Shown piece by piece: positions 1 through 60,313 of a stretch of DNA of 60,313 bases. Location: the NCBI GenBank assembly GCA_004292595.1, contig RDXM01000089.1, positions 1-60,313 on the forward strand. The letters are read 5' to 3'. Positions within the stretch are counted from its first letter, which is position 1. Each line of letters opens with the position of its first letter. The notes under the pieces are model-generated. The model ran no database searches. It was given only the letters and a program-made list of their open reading frames with translations, and was not told the DNA's origin. Source of the stretch: Candidatus Kapaibacterium sp. (GTDB lineage Bacteria > Bacteroidota > Ignavibacteria > Kapaibacteriales > UBA4661). Position numbers and translations under genes: made by a program.

Positions 1-27
1 TCGTCGCCTGAAGCCCGCACCAACACG

Positions 28-112
28 CACAGACAGGAATGTCTGTGCCACTAAATATTGTTGAAGTTTATCCATTTAATTTTTGAGCCTTCCTAAGAAA
101 CGGTAGGACGGG
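28..112. repeat. Two dispersed-repeat fragments upstream of the first gene
   Basis: Positions 28-47 form a hairpin, CACAGACA and TGTCTGTG around GGAA, followed by CCACT. It is one end of the repeat family seen complete at 5926-6003. Positions 97-112 (GAAACGGTAGGACGGG) are half of the palindrome seen complete at 10515-10546. Both lie in the leader of the PgpH-like gene. No gene is visible in 1-185; the preceding gene lies outside the window. Confidence 0.7.
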
Positions 113-185
113 TAAGACCAAGACCTGACCAGTTACTTTCTATTTTTAATCCCATACAACCGTTCCTCTTCATATATCATGTATC

Positions 186-2450
186 ATGGGAAAAAATGAA
201 CCAACACTGTTTGAGAAGCTCGAAACCGAATCCGAAAAAGAGGCTTCCGAAGAGCTGAGTGCGAGCGGCGAAGGCTGGCGGTACTCGCGCTTGGTGCGTG
301 TGAGCGTCGTTGCAGCAACCATACTGCTGACAACGCTTTTTTTTCCTATTAGCCGCAGCACCGAAGAGCAGTTTCGCATTGGCGCAGAATGGCAGCAGGA
401 AGCTATTATCGCCGAAGCCACCTTCCCGATTTACAAGCCCAAAGACCAGTATTCCCGCGAGACCGAAGAGGCAAAAAACCGCGCACTTCCTGTCTTTCTT
501 CCTGTTCCAGAGGCAGAACAAACCTTACAAAAACTCCGCACACTTTCTAGCAATATCAATACGTTCTTCCAAGAAGGCAATGCTGCTGCTGTTCAGCAAA
601 TGACGGGCTTCTCTGCTGAGGACGTAACGCGCCTTGCCTTGCTCGCAGAGCCGCGCAGAACCGAGATATTGCGGCGCATTACCGAAACACTCACGCGCTT
701 TCAAGAACAAGCATACAAGCAAGGTTTTATCAATCTTTCGCGCTCTTTTGTGCAAAAAGGCGATATTGCGGTGCAGCTGTCGGTAAACGAAGAACACATC
801 CGTCCTTTAGAAAATATTCTTGATTCAGCAAGCTACAAAGCCAAATTTGACCAGCTTTTGCAACGGAATTTTAATGATTGGGAACGCTCGCTGGCAAGCC
901 AAATGCTGCCGATGCTCCTGCAAGCAAATTTGCAATACTCGCCCGCCATTACCGAAGAAATGCGCTCGCTGGCGGCAGAGTCCGTCCCGAAAACGCTTGG
1001 TTTGGTGCGCAAGGGCGAAACAATTCTGACCAAGGGCGATGTCATTACCGCACAAACACTTGCGAAGTTGCAATCTTCGTCCTACACGCGCTTCCTCTAT
1101 GCAGGACGGAATCAGGGCTTGCGGGCATTTTCTACCAATTTGCTCCATCTGGCACTGATTTACTCGTTGATTTTAGTGTACTTATACATTATCCGTAAGC
1201 GGCTCTTTTTCGACAATGCGCAGCTGGCGGGCTTGAGCGCGATGTTCTTCGCTGTTGGCTTCTTTTCTTGGCTTGTGGGCGTAATTGACACGCAGCTTCC
1301 TTTGCAGTACTTCATTATGATTCCTGCACTGTCCATGCTTGCTGGAATTATCTACGATTCGCGGACAACCTCTATTACAACCATCGCTTTTGCGCTTCTG
1401 GCGGCAGCAATTCGCGGACGAGATTACGAAATCGCGCTGGCAATGGCACTTGCTGGTAGTTTTGCTGGCTACACCGTGCGCGACCTCCGCAGCCGCACAC
1501 AGCTTTTCCAATCAATGGGCTTTATTGCGCTTGGCTACACACTGACCGCGCTGATGTTTGCTGTGCGTTACAGTACGCCGCTTGGTGCGTTTGGCTTGCA
1601 AGTTCTTTTTGCTTGTATGAGCGCGGTATTGTGTCCAATTTTTACCTTTGGCGCGTTGTTCCTCATTGAGCGAGTGTTCAATATCACGTCCGATTTGCGC
1701 CTTGTCGAATACGATAATATCAATCATCCGTTGCTGACCGAATTAAACGAAAAAGCACCCGGCACCTACCAGCATACCCTGATGGTTGCTCGCTTGGCAG
1801 AGAGCGCAGCACTAGCGATTGAAGCGAATTCGATTTTAGTAAAAGTTGGCGCACTTTTTCACGATATTGGGAAAATGCGTAAAGCAGAGTATTTTGTAGA
1901 AAACCAAATCAACGTTGGCAACAAGCATGATAAAATTGCACCCTTGAAAAGTGCTTCGATTATCAAGCAACACGTCGCCGAAGGCTTGGTGCTGGCAAAA
2001 GCATACAAGCTGCCCTCGCGCATTGTTGATTTTATTCCCATGCACCACGGAACAATGCTTATTCGTTACTTTTACGTCAAAGCATTGGACGAAGCAAAAG
2101 AACGAGATGCACGAGAGAAAAATATAGAAAAAAGCGTGGTTGATGAAGCGCATTTTCGCTATCCAGGACCGCGCCCGAACAGCAAAGAAACAGGTATCTT
2201 GATGCTTGCCGATGCAGTAGAAGCGGCTTCGCACACCATAGACACCAATAACCGCGACGAATTAGACCACGTGATTGATAAAATCTTTGCCGAGCGTATT
2301 TTGGATAAACAACTCGACGAATGCGATCTTTCTATGCAAGAATTAGTCTTGATTAAAGAATCATTTGTCAAAAATCTACTTGGCGCGGGGCATCAGCGCG
2401 TGAAGTACAAAGCCATTCCGAAAGAGAAAGAAGAAGTCGGACAAGCATAA
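186..2450 (+). CDS. PgpH-like 7TM-HD phosphodiesterase
   Basis: This is a membrane-bound HD-domain phosphohydrolase of the 7TMR-HD family. PgpH and YqfF members of that family degrade the second messenger c-di-AMP. The 754-residue protein has a basic N-terminus and a first membrane helix near residues 37-56. An extracytoplasmic region of about 250 residues follows, then a block of hydrophobic helices at about 315-500, then a cytoplasmic HD domain. In the HD domain I see GTYQHTLM (H530) and the metal-binding pair FHDIGK (H559, D560), followed by PMHHGT. The length is usual for the family. It starts the plus-strand block, 66 bp ahead of the coiled-coil gene. The substrate is inferred from the family; no c-di-AMP synthase lies in the window. 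Confidence 0.88.
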   Translation: MGKNEPTLFEKLETESEKEASEELSASGEGWRYSRLVRVSVVAATILLTTLFFPISRSTEEQFRIGAEWQQEAIIAEATFPIYKPKDQYSRETEEAKNRALPVFLPVPEAEQTLQKLRTLSSNINTFFQEGNAAAVQQMTGFSAEDVTRLALLAEPRRTEILRRITETLTRFQEQAYKQGFINLSRSFVQKGDIAVQLSVNEEHIRPLENILDSASYKAKFDQLLQRNFNDWERSLASQMLPMLLQANLQYSPAITEEMRSLAAESVPKTLGLVRKGETILTKGDVITAQTLAKLQSSSYTRFLYAGRNQGLRAFSTNLLHLALIYSLILVYLYIIRKRLFFDNAQLAGLSAMFFAVGFFSWLVGVIDTQLPLQYFIMIPALSMLAGIIYDSRTTSITTIAFALLAAAIRGRDYEIALAMALAGSFAGYTVRDLRSRTQLFQSMGFIALGYTLTALMFAVRYSTPLGAFGLQVLFACMSAVLCPIFTFGALFLIERVFNITSDLRLVEYDNINHPLLTELNEKAPGTYQHTLMVARLAESAALAIEANSILVKVGALFHDIGKMRKAEYFVENQINVGNKHDKIAPLKSASIIKQHVAEGLVLAKAYKLPSRIVDFIPMHHGTMLIRYFYVKALDEAKERDAREKNIEKSVVDEAHFRYPGPRPNSKETGILMLADAVEAASHTIDTNNRDELDHVIDKIFAERILDKQLDECDLSMQELVLIKESFVKNLLGAGHQRVKYKAIPKEKEEVGQA

Positions 2451-2479
2451 AGACACGCTATACACATCTCTTCAAACCT

Positions 2480-2512
2480 TTTACGAAGAATTTACGAAGA
2501 ATTTACGAAGAA
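2480..2512 (+). repeat. Three perfect 11-bp tandem repeats before a start codon
   Basis: TTTACGAAGAA occurs three times in perfect tandem, ending 4 bp before the ATG of the coiled-coil gene. The 11-bp period is close to one helical turn. Similar arrays precede other genes at 9216-9292, 11331-11363 and 31063-31127. Confidence 0.85.
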
Positions 2513-2516
2513 TTTC

Positions 2517-4928
2517 ATGGAACAGTCCTTACCCGATTTGAAACCCAGCGCCGAGGTTCAAGCTGTTGTGATGCAGCTCTGGAACGTTGTCCGCGAAACA
2601 ACGCAAGCCGCGAGTGGTGCGGTTGCGGAGCGGAATGTTATACAAAAAAAATATGCAACGCTCGAAAACGCATTCCAGCAAGAACAGCAGAAAACTGGAA
2701 AGATGCAGCATTACATTGAGCATTTGGAGCGCGAAGCAAAGGCAAGAGAAGAAGAATTTACGAAACTGCAACAGCAATACCGCGACGGGCAAGAAATAAG
2801 CCGCCACCGCGAGGAAAATGTACAAGAATTGCGCAGAACGCAGTTGGAGAAAGAGGAGTTTATTGCTCAACTCAATGCCCAGATTCAAGAGCAAGCCCGC
2901 ATCATTACTGACCGCGTAGGAGAAATTGTTGCCCAAGAAGATGAATTAGAGCGTTTGCGCGATGAACTCGGCATCAGCCACGACCGCGCAATGCACGTAT
3001 CGGAGCGACTTGTAGAGCTTGAGCCGTTGTATATCGAATCTCAAGAAGAAAAGGCATTCTTGGGCGAAGAAGTAGAGCGTTTGCGCTGGCAGCTGACCGC
3101 CGTTACCGAACAAAACACGCAAGAGCGCACCACACTTGATGCCGAATACGAGCGTAAACTCACCGATGCACACGCCGAAAACGGACGTTTATTGGTTGTG
3201 ATAGAAGATGTAAAAAGGATTCAGGGCGAAAGCGAACAGAGGATTCGCATTTTGGAAGAGGAGCGCGATGCCGCACAAAAAAGTATTCAAAAAGGACAAC
3301 AAGACGCGCAAACATGGCAGCAAATCGCCGAAGAACAAGAACAGATATTTTCCGTCAAAGAACAAGCTCTGCGCGAAGAACTGACGCGCCTTGCAGGTGA
3401 AATTGAGAAAGCACGGCAAACATATGACGGTTTACAGACCTTGCACAATGCGCTTACTCTGGAAAAAACTACGCAAGAGCAAGCCTCAGCACAAGCATTG
3501 GAGCAGCTTCAGGCACGTTTGAGCAGCGAAATAGCCCAAGCGCAGACGGAATTTCACGCTGCGCAAAAAGAACGTGCTGTGCAGCATGAACAAGAACTGC
3601 TCGCACTCCGAAATGAATTAGACACCGCACAACACCGCGCTTCCGAGCTGGAAGCACACGCCTTGGAACTTCAAGCGCATCTTACCCAAGAAAAAGACCA
3701 CATCCAACAAGCTGAAACACAAGCATTGGAGCGGGTTCGGTCACTGGAAGAAGAAATTGTTGCCTTGAAAAATACCAACGAACACGCCCTTATCGCAAAA
3801 AGCAATGAACTCTTGGAGCTACAAACGCAATCAGCGCAAGCATTGGAGGAGCTTCAAGCACGTCTGAGCAGCGAGATAGCCCACGCGCAGACAGAATCCC
3901 ATGCCACCCAAGAACACGCCTCTGGGCTGGAACAAGAATTGCTCGCGCTGCGACATGAGCTAGAGACTGCACAAAACCGCGCTTCCGAGCTAGAAACACA
4001 CGCCTTGGAACTTCAAGCGCATCTTACCCAAGAAAAAGACCACACCCAACAGGCTGAAACACAAGCATTGGAGCGGGTTCGGGTATTGGAAGAAGAAATT
4101 GTTGCCTTGAAAAACACCAACGAACACGCTCTTGTCGCAAAAAGCAATGAACTCTTGGAGCTACAAACGCAATCAGCGCAAGCCTTGGAGGAGCTTCAGG
4201 CACGTTTGAGCAGCGAGATAGCCCACGCGCAGACAGAATCCCATGCCGCCCAAGAACGCGCCTCTGGACTGGAACAAGAATTGCTCGCGCTGCGAAATGA
4301 GCGCGACACCGCGCAGCACCGCGCTTCCGAGCTGGAAGCACACGCCTTGGAACTTCAAGCGCATCTTACCCAAGAAAAAGACCACACCCAACAGGCTGAA
4401 ACACAAGCATTGGAGCGGGTTCGGGCATTAGAAGAAGAAATTATTGCCTTGAAAAATACGAGCGAACACGCCCTTGTTGCAAGAAGCAATGAACTTTTGG
4501 AGCTACAACATCAATTAGAAGCCGAACAGCACCGCGCAACTTCCGCGCTCGACCACGTAAAGCGCGAGGCGCAAATTCGCATGGAAACGGAACTAGATGC
4601 CACACGACAAGTGATGTCTATGAAAGACCGCGAAATAGAATTACTGCGCAGCAGTGTCGAAATGCTCCAAGCCAGCAGCAGCAAAGCCGCGCAATATGTT
4701 GATGAAAAAGAAATCCGTATTACCGAGCTTGAAGCCTTGATGATAGAATTAGGAACGCAGCGCACAAAGCTAGAGCAAGAGCTACAAGAGCAATATCTGA
4801 AAGAACAAGATATGGGCAGCGTACTACACCACGCATCAATAAGCATGGTAGAACGCGAGGCACTTGCCGAAAAAGTCCGCCATATGCTGTCGCGTGTAGA
4901 AGCTGCTTTGGAAGAAGAAGTACGCTAG
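2517..4928 (+). CDS. Long coiled-coil protein with internal tandem repeats
   Basis: The 803-residue protein is almost entirely heptad-rich coiled coil (Glu, Gln, Ala, Leu, Lys, Arg). It has no signal peptide, membrane helix or recognisable catalytic domain. Residues from about 325 to 665 hold three near-identical units of 114-115 residues. Each unit begins QALE(Q/E)LQARLSSEIA and contains HALELQAHLTQEKDH and LEEEI(V/I)ALKNT. The DNA repeats begin near 3492, 3837 and 4179. The family is not recognised; SMC-like or cytoskeletal scaffold proteins look similar by composition alone. It sits between PgpH-like and DUF350 membrane proteins, so an envelope or cell-shape scaffold is possible, but that is a guess. 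Repeat number could differ between strains because the DNA copies are so alike. Confidence 0.8.
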   Translation: MEQSLPDLKPSAEVQAVVMQLWNVVRETTQAASGAVAERNVIQKKYATLENAFQQEQQKTGKMQHYIEHLEREAKAREEEFTKLQQQYRDGQEISRHREENVQELRRTQLEKEEFIAQLNAQIQEQARIITDRVGEIVAQEDELERLRDELGISHDRAMHVSERLVELEPLYIESQEEKAFLGEEVERLRWQLTAVTEQNTQERTTLDAEYERKLTDAHAENGRLLVVIEDVKRIQGESEQRIRILEEERDAAQKSIQKGQQDAQTWQQIAEEQEQIFSVKEQALREELTRLAGEIEKARQTYDGLQTLHNALTLEKTTQEQASAQALEQLQARLSSEIAQAQTEFHAAQKERAVQHEQELLALRNELDTAQHRASELEAHALELQAHLTQEKDHIQQAETQALERVRSLEEEIVALKNTNEHALIAKSNELLELQTQSAQALEELQARLSSEIAHAQTESHATQEHASGLEQELLALRHELETAQNRASELETHALELQAHLTQEKDHTQQAETQALERVRVLEEEIVALKNTNEHALVAKSNELLELQTQSAQALEELQARLSSEIAHAQTESHAAQERASGLEQELLALRNERDTAQHRASELEAHALELQAHLTQEKDHTQQAETQALERVRALEEEIIALKNTSEHALVARSNELLELQHQLEAEQHRATSALDHVKREAQIRMETELDATRQVMSMKDREIELLRSSVEMLQASSSKAAQYVDEKEIRITELEALMIELGTQRTKLEQELQEQYLKEQDMGSVLHHASISMVEREALAEKVRHMLSRVEAALEEEVR
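3492..4520 (+). repeat. In-frame tandem repeat of 342-345 bp, three copies
   Basis: Copies begin at about 3492, 3837 and 4179, with spacings of 345 and 342 bp, and all keep the reading frame. Many stretches match base for base, including synonymous positions, which points to recent duplication or gene conversion. Confidence 0.85.
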
Positions 4929-5033
4929 GCGGTGCCAAGTGTCGTTGTCGTCAATAGGACAAGATTTTTTGCTCAACTGTGTGTTTATGCGCCTTTCGCG
5001 CCTTATATTTTATTTTTATTTTAGGAGCAAGCC

Positions 5034-5894
5034 ATGAATTGGCAAGCAGTTCTTCAACCTCTTCTTTTTATCAGCCTTGCAACGCTGGGTTTGCTTGCTG
5101 TTGCACGTATCATCAACCAATTCGTGATGAGTATTCACCTGACAGACGCGCTGGTGCAGAAAGATAATCCAGCAGTCGGCATTCAAATCGCGGGGTATAT
5201 TTTTGGGGTGTTCATTATCATTGGTTCGGTGCTGACAGGAAGCGGCACGGGCAAGGTTATGACCGATGCGATTCTTGTTACGGTCTATGGCATAGCAGGA
5301 ATTGTGCTGCTCGGCTTGATTACATCGGCTTCGCTGAATGTTCTTCTGGAGGTGGGCGCGTCGGAATCCATTCGCACAGGGAACGTTGCGGCGGGCATCA
5401 CGGCGGCGGGCAGCTACATTGCTTCGGCGTGTGTGATTGCTGCTTGCGTGGCGGGCGATGCCGAAGGCGGAAACGCGCTTACCTCGCTGGTGTTCCTTGT
5501 GTTGGGGCAGGTTTCGCTGTTGCTCATCACGTATCTCTTTCGCTTTTTGACCGATTACGACGATGTGCAAGAAATCCTCAACGGTAACGTTCCTGCGGCA
5601 CTCAGCTATGCTGGCGTGATGATTGCCGTCGGCTTGATTGTCGGTCATGCTGCCGAAGGCGATTTTGTTGATTATTCCAAAAGTTTCCTTGCCTTCAGCA
5701 AAGCTCTGCTTGCAGTGACTGCGCTCTATCCGATTCGCCAATTTCTCGTACAAGGAATGCTCTTGGGAAGCGGTTTCAAGCTCTACGGCGGCGAACTGGA
5801 CAAGGAAATAAGCCGCGACCGCAATATCAACGCGGGCATTATCGAAGCCGTCAGCTACATTGGCGCAGCCTTGCTGATTGTCAGCGTGAGCTAG
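5034..5894 (+). CDS. DUF350 family inner-membrane protein, two DUF350 units
   Basis: The 286-residue, highly hydrophobic protein has about eight predicted membrane helices arranged as two similar halves, each resembling one DUF350 unit. The halves meet near residue 140. Each carries the family pattern of a helix followed by DNPAVGIQIAGYIFGV or GNVPAALSYAGVMIAVGLIV. The biochemical function of DUF350 is not established. The ATG is preceded by AGGAG at 5023-5027, one of the clearer Shine-Dalgarno sites here. The gene lies 105 bp after the coiled-coil gene and is followed by a dispersed palindromic repeat. Confidence 0.82.
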   Translation: MNWQAVLQPLLFISLATLGLLAVARIINQFVMSIHLTDALVQKDNPAVGIQIAGYIFGVFIIIGSVLTGSGTGKVMTDAILVTVYGIAGIVLLGLITSASLNVLLEVGASESIRTGNVAAGITAAGSYIASACVIAACVAGDAEGGNALTSLVFLVLGQVSLLLITYLFRFLTDYDDVQEILNGNVPAALSYAGVMIAVGLIVGHAAEGDFVDYSKSFLAFSKALLAVTALYPIRQFLVQGMLLGSGFKLYGGELDKEISRDRNINAGIIEAVSYIGAALLIVSVS

Positions 5895-5925
5895 AAAAAA
5901 TTTTAGTATGCAAAAATCAGACTTC

Positions 5926-6003
5926 AGTGGCACAGGCATTCTTGCCTGTGTTTGTCGTTTGCACCTCGCACTGATACTCACAGACAAGAATGTCTGTGCC
6001 ACT
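5926..6003. repeat. Complete dispersed palindromic element, AGTGGCACAG family
   Basis: A 78-bp element runs from AGTGGCACAGG to CTGTGCCACT, so its ends are inverted repeats. Each end is itself a hairpin: CACAGGCATTCTTGCCTGTG and CACAGACAAGAATGTCTGTG. Relatives are at 28-47, 16084-16175 and 41478-41560, with a looser one at 33399-33440. It contains no ORF and resembles a REP or MITE-type element. Confidence 0.85.
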
Positions 6004-6139
6004 AATCAAAATTCTTTGCATGGTGCTGAGGTGCTGAAGGTTGAAAGCCGCATAAATACACACCTTTCTGCATAATCATTTCGCTCATTTTCCAAGCATT
6101 TTACTAACTTCTTTGCCACAATTCATCATTGCTCGAACT

Positions 6140-7501
6140 ATGAAAACAAGCATTCGCATCGCATCAGGACAGGGTTTTTGGGGGGATTTGCTCTCCGCAC
6201 CGCTTCAACAAGTTACCAAAGGACAGATTGATTATTTGATGATGGATTATCTCGCGGAAGTAACGATGTCCATTATGCAAAAGCAGAAATTGAAAAATCC
6301 TGCGCTCGGCTACGCGAAAGATTTGGTCGAGGTGTGCGAGGAAATTTTGCCACATTTGGTGAAAAACAACATCAAGCTCATCACCAACGGCGGCGGCGTA
6401 AATCCGCTTGCTGCGCGGGATGCAATCTTTGCTGTGGCGCGAAAATTGGGCATTACGACGCTGAAAATTGGCGTGGTGATGGGCGATAACATTTTGCCAG
6501 ATATTGAACAACTCGTAGCGGACGGGCATGAAATGAAGCAGATGGAAACAGGGCAGCCTATCCGCGAGGTGAAGGACAAACTCCTCAGCGCAAACGTGTA
6601 TTTAGGCGCGTTTCCGATTGTCGAGGCTCTGAAACAAGGCGCGGATATTGTGATTACAGGACGCACCACCGACACGGGACTGACGCTCGCGCCAATGATT
6701 CACGAATTTGGTTGGAGTGCTGACGATTGGGATAAACTCTCGGCTGGCACGGTCGCAGGACACATCAACGAGTGCGGCGCACAGGCAACAGGCGGGAATT
6801 TCCTTGGCGATTGGCGCAGTCTGCCCGACATGGCAAACGTTGGTTTCCCGATTATTGAAGCCTTCCCGAATGGCGAATTTATTGTTACCAAGCACGACGG
6901 CACAGGCGGGCGCGTCAGCCGCGAAACTGTAAGCGAGCAGTTGCTCTACGAAATCGGCAACCCCGCAGAGTACATCACGCCTGACGTTGTGGCAGATTTC
7001 ACCAGCATCAAATTGGAAGACATTGGCGAAAATCGTGTGCGCGTCTATGGCATTACGGGCAAGCCTTCCACGCCATTTCTCAAGGTTTCGGCGAGCTATG
7101 CCGATGGCTACATTGCCTTTAGCACACTCACGTATTCCGCACCCGACGCGCTCGAAAAAGCTCAGATGGGCGATAAAATCTTGCGTACACGCCTTTTGGA
7201 TAATTTGAAATTGAACTTTGACGAAATCCGCACAGAGTTTATCGGGATGAATGCCTGTCATGGCGGAATTGCGGCAAATATCACTCCCAACGAAGTAATG
7301 ATGCGGGTTGGAGTGCGCTCACGGGATTTCAAATCGGTGGAACGCTTTGGGAAAGAAATTGCACCGCTCATTTTGACGGGACCGCCCTCCGTTACGGGCT
7401 TTGCGGGTGGTCGTCCGAAGCCGAGCGAGGTTGTTGCATACTTTCCAGCACTTATCAAAAAAGAAGTTATTCGCCCAGAAGTCGTTGTGGAATCCGTGTA
7501 A
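6140..7501 (+). CDS. DUF1446 family protein (AtuA-like N-terminal domain)
   Basis: The 453-residue protein matches the DUF1446 family, which includes AtuA of acyclic terpene utilisation. Seen are the glycine-rich start IRIASGQGFWGD, the stretch TNGGGVNPLAAR, GADIVITGRTTDTGLTLAP, HINECGAQATGGNF, and the late segment FIGMNACHGG. Family function is poorly defined and the reaction is unknown. I chose the ATG at 6140 because it gives the usual MKTSIRIASG start. An in-frame TTG at 6113 would add nine residues that do not look conserved. No terpene or acyl-CoA carboxylase genes lie nearby, so the terpene role should not be assumed. It is flanked on both sides by palindromic repeats. Confidence 0.85.
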   Translation: MKTSIRIASGQGFWGDLLSAPLQQVTKGQIDYLMMDYLAEVTMSIMQKQKLKNPALGYAKDLVEVCEEILPHLVKNNIKLITNGGGVNPLAARDAIFAVARKLGITTLKIGVVMGDNILPDIEQLVADGHEMKQMETGQPIREVKDKLLSANVYLGAFPIVEALKQGADIVITGRTTDTGLTLAPMIHEFGWSADDWDKLSAGTVAGHINECGAQATGGNFLGDWRSLPDMANVGFPIIEAFPNGEFIVTKHDGTGGRVSRETVSEQLLYEIGNPAEYITPDVVADFTSIKLEDIGENRVRVYGITGKPSTPFLKVSASYADGYIAFSTLTYSAPDALEKAQMGDKILRTRLLDNLKLNFDEIRTEFIGMNACHGGIAANITPNEVMMRVGVRSRDFKSVERFGKEIAPLILTGPPSVTGFAGGRPKPSEVVAYFPALIKKEVIRPEVVVESV

Positions 7502-7518
7502 AAGCAAGGAACTACGCC

Positions 7519-7704
7519 GTCCTACCGTTTCTGAACGTAGTCTATGCACACATCTTTTGTCTGCTTGCTGCAAACGTAGGTTGTATGCGGGTGAAATGTA
7601 GTCCACCTTGAAGGTGGACTACATTTGCGGCAACCACAACACAAGTATTGATGCACTTTTCAGACTTGTGTGCATAGACGAGGTTTCTGAACGGTAGAAC
7701 GGCT
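7519..7704. mobile_element. MITE-like 145-bp insertion splitting a palindromic repeat
   Basis: The palindrome seen intact at 10515-10546 is split here. Its left half is at 7519-7537 and its right half at 7683-7704. The shared centre GTTTCTGAACG occurs as a direct repeat on both sides (7527-7537 and 7683-7693). The intervening 7538-7682 segment has 13-bp inverted ends, GTCTATGCACACA at 7540-7552 and its exact complement at 7667-7679. In its middle is a perfect 16-bp-arm palindrome (7594-7626). No coding capacity is visible. The direct repeat looks like an 11-bp target-site duplication. The element must have moved with a transposase encoded elsewhere, if it moves at all. Confidence 0.7.
7594..7626. 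repeat. Perfect palindrome, GTAGTCCACCTT family
   Basis: AAATGTAGTCCACCTT is followed by one base (7610) and its exact complement, giving 16-bp arms. A relative with one mismatch sits between actB and actC at 47132-47164. It lies at the centre of the 145-bp insertion described for this region. Confidence 0.85.
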
Positions 7705-7731
7705 TTCCCGATACTGCTTCTCAATAAAGTC

Positions 7732-8280
7732 ATGGCAAAACGCTCCAAATCCCTCGCTGTCGTCGTAGCAAAAATCCAAAACTGGACGCAAACAACGCGC
7801 AGCGAACTTCTTTTTGTAACATTTTTGCTTGGCGGATTGCTTGCAGGTCTCGTATTTACAAAGGTTTCGCGCTATCATCCCGAAGAAGTTTCTCTGACCA
7901 ATAGCGAGCTTCAGCGCGTCATGGACAGCCTCGCCGTTGTGGAAGCCAGCACCTACACAGGCGTTACGCCAAACGCCGAGCCAGTGCCAGAGCTTGCCAA
8001 AGGAGATACGTTGCTGAAAAAAGTCGTGGGAACTGGTGTTGGGGGAAGTCCGACGAGAGCAAAAAAAGCGGGAACAGAAAAAATCAGCACAGGAACAATT
8101 AACCTCAACACTGCCACACTGCAAGATTTAATGCGGCTTCCGGGCGTTGGTGAAGCAACGGCGGAAAAGATTTTATTGGAGCGCAGCCTACGCCGCTTTA
8201 CGCGCATTGAAGATGTGATGCGGGTGAAGGGAATTGGCAAGAAGAAGTTTGAAGCAATGAAGCCATTTTTGGAGTTGTAG
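7732..8280 (+). CDS. ComEA-like helix-hairpin-helix DNA-binding protein
   Basis: The 182-residue protein has one membrane helix near residues 25-43 and a low-complexity linker. Its C-terminal double helix-hairpin-helix domain starts INLNTATLQDLMRLPGVGEATAEKIL and ends VMRVKGIGKKKFEAMKPFL. This matches the ComEA family, which binds double-stranded DNA at the cell surface during natural transformation. Similar short HhH proteins also occur in bacteria not known to be competent, and no other com gene is in the window. Competence is therefore only a possibility. The leader carries the MITE-like insertion. Confidence 0.85.
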   Translation: MAKRSKSLAVVVAKIQNWTQTTRSELLFVTFLLGGLLAGLVFTKVSRYHPEEVSLTNSELQRVMDSLAVVEASTYTGVTPNAEPVPELAKGDTLLKKVVGTGVGGSPTRAKKAGTEKISTGTINLNTATLQDLMRLPGVGEATAEKILLERSLRRFTRIEDVMRVKGIGKKKFEAMKPFLEL

Positions 8281-8326
8281 GCGGCGCAGAGATGAGTTTT
8301 TGCGCTGCCCACAGGCTTTTCCTCGC

Positions 8327-9178
8327 CTATTGCCGCGCCATGACAAACGGCACACAATTACAAATTTTCTGCACGGTTGGTTTTGCTTTGTCGGCAGCTT
8401 CTCGGCTAGAATATACGCCAACAGTAACGGCATATTTCGCTGCACCTTCCGCGTTTTTTTCAATGATATTCGCTTTCATTCGCGCTTTGCGAAAACGCTC
8501 GACCTCCTCTTCAGCACTGGCTTTGGTGGCATACAATCCTACTTGCAGCGTGAAGCGCGTCGCGCTTTCGGCATCGTTTGTGGCAGCAACGGACTCAGTT
8601 TTTGCTTCTGCTTTGGGCGAAGAAGGCTCAGAACGCACTACCAACGGGCGTTCTGGCGGCGTACTGGAGGATGCGACCACAACACTCGGACGCGCCGCGC
8701 CAAAGGACGGCGGCAAGCCAACGGCAGATTTGACAATCTCCGCCGAAAACAGCAAAAACTCCGATGCGGGATATTTTTTCCGAAAGGTTTGCAGCTCCGA
8801 GCGAGCATTTGTCGTGTCTTTGCGCAATGCGTAAATCTGCACCACGCGCCATTGCGCATCATCCGCCCACGTGCTTTGCGGATGCTCCCGCACAATGCGC
8901 ACAAAAAGCGGTAAGGCTTTATTGCCGTCGGTGAGCAAGGTCGCGTTCAAAAACTGCACTCCTGCATCGTTGGGGTAGGATTTTACTAATTCTGGCATTT
9001 CTGCCCGCACTGCAGCAGCATTGCCAAGCGCAACTTGGCGGAGTTTCGCTCGCACGAGATTATCGGTGCCTTGTGCGCCGTTTGCGCTTTGCGCCTGTGC
9101 TTGTACGCCGCACCAACACACACAGACCAGCAATGAAGCGATTTCGCGGCGAAGAGAATGAAAAGAAAAAGACATCAT
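8327..9178 (-). CDS. Periplasmic TPR-like and SPOR-domain protein
   Basis: The 283-residue protein has a signal peptide ending near AQAQSA (residue 31). A helical TPR-like part follows (AKLRQVALGNAAAVRAEMPELVKSYP, then ARSELQTFRKKYPASEF). A proline- and serine-rich linker leads to a C-terminal SPOR domain (about 210-283) with FTLQVGLYATKASAEEEVERF and YAVTVGVYSSREAADKA. SPOR domains bind denuded peptidoglycan, often at division sites. The gene converges on the comEA-like gene (46-bp gap) and diverges from murG, so a wall-related role fits. Two adjacent ATGs (9178 and 9175) are equivalent. Confidence 0.82.
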   Translation of the reverse strand: MMSFSFHSLRREIASLLVCVCWCGVQAQAQSANGAQGTDNLVRAKLRQVALGNAAAVRAEMPELVKSYPNDAGVQFLNATLLTDGNKALPLFVRIVREHPQSTWADDAQWRVVQIYALRKDTTNARSELQTFRKKYPASEFLLFSAEIVKSAVGLPPSFGAARPSVVVASSSTPPERPLVVRSEPSSPKAEAKTESVAATNDAESATRFTLQVGLYATKASAEEEVERFRKARMKANIIEKNAEGAAKYAVTVGVYSSREAADKAKPTVQKICNCVPFVMARQ

Positions 9179-9215
9179 ACAATGAGAGAGAACAAATTCA
9201 CAAAGGTTTCGCGAT

Positions 9216-9292
9216 TATTTCGGAGTGATTTCGGAATGATTTCGGAATGATTTTAGAACGATTTTAGAACGATTTCAGAAGTATTTCGCTGC
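9216..9292. repeat. 11-bp phased tandem repeats in a divergent promoter region
   Basis: Seven units of 11 bp follow one another: TATTTCGGAGT, GATTTCGGAAT twice, GATTTTAGAAC twice, GATTTCAGAAG, TATTTCGCTGC. The array lies between the SPOR gene and murG. T-tracts recur once per helical turn, which would bend DNA. It could be a curved upstream element or regulator site. Confidence 0.8.
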
Positions 9293-9364
9293 AAATTACA
9301 TATTTTTGTGCTTTCTTTTGACTGTGAAGTTTAATTCGCCCATTACAACGCTCCAGATTATCTC

Positions 9365-10492
9365 ATGGAACACACAACGCATGAATCCATTTCGCCTCGA
9401 CCGCCCTTCAAAGCCTTGATTGCTGCTGGCGGCACAGGCGGGCATTTGTTTCCTGCTATCGCGGTTGCTGAAGAATGCGCTTCAGTATTGGGCGGAAACT
9501 GCGCGATAGAATTCATCGGCACCGCCGAGCGAATTGAGGCAACAATCGTGCCAAAACACGGCTATCCGTTCCACACCTTGCCGATAGCAGGATTACAAAA
9601 ACTCCTATCCTTCAATACGCTGAAATTGCCGTTTCAAATTCTGCAATCCATTCAAAAAGCGCGTTCCGTGTTGCAAGCAATCAAGCCGCATTGCGTCATT
9701 TGCGCGGGCGCGTATTTGAGCTATCCCGTCGGCATTGCCGCTTCGCAGCTTGGTATTCCCTTATTTTTGATGGAATCGAATGCCTTGCCCGGCAAAACAA
9801 TTTTGCAGCTTGCTTCTCGCGCAACGAGGATTTATGCGACGTTTGAGGAATCGCGCCAGCATTTTTCGGGAAGTATTCAGGCAAAAATTGAGGTAAAAGG
9901 GAATCCTGTGCGCTCGAATTTATCTGCCCTTCCCGACCAACGCGCCGCACGAATCGCATTAAACCTCGCAACCGACAAGCCGACCGTGTTTGTCTTCGGC
10001 GGCAGCTTGGGAGCGCGTTCTATCAATGCGGCGGTGAATGATGCAATGGACAAATTTCGCGCCGCAGGAATACAGGTTCTCTGGCAAACGGGCAAAAATT
10101 ATTCGCCCATGACCAACACCGGCGGCGTTGCTGAGGTGCTGACCTTCATTGACAACATGGCAAATGCCTACGCCGCCGCCGACCTCGTTGTTTGCCGCGC
10201 AGGAGCGACCACGCTTGCCGAGCTTGCGATTGTCCGCAAACCCGCGATTTTAGTGCCGTTTCCGCAAGCCGCCAACGACCACCAAACCGCTAACGCACGC
10301 GCCCTGCACGAACAAGGCGCGGCAATTCTCCTCCGCGATGCCGATGTCCACGCACGGCTCTTTGAGTCGGCACACGGCATTCTGCAAAATGCCCGCGCAC
10401 AAGCCGCAATGACCGACGCTCTGGCGCGTTTTGCCAAGCCCCACGCGGCGCGAGATATTGCGGAGGCAATTTTGCAACACGTGTACTCGTAA
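9365..10492 (+). CDS. murG: MurG, lipid II-forming N-acetylglucosaminyltransferase
   Basis: MurG transfers GlcNAc from UDP-GlcNAc to lipid I, making lipid II at the inner face of the cytoplasmic membrane. The 375-residue protein has the usual GT-B layout. The N-terminal GGTGGHLFPAIAVAEE loop and EFIGTAERIE are followed by GAYLSYPVGIAA. The second half holds VFGGSLGARSINAAV, VVCRAGATTLAELA and the UDP-GlcNAc-binding PFPQAANDHQTANARAL. It is unusual that no other mur, ddl or ftsW gene is adjacent. lolD follows 91 bp later, separated by a palindromic repeat. Confidence 0.96.
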   Translation: MEHTTHESISPRPPFKALIAAGGTGGHLFPAIAVAEECASVLGGNCAIEFIGTAERIEATIVPKHGYPFHTLPIAGLQKLLSFNTLKLPFQILQSIQKARSVLQAIKPHCVICAGAYLSYPVGIAASQLGIPLFLMESNALPGKTILQLASRATRIYATFEESRQHFSGSIQAKIEVKGNPVRSNLSALPDQRAARIALNLATDKPTVFVFGGSLGARSINAAVNDAMDKFRAAGIQVLWQTGKNYSPMTNTGGVAEVLTFIDNMANAYAAADLVVCRAGATTLAELAIVRKPAILVPFPQAANDHQTANARALHEQGAAILLRDADVHARLFESAHGILQNARAQAAMTDALARFAKPHAARDIAEAILQHVYS

Positions 10493-10514
10493 GGCGCATC
10501 AATACAGCCTCCTT

Positions 10515-10546
10515 CCCGTCCTACCGTTTCTGAACGGTAGAACGGG
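10515..10546. repeat. Palindromic element, CCCGTCCTACCGTT family
   Basis: CCCGTCCTACCGTT, a TCTG loop and AACGGTAGAACGGG form a hairpin with 14-bp arms and one mismatch, between murG and lolD. A half copy is at 97-112, and a copy split by an insertion is at 7519-7704. Confidence 0.85.
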
Positions 10547-10583
10547 TTTCACGAAAAAACCTCCTTCTTCAATCCACACCACC

Positions 10584-11294
10584 ATGCCACTATTGCTTCG
10601 CGCTGAAAATCTTCATAAATCCTACACTACCGCCACAGGAGCGGCTTCAACGCCTGTGTTGCGCGGTGTTTCGCTGACTATTGAACAAGGAGAAATTATT
10701 GCGATTGTCGGCTCGTCGGGCGCAGGAAAAAGCACCTTGCTCCACCTTTTGGGCGCATTGGACGAAGCCGATGAAGGAACGATTGAACTGCATTCCACCG
10801 CTGAAGGCATCACCACACCTCGCGTGTACGCCGCGCTGAACGATACCGAACTCTCGGCGTTGCGTAATGCGTTGTTGGGGTTTATCTTTCAATTTCACCA
10901 TCTCTTGCCCGAATTTACGGCGTTGGAGAATGTGATGATGCCGCTTCTGATTGCAGGAGTGCCGCAGAATCAAGCAAAGGCGCGGGCACAGGAGCTTTTG
11001 GAACAAGTTGGCTTGAGCGAGCGTGTGCAGCACAAGCCCGACGCGCTCTCTGGCGGCGAGCAGCAGCGCGTAGCGTTTGCGCGGGCAATGGTGAATAATC
11101 CGATATTGGTGCTGGCAGACGAACCGACAGGCAATCTTGATGCCGCCAACAGCGCATTATTGCTGGACTTGATGAAACGTTTTCGCACAGAACGCAGCAC
11201 AACCTTTATTTTGGTAACACACAGCGCAGAACTTGCCGCCGGAGCTGACAAATGCTTGCGTTTGCAGGCAGGACAATTCACCGAAAGCGTGTGA
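10584..11294 (+). CDS. lolD: LolD-type ABC transporter ATPase
   Basis: This is the ATP-binding subunit of a lipoprotein-releasing (LolCDE) or MacB-like transporter. The 236-residue protein shows Walker A GSSGAGKST (about 43-51), the Q-loop in FIFQFHHLLPEFTALENV, signature LSGGEQQRVAFARA (about 155) and Walker B ILVLADEPTGNLD. The phrase FQFHHLLPEFTALENVMMPLL is typical of LolD. I start at the ATG 10584 (MPLLLRAENLHKSY); the longer open frame runs back into murG and a repeat. The likely permease partner is the LolC/E gene at 12547-13899 on the other strand. Confidence 0.9.
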   Translation: MPLLLRAENLHKSYTTATGAASTPVLRGVSLTIEQGEIIAIVGSSGAGKSTLLHLLGALDEADEGTIELHSTAEGITTPRVYAALNDTELSALRNALLGFIFQFHHLLPEFTALENVMMPLLIAGVPQNQAKARAQELLEQVGLSERVQHKPDALSGGEQQRVAFARAMVNNPILVLADEPTGNLDAANSALLLDLMKRFRTERSTTFILVTHSAELAAGADKCLRLQAGQFTESV

Positions 11295-11330
11295 TAGTGC
11301 GGTGCACCTGAAACGCACATCCAACGAAGT

Positions 11331-11363
11331 ATTTGCAAAATTTTTGCAAAATTTTTGCAAAAG
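11331..11363 (+). repeat. 11-bp tandem repeats upstream of the GNAT gene
   Basis: ATTTGCAAAAT, TTTTGCAAAAT and TTTTGCAAAAG follow in register, then decay into two looser TTGC units up to about 11382. The array lies about 110 bp before the acetyltransferase ATG. Confidence 0.75.
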
Positions 11364-11474
11364 CATTTGCGATAGCACTTGCAAGAAAGCGCGAAGGCAG
11401 TTATTTTGGAGTGTGCAGAACGCACCCAACCACCGTACCTTCACGACGTGAAGCACATTATTGAACAACACATT

Positions 11475-11972
11475 ATGGCTCTCTCTGCATCGCTCGAAAC
11501 GCCTTCCGTTACTATTACTCACGCTGTAACGCCTGAGTTGGTGCGCTTTTTCCGCTCTCTTGCTAGCGAGCTTATTGATGGCTATGGCTTCGACCTCAGC
11601 TTTCAAGGTGTGAAAGAGGAATTGGCAAATTTGCCCGGTGAATACGCTCCCCCAAAAGGCGCACTCGTGCTGGCGTTTGTGAATGGTTTAGCGGCGGGCT
11701 GTGTTGCGATGCGCCCTCTCAGCGAGGGCTATTGCGAAATGAAACGCTTGTATGTGCGCACGGATTACCGCCGTTTTCATATTGGCAGAATTTTGTGCAA
11801 GGAATTGATGGACACCGCACGGAAACAGGGCTACAAGGCAATGCGTCTTGACACGCGGGGCAGCATGATGCAAACCGCTATTCGCCTGTATGAATCGCTC
11901 GGATTTTACGAAATTCCACCCTACAATGACGCTCCCTTCGAGGATATGCACTATATGGAGTGCAAATTGTAA
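11475..11972 (+). CDS. GNAT family N-acetyltransferase
   Basis: The 165-residue protein has the GNAT core. ALVLAFVNGLAAGCVAMRPL is followed by CEMKRLYVRTDYRRFHIGRILCKELMDTARKQGYKAMRLDT, which holds the acetyl-CoA pyrophosphate loop (R/Q-x-x-G-x-G/R variant, here RRFHIGR). It ends SLGFYEIPPYNDAPFEDMHYMECKL. The ending resembles small GNATs that act on free amino acids or small molecules. The substrate cannot be read from the sequence. The ATG at 11475 was chosen; an upstream in-frame TTG at 11379 would add residues encoded by repeat DNA. gcvH follows 93 bp downstream. Confidence 0.88.
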   Translation: MALSASLETPSVTITHAVTPELVRFFRSLASELIDGYGFDLSFQGVKEELANLPGEYAPPKGALVLAFVNGLAAGCVAMRPLSEGYCEMKRLYVRTDYRRFHIGRILCKELMDTARKQGYKAMRLDTRGSMMQTAIRLYESLGFYEIPPYNDAPFEDMHYMECKL

Positions 11973-12065
11973 GCCTTTGTAAAAAATACACTTACAACTC
12001 AACACTTACAACTTAAAACTTTCTTCTTTCCACCCGCTTTTCGGAGCAATTTTTTCAGAACCACT

Positions 12066-12446
12066 ATGAATTTTCCTGATACCCTCAAATACACCAAAGA
12101 ACATGAATGGGTGCGCGTTGAAGGCACAACCGCGATTGTTGGCATTACCGACCATGCGCAAGGCGAACTTGGCGACATCGTGTATGTGGATATTCCCGAT
12201 GCCGCAGCAACCCTGAAACAAGGCGATACCTTTGGCACGATTGAAGCCGTAAAGACCGTTGCAGACCTTTTTTCGCCCGTAAGCGGCACGATTACTGAGG
12301 TTCACACTGCGGTGAATGACGCGCCAGAATCCGTGAACAGCGACCCGTACAACGAAGGTTGGCTTGTGAAAATTGAAATGTCCAATCCCGCCGAAGTGGA
12401 CGCGCTCATGGATGTTGTCGCGTACAAGGCTCTTGTTGGGCAATAA
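12066..12446 (+). CDS. gcvH: Glycine cleavage system H protein
   Basis: GcvH carries the lipoyl arm that shuttles the aminomethyl group between the P, T and L proteins of the glycine cleavage system. The 126-residue protein begins [18 protein letters not shown] and has [19 protein letters not shown]. The lipoylated lysine is K63 in [18 protein letters not shown], where the usual ESVKA is EAVKT. The ending [19 protein letters not shown] is typical. Length is normal. gcvT and gcvP are not in the window. The gene converges on the LolC/E gene and is followed by a long hairpin. Confidence 0.96.
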
Positions 12447-12469
12447 ATCTTCAGCCATTTTTTTCTTGA

Positions 12470-12539
12470 GAGGACTTTCGCAAACGGCAGAGACACAAGA
12501 ATTATTCGCGGTCTGTCTGTGCCGTTTGCAAAAGCCCTC
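12470..12539. terminator. Long hairpin between convergent genes
   Basis: The arms 12470-12489 (GAGGACTTTCGCAAACGGCA) and 12520-12539 are complementary with two mismatches over 20 bp, around a 30-base loop. It lies between gcvH and the minus-strand LolC/E gene, so it could terminate both. It lacks a clear U-run and could equally be another dispersed palindrome. Confidence 0.55.
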
Positions 12540-12546
12540 GCTGAGA

Positions 12547-13899
12547 TTACACCCGCTCTTTGCGCAAAAGTGCCATTGCCGAGCGGACTTCACCTGCTTT
12601 TCGTGCAGGAATAATGCCAGAGGCAAGAGAAAGAACAAGCGAAATGGCGCACACAATGAGAACATCGCGCCAGTCGAGAATCATGGGAAGTGCTGAAACC
12701 ACATAGCGACTTGTGTCGAGCGCAATCCAGCCGAACTGCATTTGCCCCCAACAGAGCGCAGAACCAAGCACTGCGCCCAAGACTGTGCCAATACACCCCA
12801 CCAAAATACTCTGTGCAAAAAAGACCATCGTAATCGTGCGAGCATTCGCACCCATTGCTTTCAACATTCCAATTTCCGCCCGTTTTTCTGTTACCGTCAT
12901 TGATAACGAGGCAAAGATATTGAAAACCGCCACCAGCACGATAATCAACAGCACACAAAAGGCTGCAAGCCGCTCGAAGCGCATGACGAAGTATAAATCG
13001 CGGTGGAGGTCGAACCACGTTTGCACAAGCAATGTTGGTAGGAGATTTGCCCGCAGCACCGCCGCCGCTTTCTCGCTTTCGGCGGCAGAATGTAATCGAA
13101 TGTCGAGCGATTGCGCTACATCTTGTGGCAAGCGCAGGAGCTTTTGTGCGCTTGCAAGCGAGGTGTAGGCTTGGGTTGCATCGTATTCTTTGTTGTTCGA
13201 TTGAAAAATTCCCACCACTGCCGCCCGCACCGTGCGCGGAATCGTGCCTTGCGTGATTGCCCCCTCTAGCGCGTAAGGCGAGAGCAGCTGCACCGTGTCG
13301 CCGCTGACGATGCGGAGTTTATCCGCCAACGCTGCGCCCATGACCAGATGCACGAGATTTGGTGTGTCCGACTCCAAGCGAAAATTTCCCACCGCTACCG
13401 TTGCTGCAATACCCGAAACAGCGTGTATTTTCTCACTTTCCATGCCCACAAGTTGAAAGGCTTGCATGGAGCGAGCGTTTACGCACACGATTTTCCCCGT
13501 TACCACAGGTGCTACTGCCACAGGCAAATTTGTCGAAAATGGCTGAAGTAAGGATACAATGCGGCGTTGAAGGGAATCTTGCATGAGCAGACGCTCTTCA
13601 TTTTTTGCAGAAGTATTGTGAGAAGTATTGTGAGAAATATTTGTAGAAGAAGCCACAAGCGCAGGTGTGATGCGGATATGCGGGTCGAAGCCAACAAGAA
13701 AGCGTTCAATGAGTGCCTGAAAGCCATTAAAGAGCGACATGACAATCACCAACGCCGCAACGCCAAGCGTGATGCCGACTATCGAAATGCCAGAAATGAC
13801 GGAGATAAAATTAAGGGTGTGCTTGGAGCGCAAATATCGCCGCGCGATGAAAAAGGGAAAGGCAAAAGAGCTATGTGGTGGCGAAAGGGGAGTATTCAT
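12547..13899 (-). CDS. LolC/LolE-type lipoprotein-releasing permease
   Basis: This is the membrane subunit of a LolCDE-type transporter, which extracts lipoproteins from the inner membrane for delivery to the outer membrane. The 450-residue protein has a first membrane helix after RRYLRSKHTLNFISVISGISIVGITLGVAALV. A large periplasmic MacB-like domain follows (about 55-300). Three C-terminal helices (FtsX domain) contain ITMVFFAQSILVGCIGTVLGAVLGSALCWG, and the protein ends SGIIPARKAGEVRSAMALLRKERV. I start at ATG 13899; the longer frame overlaps queC. A run of NTSHNTSHNTS near residue 95 is encoded by a 12-bp DNA repeat. lolD lies 1.3 kb away on the opposite strand. Confidence 0.88.
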   Translation of the reverse strand: MNTPLSPPHSSFAFPFFIARRYLRSKHTLNFISVISGISIVGITLGVAALVIVMSLFNGFQALIERFLVGFDPHIRITPALVASSTNISHNTSHNTSAKNEERLLMQDSLQRRIVSLLQPFSTNLPVAVAPVVTGKIVCVNARSMQAFQLVGMESEKIHAVSGIAATVAVGNFRLESDTPNLVHLVMGAALADKLRIVSGDTVQLLSPYALEGAITQGTIPRTVRAAVVGIFQSNNKEYDATQAYTSLASAQKLLRLPQDVAQSLDIRLHSAAESEKAAAVLRANLLPTLLVQTWFDLHRDLYFVMRFERLAAFCVLLIIVLVAVFNIFASLSMTVTEKRAEIGMLKAMGANARTITMVFFAQSILVGCIGTVLGAVLGSALCWGQMQFGWIALDTSRYVVSALPMILDWRDVLIVCAISLVLSLASGIIPARKAGEVRSAMALLRKERV

Positions 13900-13927
13900 G
13901 CGGCTTGTCAGAATTTTTTGGCAATGG

Positions 13928-14644
13928 TTAGTCGTATCGTGGGCGCAGCGCGTAGTCAATTGGGTCTTCCACGCCTGCTGCTGCAAAGCCGCGCAAACGC
14001 AGGGCGCAGGAGTCGCACTCGCCACAAGCACGGTCGTTGCGCTGATAGCACGACCACGTGTGCTGCAAGGGCGCGTTCAGGGCGATTCCTTTTTGTACAA
14101 TATCTTTTTTGCTACAGCGAATAACGGGTGTGCGAATAACCACGCGGGTTTCAGGCTTTGTGCCTGTGTCAATGACGTGCTGGAAAGCATCGTAAAATTC
14201 TTGCCGACAATCCGGATAGCCGCTTCCATCTTCCTCCACCGCGCCGATAAACAATGCCGCCGCGCCCAGCACTTCCGCCCACGAGACCGCAATCGCCAAA
14301 ATATTTGCATTGCGAAAAGGAACGTAGCTCGTCGGAATGTTTGTATTGGTGAGGTCTGCGGCAGAAACGGCGATACGTGCATCCGTGAGGCTGCTTCCGC
14401 CAATAGCTGCAAAGTGAGAAACATCCACCACAAGCCGCTTGTGGGCATTGTAGTAGTCTGCAACGCGGTGAAAGGCTTGCAATTCGCGTTCTTGTGTGCG
14501 TTGCCCGTAATTGAGATGCAAGGCGGCAATCTCAAAGCCCTCCGCACGAGCAATGGCGGCGCAGACAGCCGAATCCATCCCGCCGCTCATCAGCACGACG
14601 GCGATTGGTGTTGGTAATGTGTGTATTTGTGCGATGTTGCTCAT
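13928..14644 (-). CDS. queC: QueC, 7-cyano-7-deazaguanine synthase
   Basis: QueC converts 7-carboxy-7-deazaguanine to preQ0 using ATP and ammonia, a step in queuosine biosynthesis. The 238-residue protein has the PP-loop motif SGGMDSAV (about 19-26) and the segment SYVPFRNANILAIAVSWAEVLGA. It also has PDCRQEFYDAF and the zinc-binding cysteine cluster SCYQRN followed by ACGECDSCALRLRGF. It lies 28 bp upstream of the LolC/E start and 10 bp downstream of the SurA-like gene, so these minus-strand genes probably form one transcript. No queD, queE or queF is in the window. Confidence 0.95.
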   Translation of the reverse strand: MSNIAQIHTLPTPIAVVLMSGGMDSAVCAAIARAEGFEIAALHLNYGQRTQERELQAFHRVADYYNAHKRLVVDVSHFAAIGGSSLTDARIAVSAADLTNTNIPTSYVPFRNANILAIAVSWAEVLGAAALFIGAVEEDGSGYPDCRQEFYDAFQHVIDTGTKPETRVVIRTPVIRCSKKDIVQKGIALNAPLQHTWSCYQRNDRACGECDSCALRLRGFAAAGVEDPIDYALRPRYD

Positions 14645-14654
14645 TGTTGCTTGC

Positions 14655-16025
14655 TTAGAACTTACTTTTTACTTCCCAATAAATAGACTTACGGAGGTCT
14701 TTCACCCACGTTTCGTAGAATTTTGCGCGTTTCTGCATCATTGCCATCTGCTCAAGCCGCTTGTAGTCTTCATCGAAAGCGATTTTATGCTCTGGGATAA
14801 ACTTCTTTTTCAGAATGATATGCAGCGCACTCTTGGTCGAGCCTGGCGCATTGTACGTCATTGGCTCGGTAATATCGCCATCGTTCAGTTTTTCTACTTT
14901 CGTGCGCATATCGGGCGGGAGCTTTGCCACTTCGATTCGCCCCAGCAAGCCGCCAAATGCCTTCGTATCGGCATCGTCGGAGTATTGCTTTGCTAGGTCT
15001 TCAAAGAGTGCGCCTTTTGTAACACGAATTTTCAACGAATCCAGAAATTTTTTCGTGCGCTCTAAGTCATCCTCCGTTTGCCCAAGTTTCAGCAAGATGT
15101 GGCGCGTTTTCACAGCATTTTCGCGCTTTTCCAAAAGTTGAATAACGTGAAAACCAAATGGTGATTCCACTGGCTGCGAAATTTCGCCAATTTGCAGTGC
15201 GTAGGCTACTTTCTCAAACTCGGCAATAAATTTTCCGCGCTCGACCATGCCCAAATCGCCGCCGCTTGCTGCCGAGCCTGGGTCTTGGCTATGACGCTTG
15301 GCAAAGGCAGCAAAATCGCCGCCCGCAACCAACGAATCGCGTATTCTCTTGGCAAGAGCAATGCTTTTATCTTTTGCTTGCGTAGAAGGTTCGATATTTT
15401 TTACGATGTGGAACAGCTCAATCTGCGCGGGAACGGGCGCAATCGAATCCGAAAAACTTTTGTAGAAATCTTGCACGTCTTTTGAGGAAACTTTTATCGT
15501 CGCAAATTTTTGCTGCGAAATGCGCTCCGATAACAGTTGCTTGCGAATTTCCTCTCGAAAATCACGGCGAATTTTGTTCATTGACATCCCGTACACCTCC
15601 TCAATACGGCGTTCCGAGCCGAATTGCTGCGTCATGGATTGAATCTGATACTCCATGCGCTCAGAAATTTCATCATCCGAAACGGTAATGCTGTCTTCAA
15701 TCGCTTTCAACATCACTAGGCGCTCATTGATAAGCACATCCATTGAGCGATTGAGCATTTTGGGGTCGTCGGGGCGCACACGCCGCTCGCGGTCTTGCTG
15801 CGCCGCCATCACCGCATGACCAACGACTTCGGATTGGAGAATGATTTCATTGCCCACAATCGCCATGATTTTATCCATCGGCTCGCCTGGACGCAAATCC
15901 TGTAAACGCTGTGCTTGTGCGCTTTGCAGAGAAAAAAAGAATGAAAAAGTGCAAAGAAAAGCTGCGCACATTCGCATTATTGCTTGCTTTGAAGGTTGTT
16001 TGATGGAAAAACGTTGCTGGTGCAT
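14655..16025 (-). CDS. SurA-like periplasmic peptidyl-prolyl isomerase
   Basis: This is a parvulin-type chaperone for folding outer-membrane proteins. The 456-residue protein has a signal peptide ending AQA-QRL and an N-terminal SurA-type helical domain (DKIMAIVGNEIILQSEV, VLINERLVMLKAIED). Two PpiC/rotamase domains follow, the first with FAAFAKRHSQDPGSAASGGDLGMV, the second with RHILLKL and FEDLAKQYSDDADTKAFGGLLGRI. The domain order matches SurA. Two starts are possible: the ATG at 16025, or the ATG at 15977, which places the signal peptide right at the N-terminus. It is followed by queC after 10 bp. Confidence 0.87.
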   Translation of the reverse strand: MHQQRFSIKQPSKQAIMRMCAAFLCTFSFFFSLQSAQAQRLQDLRPGEPMDKIMAIVGNEIILQSEVVGHAVMAAQQDRERRVRPDDPKMLNRSMDVLINERLVMLKAIEDSITVSDDEISERMEYQIQSMTQQFGSERRIEEVYGMSMNKIRRDFREEIRKQLLSERISQQKFATIKVSSKDVQDFYKSFSDSIAPVPAQIELFHIVKNIEPSTQAKDKSIALAKRIRDSLVAGGDFAAFAKRHSQDPGSAASGGDLGMVERGKFIAEFEKVAYALQIGEISQPVESPFGFHVIQLLEKRENAVKTRHILLKLGQTEDDLERTKKFLDSLKIRVTKGALFEDLAKQYSDDADTKAFGGLLGRIEVAKLPPDMRTKVEKLNDGDITEPMTYNAPGSTKSALHIILKKKFIPEHKIAFDEDYKRLEQMAMMQKRAKFYETWVKDLRKSIYWEVKSKF

Positions 16026-16083
16026 AGCAGAAAGTATTCAGGTGAGTTGTTTTGAACTTCAGTTGTTTTGAACTTTATTTAAC

Positions 16084-16175
16084 AGTGGCACAGACATTCC
16101 TGTCTGTGAGTATTGATGGGGTTTTTAGGCAACAAACACAGACAAGCTGAGGAAAACCCTCAGGTCTGTGCCACT
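16084..16175. repeat. Dispersed palindromic element, AGTGGCACAG family
   Basis: The element starts AGTGGCACAGACATTCCTG and ends GGTCTGTGCCACT. The left end is a hairpin with CACAGACA/TGTCTGTG arms; the right part holds a second stem with a CTGAGG/CCTCAG hairpin. It lies between the two minus-strand chaperone genes. Confidence 0.8.
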
Positions 16176-16221
16176 ATTGTTGTATGTTGGAATAATATCT
16201 TCAATTATTTGTGTAAAAACT

Positions 16222-18354
16222 TTACTGCCGAACACGCTTCAATGCCGCTTCGTCCACGCTCACGGGAAACTTTGCACGTAAGGATTCAAGCCACTTCTGC
16301 GTGAGTTCGCGTTGCTGGATGTCTTGGAATTGCGCAGCGAAATCGGGAATTGCTTCCTCGAAGGTTTTCACGCGCTCTGGCAGAATTGCGTTCAAGCGCG
16401 GAATGGAGGTGCCACCTTGAAACTTGAAGGGCGGCAAAATATCGCCCGCTTTCGAGGCACGTTTTTTGAATTCCTCAGGAATCGTGTACGGACGCGCGTC
16501 AAGCGGGTCCCAGCGTCCTTTGCGCTCTTTGAATCCACTTCGCTCGGTGAATTGCATTGCCAACGAATCGAAGAGCGTTGCCGAAGGTTTTGCTGTTTTC
16601 ATGTTATCTTGCAAACGCTTGTAGAGGCTTTGCGCGGTGGAATCGGCATTTGTCCAAATTTCTGAGAAATCGTACATCACGAGTGTTCGGTAGTCATTTT
16701 TCTTTGGCTCGTACCAAGCGCGTGCCTTCGTGGAATCGAACTTCATTTTGCTCCAGACTTCCTGTTCTTCCACGCGGAAAATCAGGATTCCTTCTTGAAA
16801 TTCCTTCATCAGCGCGGCAAAATCGGGGAAATCTTTTTCCATATTTTTGGTGAGCGCGTCGGTGATTGCCGCTTCGCTTACTTTGTCCAGAGCCTGCATC
16901 ATTCCTTGCTTGGTGAGCGAGAAGCCGCGTAAATCCGAGCGTTGAAGCAAGGAATCCGCAAAGGCAGCAACGGTCAGCTTGTAGCCAGTGAAGGAAGCGA
17001 GTTCTTCTTTCATCAGTTTTGCAGGAAGTTTTGTTTTTTGCACACTGTCGAAAGCGGGGCGCGTGGTGTCGAGTGCTTTCATCAGTGCGTCGAAGGTTTT
17101 TTGCGAAAGCGCGTATTTGCGGGCTTTTTTGACGGAATCGAAAAAGATTTTTTTGTCGTTTTCAAAATGCACCCGCTTGTAGAATCGCTTCATTTCTTCG
17201 CGCTCATCGCCGCCGATTTTCGAGGAATCGCGGCGCACGATGTAATAGCCTTTATCGGTCGAAATTGGCTGCGAAAGCTCCCCATTGCTGCGTTTGCTGT
17301 CCATGAGCCAAGCATCAACGCTTTCGGGAAAACGGTAGCGCAAGCCGTTCAAATAGCCCGTTGTCGGCGAATAGTAGCTGGGAAACAAGCCGCCATATTC
17401 GGCATACACATCATTGGAAAATTTCTTTGCCAATTCCGCAAAATCGCCGCCTTTTTGGAGAACTGCATACAGGCTGTCCGCGAGCTTTTTCGCGGTGTTC
17501 TCGGCGGTTGCCGAATCAATCTGCTCGTTGCGTTTGATATTGATGTAGCGTCCGCGCACGGTTACACGTGCCTCCATGGTGAGCAATTTCACCACATAAT
17601 ATCCCGGCACCGACAAATTCGAGCGAATTGGTTTCGGGTAAATTTCGCCTACTTTCATCGTGTAGGCAGCATTTTCAATTTCCCGCAAAATGCGGTCGCT
17701 CGTCACCATCGGCATTTCACCGCCCGTGTTGCGGAAATACTCGTCGTCGCTGGAATCTTTGGCAAGCTGCTTGAAGTCTGCGCCTTGTTGCAAGAGCTTC
17801 AGCATTGCCAGCGAGCGGGTGTAGGCGCGGGTTGTGTCGGGCATGGCAATTTTCGAGAAAATAAGTCCCACGCGAAATTGCTGCTTTCTCCGCTCAAGCG
17901 AAGCATCCACACGCGGCGAGACGATCGCTTTCTCGAACAGATACGGCGCGGCAAGCGAAGCACGGTTTTGTGCGATGTCCAGCACGACTTCTGGCTTTTT
18001 ATCAATGCCACGCGCTTGCGCATCTTGCACTTTCAGGCGGTAGTTGATGTACAAATTCAGAAAATCGCGCAAGCTATCGGGCGACAATGCCGAGAGCCGT
18101 GCATTTTTATTGTTCAAATTCTTGCGGAATGCTTCTTCGAGCGTTTGGTAGGTGATAGATTCTATGCCGACTTTCGCCAGAACCATTGCGCCATCTTGCT
18201 TTGGAGCGTTGTGCTTTAGAGCGTCATGCTTTGGAGCGTGTGTTCGTGCAGAATGGTTGCGGGCAGTGAGGAACAGCGGCGTAATAACAAAAAGAGCGAG
18301 TACCACTGCGCCGTGGCGAAGAGTGCGCTGGCGCGAGAACAAAGAAAACTTCAT
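16222..18354 (-). CDS. Large periplasmic parvulin-domain chaperone
   Basis: The 710-residue exported protein starts with a signal peptide (VVLALFVITPLFLTARNHSA). It has a SurA/PpiD-like N-terminal helical region containing YQTLEEAFRKNLNN and LNLYINYRLKVQDAQARGIDKKPEV. Two rotamase-like domains follow: FKQLAKDSSDDEYFRNTGGEMPMV, and FAELAKKFSNDVYAEYGGLFPSYY with the ending GELSQPISTDKGYYIVRRD. The C-terminal 300 residues are helical and look substrate-binding. It is much longer than SurA and lacks the N-terminal anchor helix expected of PpiD. It lies just upstream of the SurA-like gene, so the two probably act together in outer-membrane protein assembly. Confidence 0.82.
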   Translation of the reverse strand: MKFSLFSRQRTLRHGAVVLALFVITPLFLTARNHSARTHAPKHDALKHNAPKQDGAMVLAKVGIESITYQTLEEAFRKNLNNKNARLSALSPDSLRDFLNLYINYRLKVQDAQARGIDKKPEVVLDIAQNRASLAAPYLFEKAIVSPRVDASLERRKQQFRVGLIFSKIAMPDTTRAYTRSLAMLKLLQQGADFKQLAKDSSDDEYFRNTGGEMPMVTSDRILREIENAAYTMKVGEIYPKPIRSNLSVPGYYVVKLLTMEARVTVRGRYINIKRNEQIDSATAENTAKKLADSLYAVLQKGGDFAELAKKFSNDVYAEYGGLFPSYYSPTTGYLNGLRYRFPESVDAWLMDSKRSNGELSQPISTDKGYYIVRRDSSKIGGDEREEMKRFYKRVHFENDKKIFFDSVKKARKYALSQKTFDALMKALDTTRPAFDSVQKTKLPAKLMKEELASFTGYKLTVAAFADSLLQRSDLRGFSLTKQGMMQALDKVSEAAITDALTKNMEKDFPDFAALMKEFQEGILIFRVEEQEVWSKMKFDSTKARAWYEPKKNDYRTLVMYDFSEIWTNADSTAQSLYKRLQDNMKTAKPSATLFDSLAMQFTERSGFKERKGRWDPLDARPYTIPEEFKKRASKAGDILPPFKFQGGTSIPRLNAILPERVKTFEEAIPDFAAQFQDIQQRELTQKWLESLRAKFPVSVDEAALKRVRQ

Positions 18355-18785
18355 AGATTAAATATGTTTATCCGACAAAATGAGCAAATGAATTATGGTG
18401 AAGAAGTATATTTTTGAAATACTTGAATTCAAGATACCAAAGGTTACAAAAATCGTGAAAAACTAGAGGATTTGCAAATGCTGTACAATGACGAAGCGGC
18501 GATTAACAGTCTTTTAACACTTTTGCTGGAATGAAGCTACCATCTTTTTTGCTTCACAGACGTTAGAGCATAAAGGACATAGAGCGCACAAAACCTTAGC
18601 AGTGTACGTTTTTTGGCGAAGAGCATATCTACTATCGCTCATACAATCACTCATACAATCATTCTCTTGAAAAAAAGTATCTCAAAGCAAATCAGTTGTT
18701 CGTTGTCCGTAAAAATTTTGCATATTCGCGCTTTGCCAGCAAGTAACTATCAACTCTAGCACCATATTCATTCCTCAGAGCATCC
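18355..18785. other. Gene-free stretch between divergent genes
   Basis: These 431 bp separate the minus-strand chaperone gene from the plus-strand AI-2E family gene and should hold both promoters. I see a 12-bp palindrome CTTGAATTCAAG at 18422-18433 and two perfect tandem copies of CTCATACAATCA at 18638-18661. There is no convincing ORF or RNA gene. Confidence 0.5.
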
Positions 18786-20057
18786 ATGAATATTCTCAAA
18801 CAGCTTCCGTCGTCGCCTTTCATTGTCTTCGTCATTGCTGCCGCGTTTTTCGTGGCATATGGTTCGTTTCTTGTTATGACGCAACTTGCAGCCAATCCGT
18901 TTGTTCTGTTTGTGTCGTCATTGTTTTTGTTATATCCTTTTCGGAATGAATCCGTTCATGTACGCCGCATGATGATGTTGCTGTGTCTGACCTTTGTTGC
19001 ATGGCTTTTTCGTGAGGTGGGAACGCTATTTGCGCCGTTTTTTGTGGCATTTGCGGTGGCGTATTTGCTTGACCCTGTTGTGAAATTCCTCCAACGAAAA
19101 AAGATGCCGCGCTCGCTCACAGCAGCAATTCTTGTGGTGAGTATTATTGGTGTGATTGCAGCGATTGTAGTGTTTGTGTTTCCCGTAATTTTAGCGCAGC
19201 TGAACGACATCATCCGCGAAATGTCCACGCTGATTACTCGCGCAACGAATTATCTGGAAAGCCGTCAGTTTTTCCGTTTGCTCTCAAGCTATGGCTTAAA
19301 TTCTCCGCAAACCCGCGAACTGATTCAGCGCGAGCTGATACCGCGTCTGGAAGGCTCATTTAATCTGCTTTTGCGTACCTTGCTCGCGCTTGTCAGCAGC
19401 CTCTCGGACGTTATTACGCAATTCGTGAATGTGATTCTTACGCCGATTCTGATGTTTTATTTCATTAAGGATTTTGATAAACTCAAGGGCTTTATTGTCA
19501 AGGTCTTGAGCGGAAAAAACGATAAACTTCTTTCCGATGTTTTCCGCATCAACAGTATCGTTCAGGCATATATTGGCGGACAGGCGATTGCTGCTCTGAT
19601 GGTCGGGATTGTTTCGAGTATTATATTTTTCGTGCTTGGCATTCCCTACGCAGGTGTGATTGGGGTTGTGTGCGGTATGCTGAACCCGATTCCGTATATT
19701 GGGATGTTTGCGAGCATTATTATCGGTACTATTACTGTCGTGGTGGTGGGTTCGGGCGATATGGCGGTGTATTCGATTGGTGTTATTATGAGCGTCGTGC
19801 TGATTCTGCACTTGATTGATAATTACATCGTGCAGCCGCGTATTGTCGGGCAGCGCGTGGGACTACATCCTATCGTGATGATTGCATCATTGCTGGTCTT
19901 TGGGCATTTTTTCGGTATTGCGGGCTTACTGTTTGCTGTGCCGCTTATGGCGAGTATTATGATGTATTTTAATGATTGGCTTGCTAAAAAACTTGAAGAA
20001 CAACAACAGGAAATGAGCGAGGAAGAAAGCGCGTTGCAGGGCGGTGTTTCGGTGTAA
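18786..20057 (+). CDS. AI-2E family transporter-like membrane protein
   Basis: The 423-residue protein belongs to the AI-2E/PerM family of multi-helix permeases, whose members export or exchange small molecules or ions. Seen are VAFAVAYLLDPVVKFLQRKKMPRSLTA early, a long amphipathic middle segment (about 140-215), then NVILTPILMFYFIKDFDKLKG. GGQAIAALMVGIVSSIIFFVLGIPYAGVIGVVCGMLNPIPYIGMF and DNYIVQPRIVGQRVGLHPIVMIASLLVFGHFFGIAGLLFAVPLMA follow. The late blocks are the family hallmarks. The true substrate is unknown, and the family name should not be taken to mean AI-2 transport. Confidence 0.9.
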   Translation: MNILKQLPSSPFIVFVIAAAFFVAYGSFLVMTQLAANPFVLFVSSLFLLYPFRNESVHVRRMMMLLCLTFVAWLFREVGTLFAPFFVAFAVAYLLDPVVKFLQRKKMPRSLTAAILVVSIIGVIAAIVVFVFPVILAQLNDIIREMSTLITRATNYLESRQFFRLLSSYGLNSPQTRELIQRELIPRLEGSFNLLLRTLLALVSSLSDVITQFVNVILTPILMFYFIKDFDKLKGFIVKVLSGKNDKLLSDVFRINSIVQAYIGGQAIAALMVGIVSSIIFFVLGIPYAGVIGVVCGMLNPIPYIGMFASIIIGTITVVVVGSGDMAVYSIGVIMSVVLILHLIDNYIVQPRIVGQRVGLHPIVMIASLLVFGHFFGIAGLLFAVPLMASIMMYFNDWLAKKLEEQQQEMSEEESALQGGVSV

Positions 20058-20096
20058 TGATTTCAGAAAATTTCTATTTCTTTCTCCAAGCTAGAT

Positions 20097-20546
20097 ATGA
20101 TGAACCTTTCAGAACTTCCGCTTCGCCGCATATTCACCATTGTTGCGGCAATGAATTTTATAGCTGGATTCGGCTCTATGCTGCTTCCACGCTTGCATTT
20201 GCAGCTTTTCTACAGTCTCGCGCCCGAAACAGTTGATGCGATTTTGCTCCTTTATCACCAAATGTTCTGGACGGTTGTTGTCATAATGGGCGGTGCGTAT
20301 TTCATCATGGCGCAGAACCCACGCGGGCATCAAGGTATTTTGTTCGTTGGCGCACTGGGAAAACTCGGTGCTGCTCTGGCGTGGGTGTATGCGCTTGCGA
20401 AGGGTTTAGCCAATCCGATTGTTCTTGGTGGTATTGCGTGGGATGGTTCTTGGGGAATATTTTTTATCATTCTTCTCTGGCAATACTACCGCGAAGGCTC
20501 ATCAACAATTATGTTTCTTAGCGAAAAAATGAAGTCTTCAATTTAA
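20097..20546 (+). CDS. Small four-helix membrane protein of unknown function
   Basis: The 149-residue protein has about four membrane helices (near 12-32, 50-73, 80-102 and 108-130) with short loops, and ends in a polar tail. I do not recognise the family. The pattern of a GSMLLPR turn after the first helix and GGAYFIMAQNPRGHQ between helices resembles small uncharacterised integral membrane proteins. It lies 39 bp downstream of the AI-2E family gene, so co-transcription is likely. It converges on the next gene with only 5 bp between the stop codons, and no terminator is visible there. Confidence 0.7.
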   Translation: MMNLSELPLRRIFTIVAAMNFIAGFGSMLLPRLHLQLFYSLAPETVDAILLLYHQMFWTVVVIMGGAYFIMAQNPRGHQGILFVGALGKLGAALAWVYALAKGLANPIVLGGIAWDGSWGIFFIILLWQYYREGSSTIMFLSEKMKSSI

Positions 20547-20551
20547 GAGTG

Positions 20552-21304
20552 TTAAAACGTTTTGCCAATTTCAAAAATAATACCATTGGTGCTTCCGCCA
20601 CCGTAATTGCCTATTTTGTAACCCAAGATAAACACCAGTTCTGTTTCTTTGTTGTGATAAATCACGCCTGGCACGAGGTCTGCCATTTCGTGATTGCCAG
20701 AGAACCACTCGACAACCAAGCCAAAATCTTTGGTGAGAGGCTGTTCGATGGAACCGATAAAATTGATATGCTCTCCCGAAAGGAACGCCTCTGATTGTCC
20801 GCCAAAAACCTGCCGCGAACCCATGCTCACTCCTGCTGCGATGCGTGTATGCAAGTGCGGAAGGCGCGTGCTGAAGTGTGTGTATGTCCACAACCCAGTT
20901 CCCAAGCCGTCGAGCGACGTTGTGAGCATTTGTCCCCATGTCCATTTGATTTCCCATTCACTTGCTTGTTGTTCAAAGAGCTGGTGCGCCATTTTGTAGC
21001 CAAAACCAATGGCAGTATAAGGCTTGTTTTTGCCAAGCAAATCAATGTTGTAAAACGTGGTGCATAATTCCAACCAATCCGTAATGCCATATGTGATAAA
21101 ATTGGTTGAACGCCAGTATCCTTCGGGTTCCCAAGGGCGTACTTGTGTTTCGTGAAGCACAAATAAATGCCCTTTTTTTGTTTGGTCAGCAGAGGGAAGA
21201 TTGACAATCGTTTGCTGTGCCAAGAGTGGTTGTGTAGCAAGAATACTTCCCACCAAAAAAATAAAGAGACAGACCAGCAAGCGAGATTTCATCAGCTTTT
21301 GCAT
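20552..21304 (-). CDS. Exported beta-rich envelope protein of unknown function
   Basis: The 250-residue protein has a clear signal peptide (LLVCLFIFLVGSILATQPLLAQ). The mature part is rich in alternating hydrophobic and aromatic strands, such as FITYGITDWLELCTTFYNID, TAIGFGYKMAHQLF and LGYKIGNYGGGSTNGIIFEIGKTF. It ends in Phe, as outer-membrane barrels often do. A small outer-membrane beta-barrel of 8-12 strands is the best guess. I cannot name a family. Starts at 21304 and 21292 are both possible. It is read towards the AI-2E and four-helix genes and diverges from plsX. Confidence 0.7.
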   Translation of the reverse strand: MQKLMKSRLLVCLFIFLVGSILATQPLLAQQTIVNLPSADQTKKGHLFVLHETQVRPWEPEGYWRSTNFITYGITDWLELCTTFYNIDLLGKNKPYTAIGFGYKMAHQLFEQQASEWEIKWTWGQMLTTSLDGLGTGLWTYTHFSTRLPHLHTRIAAGVSMGSRQVFGGQSEAFLSGEHINFIGSIEQPLTKDFGLVVEWFSGNHEMADLVPGVIYHNKETELVFILGYKIGNYGGGSTNGIIFEIGKTF

Positions 21305-21571
21305 GAAGGAAAAGAAAAGTTGGAGAAATGGAATTGTAATCAGACAAAAATAGTCGTATTATCAGACTATGGAGACGTTCATGCGCACGAGCTATTGTAC
21401 AGCTATTGTACAAGCTGAGTGCTAATAAATTTCACATTTTTCTACACGTTTTTCCCTGTACTGGCTCTCACATCCGCAATAATTCCTTTTTGCTCTCGCT
21501 CGGTTTGTGTATCTTTCGGGCTGTGTTATTGATAAACTCTCTTGTTCTCCGCTTTCTATCTCGCTACAACT

Positions 21572-22600
21572 ATGCCCAACGTAAGCTCTCAACCAACCCG
21601 TATTGTTCTCGACGCAATGGGTGGCGATTTTGCCCCGCACAACGAAATTCTGGGTGCGAAAGATGCCATGCAGTATTTCCGTGAAAACGGCATCAATGCT
21701 GAGGTTATTCTGATTGGTAACGAGCCAGAAATACGCGCCGCGCTTGCCAAGCATGGCGCAGAAAATCTGAATTTTACCGTCCTTCATGCCGACGAAGTTG
21801 TTACGATGGAAGACGAACCAGCCGTTGCCTTCCGCAAGAAGCGCAATTCCTCGCTGTATCTGGGATTGCAGCACCACAAAGAAGGCAAAGCAGAGGCATT
21901 CGTCTCGGCAGGTAATACGGGAGCCGTAATGTCGCATTCCACTTTGATTTTGGGGCGCATCCAAGGCGTGAGCCGCCCAACGATTGGTACATTTTTACCA
22001 ACGACGGAAGCCTACCCAACGCTTCTCGTGGACGCAGGCGCGAATGTGGATTGCAAGCCCAAGCATCTCTACGAATTTGGTGTGATGGGCAGTATTTATG
22101 TGCGGCGTATTCTGGGTGTGGAGAATCCGCGTGTCGGCTTGCTGAACGTCGGCGAAGAGGAAATCAAGGGCAATGAAGCGGCATTGGAAGCGCACACGCT
22201 TTTGAAAGAAAGTTCGCTGAATTTTGCAGGAAACATCGAAGGGCGCGATATTTTGATGGGTGCAGTCCATGTGGTTGTCTGCGACGGTTTTGTGGGGAAT
22301 ATTGTGCTGAAATTTGCCGAAAGTATGCTCACCTTTTTGAAAGCGAAATTTACCGCCTTTGCCGAGAAAAGTTTTGGACAAAAACTGATGATGGGCGCGG
22401 CGAAACCCGCATTAAAAGGCGCACTCACGGGAATGAACTACGAAGAATACGGTGGCGTTCCGCTTTTGGGCGTAAACGGCGTAAGCATTATCGGACATGG
22501 TAAATCCACGCCGCTTGCGCTGAAAAATATGATTCTCCGCGCTGAGGAAGTTGTCCGCAAAGAAGTGAATAGAAGTATTGAAACTGCGCTTAATTCCTAG
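21572..22600 (+). CDS. plsX: PlsX, phosphate acyltransferase
   Basis: PlsX makes acyl-phosphate from acyl-ACP for phospholipid synthesis with PlsY. The 342-residue protein begins with RIVLDAMGGDFAPHNEILGA. It has the conserved stretches RKKRNSSLYLGL, AFVSAGNTGAVM, LLVDAGANVDCKPKHLYEFGVMG, RVGLLNVGEEEIKGNE, GRDILMGAVHVVVCDGFVGNIVLK and EYGGVPLLGVNGVSIIGHGKS. The ATG 21572 was preferred to an in-frame TTG at 21542. It opens the lipid block plsX, fabH, fabD, pgsA, pgpA, but a toxin-antitoxin pair separates it from fabH. No rpmF is seen upstream. Confidence 0.96.
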   Translation: MPNVSSQPTRIVLDAMGGDFAPHNEILGAKDAMQYFRENGINAEVILIGNEPEIRAALAKHGAENLNFTVLHADEVVTMEDEPAVAFRKKRNSSLYLGLQHHKEGKAEAFVSAGNTGAVMSHSTLILGRIQGVSRPTIGTFLPTTEAYPTLLVDAGANVDCKPKHLYEFGVMGSIYVRRILGVENPRVGLLNVGEEEIKGNEAALEAHTLLKESSLNFAGNIEGRDILMGAVHVVVCDGFVGNIVLKFAESMLTFLKAKFTAFAEKSFGQKLMMGAAKPALKGALTGMNYEEYGGVPLLGVNGVSIIGHGKSTPLALKNMILRAEEVVRKEVNRSIETALNS

Positions 22601-22619
22601 AGTTTTCAAGGAACGTATC

Positions 22620-22904
22620 ATGGAAAACACCATAGAATTTACGACCACCGAGAAGGAAATTCTCATTCGCTTGGATAAGACGGGCGTAAACACTCGTATT
22701 CTGGAGCAAATCAGCGATTATTTGCGCCCAATGATAAAGCCGTCGGAATCCCATAAACGCTACCACGCAGCACCGTCTATTCAAGAACTTCGACAAATGC
22801 CGAAAGCAGAGCGAGATGAGATTTTACGCGCTCAAGCCGCGCTTCTTGCCAATGATGAAAATATTGAAGACGACCAAGATGTGATGGAAGACGATGGCTA
22901 TTAA
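22620..22904 (+). CDS. Putative antitoxin partner of the MazF-like toxin
   Basis: The 94-residue acidic protein is identified only by position. It starts 19 bp after plsX and overlaps the MazF-like gene by 11 bp. I see no AbrB, RHH or HTH fold by eye. Its N-terminus (EFTTTEKEILIRLDKTGVNTRILEQISDYL) looks amphipathic. The C-terminus is strongly acidic (NDENIEDDQDVMEDDGY), as expected of a disordered toxin-binding tail. I start at ATG 22620; an earlier in-frame start at 22578 would overlap plsX. Confidence 0.65.
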   Translation: MENTIEFTTTEKEILIRLDKTGVNTRILEQISDYLRPMIKPSESHKRYHAAPSIQELRQMPKAERDEILRAQAALLANDENIEDDQDVMEDDGY

Positions 22905-23238
22905 ACAAGGTGAAATATGGCTGGTCAATTTCGCGCCGCAAATAGGGACGAAAATCACGAAAATCCGCCCCGCGCTTGTTGTTTCAAGCGATATTTTTTC
23001 GGCAATGCCGCGAAGAATGGTCGTTCCCCTTCGTGAACGCAAGCCTTTTCATGAGGAAATTTCCTTGTTTGTTGCCCTTCAACCCACTACGGAAAACGGG
23101 CTTACGAAAGAAAGTAGCGCAGATTGCTCGCAAGCAAAAACGTTTGACCGCCAACGGTTCGTGAAAAAATTGGGCGCACTTTCTGCGGATGAACTTGAAA
23201 CTATTATTGCTGGAATTCAAACATATCTCGGTAAATAA
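22894..23238 (+). CDS. MazF/PemK-like endoribonuclease toxin
   Basis: The 114-residue protein matches the MazF/PemK fold. It begins KQGEIWLVNFAPQIGTKITKIRPALVVSSDIF, containing the conserved GEIW and RPALVVS motifs, and ends DRQRFVKKLGALSADELETIIAGIQTYLG. Toxins of this family cut mRNA or tRNA at short motifs. The target is not predictable here. It overlaps the preceding antitoxin-like gene by 11 bp, the usual translational coupling. It sits between plsX and fabH, 36 bp before fabH. Confidence 0.88.
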   Translation: MAIKQGEIWLVNFAPQIGTKITKIRPALVVSSDIFSAMPRRMVVPLRERKPFHEEISLFVALQPTTENGLTKESSADCSQAKTFDRQRFVKKLGALSADELETIIAGIQTYLGK

Positions 23239-23274
23239 ATTGACAAACAAACTTATTCTCAACGATATATTTCT

Positions 23275-24273
23275 ATGAAAAAAGCCGTCATTACTGCCGT
23301 CGGGCATTATGTTCCCGACAATATTATTCCCAACTCGTACTTTGAAAGCCGCATCGAAACGACCGATGAATGGATTCGCACTCGCACGGGCATTGAAGAA
23401 CGCCGCTTCGCGCCAGACGGCATGGCTACGTCGGATATGAGCGTTCGGGCGATTCAGGATTGCCTCGACAGTCGCGGCATTGACAAAGATGAAATAGATT
23501 TTATCGTTGTTGCGACCGTTACGCCCGACCACGTGTTTCCCGCGACAGCGTGTGTTATTCAGCATAAAATGGAGATGAAGCATCCGTATATCTGGGGTTA
23601 CGACATTTCCGCCGCGTGTTCGGGATTTCTTTTCGCTCTGGAAACCGCACGGCGACTGGTGGAAACAGGCGGCTCAAAAAAAGCACTTGTCGTTGGGGCA
23701 GATAAAATGACCGCGATTGTGGACCCGCAAGACCGCGCAACCTGTATCATCTTTGGCGACGGCGCAGGAGCAGTTTTGGTCGAACAAAGCGACGATGAAA
23801 ACGTTGGTATTATGGATTCGGTCATGCACATAGACGGAAACGGCTTTCAACACCTCCATATGAAGGCTGGCGGAAGTTTCATGCCCGCAACAATCGAAAC
23901 CGTAGAACAACGCTTACATTTTGCGTATCAAGAGGGACAGCACGTTTTCAAATCTGCCGTTAAAAGCATGGCAGATGCCGCTTACGACGTGATGCAGCGC
24001 AATAATCTCAAAGGCGACGACGTGGCGTGGCTCGTGCCACATCAGGCAAATTTGCGCATCATTGAAGCAACGGCAAACCGTATGGAATTGGACAAAGAGC
24101 GCGTGATGATTAACATTCAACGCTACGGCAACACGACCGCCGGAACGATTCCGATTTGCCTTTCCGAATGGCAAAAAGCTGGGAAAATTCAATATGGCGA
24201 CAGCCTCGTATTGGCGGCGTTTGGCGGCGGTTTTACCTACGGCTCGGCGTATTTGAAATGGGGAATAAAATAA
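23275..24273 (+). CDS. fabH: FabH, beta-ketoacyl-ACP synthase III
   Basis: FabH condenses acetyl-CoA (or a branched starter) with malonyl-ACP to begin fatty-acid synthesis. The 332-residue protein has ETTDEWIRTRTGIEERR and the active-site cysteine C115 in DISAACSGFLFAL. It also has IIFGDGAGAVLVE, the catalytic H256 in WLVPHQANLRII and N286 in QRYGNTTAGTIPICLSEW. All three catalytic residues are present and the length is normal. It lies between two toxin-antitoxin pairs within the lipid block. Confidence 0.96.
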   Translation: MKKAVITAVGHYVPDNIIPNSYFESRIETTDEWIRTRTGIEERRFAPDGMATSDMSVRAIQDCLDSRGIDKDEIDFIVVATVTPDHVFPATACVIQHKMEMKHPYIWGYDISAACSGFLFALETARRLVETGGSKKALVVGADKMTAIVDPQDRATCIIFGDGAGAVLVEQSDDENVGIMDSVMHIDGNGFQHLHMKAGGSFMPATIETVEQRLHFAYQEGQHVFKSAVKSMADAAYDVMQRNNLKGDDVAWLVPHQANLRIIEATANRMELDKERVMINIQRYGNTTAGTIPICLSEWQKAGKIQYGDSLVLAAFGGGFTYGSAYLKWGIK

Positions 24274-24300
24274 CATCAATAAAAATTTTGAAGGTGTTCC

Positions 24301-24561
24301 ATGTCTGATACAACCTTGCATTCAAGCCAACTTATCACGATTGATAAGGAAATCCTCGGCGGCATACCTGTTTTCAGAGGCACACGAGTTCCGCTTCAAG
24401 CTATGTTCGATTATCTTGAAGCTGGAGACCCGCTTGAGCGCTTTCTTGACCATTTTCCGAGCGTAGAGCGAGAGCAGGCGGTAGCGGTACTTGAATTTGC
24501 AAATACGCTTCTGATTGCGGCATCAACAAAGGAAGCGTACCCGCTCGCGGAGGCAGCGTGA
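24301..24561 (+). CDS. DUF433 family antitoxin-like protein
   Basis: The 86-residue protein shows the DUF433 signature ITIDKEILGGIPVFRGTRVPLQAMFDYLEAGDPLERFLDHFPSV. This small winged-helix-like family is frequently encoded beside DUF5615 PIN-like toxins and is predicted to be the DNA-binding antitoxin. The stop overlaps the GTG start of the downstream gene by 4 bp (GTGA), showing translational coupling. It starts 27 bp after fabH. Confidence 0.88.
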   Translation: MSDTTLHSSQLITIDKEILGGIPVFRGTRVPLQAMFDYLEAGDPLERFLDHFPSVEREQAVAVLEFANTLLIAASTKEAYPLAEAA

Positions 24562-24878
24562 GGATTCTTTTGGATGAGTGTTTACCACGTTTACTCAAAA
24601 GTGAACTACCTGAACACGAAGTCAGAACCGTTCGGGAAATGAAGTGGAATGGCATTAAAAATGGCAAACTTCTGGCTCTGGCGGCGCAAGAATTCGACGT
24701 TTTTCTTACGGTGGATAGAAATATGCAATACCAGCAAAATCTACTTACTGTCGAGATTGCTATTGTTGCACTTGCGCCTTTTAGCAATCGCCTTGAAGAT
24801 ATTCTACCGCTCATGCCTCGTACACGTGAGGTTTTATCAACGATTCAAGCGAAAATGATTGTTGAAATTCAGTTGTAG
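24558..24878 (+). CDS. DUF5615 PIN-like toxin
   Basis: The 106-residue protein resembles the DUF5615 (PIN-like, Mut7-C-related) family. It has the N-terminal acidic motif RILLDECLPRLL, the EHEVRTVREMKWNGIKNGKLLALAAQ segment and the second acidic site FDVFLTVDRNMQYQQNL. These are the predicted metal-binding residues of an RNase. A GTG start at 24558 overlaps the DUF433 stop. Such pairs are predicted VapBC-like toxin-antitoxin modules; activity has rarely been tested. fabD starts 65 bp later. Confidence 0.85.
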   Translation: MRILLDECLPRLLKSELPEHEVRTVREMKWNGIKNGKLLALAAQEFDVFLTVDRNMQYQQNLLTVEIAIVALAPFSNRLEDILPLMPRTREVLSTIQAKMIVEIQL

Positions 24879-24943
24879 TATAATTTATCTTCACGTCCAA
24901 AATAACAAAAACCAACACATACAACTTTTAACACTAATAAAGT

Positions 24944-25864
24944 ATGAACGCACTTGTTTTTTCTGGTCAAGGTTCGCAATATGTAGGAATGATGCGGGAT
25001 TTAGCAGACAGTTTCCCCGAAGCCGCACAAATGCTCAAAGAAGCAGACAGTATCATGGACGTAAGCCTGAGCAATATTTGTTTCGACGGTCCCGCCGAAA
25101 CGCTCAAGGAAACACGCTACACGCAGCCTGCTCTCTTTGTTCACGAAGCTATTTTGGCAACACTCTTGCGCGAGAAACTTCCGTTTCATGCGGCGGCAGG
25201 GCATTCGCTCGGTGAGTATTCCGCGCTGTTTGCCTCTGGCGTTGTTAATTTCGCCACAGGTTTGGGATTGGTAAAACTACGCGGCGAACTCATGTTTCGT
25301 GCAGGAGAAGCCTTCCCAGGTACTATGGCGGCGATTGTGGGACTGGACGATGACAAAGTGCGTGAACTGTGCGCAAGCCTCACCGAAGCGGGCAATATGG
25401 AAAAAACGATTGTCGCGGCAAATTTCAACTCGCCTGGACAGGTCGTTATTTCTGGCAGCGCGGAGTATTTGCGCGCAAAAATGCCAGACTTCAAGGCGGC
25501 GGGCGCGAAAATGGTGAAAGAACTTCCCGTGAGCGGCGCGTTTCATTCGCCCTTGCTGCAAAGCGCACAAAATGCACTTGAAAAAGCAATCTATGCAGCA
25601 ACCATGCAAGATGCAAGCGTGGATGTCTATTCCAATGCTCTTGCCAAGCCGCTTCGCAAAGCAGACGATATTCGCGCTGCGCTCGTACAACAGCTTACCG
25701 CTCCCGTTCTCTGGACACAAAGTGTTGTTGCGATGAAAGCTGCGGGCATTTCTGCCTTTTACGAACTTGGTCCTGGAAACGTACTACAAGGCTTGGTCAA
25801 GCGCACGGTGAGCGATGTTACGATTGGTGGCTTTGATACGGCAGAGCAAGTAAAAGCCGCATAA
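24944..25864 (+). CDS. fabD: FabD, malonyl-CoA:ACP transacylase
   Basis: FabD loads malonyl groups onto acyl carrier protein. The 306-residue protein begins NALVFSGQGSQYVGMM. It has QPALFVHEAILATLL, the nucleophile S88 in GHSLGEYSALFASG, VSGAFHSPLLQSA with the catalytic histidine, and FYELGPGNVLQGLVKRT. It lies after the DUF433/DUF5615 pair and 24 bp before pgsA. fabG, acpP and fabF, which often follow fabD, are not here. Confidence 0.96.
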   Translation: MNALVFSGQGSQYVGMMRDLADSFPEAAQMLKEADSIMDVSLSNICFDGPAETLKETRYTQPALFVHEAILATLLREKLPFHAAAGHSLGEYSALFASGVVNFATGLGLVKLRGELMFRAGEAFPGTMAAIVGLDDDKVRELCASLTEAGNMEKTIVAANFNSPGQVVISGSAEYLRAKMPDFKAAGAKMVKELPVSGAFHSPLLQSAQNALEKAIYAATMQDASVDVYSNALAKPLRKADDIRAALVQQLTAPVLWTQSVVAMKAAGISAFYELGPGNVLQGLVKRTVSDVTIGGFDTAEQVKAA

Positions 25865-25888
25865 AATCACGCATTATTTTTCCCCTCC

Positions 25889-26530
25889 ATGAAGCTCACC
25901 CTACCAAATATCTTTACCATTTCTCGGGCGGTTCTCGCACCGATATTTATGGTATTGCTCTTGGCGGGTGGGCGCGCGTACACGATTGCGGCGTTGGTAA
26001 TTTTTGTCATTGCCGCCATTACCGATTATCTAGACGGCTGGCTTGCTCGAAAGCTCGGCGAAAGCTCGGCATGGGGAACGCTCGTGGACCCGCTTGCAGA
26101 CAAGGTTCTGACGAGTGCCGCGTTTATTGCATTCGCACTTTTGTCTATGGCTGAATGGTGGATGGTCGCGGTGGTGATTTTCCGCGATATTGCCACAACG
26201 CTCTTCCGCTCCTTTGCTGATGCTATCGGAAAGCCGCTTGTTACCTCGTTTGGCGCGAAAGTAAAGACATTTGTGCAGATGACCTTTATTATCATCGTGC
26301 TGGTATTGCTTGCCATGCAAACACTCCCCTTGCCCGCATGGATGCTGCTGTTGCCGCAATATGGCTTGCTACCTTTTGTGCTGTACAGCGTGATGCTCTT
26401 TGTTACGGTAATTACCATCTGGACGGGCACAGAATATTTTCTTGAAAACCGCACCGTTGCTCGTCGTTTATGCCTGTGGAGCGTGATTATTGTTTTGCGA
26501 GCGTGGGGGAAAGTTTTTCAGGGAAAATAA
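25889..26530 (+). CDS. pgsA: CDP-diacylglycerol-glycerol-3-phosphate 3-phosphatidyltransferase
   Basis: PgsA makes phosphatidylglycerophosphate from CDP-diacylglycerol and glycerol-3-phosphate in the inner membrane. The 213-residue protein has the start LTLPNIFTISRAVLAPIFMVLL. The CDP-alcohol phosphotransferase motif is present as DYLDGWLARKLGESSAWGTLVDPLADKV, with all its aspartates and glycines. Four to five further hydrophobic helices follow. pgpA, encoding the next enzyme, starts 4 bp after it. Confidence 0.93.
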   Translation: MKLTLPNIFTISRAVLAPIFMVLLLAGGRAYTIAALVIFVIAAITDYLDGWLARKLGESSAWGTLVDPLADKVLTSAAFIAFALLSMAEWWMVAVVIFRDIATTLFRSFADAIGKPLVTSFGAKVKTFVQMTFIIIVLVLLAMQTLPLPAWMLLLPQYGLLPFVLYSVMLFVTVITIWTGTEYFLENRTVARRLCLWSVIIVLRAWGKVFQGK

Positions 26531-26533
26531 CGT

Positions 26534-27067
26534 ATGCAGCAGACACATTCTCATCCTTCTTCGCTTCAGATGTTACCGAAGAACGCGACGATACGTTTCA
26601 AAGGGGTAATTGCAACGCTCGGCGGCATTGGTTTTCTTCCCAAAATGCCTGGTACGTTTGGAAGCGCGGCGGTTGCTCTTCTGGTAATGTTGTGTGTGGC
26701 AGAAACGGCGTGGATAGTGCGCAGCGTATTATTTGGTATCGCGTGTGTAGCGTTTTTACTGGGTTTATGGGCAGTGCCAGCATTGGAAAAATATTGGGGA
26801 AATGACCCCGCTTGTGTGGTATTAGATGAGGTTGTGGGAATGTCGCTTACGCTCATTAGCCCGCTTCTTCCATTTTCGTTTGGATGGACGGTTTTAGGAT
26901 TTATCCTTTTTCGTGTGTTTGATATTACCAAGCCTTTTCCTATTTCCCGCATCAATGCTCGCACGGGTGCTTTTTTTGTCATGTTCGATGACGTAATTGC
27001 TTCATTGTACGCTCTTGTCGTCCTGCATGGTATTTGGTTGATAAGTCAATTATTGGGATTTCAATAA
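26534..27067 (+). CDS. pgpA: Phosphatidylglycerophosphatase A
   Basis: PgpA removes phosphate from phosphatidylglycerophosphate to give phosphatidylglycerol. The 177-residue membrane protein has the family blocks GGIGFLPKMPGTFGSAAVAL, DPACVVLDEVVGM, FRVFDITKPFPISRI and FFVMFDDVIASLYA. It follows pgsA by 4 bp, so the two consecutive steps are encoded as a pair. It is the last gene of the lipid block; about 200 bp separates it from HU. Confidence 0.93.
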   Translation: MQQTHSHPSSLQMLPKNATIRFKGVIATLGGIGFLPKMPGTFGSAAVALLVMLCVAETAWIVRSVLFGIACVAFLLGLWAVPALEKYWGNDPACVVLDEVVGMSLTLISPLLPFSFGWTVLGFILFRVFDITKPFPISRINARTGAFFVMFDDVIASLYALVVLHGIWLISQLLGFQ

Positions 27068-27207
27068 ATTTATACGAAGCGAGCATTTATCAGGCTTTGA
27101 GAGCAGTGGTGTGTATGCAGAGGTAAGGTTTTCAAGGACTTGAACGAAAAAAAAATGACTATACCGCATAAAATCTACGCTTTTTTGCATTTTTTTCTTG
27201 CAACGCT

Positions 27208-27238
27208 TGTAAAATTCACATATCTTCGCAGCGAATTC
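27208..27238 (+). promoter_or_regulatory. Possible Bacteroidota-type promoter of the HU gene
   Basis: TTG at 27208-27210, a 20-base gap and TATCTTCG at 27231-27238 resemble the Bacteroidota consensus TTTG-N19-TAnnTTTG, with one mismatch in the -7 box. It lies about 33 bp before the HU ATG. This rests on motif similarity only. Confidence 0.3.
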
Positions 27239-27270
27239 AGTATTTATCAACCTTCTACTATGGTAGTTGT

Positions 27271-27612
27271 ATGAACAAAGGACAGCTTGTTGATGCAATC
27301 GCATCTAGCGCAGGACTCACAAAAGTCCAGGCAGAGCGTGCACTCAGCGCAACAATTGACACCGTTTCTGAATCGCTTGCTAAAGGCGAAAACGTAGCAC
27401 TTATTGGCTTCGGAACATTCTCCGTCGCAAAACGTGCTGCTCGCAACGGTAAAAACCCACGCACGGGCGCGACAATCAAAATTGCGGCTCGCAAAGTGCC
27501 GAAATTCGCTCCAGGCAAAGGGTTGAAAGACCTTGTAAACGGTGTAAAAAAAGCAGCTCCAGCAAAAAAAGCAGCTCCAGCAAAAAAAGCAGCTCCAGCA
27601 AAGAAGAAATAA
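27271..27612 (+). CDS. HU-family DNA-binding protein with Ala-Pro-Lys tail
   Basis: HU is a small nucleoid protein that bends DNA. Residues 1-90 are a standard HU/IHF fold: [74 protein letters not shown]. After it comes a lysine-rich tail with three KKAAPA repeats ending AKKK. The tail is encoded by three copies of an 18-bp repeat, so its length could vary. HU with histone H1-like tails occurs in several bacterial groups. The gene stands alone, with its own terminator. Confidence 0.94.
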
Positions 27613-27650
27613 TTTCTTCCTTGACTGCTTCGCTTAGATGTAAAACAAGC

Positions 27651-27689
27651 AAAAAAGACCGCTTCAGATATACTGAAGCGGTCTTTTTT
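27651..27689. terminator. Bidirectional Rho-independent terminator
   Basis: AAAAAAGACCGCTTCAG, a 5-base loop and its exact complement give a 17-bp stem with an A-run on one side and a T-run on the other. It can terminate both HU (plus strand) and the histidine kinase (minus strand). The kinase stop codon lies in the distal part of the structure. Confidence 0.92.
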
Positions 27690-29817
27690 ATTCATGTTCG
27701 CTATAGGCTGCGCTCAGTGCTGGCAGCGACAGCAAGAACGTCGAACCCTCGCCAAATACGCTTTTGCAGGAAATGTCTCCGTTCATTGCTTCGGCGAGTT
27801 TTTTTGCAATCGACAGACCCAAGCCCGTTGAATGCTCGCCTCCGGTTGGTCGGGCGGAGAGGCGAGCGAATTTCCCAAAGAGCTTTTGTTTGTCTTCGGG
27901 CGTTAAGCCTTGTCCTTCGTCTTCGACCTCGAAACACACGTGGTTGTCATGTTTGCTGAGGCGAATCGTAACATTTTTTCCGTAGGGCGAATACTTGATT
28001 GCATTGGAAACAAGATTATCCGCGATTTGGAGTGTGGAGGATTTATCTGCAAAAACCATCGTGTTTTCAGGTGGTATTTCCAGCAGCATTCTGAGGTGTT
28101 TTGCCTCGGCTCGCCCGCGATAATCGTTGGCGATGTGCTGCGCAATCTCAGTTAAATCAAACGGAATCGGCGTAATGCGGACGGCTTTATTTTCAATTGC
28201 ATTGACATCAAGCAAGTTCGTTATCAGCTCAAACATTCGTCCCGATGCGGTGCGAATATCCTCAGCAAACTCTTTCACTTCGTCTGGCTTTAGGGTTTGT
28301 GCTTCTTCGCTTAACACCTTGCCAAGCATAGAAATATTCGAGAGTGGATTTTTCAAATCGTGTGCGACGATGCCCAAAAACTCATTCTTTTCGTTGTTCA
28401 ATTCCCGCAACGATTCGTTCATGCGCGACATTTCTTCATTTTTCTGCTCTACATTTTCATATGCTTCTGCTAATTCAACGTTCCGCAGACGATAAATTTC
28501 TGCATCTTGTCGCGCTCGTTCTCCTTCGAGCGTTTTCATTTGCACTTTGACAAGCTGCTGTTGTGATTTATAATTTTCGCGGCGCATCACGTTGAATTTA
28601 CCCACAAGCGCGAGCGACAGCAGGAGAACCTGCAACAGCGAACCAATCTGAATTGTGAGATTTGTCAGAGCATTGGAAGGAATCCAGCCAAAACTTTTGA
28701 GCGAATACAACACCACGCCACCAATAAAGGCAATCCACGAAATAGCAAAGTATTGTGCGGGTTCGTAGCCGTTTTTCCATTCAATTACTGCATTGATGAT
28801 AAGAAACGGCGAAATGACCATCGCTAAAAATGTAGCAGTTTTAATGCTCAGAGAATACGGCAACACCAGCGAACTCACGGAACTCAGCACCAAAAGCGGC
28901 ATAGCAACACGATATAATTTCTCAAACATTGGTGCATTTTCCTTCGACCCCAAAAATGAGCGGGCAAAAAATACCGCCCAAAACGTGGCAAAGCTCATAA
29001 AACACGGTAAACAATTATTCGCCCACCAAATGGCATCTTGCCATAAATACTGAAATGACAAGCCGTTGAGCGTAAACTGATACATGATTTGCCCAGCAAT
29101 GAAGCAAATGTAGTACAGGTAATTGATGTCGCGGATGCCGATAAAGAGGAAGAAATTGTAAATAAGCATCACCAGCATTGCGCCGTAGTACAAGCCTACA
29201 ATAAGCTGTTCGCGGCTAATAGACCGCGTTAGTGCCGACGGCGACCACATATACAGGGGAATGCTCATGGAGCTGGTTGTGCGAAAACGCACGTAATATG
29301 TGCGCTCGGACAGAGGTGCTTCCTTCAGGGAAAGAATGCAATTACGGTACTCAATTTCGCGTTGATAAAAAGGAATATGGTCGCCCGTAGTTTTACTTGT
29401 AAATCCATCGGATGTTGGTACGAACAGCGTGATAGAATCAAGCATGGGATAGGCAACTTCAATAAGCCACTCTATCGGGTATTGCTGGCGATTTGCCACC
29501 GTAAAGCGCACCCAATACGCAGAGGTCGTAAATCCAAATGACGGCGTGATGCTTGTTGAAGGCTTCCAATCAGTGCTTTGCGCACGGGCAACGTCTTGAA
29601 TGCTCATTGAGGCATCTTTGTCATGGAGAATATCAAGATACAAGCCAAGCGGCGAGCTAGAAAAAGCATTATTGCGAAGCTGCACGGTGTCCGCAGCAGC
29701 ATACACACAAAGCGCAGTGGAGGAAAACAACGAAGGAAAGAAAGAAAAGCAGCTCGTTCCTGCATGGAAGCATACAAGGACGACGCAAAAGCGAAGAATA
29801 AGAAGAAAGCGTATCAT
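27688..29817 (-). CDS. 7TM-DISM sensor histidine kinase
   Basis: The 709-residue sensor kinase has a signal peptide and an extracellular DISMED2-like domain (about 50-185) with WKPSTSITPSFGFTTSAYWVRFTVANRQ. Seven membrane helices (about 205-400), a coiled-coil linker and a kinase core follow. The core has the phosphoacceptor H486 in FLGIVAHDLKNPLSNI, N-box NLVSNAIKYSP, G1 DEGQGL, the F-box KLFGKFARL and G2 STGLGLSIAKKL. I start at ATG 29817, which gives the signal peptide; the open frame continues upstream without one. No response regulator is adjacent, so it is an orphan kinase here. The signal is unknown; DISMED2 domains are thought to bind carbohydrates. Confidence 0.9.
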   Translation of the reverse strand: MIRFLLILRFCVVLVCFHAGTSCFSFFPSLFSSTALCVYAAADTVQLRNNAFSSSPLGLYLDILHDKDASMSIQDVARAQSTDWKPSTSITPSFGFTTSAYWVRFTVANRQQYPIEWLIEVAYPMLDSITLFVPTSDGFTSKTTGDHIPFYQREIEYRNCILSLKEAPLSERTYYVRFRTTSSMSIPLYMWSPSALTRSISREQLIVGLYYGAMLVMLIYNFFLFIGIRDINYLYYICFIAGQIMYQFTLNGLSFQYLWQDAIWWANNCLPCFMSFATFWAVFFARSFLGSKENAPMFEKLYRVAMPLLVLSSVSSLVLPYSLSIKTATFLAMVISPFLIINAVIEWKNGYEPAQYFAISWIAFIGGVVLYSLKSFGWIPSNALTNLTIQIGSLLQVLLLSLALVGKFNVMRRENYKSQQQLVKVQMKTLEGERARQDAEIYRLRNVELAEAYENVEQKNEEMSRMNESLRELNNEKNEFLGIVAHDLKNPLSNISMLGKVLSEEAQTLKPDEVKEFAEDIRTASGRMFELITNLLDVNAIENKAVRITPIPFDLTEIAQHIANDYRGRAEAKHLRMLLEIPPENTMVFADKSSTLQIADNLVSNAIKYSPYGKNVTIRLSKHDNHVCFEVEDEGQGLTPEDKQKLFGKFARLSARPTGGEHSTGLGLSIAKKLAEAMNGDISCKSVFGEGSTFLLSLPALSAAYSEHE

Positions 29818-30043
29818 AATCACGAATAAATCACAGAAAAGCAATACACACACGTTGAAAGCCTGTCTGTAATTTACTGTGCGGAAATACAATTCTCTAC
29901 AAAAAAATGCACACAAAAAAAGATACTCCAAGGGCGAATCTTTCCGTATCTTTACGCACAAAAAACACGTGGAATTGTTGGGCATAATGAGACAACAATG
30001 AGACAACATTCACGCTTCTTCTCGTTAATAATATCAAGTAAGT

Positions 30044-31042
30044 ATGCGCCTTGTCAGCTATCAACATCCAAAAACATCCGATGTGCGTTTCGGTTTTCTC
30101 TTCGATGCGCAAGTGCTGGATGCCGCCAAAGGTTATGCTGCGGCGAAACCAAGTATTCATGGGCAGTTGGAAACAATGCCGTCGGATATTCTTACGTTTT
30201 TGCGTTTGGGCGAAGCAGCCCAGCACGAAGCCCACAAACTCTGTGCATGGTTTACGGCACAGCACCACGCGCCGATTGGAGCGGATGCTGCGTTTCCGCT
30301 TGATGCCGTGCAGTTGTGTTCGCCCATTCCTCGCCCTGTTTCTATGCGCGATGGCTATGCCTTTCGGCAGCACGTCGAAACGGCGCGGCGCAATCGTGGC
30401 GTGGCGTGGTGCGAGGTGTTTGATGAAATTCCGATTTTTTATTTTACCAATCACCTCAGCGTAACGGGTGCTGGCGATGTTTTTGTGGAAGATGACCACC
30501 TGAAACAGCTTGATTTTGAGCTAGAATGCGCGATTGTTCTCGGAAAATCTGGCAAAAATATTCCCGCCGAACGCGCCGATGAGTACATCTACGGCTTGAT
30601 GGTGATGAACGATTGGAGCGCACGGGTGCTGCAAATGCAGGAAATGCAGATGAATCTTGGTCCTGCCAAAGGCAAAGATTTTGCGACCTCGCTTGGACCC
30701 TGCATCGTAACGCTCGACGAGCTGCACGACCGCATCATTCCTACGCCCAAAGGCAATCACTACGACCTCGCTATGACCACGCGCATCAACGGTAACGAAG
30801 TTTCGCGGGGCAATGTAAAAGATATGGCGTGGACATTCGCACAAATCCTTGAGCGCGTCAGCTATGGCGTGGAGGTTCACGCAGGCGAGGTCATTGGAAG
30901 TGGCACTTGCGGAACGGGATGTTTGCTGGAATTAAACGGCAGCAAGGTATTCAATCCGCCGCTCTGGCTCTCGCTTGGCGACACCGTAGAATGCGAAATT
31001 GAGCAACTCGGTACATTGAAAAATCGCATCCAACACGCCTGA
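30044..31042 (+). CDS. Fumarylacetoacetate hydrolase family protein
   Basis: The 332-residue protein has the FAH fold. The metal-binding residues appear in DFELECAIVLGKSGKNI (E-x-E pattern), followed by YGLMVMNDWSARVLQMQEMQMNLGPAKGKDFATSLGPCIV and GEVIGSGTCGTGCLLEL. FAH-family enzymes cleave carbon-carbon bonds in the breakdown of tyrosine and other aromatics. The sequence LGPAKGKDFATSLGP and the length suggest a fumarylacetoacetase-like or acylpyruvase-like member. No tyrosine-degradation genes flank it, so substrate assignment is open. It diverges from the histidine kinase. Confidence 0.87.
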   Translation: MRLVSYQHPKTSDVRFGFLFDAQVLDAAKGYAAAKPSIHGQLETMPSDILTFLRLGEAAQHEAHKLCAWFTAQHHAPIGADAAFPLDAVQLCSPIPRPVSMRDGYAFRQHVETARRNRGVAWCEVFDEIPIFYFTNHLSVTGAGDVFVEDDHLKQLDFELECAIVLGKSGKNIPAERADEYIYGLMVMNDWSARVLQMQEMQMNLGPAKGKDFATSLGPCIVTLDELHDRIIPTPKGNHYDLAMTTRINGNEVSRGNVKDMAWTFAQILERVSYGVEVHAGEVIGSGTCGTGCLLELNGSKVFNPPLWLSLGDTVECEIEQLGTLKNRIQHA

Positions 31043-31062
31043 GGCAATGCGCTTCCGAGCAT

Positions 31063-31127
31063 CATTTCACGATTTCATTTCACGATTTCATTTCATTATC
31101 TCATTTCATCATCTCATTTCACCATCC
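31063..31127 (+). repeat. 13-bp tandem repeats upstream of hisG
   Basis: Five units of 13 bp lie in register: CATTTCACGATTT twice, CATTTCATTATCT, CATTTCATCATCT, CATTTCACCATCC. The array ends 17 bp before the hisG ATG and starts 20 bp after the FAH gene, so it fills almost the whole gap. Confidence 0.85.
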
Positions 31128-31144
31128 TATTTTTTCACGCTTTC

Positions 31145-32026
31145 ATGCCAGACTCAAACGCTGTACTTCGCCTCGCCATTCAAAAATCCGGTCGCTTAAC
31201 CGATGAATCCCTCGAACTCATGCAGGAATGCGGCATTGACTTCAGTAAATCTGGCGGAAAACTCAAAGCTGCCGCCTATAATTTTCCCCTCGAATTTCTC
31301 TTCCTGCGCGACGATGATATTCCCGAATATATTGCCGACGGCGTAGCAGACATCGGCATTGTGGGCGAAAACGTTATTGCCGAAGAGAATGGCAAGCTCT
31401 CCGCGCCCATAGAAATTGTTGAACGTTTGGGGTTTTCTCGGTGCCGCTTGTCGCTTGCAGTGGCGCGGGGTGTGGAGTATGGCAGCGTACAGAGCTTGCA
31501 GGGAAAGCGCATTGCTACGTCGTTTCCGAATATTTTGCAGAAATTTTTGCAGGAAAATGGCGTGAATGCTGAGATTCACGAAATTAGCGGTTCGGTCGAG
31601 ATTGCGCCTTCTATTGGGCTTGCCGATGCTATTTGCGATATTGTGAGTTCTGGCTCTACGCTGCTCAGTAACGGACTGGTGGAGGTGGAAACAATTTTTC
31701 GCTCTGAGGCGGTGCTGCTCGGTCGCCCGAATCTCTCGCCCGCAAAGCAGCGCACACTGGACAATTTGCGTTTTCGGATTCAGTCGGTCAATCGCGCCAA
31801 ACACAACAAATACATTTTGCTGAACGCACGGAATGAAGCCGTTTCTGCGATATTGAGTTTGCTTCCGGGCATGAAAAGCCCAACCGTTCTGCCTTTGGCA
31901 GAGTCTGGCTGGAGTTCTATTCATGCTGTCGTAGAGGAAGATACGTTTTGGGACATCATCGAAAAGCTCCGCGAGGCAGGTGCAGAGGGCATTTTGGTTG
32001 TGCCGATTGAAAAGATGATTGTGTGA
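31145..32026 (+). CDS. hisG: ATP phosphoribosyltransferase, long form
   Basis: HisG catalyses the first and regulated step of histidine synthesis, joining ATP and PRPP. The 293-residue protein has LRLAIQKSGRLTDESLELMQECGI, FLFLRDDDIPEYIADGVADIGIVGENVI and RIATSFPNILQKFLQENG. The PRPP-binding EIAPSIGLADAICDIVSSGSTLLSNGL and a C-terminal ACT-like regulatory domain (about 220-293, ending EGILVVPIEKMIV) follow. The C-terminal domain marks the long, histidine-inhibited form that does not need HisZ. No other his gene is in the window. Confidence 0.95.
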   Translation: MPDSNAVLRLAIQKSGRLTDESLELMQECGIDFSKSGGKLKAAAYNFPLEFLFLRDDDIPEYIADGVADIGIVGENVIAEENGKLSAPIEIVERLGFSRCRLSLAVARGVEYGSVQSLQGKRIATSFPNILQKFLQENGVNAEIHEISGSVEIAPSIGLADAICDIVSSGSTLLSNGLVEVETIFRSEAVLLGRPNLSPAKQRTLDNLRFRIQSVNRAKHNKYILLNARNEAVSAILSLLPGMKSPTVLPLAESGWSSIHAVVEEDTFWDIIEKLREAGAEGILVVPIEKMIV

Positions 32027-32060
32027 ATTGTGAACATTGTCATTGCAAAAAACACCAGCT

Positions 32061-32894
32061 ATGAAGACAAATATTTCCTCCTCAAACGCAGTATTGATGC
32101 ACCTTGCAGCATCTTCATTTGTAGCGACATTGCTTGCTGCACTTGCTGTGGCGGGCTGGTTTTCTCAGGAGCGAGAATTGGCGCGGCTTTCCGAGCAGAT
32201 CACGCTTACTGTTTTTTGTACCAATACCGCCACCAACAAGGAAATAAGCGCGTTACAGACAGAACTAGCCGTTATTCGAGGAATAGATTCTGTGCAGGTA
32301 AAAGCTGCTACTGACATCAAAAACGAGTTTGTAAGCCGCTTCGCAACAAGCCTCAGCGCGAGTTTAGGAACAAATCCTTTCCCCAATGCGCTCATTGTGC
32401 ACTTAAAACCAGATGCTCGCACGACAGACCGCATAGACACTATCGCGGCGGAGGTGCGCTCGTTGCGTGGCGTGAGCGATATTGCCTACCGTGCTGCCTT
32501 TGTGAGTTTGGTGGAAGCGCGAAGCCGTGAAGCAAGCATTATTCGTCGTGTTGCAGGCGCGGTGGTCGTTGTGGTGTTGATAATGATGCTCTGGAACGCG
32601 CTTCAAGCAGTGGATATTGTCGCAAGCGGCTTGCAGCGCGTTGCGTTGGGTGTGTGTATTGGTGCAGCGTTGGGCGGTCTTGCAGCAATTCTTCTGTATT
32701 TTGCCCTTCGCTCCTCTGTTCTCAGCCTTGATTCTGTGCGCCCTGTGAGCCTTCTTGCTGGAAGCGCGATAGTATGCGCCCTCGGCGGGATTGCCCTTGT
32801 GGTGCGAGCCGTAATCTTGGTGAAAAATACACCCGCAAGCCCAGCAATGAGCGCACCTACGGTTGATACCAGCACAGCAACACATTCTGAATAA
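32061..32894 (+). CDS. ftsX: FtsX-like cell-division ABC permease
   Basis: FtsX with FtsE forms an ABC-type complex that activates peptidoglycan hydrolases at the septum. The 277-residue protein has an N-terminal helix (LMHLAASSFVATLLAALAVAGWF). An extracytoplasmic domain follows with ITLTVFCTNTATNKEISALQTEL and NPFPNALIVHLKP. Three C-terminal helices start at IIRRVAGAVVVVVLIMMLW. The topology and the INPxP-like NPFPNAL motif fit FtsX. I start at ATG 32061; an in-frame TTG lies at 32037. ftsE is not adjacent; the gene follows hisG by 34 bp. Confidence 0.8.
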   Translation: MKTNISSSNAVLMHLAASSFVATLLAALAVAGWFSQERELARLSEQITLTVFCTNTATNKEISALQTELAVIRGIDSVQVKAATDIKNEFVSRFATSLSASLGTNPFPNALIVHLKPDARTTDRIDTIAAEVRSLRGVSDIAYRAAFVSLVEARSREASIIRRVAGAVVVVVLIMMLWNALQAVDIVASGLQRVALGVCIGAALGGLAAILLYFALRSSVLSLDSVRPVSLLAGSAIVCALGGIALVVRAVILVKNTPASPAMSAPTVDTSTATHSE

Positions 32895-32961
32895 CTATAC
32901 CAAACCCTGTGAATACCCACAAGGATTCGCATTTTTTTTTACTTTTTTCAACACAACCACT

Positions 32962-33372
32962 ATGGGAATTTTTGGAGATATTCTTGGCAAACTCGGCTTT
33001 GGCGATAAAGAAGCCGCACCAGCAGAACAAGCCGCCGCACCACAAGCCGCACCAACAGAGCAAGCACCCGCCGCACAAGCCGCACCCACCGCACCCGCAG
33101 TAGTGGCTGTTTCTGTGGTTGATGTTATGTCGAAATTGGAAGGATTAGCAGAAGCGCACAGCGAAAAATTGAACTGGAAACAGTCCATCGTTGATTTGAT
33201 GAAACTGCTTGGTTTGGAGAGCAGTTTGGGCGCACGCAAAGAGCTTGCAACCGAGCTGGGATGCCCTGAGGACAAGATGGGGGATTCTGCACAAATGAAT
33301 ATGTGGCTTCATAAAACCGTGCTTCAGAAAATAGCAGAAAATGGTGGAAATATTCCACAAGATTTGCTGTAA
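32962..33372 (+). CDS. DUF3597 domain protein
   Basis: The 136-residue protein starts GIFGDILGKLGFGD and has an Ala-Pro-Gln-rich low-complexity linker (about 17-50). Its C-terminal DUF3597 domain reads VVDVMSKLEGLAEAHSEKLNWKQSIVDLMKLLGLESSLGARKELATELGCP and ends MNMWLHKTVLQKIAENGGNIP. DUF3597 proteins contain a small helical domain of unknown role. I chose ATG 32962; the longer frame starts inside ftsX. It lies 67 bp after ftsX and is followed by a palindromic repeat. Confidence 0.85.
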   Translation: MGIFGDILGKLGFGDKEAAPAEQAAAPQAAPTEQAPAAQAAPTAPAVVAVSVVDVMSKLEGLAEAHSEKLNWKQSIVDLMKLLGLESSLGARKELATELGCPEDKMGDSAQMNMWLHKTVLQKIAENGGNIPQDLL

Positions 33373-33398
33373 TTTCAAGCGAGTAAACATCTTCAAAA

Positions 33399-33440
33399 GT
33401 AGCGCAGACATCAGGTCTGACCTCAATGTGTCTGCGCTAC
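33399..33440. repeat. Palindromic element, GTAGCGCAGACA variant
   Basis: GTAGCGCAGACA at 33399-33410 and its exact complement at 33429-33440 enclose an inner AGGTC/GACCT stem. It looks like a diverged member of the AGTGGCACAG family, located between the DUF3597 and glycosyltransferase genes. Confidence 0.75.
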
Positions 33441-33507
33441 GGAAGATGGAATGCACAGGTATCATTTTTTCGTTTGACTTTCTCCATTCTCACTCCGAAT
33501 ATCACAT

Positions 33508-35502
33508 ATGGCACCTTCGTCCAAAAAAGAACAAAAAGAACGCAAACAACGTCAGCACAATACCGTAAAAGCAGCATCATTGTTGCGCTGGCAAGTGATT
33601 GGATTAGCACTCATTTCTTTTCTGCTCTACGCGCAAACGCTTGGTTTCGGCTTGGTAATGGACGACAACATGGTGATTACCGACCACAGCGTGGTGCAGC
33701 AAGGCGTGAAGGGCATTGGAACGCTTTTAACGAAAGATTCTTTTTTCGGGTTTGATGAATTTTACGACCGCTCCAGCCAGCGTAAAACCTACCGTCCCGT
33801 GTCGTTTGTGAGTTTTGCCATCGAAAAGCAATTATGGAATAACAATCCTGCAATGGGGCATTTTGTGAATGTGGCATTGTATGTGTGTGCTGTACTGCTT
33901 GTATTCATGCTATTTCGGAGACTTTTTGCTGCGCAGTTGGCTGAAAAAAATTTTACAGAAAAAAACTTTACGTGGTTGCCGTTTTCGCTTGCGTTGCTGT
34001 TTGCCGTGCATCCCGTCCACACGTCGGCTGTGGTCAATATCAAGAGCCGTGATGAACTTTTTGCGCTACTTTTCGGCGTTGCGTCTGCGGTCTGGCTGTT
34101 TGAGTATTTGCGTTTGGAGAAGCTCCAACACTGGCTTCTGAGCCTTGCCGCCTTCGCGCTCGCGCTTTTGTCCAAAGAGAGTGCGGTGCTGCTTTTGCCC
34201 GTGATTGCTGTTCTTTTGCCGTACACATTTAGCAATGTTTCTGTGCGGAAAATTCTCCTCACAGGTGCACCATTTCTTGCTTTGACGGTACTGTTTCTTG
34301 CGGTGTGGTTTGGCGTGGTTGGGCGCGTGGAGGAAGGCTTGTTTGCGTATATTTTGCATAATCCGTTTGCAGACGCAAGTCTTGGAGAGCGCATTGCAAC
34401 AGGCTTTTTGCTCTTAGGAATGTACGCGCTGAAAGCAATATTTCCTTGGACGCTCTCGGAAGGCTACACGTATAATCAAATTCCGCTTGCCAGCTTTGGT
34501 GATATTCGCGCAATCGCAGCAATGGTGGTGATTGTAGGGCTTGTAGGTGTGAGTATTATTCGCTTAGGGCGGTCGCATCCCTTTTGGCAGCGCGTGTGTG
34601 CCTGTGCGGTGTTGGCGTTCTTTTGCACGCTGTTTTTGGCTTCCAATATGCTTGTGTATGCAGGAAGTATGCTGGGTGAGCGGTTTTTGCTTACGCCGAG
34701 TTTGTTTGTGGTGCTTGGGCTGGGATATAGCATTTTCGCGCTTTTGGGGGCGGAATCGCCGCGTTTTCGTCAAAGTACTGCTCTCAGCGTAATTTTCCTT
34801 CTCGCCAGCGTGTACGCGCTTCGTGGGCTGATGCGCTTGCCAGACTGGTCATCGGACGAAAAACTGCTCCGCGCTGACCATCGCTCTACGCCACAAAGCA
34901 TGATGACGGCTCGCAACTACGCATCGCAGATTGTCTTGAGGGCAGGACGCTCAAAAAATCCAGCCGAACAAAGTATGTTGTTGGATGAAGCAGAAATCGT
35001 GATTTCACGCGCTTTAGCGATTGATTCCACCGCCGATGCCTCCTTGTACGATTTGCAAGCTCTCTGCGCTTTGCAACGCAAGGATTTCGACCGCGCCTTT
35101 GCCGCTGAAGAACGAGCAATGATGCTGGATTCCACGACACGTCGCGCCATTCACCGCAAACCAATTTTTCGGAATAATCTTGCATCGGCATTCGTTTCGC
35201 GGGCTGCGCGGCGCATCAATGCTGAGAATGCCGATAGCACCCGTGCAGGCATTTACGACCTCCGAGCCGCATTGCAGCTTAATCCGAAGAGCGAAACGGC
35301 GTATTTGAATCTTGGAATGATTTTCGGAAAGCAGCAGCAGCTAGATTCGGCTTTAACATATTTCCAAGCCGCTTACCGCGTTAATCCTCAGTCCGAACTT
35401 GCCCAACGTTATATTTACGCAATTCAGCAAGCAAAATTGGAAGAGCAAGGAAAAGCAGAACAGCAGCAAAGTCAAGGTTCCGTGCCGCCCGCAGGGTTTT
35501 AG
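33508..35502 (+). CDS. GT-C membrane glycosyltransferase with C-terminal TPRs
   Basis: The 664-residue protein resembles TMTC/PMT-like GT-C glycosyltransferases, which use lipid-linked sugars. After a basic start and the first helix (LLRWQVIGLALISFLLYAQTL) comes the catalytic acidic pair in LGFGLVMDDNMVITDH. RKTYRPVSFVSFAIEKQL and PVHTSAVVNIKSRDELFALLF follow, characteristic of this family. About 10-12 membrane helices run to residue 440. The C-terminal 200 residues carry TPR units (ISRALAIDSTADASLYDLQALCALQRKDFDRAFAAEERAM and LNPKSETAYLNLGMIFGKQQQLDSALTYFQAAYRVNP). Acceptor and donor are unknown. A short hairpin (35510-35534) follows the stop codon. Confidence 0.8.
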   Translation: MAPSSKKEQKERKQRQHNTVKAASLLRWQVIGLALISFLLYAQTLGFGLVMDDNMVITDHSVVQQGVKGIGTLLTKDSFFGFDEFYDRSSQRKTYRPVSFVSFAIEKQLWNNNPAMGHFVNVALYVCAVLLVFMLFRRLFAAQLAEKNFTEKNFTWLPFSLALLFAVHPVHTSAVVNIKSRDELFALLFGVASAVWLFEYLRLEKLQHWLLSLAAFALALLSKESAVLLLPVIAVLLPYTFSNVSVRKILLTGAPFLALTVLFLAVWFGVVGRVEEGLFAYILHNPFADASLGERIATGFLLLGMYALKAIFPWTLSEGYTYNQIPLASFGDIRAIAAMVVIVGLVGVSIIRLGRSHPFWQRVCACAVLAFFCTLFLASNMLVYAGSMLGERFLLTPSLFVVLGLGYSIFALLGAESPRFRQSTALSVIFLLASVYALRGLMRLPDWSSDEKLLRADHRSTPQSMMTARNYASQIVLRAGRSKNPAEQSMLLDEAEIVISRALAIDSTADASLYDLQALCALQRKDFDRAFAAEERAMMLDSTTRRAIHRKPIFRNNLASAFVSRAARRINAENADSTRAGIYDLRAALQLNPKSETAYLNLGMIFGKQQQLDSALTYFQAAYRVNPQSELAQRYIYAIQQAKLEEQGKAEQQQSQGSVPPAGF

Positions 35503-35838
35503 TGTCAATGAGTTTTTTGCTAGGTCAAAAACTCAGTAGGGCAAAAATTCACAGATTGACGAAAATATTTTAAATCTCGCTTTAAAGTTTCCTTCCGCTT
35601 GAGTAACTTGAGAAGTGAATATCAGTTCATTTTCAAGGTGTATGGTAGGAAAGCCACGCATAATGTTTTTAATACATCATGCGTAAGTCGAAAAAATTAA
35701 AAATGTTACGTTGCTGTTTCCCCGCTCTGTTCATGCTGAGTGTATTGCGACATCGCAGAAACGTCTGACGCAAAACTGCGAAAAAATGCAAACCACCACC
35801 ACGATAACCTTTTACAGACTAAATAATTAGGAAGCTGT
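35503..35838. other. Leader region of the respiratory block
   Basis: The 336 bp contain a hairpin GAGTTTTT/AAAAACTC (35510-35534), a possible weak terminator for the glycosyltransferase gene. A second stem, ACGCATAATG/CATCATGCGT, is at 35656-35684 with one mismatch. I see no ORF or RNA gene. The promoter for nuoA and possibly the whole respiratory block should lie here, but I cannot point to a convincing -10/-35 pair. Confidence 0.5.
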
Positions 35839-36195
35839 ATGCTTGAATCGTACTTCCCGATACTCGGAACTATCATCATGGGAATAGTGTTTGGTATAGC
35901 AATGATGAAGTTGCATGAATGGGTTGGACCCCGCCGACAAAACAAAGAAAAACTCAGTACCTACGAAAGCGGCATGGAGCCTGTTACCTCCGTGAAGGAG
36001 CGTCATACGGTAAAGTTTTATCTCGTGGCGATGCTCTTCATTCTCTTCGATATTGAAATTGTGTTTATGTATCCGTGGGCAGTACAATTTAAGCAGCTAG
36101 GCGCACAGGCACTTGTGGCGATGATTCTGTTTATGGTGTTGCTGTTTGCAGGATTTATCTATGTTGTTAAAAAAGGAGCCTTAAAATGGGACTAA
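35839..36195 (+). CDS. nuoA: NADH-quinone oxidoreductase subunit A
   Basis: NuoA is a small membrane subunit of complex I. The 118-residue protein has three helices and the conserved loop [41 protein letters not shown], including the ESGxxP and FDxE motifs. The stop overlaps nuoB by 10 bp. Only nuoA and nuoB are present here; the other complex I genes must lie elsewhere. Confidence 0.95.
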
Positions 36196-36689
36196 ACGAA
36201 ACATTGGAACGCGACGGTTTTGTCCTCACCACCGTTGAGGCGATTACCAAATGGGCACAGCGTAATTCCGTCTGGCCTATGCCGATGGGAATTTCTTGCT
36301 GCGCGATAGAAATGATGGCACTTGCGGGCGCACGTACCGACAGTGCGCGGTTTGGTTCGGAAGTATTTCGCTTTTCGCCGCGTCAGGCAGATTTGATGAT
36401 TGTGGCAGGAACCGTAACCTACAAAATGTCGTGGGTTGTACGGAAAATCTACGACCAAATGCCCGACCCAAAGTGGGTAATCGCAATGGGCGTATGTACT
36501 TCGACGGGCGGAATGTTCCGCAGCTATCCCGTTGTGCAAGGAATTGACCAGTTTTTGCCTGTGGATGTGTACGTGGGTGGCTGCCCACCGCGTCCCGAAG
36601 CCTTGTTGAAAGGGCTTATCACAATTCAGGAAAAGATTAGTGCTACCAAGCCGATCATTATTGATGCGAATCCTGTGGAAGCGGCATAA
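36186..36689 (+). CDS. nuoB: NADH-quinone oxidoreductase subunit B
   Basis: NuoB carries the terminal N2 iron-sulfur cluster that passes electrons to quinone. The 167-residue protein has all four ligands: C38 and C39 in [12 protein letters not shown]104 in GVCTSTGG, C133 in [11 protein letters not shown]. The spacing is the standard 65 and 29 residues. It overlaps nuoA by 10 bp. nuoC would usually follow; instead a cytochrome c gene follows after 177 bp. Confidence 0.96.
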
Positions 36690-36776
36690 TCACTTGCGCA
36701 GACACTTGTATAAACAAGCATTATTTCTTGAAAATCCGATTTGTTCTGAATCTATTTTTGCGTAACATTGTAGTCC

Positions 36777-36793
36777 GCAAAGTAACTTTGCGC
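36777..36793. repeat. Short palindrome upstream of the cytochrome c gene
   Basis: CGCAAAGT and ACTTTGCG surround a single A, and the flanking GTAGTC resembles the GTAGTCCAC palindrome family. It lies between nuoB and the cytochrome c gene and could mark a transcript boundary. Confidence 0.5.
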
Positions 36794-36866
36794 ACACGAC
36801 AACCTTACTACTACGAAAAAATAACTACAAAAGTTTCACACCATCATACTGTTCGAGGCTGTACAG

Positions 36867-37424
36867 ATGAAAAGTATTTTCCCATTTATGCGCGTAACTA
36901 TCGTAGTTGCCGTATGCTGTATTGCTTTTATTTTCGTGAATAACCTCTCTGGCTTCTTCAAAAGCTACAAAGACGACCCGCATTGGGTAGAACCGTACTC
37001 AGCGAAAGCTGCTGGCGGCGGTGGCGCACCGAATCCAGGTGCTGCACAGGGCGCAGGTGCAGGGGTATTCAATAGCAAGTGTGCTGCTTGCCATCAAGGG
37101 AGCGGCAAAGGTATGCCCGGCATTTATCCGCCGCTTGTCGGTTCGGAATTTGCACAAAACGCTGATATTTCCATTCCCATCCGCATCGTTCTCCATGGTT
37201 ATCAAGGAAAGATTCAACGCGCAGGTAAAGAGTACAACGGTGTAATGACACCTTGGAAGGATGCTCTTTCGGATGAAGAAATTGCACAAGTTTTAACAAC
37301 GGTTCGCTCAAGTTGGGGCAATAACGCACCTGCTATTGAAGCGAAAGACGTTGCCGATATTCGCGCAAAAACTGCGACACGTGGTACTTCATACAACGAA
37401 GCAGAATTGTTGAAGCCTCTCTAA
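36867..37424 (+). CDS. Membrane-anchored monoheme cytochrome c
   Basis: The 185-residue protein has an uncleaved signal anchor (VTIVVAVCCIAFIFVNNLSGFF), a Gly-Ala-rich linker and a class I cytochrome c domain. The heme motif is CAACH (C72), and the likely axial methionine is in NGVMTPWKDALSDEEIAQVLTTVRSSW. It lies between nuoB and coxB, so it probably carries electrons from alternative complex III to the oxidase. It may take the place of the fused cytochrome domain that coxB lacks. Confidence 0.9.
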   Translation: MKSIFPFMRVTIVVAVCCIAFIFVNNLSGFFKSYKDDPHWVEPYSAKAAGGGGAPNPGAAQGAGAGVFNSKCAACHQGSGKGMPGIYPPLVGSEFAQNADISIPIRIVLHGYQGKIQRAGKEYNGVMTPWKDALSDEEIAQVLTTVRSSWGNNAPAIEAKDVADIRAKTATRGTSYNEAELLKPL

Positions 37425-37482
37425 ACCTTGATACTACTCAAAAAAACGAATTATTTCACCACATTTTGTTCATGGAGCAATT

Positions 37483-38325
37483 ATGTTCGATTTTTCATGG
37501 AATATGCTGTCGTACTTTCCTCCAGGAATCAGCACGTACAGCGAAGCGCATGACGACTTGTTTGCATTGGTCTATTGGGTTTCTGTTGGCATCTTTATGC
37601 TCGTGCAGATTGTTTTGGTAACGTTTATTTTCAAATACCGCCATCGTCCAGGTCATAAGTCATATCACTATCACGGCAACAACGTCGTGGAGTTTACGTG
37701 GACGCTCGCGCCAACGATTCTCTTTGCTGGACTTGGTCTGTATAGCGATGAAATGTGGAAGATTATGAAGTATTCTTCACGCATTCCTACGCCAGATGTG
37801 GAGATTGATGTTGTTGGTCAAGCATTCAACTGGCACGCCCGTTATCCAGGCGCTGACGGTATCTTGGGCAAACGCCACGCTCGTTACCGCACGGCTACGA
37901 ACCTTTTCGGCATTGATCCGACGGACGCTCGCGGTAAAGACGACATCGTTTTGACAGGTGAATTTAACTTGCCAGTCAATAAGAATGTCGTTGTTCACCT
38001 CTCGTCGGTGGATGTATTGCACAGCTACTTCCTTCCGAACTTCCGCATTAAGCAAGATGCCGTGCCGGGTTCATGGATTGATGTATGGTTCAATGGTACA
38101 AAGACAGGTAAGTACGAACTCGCTTGTGCGGAACTCTGCGGAAGCGGTCACTATGCAATGCGCGCTGTCTTGAATATGCAAGCTGATGCTGATTTTGCAA
38201 AGTGGATGGATGCGAAAAACGCAGCAAAGAAAATCATTCTTGATGCTGAAGCTGCTAATCCAAAGCCCGTTGAAGCTGCCGCAGCACCCGCTCCCGCAGC
38301 GCATGGTGAAGGCGGACACCACTAA
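37483..38325 (+). CDS. coxB: Cytochrome c oxidase subunit II
   Basis: CoxB receives electrons from cytochrome c at the CuA centre. The 280-residue protein has two membrane helices (about 23-47 and 68-88) and a cupredoxin domain. The CuA ligands are visible: His in VDVLHSYFLPNFRIKQD and CAELCGSGHYAM near residue 215. There is no C-terminal cytochrome c domain, unlike classic caa3 subunit II. The C-terminus is Ala-Pro-rich and ends AAHGEGGHH. GGAG lies about 6 bp before the ATG. Confidence 0.95.
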   Translation: MFDFSWNMLSYFPPGISTYSEAHDDLFALVYWVSVGIFMLVQIVLVTFIFKYRHRPGHKSYHYHGNNVVEFTWTLAPTILFAGLGLYSDEMWKIMKYSSRIPTPDVEIDVVGQAFNWHARYPGADGILGKRHARYRTATNLFGIDPTDARGKDDIVLTGEFNLPVNKNVVVHLSSVDVLHSYFLPNFRIKQDAVPGSWIDVWFNGTKTGKYELACAELCGSGHYAMRAVLNMQADADFAKWMDAKNAAKKIILDAEAANPKPVEAAAAPAPAAHGEGGHH

Positions 38326-38330
38326 GAAAA

Positions 38331-38401
38331 GTATGAAATATGAAGTAGAAATTATGGAAACGTCTTCAGAATTTCACCCTTCATCAATTTATGCTTCATA
38401 C
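38331..38401. repeat. Heptamer repeats with complementary arm, coxB-coxA gap
   Basis: GTATGAA and ATATGAA (38331-38344) follow the coxB stop. Complementary heptamers TTCACCC, TTCATCA and TTCATAC appear at 38373-38401, so the RNA could fold back. It is the weakest member of the heptamer family described at 49362-49450. Confidence 0.55.
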
Positions 38402-38455
38402 TTTCCAATAACATATTGACCAATACTATTTCTTTCACCTACATTTTTCATCGCT

Positions 38456-40282
38456 ATGGAAGCAGCAGTTCTTACCCATGAACACGGTCATGCTGTGGCA
38501 CACGCAGCAGACCACACTCATGAACACCATGAGCCGTCGTTTATCAGAAAGTATTTGTTCTCGACCGACCACAAAACTATTGCAAAGCAGTTCCTCACAA
38601 CATCCATGTTTTTCTTGCTTGTGGGCGGTGCGTTTGCATTGTTTATTCGCTGGCAACTCGCATATCCAGGCGAGCCGATTCCCATTATTGGGTCGTGGTT
38701 GCCGGATTCGCTTGTTTCAAATGGCGCAATTCAACCTGGATTTTACACGCAGCTTGTAACCATGCACGCTACGGTCATGATTTTCTTTGTTATTATCCCA
38801 ATGGCAACGGGCGCATTCGCCAACTTCTGTATTCCGCTTATGATTGGCACCGACGATATGGCGATGCCGATTGTGAATATGATGTCGTTCTGGCTTGTTC
38901 CAGTTGCTGGTTTGACCATCATGGCAGGATTTTTCGTTGAAGGCGGCACGGCTGCTGCGGGCTGGACAAACTATCCTCCGCTCTCCGCCTCTGGCATGGG
39001 GCATACGCTGTGGGTAATTGGTGTCTTTCTCGTAGGATTCTCGTCCATCTTGGGCGGTATGAACTACGTTACCACCGTTCTCAACAAACGCGCAAAAGGT
39101 ATGCGGATGTTCGATATGCCGATGACCGTTTGGGCGTTGTTTATCACAGCTATCCTTCAAACACTCGGTACACCCGTACTTGCGGCTGATGCGGTCCTTC
39201 TCTTTGTTGACCAAGTTTTCCATGCAGGTATTTTCATCCCTGAAAATCTTTTGACACCAAACGGCGGCTTGTTCCCGAATGGCGCGAATGTTGGTACAGG
39301 CGGCGGCGGTCAGCCAGTTCTTTGGCAGCACCTTTTCTGGTTCTACTCGCACCCTGCTGTATACATCATGATTTTGCCAATCATGGGCGTTGTTTCCGAT
39401 GTACTTGCAACCTTCGCTCGCAAGCCGATTTATGGTTACAAGGCGATGGTCTTTGCTATCATGGCAATCGCATTCTTGGGCTTCGTGGTTTGGGGACATC
39501 ATATGTTCCTTTCCGGTATGAGTCCGCTTCTTGGCACAACTTTCATGCTCTCAACGATTGTAATTGCCGTTCCGTCGTCTATCAAAATTTTCAACTGGCT
39601 CGGTACAATCTGGAGAGGTGATATTCACTTCACTACGCCGAATTTGAACGCGCTTGGCTTTATCAGCACGTTTGTTTGCGGTGGTTTGAGCGGTGTGTTT
39701 ATGGCGATTGGTCCGATTGACGTGTACATTCACGATACCTACTTCATCGTGGCGCACATTCACTACGTTCTTTTTGGTGGTGCGCTCTTCGGCATTTTTG
39801 CTGGTATTTACTACTGGTTCCCGAAAATGTTCGGCAAGATGTACAACGAATCAATGGGCAAATTCCACTTCGTAACAACCTTCATCACCTTCAATCTTTG
39901 CTTCTTCCCGATGCATATGATTGGCGTTGGTGGTCATATGCGTCGTATCCACGACCCATATGTGTACGAGTTCTTGAAGCCTTTCCAGCCGATTAACCAG
40001 TTTATTACGATTTTCGCTATTCTTCTTGGTTTTGCGCAGCTTATCCTTATTTTCAACCTCATTTGGAGTGTGAAATTTGGTCGCCCTGCACCGCGCAATC
40101 CTTGGCGCGCAAACACGCTTGAGTGGGCAGCTCCTGCTCATCCAGGACACGGCAACTTCGACCGCGACATTACTGTCTATCGCGGACCGTACGAGTTTGC
40201 TTCGCCTGAATCGAAGCGTGATTACTTGCCGCAATGGATTCGCCCCGCACACGTAGAACAAGAAACCGTAGCAAAGCACTAA
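38456..40282 (+). CDS. coxA: Cytochrome c oxidase subunit I, A2 type
   Basis: This is the catalytic subunit of a heme-copper oxidase. The 608-residue protein has twelve helices. Low-spin heme ligands lie in TMHATVMIFFVIIPMATG and HYVLFGGALFGIF. The CuB site is in FWFYSHPAVYIMILP (about 293) with WGHHMFLSGMSPLLGT. The YSHPAVY sequence in place of GHPEVY marks an A2-type oxidase with a Tyr-Ser proton path, as in Rhodothermus caa3. The N-terminal 26 residues are His-rich (THEHGHAVAHAADHTHEHHE), which is unusual. A strong hairpin follows the stop. Confidence 0.96.
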   Translation: MEAAVLTHEHGHAVAHAADHTHEHHEPSFIRKYLFSTDHKTIAKQFLTTSMFFLLVGGAFALFIRWQLAYPGEPIPIIGSWLPDSLVSNGAIQPGFYTQLVTMHATVMIFFVIIPMATGAFANFCIPLMIGTDDMAMPIVNMMSFWLVPVAGLTIMAGFFVEGGTAAAGWTNYPPLSASGMGHTLWVIGVFLVGFSSILGGMNYVTTVLNKRAKGMRMFDMPMTVWALFITAILQTLGTPVLAADAVLLFVDQVFHAGIFIPENLLTPNGGLFPNGANVGTGGGGQPVLWQHLFWFYSHPAVYIMILPIMGVVSDVLATFARKPIYGYKAMVFAIMAIAFLGFVVWGHHMFLSGMSPLLGTTFMLSTIVIAVPSSIKIFNWLGTIWRGDIHFTTPNLNALGFISTFVCGGLSGVFMAIGPIDVYIHDTYFIVAHIHYVLFGGALFGIFAGIYYWFPKMFGKMYNESMGKFHFVTTFITFNLCFFPMHMIGVGGHMRRIHDPYVYEFLKPFQPINQFITIFAILLGFAQLILIFNLIWSVKFGRPAPRNPWRANTLEWAAPAHPGHGNFDRDITVYRGPYEFASPESKRDYLPQWIRPAHVEQETVAKH

Positions 40283-40289
40283 TTTGAAT

Positions 40290-40344
40290 GAGTTCCCAAG
40301 CGGTATTGAAGCAAGGCATTCTTGCAAACACCGCTTGGGAACTC
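40290..40344. repeat. Large perfect hairpin after coxA
   Basis: GAGTTCCCAAGCGGT (40290-40304) and its exact complement (40330-40344) enclose a loop with a nested GCAAG/CTTGC stem. It lies 8 bp after the coxA stop. It may be a dispersed palindrome or an RNA processing or termination site that lowers expression of ctaB relative to coxAB. Confidence 0.8.
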
Positions 40345-40463
40345 TTCTTGTTTGAGATTTACTATCATCTCTTGTCTGTTTCGCGTAAGGTGTTCACAAA
40401 GTTTGAACGCCTTCCCTAAAACAGATTGTCAATGGAATCCGATTTCAATTCGATTCATCAATT

Positions 40464-41417
40464 ATGCCCAATCCTTCTCATACCGCAACATTTGACAACA
40501 ACGATGCTCCAACGCTTCCACAAGAAGCGGAGAAAGCACGGTCGGTATCAAAGCTCTCTGCATACTACGAACTGACCAAGCCGGGCATTACTAAAATGGT
40601 CGTCTTGAGCGGTGCGGCTGGATACTATCTCGGTATTTCCTCTGCATTGGAATATTTCTCGCAGGTTGCGAATGTGGTGAATTTTTTCTTGACAATTATT
40701 GGAATTGCACTGGTTTCAGGCGCAAGTTGTGTGCTGAACAATTACGTTGAGCGCGACTTTGACAAACTCATGAAACGCACCATGCAACGCCCGATTCCAT
40801 CTGGTATTGTGAGCGCACAAGAGGCACTCATTTTCGGTATTGTGCTTGCAATTCTTGGTTGCGCGGCATTAGCATTTGTCAATCTTTTGACCGTCGTTCT
40901 CGCACTTGCCACTTTGATTTTGTATGTGAATGTTTATACACCTTTGAAGCGTAAAACAACCTTCTCGCTGCTTGTCGGAAGTCTGCCAGGCGCATTGCCG
41001 ACACTGGGCGGCTGGACGGCGGCAACGGGTTCTGTTTCTTTGGAAGCATTTCCTTTGTTTGCGGTGTTGTTCTTTTGGCAAATTCCGCACTTCCTCGCGC
41101 TTTCGTGGATGTACAAACAAGACTACGAGCGCGGCGGCTATGAAATGCTTGCCGTTCACGACGGAACGGGAAAAACACTGGCTTGGCAGACGGTTTTGTA
41201 TATTGTATTGCTGACTCCATGTACGCTGGCTCTCACCTTTGTACAAGAAACAGGAATGGTGTATCTTATGGGTGCATCGGTGTTGTGTGCAATTTTCCTT
41301 TATTTTGCTGTGCAGCTTCTCCGTAACGTTTCTGTTCAGAATGCCCGTCGTGTCTTGCTTTCATCGTATTTGTACCTTTTAGGCGTGTTTGTGCTGATTT
41401 TTATTGATAAAGTCTAA
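40464..41417 (+). CDS. ctaB: Protoheme IX farnesyltransferase
   Basis: CtaB converts heme B to heme O, the first step of heme A synthesis for the oxidase. The 317-residue protein of the UbiA family has KPGITKMVVLSGAAGYYLG. The prenyl-diphosphate-binding motif NNYVERDFDKLMKRTMQRPIPSG follows, and then YTPLKRKTTFSLLVGSLPGALPTLGGWTAA and FFWQIPHFLALSWMYKQDYERGGYEML. Its place between coxA and coxC fits. ctaA is not in the window. Confidence 0.94.
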   Translation: MPNPSHTATFDNNDAPTLPQEAEKARSVSKLSAYYELTKPGITKMVVLSGAAGYYLGISSALEYFSQVANVVNFFLTIIGIALVSGASCVLNNYVERDFDKLMKRTMQRPIPSGIVSAQEALIFGIVLAILGCAALAFVNLLTVVLALATLILYVNVYTPLKRKTTFSLLVGSLPGALPTLGGWTAATGSVSLEAFPLFAVLFFWQIPHFLALSWMYKQDYERGGYEMLAVHDGTGKTLAWQTVLYIVLLTPCTLALTFVQETGMVYLMGASVLCAIFLYFAVQLLRNVSVQNARRVLLSSYLYLLGVFVLIFIDKV

Positions 41418-41421
41418 AAAA

Positions 41422-41456
41422 GGATGAAGGCTGAGGGATAAGGGATGAAGGTTAAG
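41422..41456 (+). repeat. Five 7-bp repeats after ctaB
   Basis: GGATGAA, GGCTGAG, GGATAAG, GGATGAA and GGTTAAG run in perfect 7-bp register, starting 5 bp after the ctaB stop codon. They belong to the heptamer family also at 42616, 49362 and 55815. Confidence 0.8.
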
Positions 41457-41477
41457 AAAAAAAAAGCCATCAATCTC

Positions 41478-41560
41478 AGTAGCACAGACATTCCTGTTTG
41501 TGTTTCCCTCACACTAACACTCACAGACAAGTTGAGGGAAGCCCTCAAGTCTGTGCCACT
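41478..41560. repeat. Dispersed palindromic element, AGTGGCACAG family
   Basis: The element starts AGTAGCACAGACATTCCTG and ends TCTGTGCCACT, with an inner TTGAGGG/CCCTCAA stem. It lies between ctaB and coxC, next to the heptamer repeats, and closely resembles the copy at 16084-16175. Confidence 0.8.
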
Positions 41561-41648
41561 ACTGAAGAGAGTTATTCTTCAAAACCTCGAATAAAATTAA
41601 ACTAATTTTTAATGAAACATTGTTCCATCTTCCAGAAAGTTTAACACT

Positions 41649-42233
41649 ATGTCCGCTCTCTCTCTTGCCCATGAGCCGGTAACAGGTATTCGCCACGGGA
41701 AGCTCGGTATGTGGATTTTCCTAGCTTCTGAGGTGATGTTCTTTTCGGGATTTTTCACCGCCTTCATCATTTTGCGTAATGCAAATCTCTCCGTCTTTGC
41801 GCATGGCGCAACAGAACTCAACTGGCCCCTCGCTGCGTTGAATACGGTAAACCTCATCGTTTCCAGTTTGACGATGGCAATGTCTATTTTGTCGTTGGAA
41901 AACGGCGATAAAGGTAAATTCCAGTTGTACTTAGGGATTACCTTCCTTTGTGCGTGTGGTTTCTTGGTGATTAAGTACATCGAATACACCACGAAGTTCA
42001 GCCACGGTATTTATCCAGGAACAAGTTCGTTTTTCGGCTTGTACTTCACCATGACAGGCTTCCACGCAATACACGTTATTGGGGGCATGATTCCGATTGG
42101 TTGGATGCTTGCAAAATCCTTCACCAAACGCGGTTATGCTGATACTGGTCGTGTTGAGATTTTGGGCTTGTACTGGCACTTTGTGGATTTGGTGTGGATT
42201 TTCCTCTTCCCCGTGCTGTATCTCATTTTCTAA
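41649..42233 (+). CDS. coxC: Cytochrome c oxidase subunit III
   Basis: The 194-residue protein with five helices matches short-form subunit III. Seen are KLGMWIFLASEVMFFSGFFTAFIILR, LNTVNLIVSSLTMAMSIL, FFGLYFTMTGFHAIHVIGGMIPIGWM and the ending LGLYWHFVDLVWIFLFPVLYLIF. The GFHxxHV and YWHFVDxVW motifs are hallmarks. It lies after a 231-bp gap with two kinds of repeats. Confidence 0.94.
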   Translation: MSALSLAHEPVTGIRHGKLGMWIFLASEVMFFSGFFTAFIILRNANLSVFAHGATELNWPLAALNTVNLIVSSLTMAMSILSLENGDKGKFQLYLGITFLCACGFLVIKYIEYTTKFSHGIYPGTSSFFGLYFTMTGFHAIHVIGGMIPIGWMLAKSFTKRGYADTGRVEILGLYWHFVDLVWIFLFPVLYLIF

Positions 42234-42295
42234 CTCTGTGTGTTTTCTTAGAAACTATTACTTTCCTACTTCACAATTTTTTCCAAAGGTGATTT

Positions 42296-42610
42296 ATGGC
42301 AGCAGGGCATTCAGCAGGTGAGATGCAGAAAGCATACATCAAGATTTTCTCCGCGCTTATGGTCTTTACACTTTTGACCATCGTGGCTGCAAAATTTGTC
42401 CATTTCCCTGAAAGCTGGGGCAGTCTTTCTACTGTTCTGCACGTAACAATCGGTTTACTTATCGCCGTTGCAAAGGCGTGGATGGTTGTGTATGTCTTCA
42501 TGCACATCAAGTTCGATAACCCGTATATTCGCGTGTTTATCTACGTTCCGCTCTTTCTCTTTGCCGTGTTGGTCTTTGCTTTGACGGTTCTTGGCGGACC
42601 GACCTTGTAA
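42296..42610 (+). CDS. Cytochrome c oxidase subunit IV-like protein
   Basis: The 104-residue protein has three helices, including IKIFSALMVFTLLTIVAAKFV, HVTIGLLIAVAKAWMVVYVFMHIKFDNP and FIYVPLFLFAVLVFALTVLG. The AKAxxVxxxFMHLK pattern is typical of prokaryotic COX subunit IV (COX4_pro/CyoD-like). It is thought to stabilise the oxidase. It begins 62 bp after coxC. Confidence 0.88.
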   Translation: MAAGHSAGEMQKAYIKIFSALMVFTLLTIVAAKFVHFPESWGSLSTVLHVTIGLLIAVAKAWMVVYVFMHIKFDNPYIRVFIYVPLFLFAVLVFALTVLGGPTL

Positions 42611-42615
42611 GAAAA

Positions 42616-42643
42616 GGATGAAGGTTGAAATATGAAGTATGAA
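42616..42643 (+). repeat. Four 7-bp repeats after the subunit IV gene
   Basis: GGATGAA, GGTTGAA, ATATGAA and GTATGAA lie in perfect register starting 5 bp after the stop codon, the same distance as in the ctaB case. Confidence 0.75.
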
Positions 42644-42714
42644 AAATATCTGCTTCTTATTTTCGTACTCTACTTTTTTTACAAACTTTACTCAACGTTT
42701 ATTAGGAAACAACA

Positions 42715-42975
42715 ATGAAAAAATTATCTTCTGTTCGCTTTTCAACAGTCGTATTTGCGATGGTTTTGCTTGTCAATACTGTGCTTGTGGCGTGTCCGAA
42801 TTGCAAGGATAATTTCGACCTCAACACCACTTCTGGTGGCATCGGCTCGGCGTATGGTTATACGATTTACTTGCTGATTGCTATGCCGATTGTGATTGTT
42901 GTTACCCTCGCGCTCCGAGTAAAGAAGCAAATGCAAGCCAATGATAAAACCGAGATGTACCGCCGTGCCGCATAA
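42715..42975 (+). CDS. Small membrane protein with a CPNC motif
   Basis: The 86-residue protein has an N-terminal helix or signal peptide (FSTVVFAMVLLVNTVLVA) and then CPNCKDNFDLNTTSGGIGSAYGYT. A second helix (IYLLIAMPIVIVVTLALRVKK) and a charged tail follow. The CxxC pair would lie just outside the membrane and lacks the His needed for heme c attachment. I do not recognise a family. Its place between oxidase subunit IV and actA suggests an accessory or assembly role for one of the two complexes, perhaps thiol or copper handling; that is inference. Confidence 0.75.
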   Translation: MKKLSSVRFSTVVFAMVLLVNTVLVACPNCKDNFDLNTTSGGIGSAYGYTIYLLIAMPIVIVVTLALRVKKQMQANDKTEMYRRAA

Positions 42976-43049
42976 ATACTTGGCTTCTGGGCAATAGCCT
43001 TGAAAGCAAGCAATAACGCGGTGTTTGGCAAGCAGCTTGGTATTCAACG

Positions 43050-43886
43050 ATGAACAATAATTATTCGTTACAAACTACTTTTCATGTTTTGGCTATGTTT
43101 ACAGCAAAGACAAATCAAAAATCCAAAACGACCATTCTGGCGGGCTTGGCATTGCTCGGCTTTGTCAGTTTGAGTTCGTATTTCGGGTTCAACAACGACG
43201 TTACGGATGTCGGGTATCGTCCCGAACAGCCGATTCCGTTCTCGCATAAAATCCATGCGGGCGAACTCGAAATCAAGTGTATGTATTGCCATACCTCCGT
43301 TGAAAAATCGAAGCATTCGTCTGTTCCCGCAACCAGTACCTGTATGAACTGCCACATTGCAGTAAAAGCAGAAAGTCCGAAGATTGCAAAAGTCAAGGAA
43401 AGCTGGGAAACAGGCAAACCTATCGAATGGCGCAAGGTTCATAAATTGCCCGATTACGTGAACTTCAGCCACGCACGCCACATCCGCGCTCGCGTTGATT
43501 GTGCATCGTGCCACGGCGAAGTTGAGAAAATGGGCGTTGTAACCCAAATGAAGCCACTCTCAATGGGCTGGTGCTTGGATTGCCATCGCAACCCGCAAGA
43601 ATACGTTGTTCCAGCGCGTCAAATTTCTGGTATTTTCACAGGTCTTGAATCAAACGAAGACGTTGCGAAAATGATTAAAAATGAAAAACCGACCGTTGGC
43701 GAAGGCAAGTGGATTCCCGCTCCGAACTCAGACTGCACCTACGAAGCAGCAGGCGAATACCAACACGTTGTCGGCAAAGTAAAAACCGACGGCATGGATG
43801 CGGCACAAAAAGCCAGCCTTGCAGGTTTGGTGATGCCGAAGAAAATCGCGCTTGGTCCTGAGAATTGCGGGGCTTGCCACTATTAA
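43050..43886 (+). CDS. actA: ActA, pentaheme cytochrome c of alternative complex III
   Basis: ActA carries five c-type hemes of ACIII, which oxidises quinol in place of the bc1 complex. The 278-residue protein has an N-terminal membrane helix (TTILAGLALLGFVSLSSYFGF). Five heme motifs follow: CMYCH (C77), CMNCH, CASCH, CLDCH and, at the C-terminus, CGACH. The count and order match ActA. ATG 43050 is used; ATG 43095 (MFTAKTN) is also plausible. Confidence 0.95.
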   Translation: MNNNYSLQTTFHVLAMFTAKTNQKSKTTILAGLALLGFVSLSSYFGFNNDVTDVGYRPEQPIPFSHKIHAGELEIKCMYCHTSVEKSKHSSVPATSTCMNCHIAVKAESPKIAKVKESWETGKPIEWRKVHKLPDYVNFSHARHIRARVDCASCHGEVEKMGVVTQMKPLSMGWCLDCHRNPQEYVVPARQISGIFTGLESNEDVAKMIKNEKPTVGEGKWIPAPNSDCTYEAAGEYQHVVGKVKTDGMDAAQKASLAGLVMPKKIALGPENCGACHY

Positions 43887-43904
43887 ATTTCCGAAAATGT
43901 TCGC

Positions 43905-43925
43905 AAGGGGCTTCATGCCCCTTGT
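43905..43925. repeat. Short palindrome in the actA-actB gap
   Basis: CAAGGGGC, a TTCAT loop and GCCCCTTG form an 8-bp perfect stem 18 bp after the actA stop. It could be an RNA processing site or a dispersed palindrome. Confidence 0.6.
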
Positions 43926-44007
43926 TCTCGTTCATTGAGGATTGAACTGTACACTTGCAAATAAAGCATTGAAACGAATTATCTCCAAAACATTATCATC
44001 CAACATT

Positions 44008-47000
44008 ATGGAGCGTCAATACTGGAAACGTCTCGATGAAATGTCCACCAAAGCGGCTCTTTCGGAAGAGTACTCGGCGCAAATAAACACCGAGTTTAAT
44101 TCCACCGCCGGCGACATGATTGAGAACTCAAACGGGCTGAATCGCCGTAGTTTTATCGGTCTTCTTTCAGCTTCGATGGCTCTTGCTGCGACAAGTTGCC
44201 GTCGTCCTGACCACAAAATTGTTCCGGTGGTCAAAGCGAGTGAATACCTCACTCCCGGACTTTCGACCTTTTACTCAACGGTCTTTTCGCATGGAAATCT
44301 CGCCGTTGGTCTTGTTGCGAAAACACGCGACGGACGACCAGTGAAACTCGAAGGAAATGAAAAGCACGTTGCTTCGATGGGGTCATCGTCGGCATGGATA
44401 CAAGGCTCGCTCTTGTCTCTCTACGACCCAGACCGCATGAAAAACCCGTTTGTGAACAAAGGTGGCTTCACGCCTAGCACGACGAAGAAAGTCGCTCCGG
44501 GCTTTGTGTCGCCCGACACAGCGATTGCGTCAATGGCAGACGGCATCAACGCTGCTGCCGCTTCTGGCAAAGCAACGCGGATTCTCATTGGCGAACACGC
44601 TTCCCCCAGCTTTGACGCGCTCTTGAAGGAAATCGAACCCATGCTGCCGAATGCGAAAATCGTGGTTATGCCTGCCTTGCACGGCGGAAACACGGCTGAA
44701 GCAAACAAGGCTGTACTCGGCATGGATACGGAGTTTGTAACCGATTACTCGAAAGCAGAAGTAATTCTCAGCGTTGATGCAGACTTCTTGGGAACAGACA
44801 AAAACGCTGTTCACAATATCAAGTCGTTTGCAAAAACACGCAAGCCATCGTTTGAAAATGCAAGCATGAGCAAGCTCATCGTTGCCGAAAGCATGATGTC
44901 GCTTACGGGCATGAACGCAGACAAGCGTATGCGCCTTGCTCCCGACCAACTTGTTGCCTTCCTTGCAGCCGTTGCAAAGGGCGTAGGCGCGGGCGTTTCG
45001 GGTGACGATGCAGGACTTTCGGCTGAAGCAAAAGCGGATGCGGAAAAAGTAGCTACGGAACTCAAAGCCGCTTCGGGCAAAGCAGTGGTCAGCGTTGGCG
45101 ACCATCTTCCAGCAGGCGCACACGCACTTGGTATCGCTATCAATGCGGCTCTTGGTGCATTTGGCGCAGGCAAAGCGATTGACACGGCGCATCAAATCCC
45201 GATGAGCAATAGCAAGAATGCAGCAATCGCCGAATTCCGCGAAGAATTAAAAGGCGGAAAAGTTGGCGCGGTTGTGTTTGCGGGCGTAAATCCTGCGTAT
45301 TCTGCTGATGCGGAAACACAAGAACTCTTGAAAAAAGTTGAACATCGCTACGCTTTCTCCTTGTATCAAGAAGAAACCAGCACGATGTGTACCGCCTACG
45401 TTCCGGCAGCGCATTACCTCGAATCGTGGGGCGATGCAATGGCGTTCGACGGCTCTGTCTCTATTCAGCAGCCCGTTGTTGCGCCGCTCAACCCGAACAG
45501 TTTTTCATTGCAAGATTTGCTCATGAAATTGGCAAAAGCAGTGAAAGCGGACGCATTTGCGAGCTTGGGTGAGAAATTTGCGTATGTCGAGTATTTACGC
45601 GCTCGTTGGACTGCTTCGTATGGCAGCGTTTCTGGCGAAAAACCCGCAACCTTCGATGCATACTGGGCGCAAGTCCTTCGCGATGGTCTTGCAAAAGCAG
45701 GCGCAGCGTCGTCTCCAGCAGCAAACGTGAATGCTGGTGCGGCTTCTGGGCTTATTGCGCAAGCAAAAGTTGCAAAAGCAGATTTGGTCTGCCTTGTAAC
45801 GCCATCCTATGCGCACTACGACGGTAGCGTCTCGAATACAAGCTGGTTCATGGAACTCTCCGACCCTGTTACCAAAACAACATGGGACAACCTCGCGCTC
45901 ATGAGTCCGAAAACGGCTGAAAAGCTCTTCGGTGCTGAACGCGCAAAAGAATTAAACTCTGAACACTACCCAACCGAACTTATCCGCGTAAAAAGCGCGA
46001 ACGGCGTTGTGGAGCTTCCAGCATGGGTACAATTCGGCATGGCAGATGGCGTAATTGCGACAACAACAGGCTGGGGACGCACAAACGTTGGGCAGGTTGC
46101 CGACAACGTTGGCGCGAATGCGTACGCGCTCATGGGCGCAGAGCAGTCCAACGGCTACGTGGCAGTAACGGTCGAGCTTACGGGCAAGAAATACAAAATT
46201 GCTTCGACGCAGCGTTACTCCGACCTTATGGGACGCAAACTCGCGCTTGATACCACGCTTGATAAAGTAAAATCAAAAAGTGAGCATCTCGTTCATAAAG
46301 AAGAAGTTCCAGGCAAAGAATCTGAGAAAAACAGCGAATTGCCAAAGAGCATTATGAAGAGCTTCCAGTACAACGGTCATCGCTGGGGCATGACGATTGA
46401 TATGTCGGCGTGCGTCGGTTGCGGCGCGTGTATTACGGCGTGTCAGGCGGAAAACAACATTGCGGTTGTCGGCAAAGAACACACCGCAAATGCCCGCGAT
46501 ATGCACTGGATGCGCATTGACCGCTACTACGGCGGTTCGGATATGGAAAACAATCCCGAAGTTACGATGCAGCCGATGTTGTGTCAGCATTGCGAAAACG
46601 CGCCGTGCGAGAATGTATGCCCTGTTGCGGCGACAACGCACAGCCCCGAAGGCTTGAACGAAATGACCTACAACCGTTGCGTTGGCACGAAGTATTGCGC
46701 AAACAACTGCCCGTACAAAGTGCGTCGTTTCAACTGGCTCAACTGGCACAAAAAAGACCGTTCTCCAATAGAATTCGTCCACAACCCTGATGTAACCGTG
46801 CGTATGCGTGGTGTGATGGAGAAATGCTCCTTCTGTACACACCGTATCACCGAAGCGCGTCAGAAAACAAAAGACGCGGGCGAACTCTACATCAAAGACG
46901 GCAGCCTCCAAACCGCCTGCCAACAGGCTTGCCCAGCAAATGCTATCCTCTTTGGCAACACCAACGATGCAGCAAGCACGGTCTCGAAATCACGCACAAG

Positions 47001-47121
47001 CGAGCGCGGCTTCTTGGTTTTGGAAGAATTAAACGTCCGTCCGCAAATCACGTATCTTGCAAAAGTGCGCAATGTCGAAGGCAAGAAAGAAGAAGCACAC
47101 GCGGGTGGTCATCACGGATAA
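44008..47121 (+). CDS. actB: ActB, molybdopterin-like and iron-sulfur subunit of ACIII
   Basis: ActB is the large peripheral subunit of ACIII. The 1037-residue protein has a twin-arginine-type signal (NRRSFIGLLSASMALAATSC) and a long region related to molybdopterin oxidoreductases (about 60-770) that in this family binds no molybdenum. A C-terminal ferredoxin-like domain starts at C802: CVGCGACITACQ, CQHCENAPCENVCPV, CVGTKYCANNCPYKVRRFNW and CSFCTHRI with CQQACPANAI. These give ligands for four clusters. The start at ATG 44008 was preferred to the TTG at 43942. The C-terminus ends HAGGHHG. Confidence 0.95.
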   Translation: MERQYWKRLDEMSTKAALSEEYSAQINTEFNSTAGDMIENSNGLNRRSFIGLLSASMALAATSCRRPDHKIVPVVKASEYLTPGLSTFYSTVFSHGNLAVGLVAKTRDGRPVKLEGNEKHVASMGSSSAWIQGSLLSLYDPDRMKNPFVNKGGFTPSTTKKVAPGFVSPDTAIASMADGINAAAASGKATRILIGEHASPSFDALLKEIEPMLPNAKIVVMPALHGGNTAEANKAVLGMDTEFVTDYSKAEVILSVDADFLGTDKNAVHNIKSFAKTRKPSFENASMSKLIVAESMMSLTGMNADKRMRLAPDQLVAFLAAVAKGVGAGVSGDDAGLSAEAKADAEKVATELKAASGKAVVSVGDHLPAGAHALGIAINAALGAFGAGKAIDTAHQIPMSNSKNAAIAEFREELKGGKVGAVVFAGVNPAYSADAETQELLKKVEHRYAFSLYQEETSTMCTAYVPAAHYLESWGDAMAFDGSVSIQQPVVAPLNPNSFSLQDLLMKLAKAVKADAFASLGEKFAYVEYLRARWTASYGSVSGEKPATFDAYWAQVLRDGLAKAGAASSPAANVNAGAASGLIAQAKVAKADLVCLVTPSYAHYDGSVSNTSWFMELSDPVTKTTWDNLALMSPKTAEKLFGAERAKELNSEHYPTELIRVKSANGVVELPAWVQFGMADGVIATTTGWGRTNVGQVADNVGANAYALMGAEQSNGYVAVTVELTGKKYKIASTQRYSDLMGRKLALDTTLDKVKSKSEHLVHKEEVPGKESEKNSELPKSIMKSFQYNGHRWGMTIDMSACVGCGACITACQAENNIAVVGKEHTANARDMHWMRIDRYYGGSDMENNPEVTMQPMLCQHCENAPCENVCPVAATTHSPEGLNEMTYNRCVGTKYCANNCPYKVRRFNWLNWHKKDRSPIEFVHNPDVTVRMRGVMEKCSFCTHRITEARQKTKDAGELYIKDGSLQTACQQACPANAILFGNTNDAASTVSKSRTSERGFLVLEELNVRPQITYLAKVRNVEGKKEEAHAGGHHG

Positions 47122-47131
47122 TCCAAGCGGC

Positions 47132-47164
47132 AGGTGTAGTCCACTTTTAAAGTGAACTACACCT
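47132..47164. repeat. Palindrome of the GTAGTCCAC family, actB-actC gap
   Basis: AGGTGTAGTCCACTTT, one base and AAAGTGAACTACACCT form a 16-bp stem with one mismatch, 10 bp after actB. It is related to the perfect palindrome at 7594-7626. Confidence 0.75.
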
Positions 47165-47223
47165 TTTACGCTTACAACCTTTGAACTAAACATTTGTAAA
47201 ACTTCATTCCAAAAGGTAAGGCT

Positions 47224-48714
47224 ATGGAAGCACAAGCACAAGTTGCATCGGCAGCCGCTACGGGATTGAAAAACGGGGCAATGAACGGCTATCACGATAG
47301 CCCGTCCGCCAAACCCGTCCGTGAACCTCTTGTCTTGGGCAATAAAACTGTCCATGACGTTACGGTTGATATTTCCCGCATCGCTGAAGACAAAGCAACC
47401 CCAAAATTCTGGCTCGCGCTCTTTGCGTCGGCTGTGGTGGCAGGCGCAGGGATACTCGCTCTGGTGTACACCATTGCCGTAGGTATTGGTGTTTGGGGCT
47501 TGAACAATACCGTCGGCTGGGGTTGGGACATCACCAACTTCGTATTCTGGGTCGGTATTGGTCATGCTGGCACACTTATTTCTGCGGTACTCTTTCTTTT
47601 CCGTCAAAAATGGCGCACGGCGATTAACCGCGCTGCCGAAGCTATGACTATTTTCGCCGTTATCAATGCGGCGGTCTTCGTACTTACGCACACAGGTCGC
47701 CCTTGGCTTGACTACTGGCTTTTGCCGTATCCGAACCAAATGCAAATGTGGGTGAATTTTCGTTCCCCGCTTGAGTGGGACGTATTCGCGGTAAGTACCT
47801 ATTTCACGATTTCGCTCCTTTTCTGGTTCACTGGTTTGGTGCCAGACTTGGCAATGCTTCGCAATCGCGCAAAAGGCAAAATTGCAAAAACAGCGTACAC
47901 AATTTTCAGCTTGGGCTGGACGGGTTCTACCCGCAACTGGCATCACTACGAATTTGCGTACATGATTTTTGCAGGTCTTTCTACACCGCTCGTACTTTCG
48001 GTTCACTCTATCGTATCCTTCGACTTTGCTGTCTCAATTCTTCCAGGCTGGCACACGACTATTTTCCCACCGTACTTCGTTGCGGGTGCTATTTTCTCTG
48101 GTTTTGCGATGGTGCTTACGCTCATGCTCGTTGCGCGAGAAATCCTCGACTTGCATGATTACATCACGCTGAAGCACATTGACAACATGAACAAAATCAT
48201 CCTCGCCACAGGTATGATTGTAGGTTATGCGTATGCAATGGAGTTCTTCATTGCGTGGTATAGCGGCAATCCTTACGAGCGATTTGTGTTCATCAACCGT
48301 GCAACGGGTGATTATGCGTGGTCGTATTGGATGATGATGAGCTGTAATGTGTTCTCGCCTCAGTTCTTCTGGAGCGCGAAATTGCGCCGTAACGTCATGT
48401 TTACCTTCTTCCTTTCCATCGTTGTAAATATCGGTATGTGGTTCGAGCGTTTTACGATTATCTCGACCTCGCTTCACCACGCATACTTGCCTTCAACATG
48501 GCACTACTACACGCCGACATGGGTGGAAATTACTATTTTCATCGGTACATTCGGTTTGTTCATGGTGTTCTTCTTGTTGTTTGCAAAGTATTTGCCGATT
48601 ATTGCTGCATCGGAAGTAAAAGGCATTATGCCTGGTTCGCAGCCGAGCCATCATCATCACGATGATGATGACCATGCTCATGCAGACGCAAATGGTCATG
48701 CAAAAGCGCATTAA
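47224..48714 (+). CDS. actC: ActC, NrfD-like quinol-binding membrane subunit of ACIII
   Basis: The 496-residue NrfD/PsrC-family protein has about ten membrane helices. Seen are WGWDITNFVFWVGIGHAGTLISAVLFLFRQKWRTAINRAAEAMTIF, LEWDVFAVSTYFTISLLFW, STPLVLSVHSIVSFDFAVSILPGWHTTIFPPYFVAGAIFSGFAM and YYTPTWVEITIFIGTFGLFMVFFLLFAKY. NrfD proteins bind quinol. The C-terminal tail is extremely His- and Asp-rich (SHHHHDDDDHAHADANGHAKAH), which is not usual for ActC. Confidence 0.94.
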   Translation: MEAQAQVASAAATGLKNGAMNGYHDSPSAKPVREPLVLGNKTVHDVTVDISRIAEDKATPKFWLALFASAVVAGAGILALVYTIAVGIGVWGLNNTVGWGWDITNFVFWVGIGHAGTLISAVLFLFRQKWRTAINRAAEAMTIFAVINAAVFVLTHTGRPWLDYWLLPYPNQMQMWVNFRSPLEWDVFAVSTYFTISLLFWFTGLVPDLAMLRNRAKGKIAKTAYTIFSLGWTGSTRNWHHYEFAYMIFAGLSTPLVLSVHSIVSFDFAVSILPGWHTTIFPPYFVAGAIFSGFAMVLTLMLVAREILDLHDYITLKHIDNMNKIILATGMIVGYAYAMEFFIAWYSGNPYERFVFINRATGDYAWSYWMMMSCNVFSPQFFWSAKLRRNVMFTFFLSIVVNIGMWFERFTIISTSLHHAYLPSTWHYYTPTWVEITIFIGTFGLFMVFFLLFAKYLPIIAASEVKGIMPGSQPSHHHHDDDDHAHADANGHAKAH

Positions 48715-48769
48715 ATCTCACATCTTCACCGATAAATCACGAAAGTATCACCTTTGAATTTTCACGACT

Positions 48770-49342
48770 ATGGCACAAGGTAATGTTATCGCTGTGATGG
48801 GAGATTACAAAAATGCTGATGCCGTAACCGCAGCAGCAAAAGGAATCCACGCAGCAGGCTATACAAAATTTGATATTTATACGCCGTATCCAGTTCACGG
48901 TTTGGAAAAAGCAATGGGAATGCCGAAAACCAGCCTCCCCAAATTTGCTTTGGCAGGTGGCTTGTTCGGTCTGTCATCTGCTTTCGCTCTCCAGTACTGG
49001 TCTGGCGCGATTGAATACAAACTCAATATCGGCGGCAAACCGCTCTTTACGCCACACTTCGGTGTTCCCGTGTTCTTTGAATTGATGGTCTTGTGTACAG
49101 GACTCACGGTATTTTTCACGATGTTTTTCATTCTGAACAAACTCCCGAATTGGCATTCAAAATATCAGTACGATGCAGGTTTTATCGCCGCTCAGGACGA
49201 TAATATGTGCGTTGTGTTGGAAGCGGAAGACCCGCGTTTCACGGTAGAATCTGCCCAAGCACTGCTCACCAAATTAGGTGCAGCAAACGTGCGTGTGGTG
49301 CATGAAACCGTCGAACACGACGAGCCAGAATATGTAAACTAA
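48770..49342 (+). CDS. actD: ActD, membrane subunit of ACIII
   Basis: The 190-residue protein matches ActD (DUF3341). It begins VIAVMGDYKNADAVTAAAKGIHAAGYTKFDIYTPYPVHGLEKAMGM. Two helices follow (FALAGGLFGLSSAFALQYW and FFELMVLCTGLTVFFTMFFIL), and the tail ends DPRFTVESAQALLTKLGAANVRVVHE. It lies between actC and actE as in other ACIII operons. Confidence 0.93.
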   Translation: MAQGNVIAVMGDYKNADAVTAAAKGIHAAGYTKFDIYTPYPVHGLEKAMGMPKTSLPKFALAGGLFGLSSAFALQYWSGAIEYKLNIGGKPLFTPHFGVPVFFELMVLCTGLTVFFTMFFILNKLPNWHSKYQYDAGFIAAQDDNMCVVLEAEDPRFTVESAQALLTKLGAANVRVVHETVEHDEPEYVN

Positions 49343-49361
49343 TCTCCAACCCAGAAGGAAA

Positions 49362-49450
49362 ATATGAAGTATGAAATATGAAGGATGAAACCCGCAGACC
49401 GCTTTAACGCTTGTCTCAACGTTTCATATTTCATACCTCAGATTTCATCC
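49362..49450. repeat. Heptamer-repeat hairpin, actD-actE gap
   Basis: Four 7-mers (ATATGAA, GTATGAA, ATATGAA, GGATGAA; 49362-49389) face four complementary 7-mers (TTCATAT, TTCATAC, CTCAGAT, TTCATCC; 49423-49450). The RNA can form a 28-base-arm stem that is almost perfect at the outer and inner heptads. It fills most of the gap before actE. Confidence 0.8.
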
Positions 49451-49476
49451 TTTCTTTCAAAGTATTCGTAAAAACT

Positions 49477-50115
49477 ATGTCAAATAACAAACGCAAATTC
49501 GGCTTCTGGTCGGCGTTGTTTCTGGTGTTGTTTGCAATCTTCTGGGTAGGATTGCTCTCTGGCAACATTTTGTGGACATCCGACACACCGCCGCTTGAAA
49601 TCATCAGCGACATGGACAACCAGCCGAAAGTAAAAGGTCAGGCAGCGTCCAATTTCTTCGCTGACGGCAAAGCTACCCGCGAACCTGTTGAATACACCGT
49701 TCCACGCAATGGCACGAAGTATGCGGTTTCGCTGGATGATGCCGACACGAAAAACATCAACACGATTCCCGTAACGCCCGAAGTGCTTGCACGCGGCAAA
49801 AATCGTTTCGAGACCATGTGTACACCTTGCCACAACTACGACGGCAAAGGAAACGGCTTGGTCGTGCAAAAAGGCTTTGCAAATCCGCCGAGCCTTGTGC
49901 GCCCAGAAGCGGTTGCTTATACCGATGGAAAATTTTTCCACGTGATAAGCGCGGGACAAAACATCATGTCCTCATACGCGGACAAACTCTCAGAACTCGA
50001 CCGTTGGTGCGTTGTGCATTACATTCGTGTTTTGCAGAACGGCGGCACACATCCGAAAATGGCAAGCGCAGCCCCTATGACAGCTTCTACAAGCGCACCT
50101 ACAAAGCAGCAGTAA
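49477..50115 (+). CDS. actE: ActE, monoheme cytochrome c subunit of ACIII
   Basis: The 212-residue protein has an N-terminal helix (WSALFLVLFAIFWVGLLSGNILW) and a cytochrome c domain. The heme motif is CTPCH (C115) in RFETMCTPCHNYDGKGNGLV, and the probable axial Met is in AGQNIMSSYADKLSELDRWCVVHYIRVLQ. The ATG 49477 follows the heptamer hairpin; an upstream in-frame start at 49411 would lie inside the repeat and is rejected. Confidence 0.93.
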   Translation: MSNNKRKFGFWSALFLVLFAIFWVGLLSGNILWTSDTPPLEIISDMDNQPKVKGQAASNFFADGKATREPVEYTVPRNGTKYAVSLDDADTKNINTIPVTPEVLARGKNRFETMCTPCHNYDGKGNGLVVQKGFANPPSLVRPEAVAYTDGKFFHVISAGQNIMSSYADKLSELDRWCVVHYIRVLQNGGTHPKMASAAPMTASTSAPTKQQ

Positions 50116-50171
50116 TGATGCGGCTTTCCTTAATTCCTTCATTGTGTAACATAAAAACTCAGGGATGAATA

Positions 50172-51368
<1,197 letters not shown>

Positions 51369-51405
51369 GAAATTGTCCAAAAGAGCTTCAAAAAGTTTAT
51401 CGAAT

Positions 51406-51443
51406 AAAAAGCCCGTAGGAATGCGATTCTTACGGGCTTTTTT
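51406..51443 (+). terminator. Rho-independent terminator of the respiratory block
   Basis: AAAAAGCCCGTAGGAA, a TGCGA loop and TTCTTACGGGCTTTTTT form a 16-bp stem with one G-U pair, flanked by A and T runs. It ends actF transcription and may also serve the converging rhodanese gene. Confidence 0.92.
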
Positions 51444-51462
51444 GTGGCTATACTTTCAGAAA

Positions 51463-52032
51463 TTATCCATCCACAAACATTTGCCAAAAACGATTAAAAG
51501 GATGCACAGACCGTACCACACCCTGCTCATTCACAACAGGCAAGCTGCTATTGTGCCAGCGAAAAATGCCACCCGTGAGATTGAACACAGCCTCTGCACC
51601 AGATTCTTTTGCAGCTCGCTCTAGCCTGCAAACCGCATCACCACTGCGTTTTCCAACGGAGCAGTAGAATACTATCTTTTTTTCGGGTGCAGTTCTTCCA
51701 AGTACGCGGCGAAATTCCTCACTTTTGATTTCGGGCGAAAGCCTCACCGCACCTTGTATGTGGCTGACGACATATTCTTTTTCTTCTCGAACATCGAAAA
51801 GGAGAATCTGCGAAGGATGTTGCTGAAGTTGCTCAGAAAGCTCTTCCACGCTGATTTCTTGCACAGCACTATTGCTTCCTTCCGAGCGCGGAAGTGTGCT
51901 GCGGATAAGCAATTCCACCACGCGCAAGCCTGCATTCTTCATGGTTACTGGTGGTAAAAACAATAAAACAAACACACTTATCGCGGTGACAGCAATGCCC
52001 ACGAACATAGTTCCTGAAAATGTTTTCTGCAT
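51463..52032 (-). CDS. Membrane-anchored rhodanese-domain protein
   Basis: The 189-residue protein has one N-terminal helix (MFVGIAVTAISVFVLLFLPPV) and a single rhodanese domain. The domain runs EISVEELSEQLQQHPSQILLFDVREEKEYVVSHIQGAVRLSP to a catalytic cysteine in VFYCSVGKRSGDAVCRL. Rhodaneses transfer sulfur or handle phosphate-like oxyanions. The domain probably faces the periplasm if the helix is a simple signal anchor. I start at ATG 52032; the longer frame starts at 52122 and would precede the helix with a basic stretch. It converges on actF and diverges from the sugar dehydrogenase gene. Confidence 0.82.
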   Translation of the reverse strand: MQKTFSGTMFVGIAVTAISVFVLLFLPPVTMKNAGLRVVELLIRSTLPRSEGSNSAVQEISVEELSEQLQQHPSQILLFDVREEKEYVVSHIQGAVRLSPEIKSEEFRRVLGRTAPEKKIVFYCSVGKRSGDAVCRLERAAKESGAEAVFNLTGGIFRWHNSSLPVVNEQGVVRSVHPFNRFWQMFVDG

Positions 52033-52195
52033 GAGATTTCTCGCGCTTCTTTCTTTGTTCTTTATAGCGTGTAAAAAACGTGGTATATTTGTTGGCTTTG
52101 CGTTTAGCGTAAGGATGAACAACGACGCATCGGCGTTGGATGTTCAAATTACAAAAAATAACTACAAAAATTTCTCTGAAATAAAGCGTTGCACC

Positions 52196-53527
52196 ATGAA
52201 AGATGCACTTCTAAAGCGCATAGAAACACGTGATTACACGATTGGCATTGTTGGACTGGGTTATGTGGGCTTGCCACTTTTGGCAGCTTTTTACAAACAA
52301 GGTTTTCGTGTCATTGGATTCGATATCGACGAACAAAAAATGGAAGCCTTCCGCACAGGAACAAGCTACATCAAGCATTTTCCCGCTGAAGAAATGCAGG
52401 AATTAAGCCGCTCGGAGCGGGTTCGTGCGACCAAAGACTTCGCGCTCGTCCGCGAGGCAGATGCCGTGATTTTGTGCGTCCCAACGCCGCTCACCAAGCA
52501 CCGCGAGCCAGATATGAGCTACATTGTGAATACCAGCCAGACTATTGCGCCACACCTCCGCGCAGGACAAATCATCATCCTTGAATCCACGACCTATCCT
52601 GGCACGACCGATGAAATCATTCGTCCGATTTGCGAAAAGGCTTCTGGTTTGAAGTCTGGCGAAGGCTTGTATTTCGCCTTCAGCCCCGAGCGCGAAGACC
52701 CAGGCAATCCAAACTACGGCACGGCAACAATTCCGAAAGTTATCGGCGGCGATGGCGCAGACGCGCTGGAAATCGCGGAAAAGCTCTACTCGGCAGCGAT
52801 TGTGCGCACGGTGAGCGTGTCGAATCCCAAAACGGCGGAAGCAGTGAAATTGCTCGAAAATATCTTCCGCTCAGTCAATATCGCGCTTGTGAACGAACTC
52901 AAACTCGTTTTTCACGAAATGGGCATTGATATTCACGAAGTTATTGAAGCCGCAAAGACGAAACCCTTTGGTTTTATGCCGTTTTATCCAGGTCCTGGCT
53001 TAGGCGGGCATTGCATTCCGATTGACCCTTTTTATCTCACGTGGAAAGCACGTGAATTCGGCTTGAACACACGCTTTATCGAGCTTGCGGGCGAGGTAAA
53101 TACTGCCATGCCACAGTTTGTTTTGCGCCGCACGATTGAGGCATTGAACGACAAGAAAAAGTGCATGAACGGCAGCAAAATTCTCTGCGTGGGACTAGCC
53201 TACAAGCCCGATGTGGACGATATGCGCGAATCGCCAACCTTTGCAATAATGGATTTATTGCAGAATGAAAAAGCGATTGTCGATTTCTACGACCCGTATA
53301 TTCCCACGATTACGCCCACGCGCGAACACGCCGACTACACGGGCAAACGCTCGGTGGAATGGCGCGAAGACATGATTTCTTCCTACGACGCGGCGGTGAT
53401 TGTTACCAATCACAAAGCGGTCAATTACGCTGAACTCCTGCAATGGTGCGACACCGTGATTGACACCCGCAACGCGCTTGCTGCCTTTGCTTCGAATGCC
53501 AAGCCAGCGCAAATTTGGAAGGCGTAG
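52196..53527 (+). CDS. UDP-sugar 6-dehydrogenase (WbpA/WecC type)
   Basis: The 443-residue protein belongs to the UDP-glucose/GDP-mannose dehydrogenase family. It has the NAD-binding start YTIGIVGLGYVGLPLLAAFYKQGFRVIGFD and AVILCVPTPLTKHREPDMSY. The catalytic cysteine C273 is in GPGLGGHCIPIDPFYLTWKA, and AYKPDVDDMRESPTFAIMDLL follows. The sequence AVILCVPTPL and the HCIPIDPFYL form point to a UDP-N-acetylhexosamine 6-dehydrogenase, making sugar acids for surface polysaccharide. No glycan gene cluster lies around it. ATG 52196 chosen; an earlier in-frame ATG at 52116 would add 27 residues. Confidence 0.88.
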   Translation: MKDALLKRIETRDYTIGIVGLGYVGLPLLAAFYKQGFRVIGFDIDEQKMEAFRTGTSYIKHFPAEEMQELSRSERVRATKDFALVREADAVILCVPTPLTKHREPDMSYIVNTSQTIAPHLRAGQIIILESTTYPGTTDEIIRPICEKASGLKSGEGLYFAFSPEREDPGNPNYGTATIPKVIGGDGADALEIAEKLYSAAIVRTVSVSNPKTAEAVKLLENIFRSVNIALVNELKLVFHEMGIDIHEVIEAAKTKPFGFMPFYPGPGLGGHCIPIDPFYLTWKAREFGLNTRFIELAGEVNTAMPQFVLRRTIEALNDKKKCMNGSKILCVGLAYKPDVDDMRESPTFAIMDLLQNEKAIVDFYDPYIPTITPTREHADYTGKRSVEWREDMISSYDAAVIVTNHKAVNYAELLQWCDTVIDTRNALAAFASNAKPAQIWKA

Positions 53528-53649
53528 AGAGTTGCTAGATTGATACCTCATGAAATTATATTCTTGAGCCTTTAGACCACACGCATTATCCCTAATTCAC
53601 TGAATGCGTGCGCTCCGGCGGCTCGGTTTTCTACAATGGTGTTTTCGCC

Positions 53650-54513
53650 ATGCTGAACAGTTTTATTCAACAACTGCATACCAAAATTCTGAAACTTGCC
53701 GCCATTCCGAGCAAGTTTTTGCGTTCCAGTATTTTGGATGATTCCATGTTTCCGAGCGTTGGTTTTCTTTCGCCGGAAAAAGTCCACGACCTTGAAAACG
53801 TCCTGCGTGTGCCGATTAGCACGGTCTCGTATTTTGAGCAAGCTCTGACGCACCGCTCGTACTTGCAAATTCTGCACAATCCGAATGTCTATTCCAATGA
53901 ACGCTTGGAGTTTTTTGGCGATGCAATTTTAAGTTCCGTGATTGCCGAATACTTATTTTACCTGCGCTCCGACGTACAAGAAGGCGAGCTGACCAAGATG
54001 CGCTCGTGGCTTGTGAACAAAAAATCGCTGGCATATTGCGCACGGAAATTGCGTTTGCATGAATTTATCATGGTGAGCCTGAGTGCGCGTCATTCCTTGC
54101 AGCAGGGCAATGATTCTATTCTCGCTGACGCGCTAGAAGCCATCATTGCGGCAATTTACCTTGATTCTGGCGCAGAAGCGGCAAAAGAATTTATCATCAA
54201 TTCGGTGCTGCTCCACGTGATGAATGAAGGCTCGCTCATGCGCGACACAAATTACAAAAGTATCTTGCTGGAGCATTCGCAAGCAGAAGGCACGGGCGTT
54301 CCGAGATACAACATCATCGAAGCATCAGGACCCGACCACAACAAAAATTTTGTGATTGAAGTCTGGATTGGCGAGGAAAGAGTTGGCGTGGGCAATGGGC
54401 GCAACAAAAAAGACGCGGAACAACGCGCCGCACAAGATGCCGTTGAGAAAATCCGCAATGAAGCCGAGCCGCAAGCAATGCTGCGCGATGTAACGCCTCA
54501 AACACCGCAATAA
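53650..54513 (+). CDS. rnc: Ribonuclease III
   Basis: RNase III cleaves double-stranded RNA in rRNA and mRNA processing. The 287-residue protein has the signature NERLEFFGDAILSSVIAEYLF and the second acidic site DSILADALEAIIAAIYLDSGAEAA. A C-terminal dsRNA-binding domain has DTNYKSILLEHSQAEGTGVPRYNIIEASGPDHNKNFVIEVWIGEERVGVGNGRNKKDAEQRAAQDAV. An N-terminal extension of about 45 residues is longer than in E. coli. ATG 53650 was preferred to the GTG at 53608. Confidence 0.95.
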   Translation: MLNSFIQQLHTKILKLAAIPSKFLRSSILDDSMFPSVGFLSPEKVHDLENVLRVPISTVSYFEQALTHRSYLQILHNPNVYSNERLEFFGDAILSSVIAEYLFYLRSDVQEGELTKMRSWLVNKKSLAYCARKLRLHEFIMVSLSARHSLQQGNDSILADALEAIIAAIYLDSGAEAAKEFIINSVLLHVMNEGSLMRDTNYKSILLEHSQAEGTGVPRYNIIEASGPDHNKNFVIEVWIGEERVGVGNGRNKKDAEQRAAQDAVEKIRNEAEPQAMLRDVTPQTPQ

Positions 54514-54552
54514 ATCTCGTGAAATTGGTCAGGTTGCAACAACTTGATAAGG

Positions 54553-54669
54553 GGACGCAGATGAAGATGATTGGATTGATGAAGATGATAGGGTGAATAT
54601 GCGCTTGTCTATTCGATTTTTTCTATTCTTTCATCATCTTCATCCATTCAATCATCTTCATCTGCGTCC
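54553..54669. repeat. Long imperfect inverted repeat between rnc and pdhB
   Basis: The left arm 54553-54589 and right arm 54633-54669 match over 37 bases except in the segment GGATTG versus GAATGG. A 43-base AT-rich loop separates them. It could be a dispersed element or, as RNA, an RNase III substrate just downstream of rnc. Confidence 0.8.
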
Positions 54670-54720
54670 AAAAAAATCACGATTTCACCGACCTTGAGAG
54701 AAAAAACGCCTAAACAGCAT

Positions 54721-54745
54721 ATTATACCTTGTGTGTAGGTATAAT
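54721..54745. promoter_or_regulatory. Operator-like palindrome upstream of pdhB
   Basis: ATTATACCT, a 7-base spacer TGTGTGT and AGGTATAAT form a perfect 9-bp inverted repeat, 88 bp before the pdhB ATG. The half-sites and spacing fit binding by a dimeric regulator. No regulator is known from the sequence. Confidence 0.4.
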
Positions 54746-54832
54746 CATTCAAAAGTGTGAAAATCAAAAAACAGGCGTGTACCCCAGATTAAACCTCGCA
54801 TTCAACCACTTCAAAAAGAAATTAGGAATACT

Positions 54833-55810
54833 ATGGCAGTCATAACCTACATTCAAGCAATTTCGGACGCGCTCCGCGAGGAAATGCGCCGCGATAAATC
54901 GGTGTTTATTATCGGCGAAGATGTTGGCGGGAGCTTTGGTGGGGCGTTCAAGGTAACGAAAGGATTTGAAGAAGAATTTGGCACAAAGCGCGTGATGAAC
55001 GCACCGATTTCGGAAACAGCGATTGTCGGCGCGGCTATTGGTGCGTCCTTGAACGGAATGCGCCCCGTGATAGAAATGCAGTTTATGGATTTTGTCACGA
55101 ATGCGTTTAATCAACTTGCCAACGTCGCGGGAACAACGGCGTATCGCTGGGCAATGGGCGTACCAATCGTGGTGCGAGGTCCGTCGGGTGGCGGCGTGGG
55201 TGGTGGTCCGTTCCACTCGCGCAATTCCGAAGCGTGGTTTGCGCATACGCCTGGCATCAAGGTTGTCTGTCCGGCAACGGCTGCCGACGCAAAAGGCTTG
55301 CTGACCGCATCAATACGCGATAACAACCCCGTTGTGTTTTACGAACACAAAGGATTGTACCGAAAAATTAAGGATGAAGTTCCCGAAGGAGAGCATATCG
55401 TACCGCTCGGAAAAGCAGCAGTGGTGCGGCAGGGACGCGATGCAACGATTGTGTGCTACGGCTCAATGGTGCATGAAGCACTTGCGTTGGCGGAAGATAT
55501 GACGAAAGAAGGCGTTGAACTAGAAGTAGTTGATATTCGGACGCTCATTCCCTTCGATGAAGCAACCGTGCTGGCTTCGGTCAAGCGCACAAGTCGCGTT
55601 CTCATTGCCCACGAAGCCACGCTTACAGGCGGTTTTGGCGGTGAAATTGCTGCTCGCATTGCTGACAAAGCCTTCACGTTCTTGGACGCGCCTGTGCGCC
55701 GCTTGGCTGCCTTCGATTCGCCTACGCCCTTCGCGCCAACGCTGGAACAGGAAGTTTTGCCCAACAAAGCGAAAATGCTTGCCGAAGTGCGGTCATTGCT
55801 GGAGTTTTAG
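54833..55810 (+). CDS. pdhB: 2-oxoacid dehydrogenase E1 component, beta subunit
   Basis: With an alpha subunit, this makes the thiamine-dependent E1 of pyruvate (or branched-chain oxoacid) dehydrogenase. The 325-residue protein has FIIGEDVGGSFGGAFKVTKGFEEEFGTKRVMNAPISETAIVGAAIGASLNGMRPVIEMQFMDFV. RGPSGGGVGGGPFHSRNSEAWFAHTPGIKVVCPATAADAKGLL, VVDIRTLIPFDEATV and LIAHEATLTGGFGGEIAARI follow. These are standard PdhB/BkdB blocks; VVDIRTLIPFD favours PdhB but does not prove it. pdhA and the E2 gene are not adjacent. Confidence 0.9.
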   Translation: MAVITYIQAISDALREEMRRDKSVFIIGEDVGGSFGGAFKVTKGFEEEFGTKRVMNAPISETAIVGAAIGASLNGMRPVIEMQFMDFVTNAFNQLANVAGTTAYRWAMGVPIVVRGPSGGGVGGGPFHSRNSEAWFAHTPGIKVVCPATAADAKGLLTASIRDNNPVVFYEHKGLYRKIKDEVPEGEHIVPLGKAAVVRQGRDATIVCYGSMVHEALALAEDMTKEGVELEVVDIRTLIPFDEATVLASVKRTSRVLIAHEATLTGGFGGEIAARIADKAFTFLDAPVRRLAAFDSPTPFAPTLEQEVLPNKAKMLAEVRSLLEF

Positions 55811-55814
55811 GAAA

Positions 55815-55849
55815 GGATGATGGCTGAAATAGGAGGGCTGAAAGAGGAG
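55815..55849 (+). repeat. Five 7-bp repeats after pdhB
   Basis: GGATGAT, GGCTGAA, ATAGGAG, GGCTGAA and AGAGGAG lie in register, starting 4 bp after the pdhB stop. This is another member of the heptamer family, placed between two convergent genes. Confidence 0.7.
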
Positions 55850-55877
55850 AACCTTGCTCAAAAAAAAACGCAACCTT

Positions 55878-57062
55878 CTACGCCAGAATCAAGTGTTGAT
55901 GCGCTTTATTGCCCCTCGAAACTGCTCTAAAAACTTTTTGAGTGTTTTGGGGGGTGTTTTTTTGAACACCAAAAATTTTGCCAGATGGCGTGTCGAGTGC
56001 GTTTTGGAGCAGCAAAATACCGTAGAGCTGCGGAGAAAGGTGAGAAAAAATATTGCTCAATGTTTCACGTCCTGCGCGTGAAAGCGGCACGGTGTCGCTA
56101 TTCAAGAGCGTGATTTCTGTTTCCTCAATACTGCAAATGTAGGCGATGTTCACCCAATGCGAAGTGTGGACGCGCACGAGCGATTCTGGCAAGGTATTGG
56201 TAATCCACTTTTTTTCTACGTGCTTGCTCTCAAGCGTTCCCTGTGCATTGAAGTAAAAAAGATAACAGTATTTTCCCTCGCCCTGCACGCGCAAAATACG
56301 GTCGAACTCTATCACATATTGCTCTTTGCTCACAAAAAAGCGTAGAACTCCTTCTCTTGCTTGTGCCGAAAGTGTCCGCGTTTTCGCGGGCAGATTCTGT
56401 GCGTATTTGCTGACGGCAAGCACAAAAGGATGATGCAGATACTCCTCCAACGACATCATGATGCGCTGTTCCTGCTCCTTCAAAAGTAGCGTTTGCACCT
56501 CGCGGCGAGCGCGTTCCAGCGAGGCAACCAAGTCATCATTGTGGAAGATACCAACGCGCAGATAGCTGCAGGCGTGCTGCTCGGCGAGCAGATGCATGGC
56601 GTTCATCTGGTGGCGTAAAGAATTCTGGTGCGCGTCGTTTTCCTCCACGTGAGAATCGAAGAGAATAAGCGCGAATCGGCGGGAGTGCGCGGGGTATTGC
56701 TCAAAGAAACGTTCTGTGCCGTTCTCGGGAAGCTGCAAGCCGAGTATCACGACTTGCGGCGGATGCTCTGCCATCACTGTTTCCGCTTCCTCGAAGGATT
56801 GGACGCGCTGCACGTCCGTATGAGCTATCTCTTCTTTGCGTATGTCCATATGCAGCCCGCGAGCGTAGATGCGGTGCGACTCCACAATAAGAATGCGAAA
56901 AGGAGCAGACGCGCCCGGCGGAAGCGGCGGCGGCGCAGATGTCTGATGGGATGCCTTTTTTGGCGGAAACTCGGTTGAAGAAGTTTTTTTCGAGGCAGAT
57001 TTTTTCGAGGCAGATTTTTTCGGTGAAGATTTCTTCGGCGAAGGTTTCTTCGATGAGGACAT
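55878..57062 (-). CDS. LytTR transcription regulator with degenerate receiver
   Basis: The 394-residue protein has three parts. First is a Lys-Ser-Pro-rich tail (about 1-45) with repeats such as SPKK and SASKK, like histone H1-type DNA-binding tails. Next comes a receiver-like domain (about 54-165) starting RILIVESHRIYARGLHMDI; where the phosphoacceptor Asp is expected it reads VVILGLQLPENG, with Gly in its place, and the acidic pair reads ESH. Last is a LytTR DNA-binding domain (about 280-370) with GEGKYCYLFYFNAQGTLESKHVEKKW, VRVHTSHWVNIAYICSIEE and VPLSRAGRETL. It cannot be phosphorylated in the usual way. ATG 57062 chosen over 57152. Confidence 0.85.
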   Translation of the reverse strand: MSSSKKPSPKKSSPKKSASKKSASKKTSSTEFPPKKASHQTSAPPPLPPGASAPFRILIVESHRIYARGLHMDIRKEEIAHTDVQRVQSFEEAETVMAEHPPQVVILGLQLPENGTERFFEQYPAHSRRFALILFDSHVEENDAHQNSLRHQMNAMHLLAEQHACSYLRVGIFHNDDLVASLERARREVQTLLLKEQEQRIMMSLEEYLHHPFVLAVSKYAQNLPAKTRTLSAQAREGVLRFFVSKEQYVIEFDRILRVQGEGKYCYLFYFNAQGTLESKHVEKKWITNTLPESLVRVHTSHWVNIAYICSIEETEITLLNSDTVPLSRAGRETLSNIFSHLSPQLYGILLLQNALDTPSGKIFGVQKNTPQNTQKVFRAVSRGNKAHQHLILA

Positions 57063-57499
57063 AACAGTATCAAAAAAACACGAGTGAGGAAAAGAGGAAC
57101 AAGCAATATCGCTGGAATGCAGTAATGGAGCGTGTTCTGGGACGGCAGACACAATCTCCTTACAATATTTTCAATAAAAAGCAACTACAAAAAAAACAGG
57201 GAAAAATTGGTCGTTTTTTTACCAAGTTTTCCTTTTTTTTCTTTCGTGCTGGAAAAGTCGGTAGATTTGCACCTGTACACAACGCACAAGGAAAAACTCA
57301 TTTGGTATCAGGGCTTGCAGGCGTTGTGAACACAAAAACTACTACCAAAAACAAAAAAGCCCCGCTACAAAAATTCCGCAACGAGGCGACGAGAACAAAA
57401 ATCTTGGCTGAGGATTGTTCAAAGCGCAAAATACGCTCTCGGAGAATTGTAGCAAAGGTTTTTCATAACTTTTTCTCACAATTTTTAGGAGTTTCTTCG
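57063..57499. other. Divergent leader region before the lipoprotein operon
   Basis: These 437 bp separate the LytTR gene from the lipoprotein gene. A frame stays open in phase with the lipoprotein from 57125, but its translation (basic, low complexity) looks non-coding. A box TAGATTTG at 57262-57269 matches the Bacteroidota -7 consensus. The LytTR protein could bind here and control the operon, which is inference. Confidence 0.5.
57262..57269 (+). promoter_or_regulatory. Possible -7 box of the lipoprotein operon
   Basis: TAGATTTG matches TAnnTTTG exactly. The region about 20 bases upstream is T-rich (TTTTTTTTCTTTC) but has no exact TTTG. If real, the transcript has a leader of about 230 bases. 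Confidence 0.3.
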
Positions 57500-58804
57500 A
57501 TGAAACGTTTCTTTAGCATGAGCAGCATCAAGGCTGTTATGGTTGGTGTCATTGTAAGCGGCATGGCGACAGCCTGCCAGAATGGTAGCAATAATCCTAT
57601 TGGTGGCTTTCTTCCGAGCGAAGAAAACAGTACGGCAAGCACAGCAAACGCCAAAGCTGGCGGCACAGCAGCACAAAGCGACGAAGAGCGCAAGGCAGAA
57701 CAAGCCCGCAAAATCGCAGAGTTTTTGGCAAAGCCAGAAGTAAAGGAAATGTCGGCGGGTTTGGAAGAAATCGCGCAAGCAGTGGCGGTAGCGGTAGAAG
57801 ATAAAGCACTGACGCAGCGTATCTACGAGAAGTGTATGGAAAAATTCGACGGCGAAACCAACACGCTCTGGATGCACCTCGAAGCCGACAGCAAACTCAA
57901 AAACAATGGCGGCTGGAACAAGCGCGTGGATGCGGAGCTTGGCAAAGGGCGCAAAAATGCTGTGGTGAAGGGGCTTGGGAATGTGGATGCGGCGATTAAG
58001 AAGTTTGAGAAATTTATGAATGCTCCTGTTCATCTTTTTTGGGCGTTCCCACAGAATTGGGATAAAAAAACAACACCGTTTGTAGCCTTTGTTCCAATGG
58101 ACGTAGATCCTGAAAAACGTAGTAGCATACCCGCTTTTGATGGCAAAGGTAATCGTATTGATTTTGGAAAAGATGGTGCGTTAGCGCAAAAACGCCCTGT
58201 GCTTGTTATTACCGTCAATGAACGTGCTACACTGGATGGTATGGTAAGAGAAAGTCTTGTGAAAGGTGTTTCTCATGATTCAAAAGCACAGACGCAAATT
58301 CTGGATTTTACTGCAAAAGCTCCCAACAAACCCACAGAAGATAAAATCATGCCCTTTGTTTCTGGCGGCTCGACAAGCGTCAGATTGAATTGGGTTACTG
58401 TTCCAGCAATAGCCGATGAAGACTGGTGGAATGGTGGTACAGAGTGGATTTATACATTCCAAATTGGCGGACGCAATTCTGCTGGTTTTGAGCAATGGTG
58501 GCCTTATACAAACAATAATCTTGGTGCATACCCTTCTGGCGGTACATTCTATCCTAATACAGCGCATAATTTGGTGCCGCCTGGAGCGAATGACGCAACC
58601 TTATTTGTAGAGTTCAAATACTACGAAGATGACTTCACCATGGGACAATATGACATTTTTGATGATTGGTGGGGCTATCATCGTTGGACAGCAACGAGCA
58701 GCCCAACGGGTATTATTACCCTTCCACCACCAGGCTCGAATGTTACTAGATACGACCCGAACTACCCTTCTGTACCAACAGTTGCAAATTACACATGGCA
58801 ATAA
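57500..58804 (+). CDS. Putative lipoprotein of unknown function
   Basis: The 434-residue protein starts with a lipoprotein-like signal (IKAVMVGVIVSGMATACQNG), the lipobox being TAC, which is not ideal. A disordered Ser-Ala-Thr linker follows. A helical segment (DEERKAEQARKIAEFLAKPEVKEMSAGLEEIAQAVAVAVED) comes next, and then a long mixed region. The C-terminus is rich in Trp, Tyr, Asp and Gly (DEDWWNGGTEWIYTFQIGG and YYEDDFTMGQYDIFDDWWGYHRW), suggesting a beta-sandwich with possible calcium sites. I do not recognise the family. ATG 57500 has AGGAG at 57486-57490. GC content falls from about 57 percent to about 43 percent near 58020, inside the gene. It overlaps the next gene by 10 bp. Confidence 0.75.
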   Translation: MKRFFSMSSIKAVMVGVIVSGMATACQNGSNNPIGGFLPSEENSTASTANAKAGGTAAQSDEERKAEQARKIAEFLAKPEVKEMSAGLEEIAQAVAVAVEDKALTQRIYEKCMEKFDGETNTLWMHLEADSKLKNNGGWNKRVDAELGKGRKNAVVKGLGNVDAAIKKFEKFMNAPVHLFWAFPQNWDKKTTPFVAFVPMDVDPEKRSSIPAFDGKGNRIDFGKDGALAQKRPVLVITVNERATLDGMVRESLVKGVSHDSKAQTQILDFTAKAPNKPTEDKIMPFVSGGSTSVRLNWVTVPAIADEDWWNGGTEWIYTFQIGGRNSAGFEQWWPYTNNNLGAYPSGGTFYPNTAHNLVPPGANDATLFVEFKYYEDDFTMGQYDIFDDWWGYHRWTATSSPTGIITLPPPGSNVTRYDPNYPSVPTVANYTWQ

Positions 58805-59526
58805 CAAAAATTAGAACAATGCTTCCCGAATTATTTATTATCGCTGGAGTACTTATTACTCTGAGCGTTGGATGGATGCCAATATTTGCACAAACTTCTT
58901 CTCTTCCTGCGGCTTTCGAGCCGCAGGAAGGCAGGGAGACAAAGCAAAACATCTTATTCCCGCCATCGAATGCTAGGCGAGAGATTCACTCTCTCGGCTT
59001 TGGAATCGGCGTTATCACAGGAGATGCTTCAACGGGACGCGAAGTTATTTCTTTTTCCACTCGCTACGCACAAAGGCTTTCCGATGTAGAATTAGAAATT
59101 GGATTACAGCATCACTCAACGGCAGTCAGCCTACAGAACGATTTTGCATTTCGATTTGTTGGCACAACGTGGAACGGAGACCTTTTAATCTTTGGGCAAC
59201 CTTTTGTGGGAGTACAGAATTTTCGCGTTGGTGGTGGTTTGTCTGTGCGACATCAGGCGATGAGCGTTTCAACAGTCATTTCAAATATCCTGTCGTCTGG
59301 TATGGTGCAAACGTATCGCTCCTTCACATATCAGCAAAATATTTCGGCGGGAGCAACCTGCAAAATAGAATATATTCTCTTTCAAGCACCCACGCTTGAA
59401 ATGTCTATACGCGGATTTGCAAACATCTATGGTATGCCGCTTTCTGGCGAGAATACCCAAGTTCCACGCGGTACTATCGGCGGTGCAGTTGGACTTGAGC
59501 TATCGGTACGAACATTTTTTCATTAA
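58795..59526 (+). CDS. Exported beta-barrel-like protein, paralog of the next gene
   Basis: The 243-residue protein starts in ATGGCAATAA, overlapping the lipoprotein stop, so the two are coupled. A signal peptide ends near FAQTSS. The mature part is beta-rich (FGIGVITGDASTGREVISFSTRYAQRL, FRVGGGLSVRHQAMSV, KIEYILFQAPTLEMSIRGFANIYG) and ends in FFH. It shares the order GDA.., ELE(I/V).., (R)(V/I)G(G/A)GLS(V/L)R and KI(E/D)Y(I/V)LFQ with the next protein, so the two are diverged paralogs. A small outer-membrane barrel is likely. A perfect hairpin (58903-58930) lies within the coding sequence. Confidence 0.72.
   Translation: MAITKIRTMLPELFIIAGVLITLSVGWMPIFAQTSSLPAAFEPQEGRETKQNILFPPSNARREIHSLGFGIGVITGDASTGREVISFSTRYAQRLSDVELEIGLQHHSTAVSLQNDFAFRFVGTTWNGDLLIFGQPFVGVQNFRVGGGLSVRHQAMSVSTVISNILSSGMVQTYRSFTYQQNISAGATCKIEYILFQAPTLEMSIRGFANIYGMPLSGENTQVPRGTIGGAVGLELSVRTFFH
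58903..58930. repeat. Perfect palindrome inside a coding sequence
   Basis: CTTCCTGCGGC, a TTTCGA loop and its exact complement form an 11-bp GC-rich stem just after the signal-peptide codons. It encodes LPAAFEPQEG and looks like a small palindromic element accepted in frame. Confidence 0.7.
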
Positions 59527-59543
59527 CAGATAGATATTTTCGT

Positions 59544-60203
59544 ATGAATATTTTATCGCATAAATTTTGGCAAAGTATCTTATTTGCCTCTATTCTACTG
59601 GCATTCTCGTCTTATTCATCAACATCTGCACAGGAACAATCTCAAGACGATTTGAATAGTACAAAGGAAAATTATTTTGCGATACAAGCAGGCTATGCCT
59701 TTGGTGACGCAACCATGTATCGCTTGGGGCTGCTCTATTCTATGATGTACGGTCGTACGCTCTCACCGCTTATTGATGCAGAACTCGGTGTCAGTTTTAC
59801 AGGGCGAGATGGGCAAAGTATGAGTGTATTCACACAGGTCTTTGTAAATACAAATGTAGATATGACGTGTTTATTTAAATTTCCTTCTGCTCCAGCACTG
59901 CGAATTGGCGCAGGACTGTCCTTGCGACAACGGCAACTTTACTATGCTGCTCCCAGCCTTTCGAGCCGTGATACCGAAGACAGATATATCAGTGATTTGG
60001 GGATAGGCGGGCATGGAAAAATAGACTACGTCTTATTCCAATCAAATTCTCTCTCGCTCGGAACACAACTTTTAGGGCAGGTATTTTTCCCCTTCAATGG
60101 TACATATTTTTTTCAAGATAGACCAGTACGACTAGAAGAGTTAACATTTCCTTTTTCTCCATTTGTGGTATCAGCAAGCGCATTCCTCCGCATAAATTTC
60201 TAA
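59544..60203 (+). CDS. Exported beta-barrel-like protein, paralog of the previous gene
   Basis: The 219-residue protein has a signal peptide (FASILLAFSSYSSTSAQEQ) and a beta-rich mature part. It includes FAIQAGYAFGDATMYRLGLLYSMMYGRTLSPLIDAELGVSF, LRIGAGLSLRQRQLYYAAP and KIDYVLFQSNSLSLGTQLLGQVF, and ends in ASAFLRINF. The terminal Phe and alternating pattern suggest an outer-membrane beta-barrel. It begins 18 bp after its paralog, so the two probably share an mRNA with the lipoprotein gene. Composition is AT-rich compared with the rest of the window. Family not recognised. Confidence 0.72.
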   Translation: MNILSHKFWQSILFASILLAFSSYSSTSAQEQSQDDLNSTKENYFAIQAGYAFGDATMYRLGLLYSMMYGRTLSPLIDAELGVSFTGRDGQSMSVFTQVFVNTNVDMTCLFKFPSAPALRIGAGLSLRQRQLYYAAPSLSSRDTEDRYISDLGIGGHGKIDYVLFQSNSLSLGTQLLGQVFFPFNGTYFFQDRPVRLEELTFPFSPFVVSASAFLRINF

Positions 60204-60260
60204 GCCTCCCCATTTATGGAAAAACTGAGCAGCAAAGCCAATATCGTAGGAGTTTCTCCA

Positions 60261-60313
60261 ATGAAACGTTGTTTGAGAAAAGCCGAGCAAGCCCGCACAA
60301 TCGCAGAGTTTTT
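60261..60313 (+). pseudogene. Start of an internally deleted second copy of the lipoprotein gene
   Basis: The sequence TAGGAGTTTCT and ATGAAACGTT match the ribosome site and start of the 57500 gene. After five codons the frame reads RKAEQARTIAEF, matching RKAEQARKIAEF at about residues 65-76 of that protein. The signal peptide and linker are therefore missing. The copy runs off the window end, so whether it is a pseudogene or a shortened cytoplasmic paralog cannot be decided. Confidence 0.65.

Follow-up and report, generated by a model that had tools for sequence, protein, structure and literature searches.

The DNA between positions 7500 and 7704 of the window (the whole stretch of 60,313 nucleotides that was analysed) holds one palindrome inside another, and it raises the question of whether the inner segment reached its place by transposition and, if so, by what kind of transposon. 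The order of parts is CCGTCCTACC-GTTTCTGAACG-segment-GTTTCTGAACG-GTAGAACGG: an outer palindrome is interrupted, and the 11-bp GTTTCTGAACG is present twice (7527-7537 and 7683-7693). The segment has 13 perfect bp of inverted ends (GTCTATGCACACA; 7540-7552 and 7667-7679) and a perfect central palindrome with 16-bp arms (7594-7609 and 7611-7626; as a whole AAATGTAGTCCACCTT-G-AAGGTGGACTACATTT, 7594-7626). A sequence-only reading had described these ends and both palindromes, and had proposed the insertion of a 145-bp MITE-like segment into a repeat, with duplication of an 11-bp centre and no encoded transposase. Its inverted ends and central palindrome proved perfect, the broken palindrome does have an intact counterpart (10516-10545), and an ORF check found no transposase inside the element. 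Folded as single-strand DNA, 7510-7710 is far more stable than its shuffles (z = -7.8); shuffled sequence gave no match for either the central or the target palindrome and the segment matches 14 places in the genome, so the feature is not due to chance.

These 14 places were found by a search of the whole genome, window included (E <= 6.3e-29). Thirteen are additional to the segment itself, 11 of them spanning nearly its whole length; both ends are kept in 11 copies (the window's included), and three copies are partial. The full copies are 146-148 bp long and 85-97% identical in pairs, have the consensus CTAGTCTATGCACACATCTTTT...TTCAGACTTGTGTGCATAGACTAG, and occur in both orientations at different sites; almost every copy lies between genes. 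The copies are flanked by direct repeats that measure 8-10 bp and differ by site (for example, GTTTCTGAAC, CTTTCCGAAG and CTGTTGCAGG of 10 bp, and CTGTGAGTG and CCGTGAAGG of 9 bp), and the last base of the duplication is G or C in 14 of 15. Eleven full and three partial copies with different flanking duplications thus support the proposed transposition, and the element has moved in the past. Further copies were found in related genomes; outside the own genome, those at L059, L070, L144, L155 and L161 lack a duplication.

Alignment of the copies also corrects the boundaries. The base aligned to 7537 is C in all other full copies and most copies are exactly 146 bp long, which makes 7537-7682 the best delimitation of the element (146 bp, + strand), with a duplication of 10 bp, GTTTCTGAAC, at 7527-7536 and 7683-7692; the duplication first described is real, and the eleventh base in GTTTCTGAACG is a chance G/G match. 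The arms of the interrupted target palindrome are CCGTCCTACC (7517-7526) and GGTAGAACGG (7693-7702). The inverted ends of the element measure 16-19 bp (CTAGTCTATGCACACA-AGT/TCT), and GTCTATGCACACA starts 3 bp inside them. Comparison among copies and with the consensus of the IS50 subgroup (PMC2266710 Table 1) places a 19-bp Tn5-like end on the left at 7537-7555 (+ strand; family consensus CTAGTCTATGCACACATCT, first base here G) and its partner on the right at 7664-7682 (- strand, reading CTCGTCTATGCACACAAGT).

The element has the characteristics of a MITE: it is short, lacks a transposase ORF, has inverted ends and a target duplication, and is dispersed in several copies. IS50-subgroup elements have ends of the form CW------Y---CA-A--W- and 8-9-bp repeats (De Palmenaer et al., PMC2266710 Table 1), and CTAGTCTATGCACACAAGT / ...TCT, compared by eye, fits every conserved position of that consensus. 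Duplications of 8, 9 and 10 bp fit the IS4 family (about 10 bp), 10 being one more than the subgroup's 8-9, and the transposase of the subgroup was found only in a congener (L168, with a frameshifted homologue at L132). The segment at 7537-7682 is very probably a non-autonomous derivative of a Tn5-like insertion sequence of the IS4 family with IS50-subgroup-type ends. A Tn5-like DDE transposase encoded elsewhere would bind both 19-bp ends, cut the element out and paste it into a target with joins staggered by 8-10 bp, and repair of the gaps would produce the direct repeats; the enzyme would favour targets that are dyad-symmetric and have G/C at the edges of the duplication, a frequent target in this genome being the loop of a dispersed palindrome, CCGTYCTAYCG..CGRTAGRACGG. 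We infer that such a transposase acted in trans by cut and paste, and its source may have been lost or may lie in an assembly gap. Because the copies differ by 3-15%, the element is presumably now inactive or of low activity.

A transposase gene between the same ends, which the sequence-only reading had suggested looking for, was found in a congener, with qualifications: the 928-bp element at L168 in G004 (ends CTAGTCTATGCCCACA...TGTGGGCGTAGACTAG) carries a 263-aa Tn5-like transposase ORF, its two ends differ from the MITE ends by three mismatches, and the gene is internally deleted. This ORF matches NF033590 at 5.8e-27 (below the full-length cut-off) and PF14706 at 1e-7 (above the cut-off). 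At L132 in G001, an exact end lies next to a frameshifted homologue. A third Tn5-like protein, likewise in G001 but with different ends, matches solved Tn5 transposase structures at 1e-28. The subterminal sequence of the 146-bp MITE recurs at both ends of a G005 MITE (L070; p 0.0005 and 0.002), and its left part recurs in a multi-copy element found at G007 contig ends (p 0.0025), a pattern consistent with descent of the MITE from such an insertion sequence; the similarity of the MITE's 3' end to the contig-end element of G007 and G002 is not significant. Several G007 contigs break inside this multi-copy element (L226, L233), with ends at 82-98 bp and the TIR CTAGTCTTTGCACACA, and its 3' end is like the transposase 3' end of L132; it is likely a recent autonomous insertion sequence. 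No intact autonomous copy with these exact ends was recovered: the G007 contigs break inside it, the gene at L132 carries a frameshift and that at L168 an internal deletion. A search of a plasmid collection for the transposase returned distant relatives only (no more than 46% identical, along part of the query). The own assembly, which is 96.5% complete, yielded no Tn5-type transposase to searches with two Pfam families or by homology, so its copies are probably stranded or cross-mobilised. The Tn5-like transposase encoded on contig C547 of G001 (L167, 1377-3022) was rejected as the source, its ends being unrelated (CTATCCATTACCCATA); its gene lies beside a CCCCCTTTGTCAAG palindrome half, which suggests the same taste in targets.

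All eight genomes of the genus have the element ends, with at most one mismatch; elsewhere in the order the TIR turned up only as two one-mismatch singletons. The 16-bp end pattern has 70 matches in the GTDB collection, many by chance, and families were considered credible when they had paired ends or repeated subterminal sequence. Such families are found in Ignavibacteria/Kapaibacterium MAGs, Chryseolinea serpens (Cytophagales), a Bradyrhizobium, a 'Gammaproteobacteria' MAG, and MAGs labelled Bordetella parapertussis, and they too mostly adjoin or occupy palindromes. One-mismatch matches on C33, C40, C80, C81, C88, C128, C164 and C170 have no partner end and look like chance, and many CTCG-type matches (in Faecalibacterium, Pseudomonas and others), equally without a partner, were taken as chance. 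A 57-bp minimal element at L144 (DAIEGU010000174, 967-1023) consists of little beyond two facing ends around a short palindrome, and sits in a CCCCCGCAAGGGGGG-type palindrome.

The palindrome at the centre of the element is a dispersed repeat module of its own. It occurs at 129 places in the genome with at most two mismatches (a control pattern gave none), and most of the copies inspected outside the 146-bp MITE belong to another MITE, about 100 bp long, whose ends are TATACTRAAAA...TTTTYAGTATA. This second MITE (L080-L094 and L172-L191, on many contigs of the own genome) is far more abundant, has the central palindrome GTAGTCCACCTTNAAGGTGGACTAC in common, and shows an apparent TA target duplication, IS630/mariner-like. 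Standalone copies of the central palindrome occur in G009 and G001, and a diverged one, GTGTAGTCCACTTTTAAAGTGAACTACAC, stands in the window at 47133-47163 with no MITE ends. Since the homologous G005 MITE lacks the module, the central palindrome looks like acquired cargo rather than transposition machinery. Elsewhere, MITEs bearing the same ends have different palindromes, a hint, though no proof, that palindromes were captured repeatedly.

The outer palindrome is likewise dispersed and intergenic, and within the window it lies near the 3' ends of genes: the broken and the intact palindrome both lie about 16-24 bp past a stop codon, the latter (10516-10545) 24 bp after a murG-like ORF and being one of the 16 intact copies of the strict form left in the genome. 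Empty sites were rebuilt by a script that removed the element and one duplication, and about seven of the 11 own sites are members of one loosely conserved palindrome family. Around the centre of the duplication, the two arms are complementary at a mean of 8.9 out of 14 positions, versus 5.5 in flanking controls; in 20,000 random draws of eleven, no mean was as high. DNA fold energies are concordant for most, not all, empty sites, and the sites at L006, L008 and L009 are weakly palindromic around the duplication. At L002 (contig C132 of G000, 1440-1700), the insertion is nested, the 146-bp MITE having entered the central palindrome of a TA-type MITE that is itself degraded. In relatives the intergenic region past the AtuA gene is not syntenic, so that no orthologous empty site could be used for comparison.

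What the transposase recognises in these sites can be read in two ways. It, or a host factor, may read the sequence of a REP-like repeat family (CCGTCCTACC...) rather than dyad symmetry or hairpin shape, and the membership of most own sites in one palindrome family speaks for this possibility, which we nevertheless consider rather doubtful: the same ends are found in unrelated palindromes (the TA-MITE core at L002, CTCTCCCAGAGG at L010, GTCCCGGCGAAGGCCGGGAC of Bradyrhizobium at L165, and others), and in Sinorhizobium fredii NGR234 an insertion sequence with CTAGGGCATATACACA ends, a distant plasmid relative with diverged ends, likewise splits a palindrome, CTCCCCGCGTGCGGGGAG. A broader proposal is that a Tn5-like clade with CTAGTCTATGCACACA ends, present in several phyla, selects its targets by dyad symmetry or hairpin/cruciform shape and not by sequence, and that its MITEs carry a captured host palindrome at their core in each lineage, such that palindromic repeats and transposon spread each other; we put this forward as an unlikely possibility.

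Two further readings would dispense with a Tn5-like transposase altogether. The central palindrome begins GTAG and ends CTAC, and the genome holds a fragment of a Y1 transposase, as might be expected of a REPIN-type element mobilised by a REP-associated tyrosine (Y1) transposase. Y1/HUH transposition, however, leaves no target duplication, and duplications of 8-10 bp are present here; the ends are Tn5-like and not hairpins, the Y1 loci (L095/L096) lack such a palindrome, the G005 element of the same family does without it, and a transposase was found between matching ends, so that this reading is largely refuted and very improbable. That the segment is the loop of a larger hairpin or regulatory RNA, diverged via duplication of the palindrome's centre and involving no transposon, would agree with the strong fold over 7510-7710; the same 146 bp nevertheless recur at 11 sites that differ in their flanks and duplications, almost every copy lies between genes, and an Rfam search gave no match. 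The unlinked copies already refute this possibility, which we consider extremely improbable. Descent from a Tn5-like insertion sequence remains the preferred explanation.

Few bacterial cut-and-paste transposases have been studied as thoroughly as that of Tn5, and a naturally occurring relative that inserts mostly into the loops of palindromes would allow the recognition of target shape to be tested directly. The element also provides a convenient marker for changes that genomes of an uncultured, Kapaibacteria-like genus underwent in the past, and exemplifies the nesting of palindromic repeats. The sequence-only reading had thought the family undescribed; this is partly right, since none of the relevant papers searched has the TIR, but earlier work (PMC2266710, PMC1525189) covers both the parent group (IS4 family, Tn5/IS50-like) and the insertion of IS4-family elements into REP palindromes. 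The element is thus the relic of a transposon whose kind is known but whose preference for palindromic sites is unusual, and the points of note are its palindrome-in-palindrome architecture and broad spread.

Among known systems, Tn5/IS50 is similar in its 19-bp ends, which fit the subgroup consensus, in the Tn5-like transposase between the same ends (three mismatches) in a congener, in duplications of about 9 bp, in G/C at the duplication edges, and in a tendency toward palindromic targets, Tn5 itself preferring palindromic sites whose repeats end in G/C (PMC1525189). It differs in that the MITE and the own assembly lack a transposase gene, duplications are 8-10 bp, and the targets are often true palindromic repeats, a bias stronger than that described for Tn5. 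QMITE2 of Coxiella burnetii (PMC10969869) is also short, non-coding and mainly outside coding sequence, with inverted ends (20-odd bp), 7-9-bp duplications and a strong internal palindrome, which includes a GTAG-type REP; its end sequences are different, and the family described here has a link to a Tn5-like transposase and inserts within palindromes. In its behaviour the MITE resembles ISRm22 of Sinorhizobium meliloti, an IS4-family element whose nine copies all sit on the symmetry axis of REP palindromes (Tobes and Pareja, PMC1525189; PMC2266710). ISRm22, however, is a full insertion sequence of the IS4Sa subgroup, with ends beginning CA------T and a reported duplication of 6 bp, whereas the MITE has ends beginning CT and duplications of 8-10 bp; the likeness is therefore one of behaviour, not of membership.
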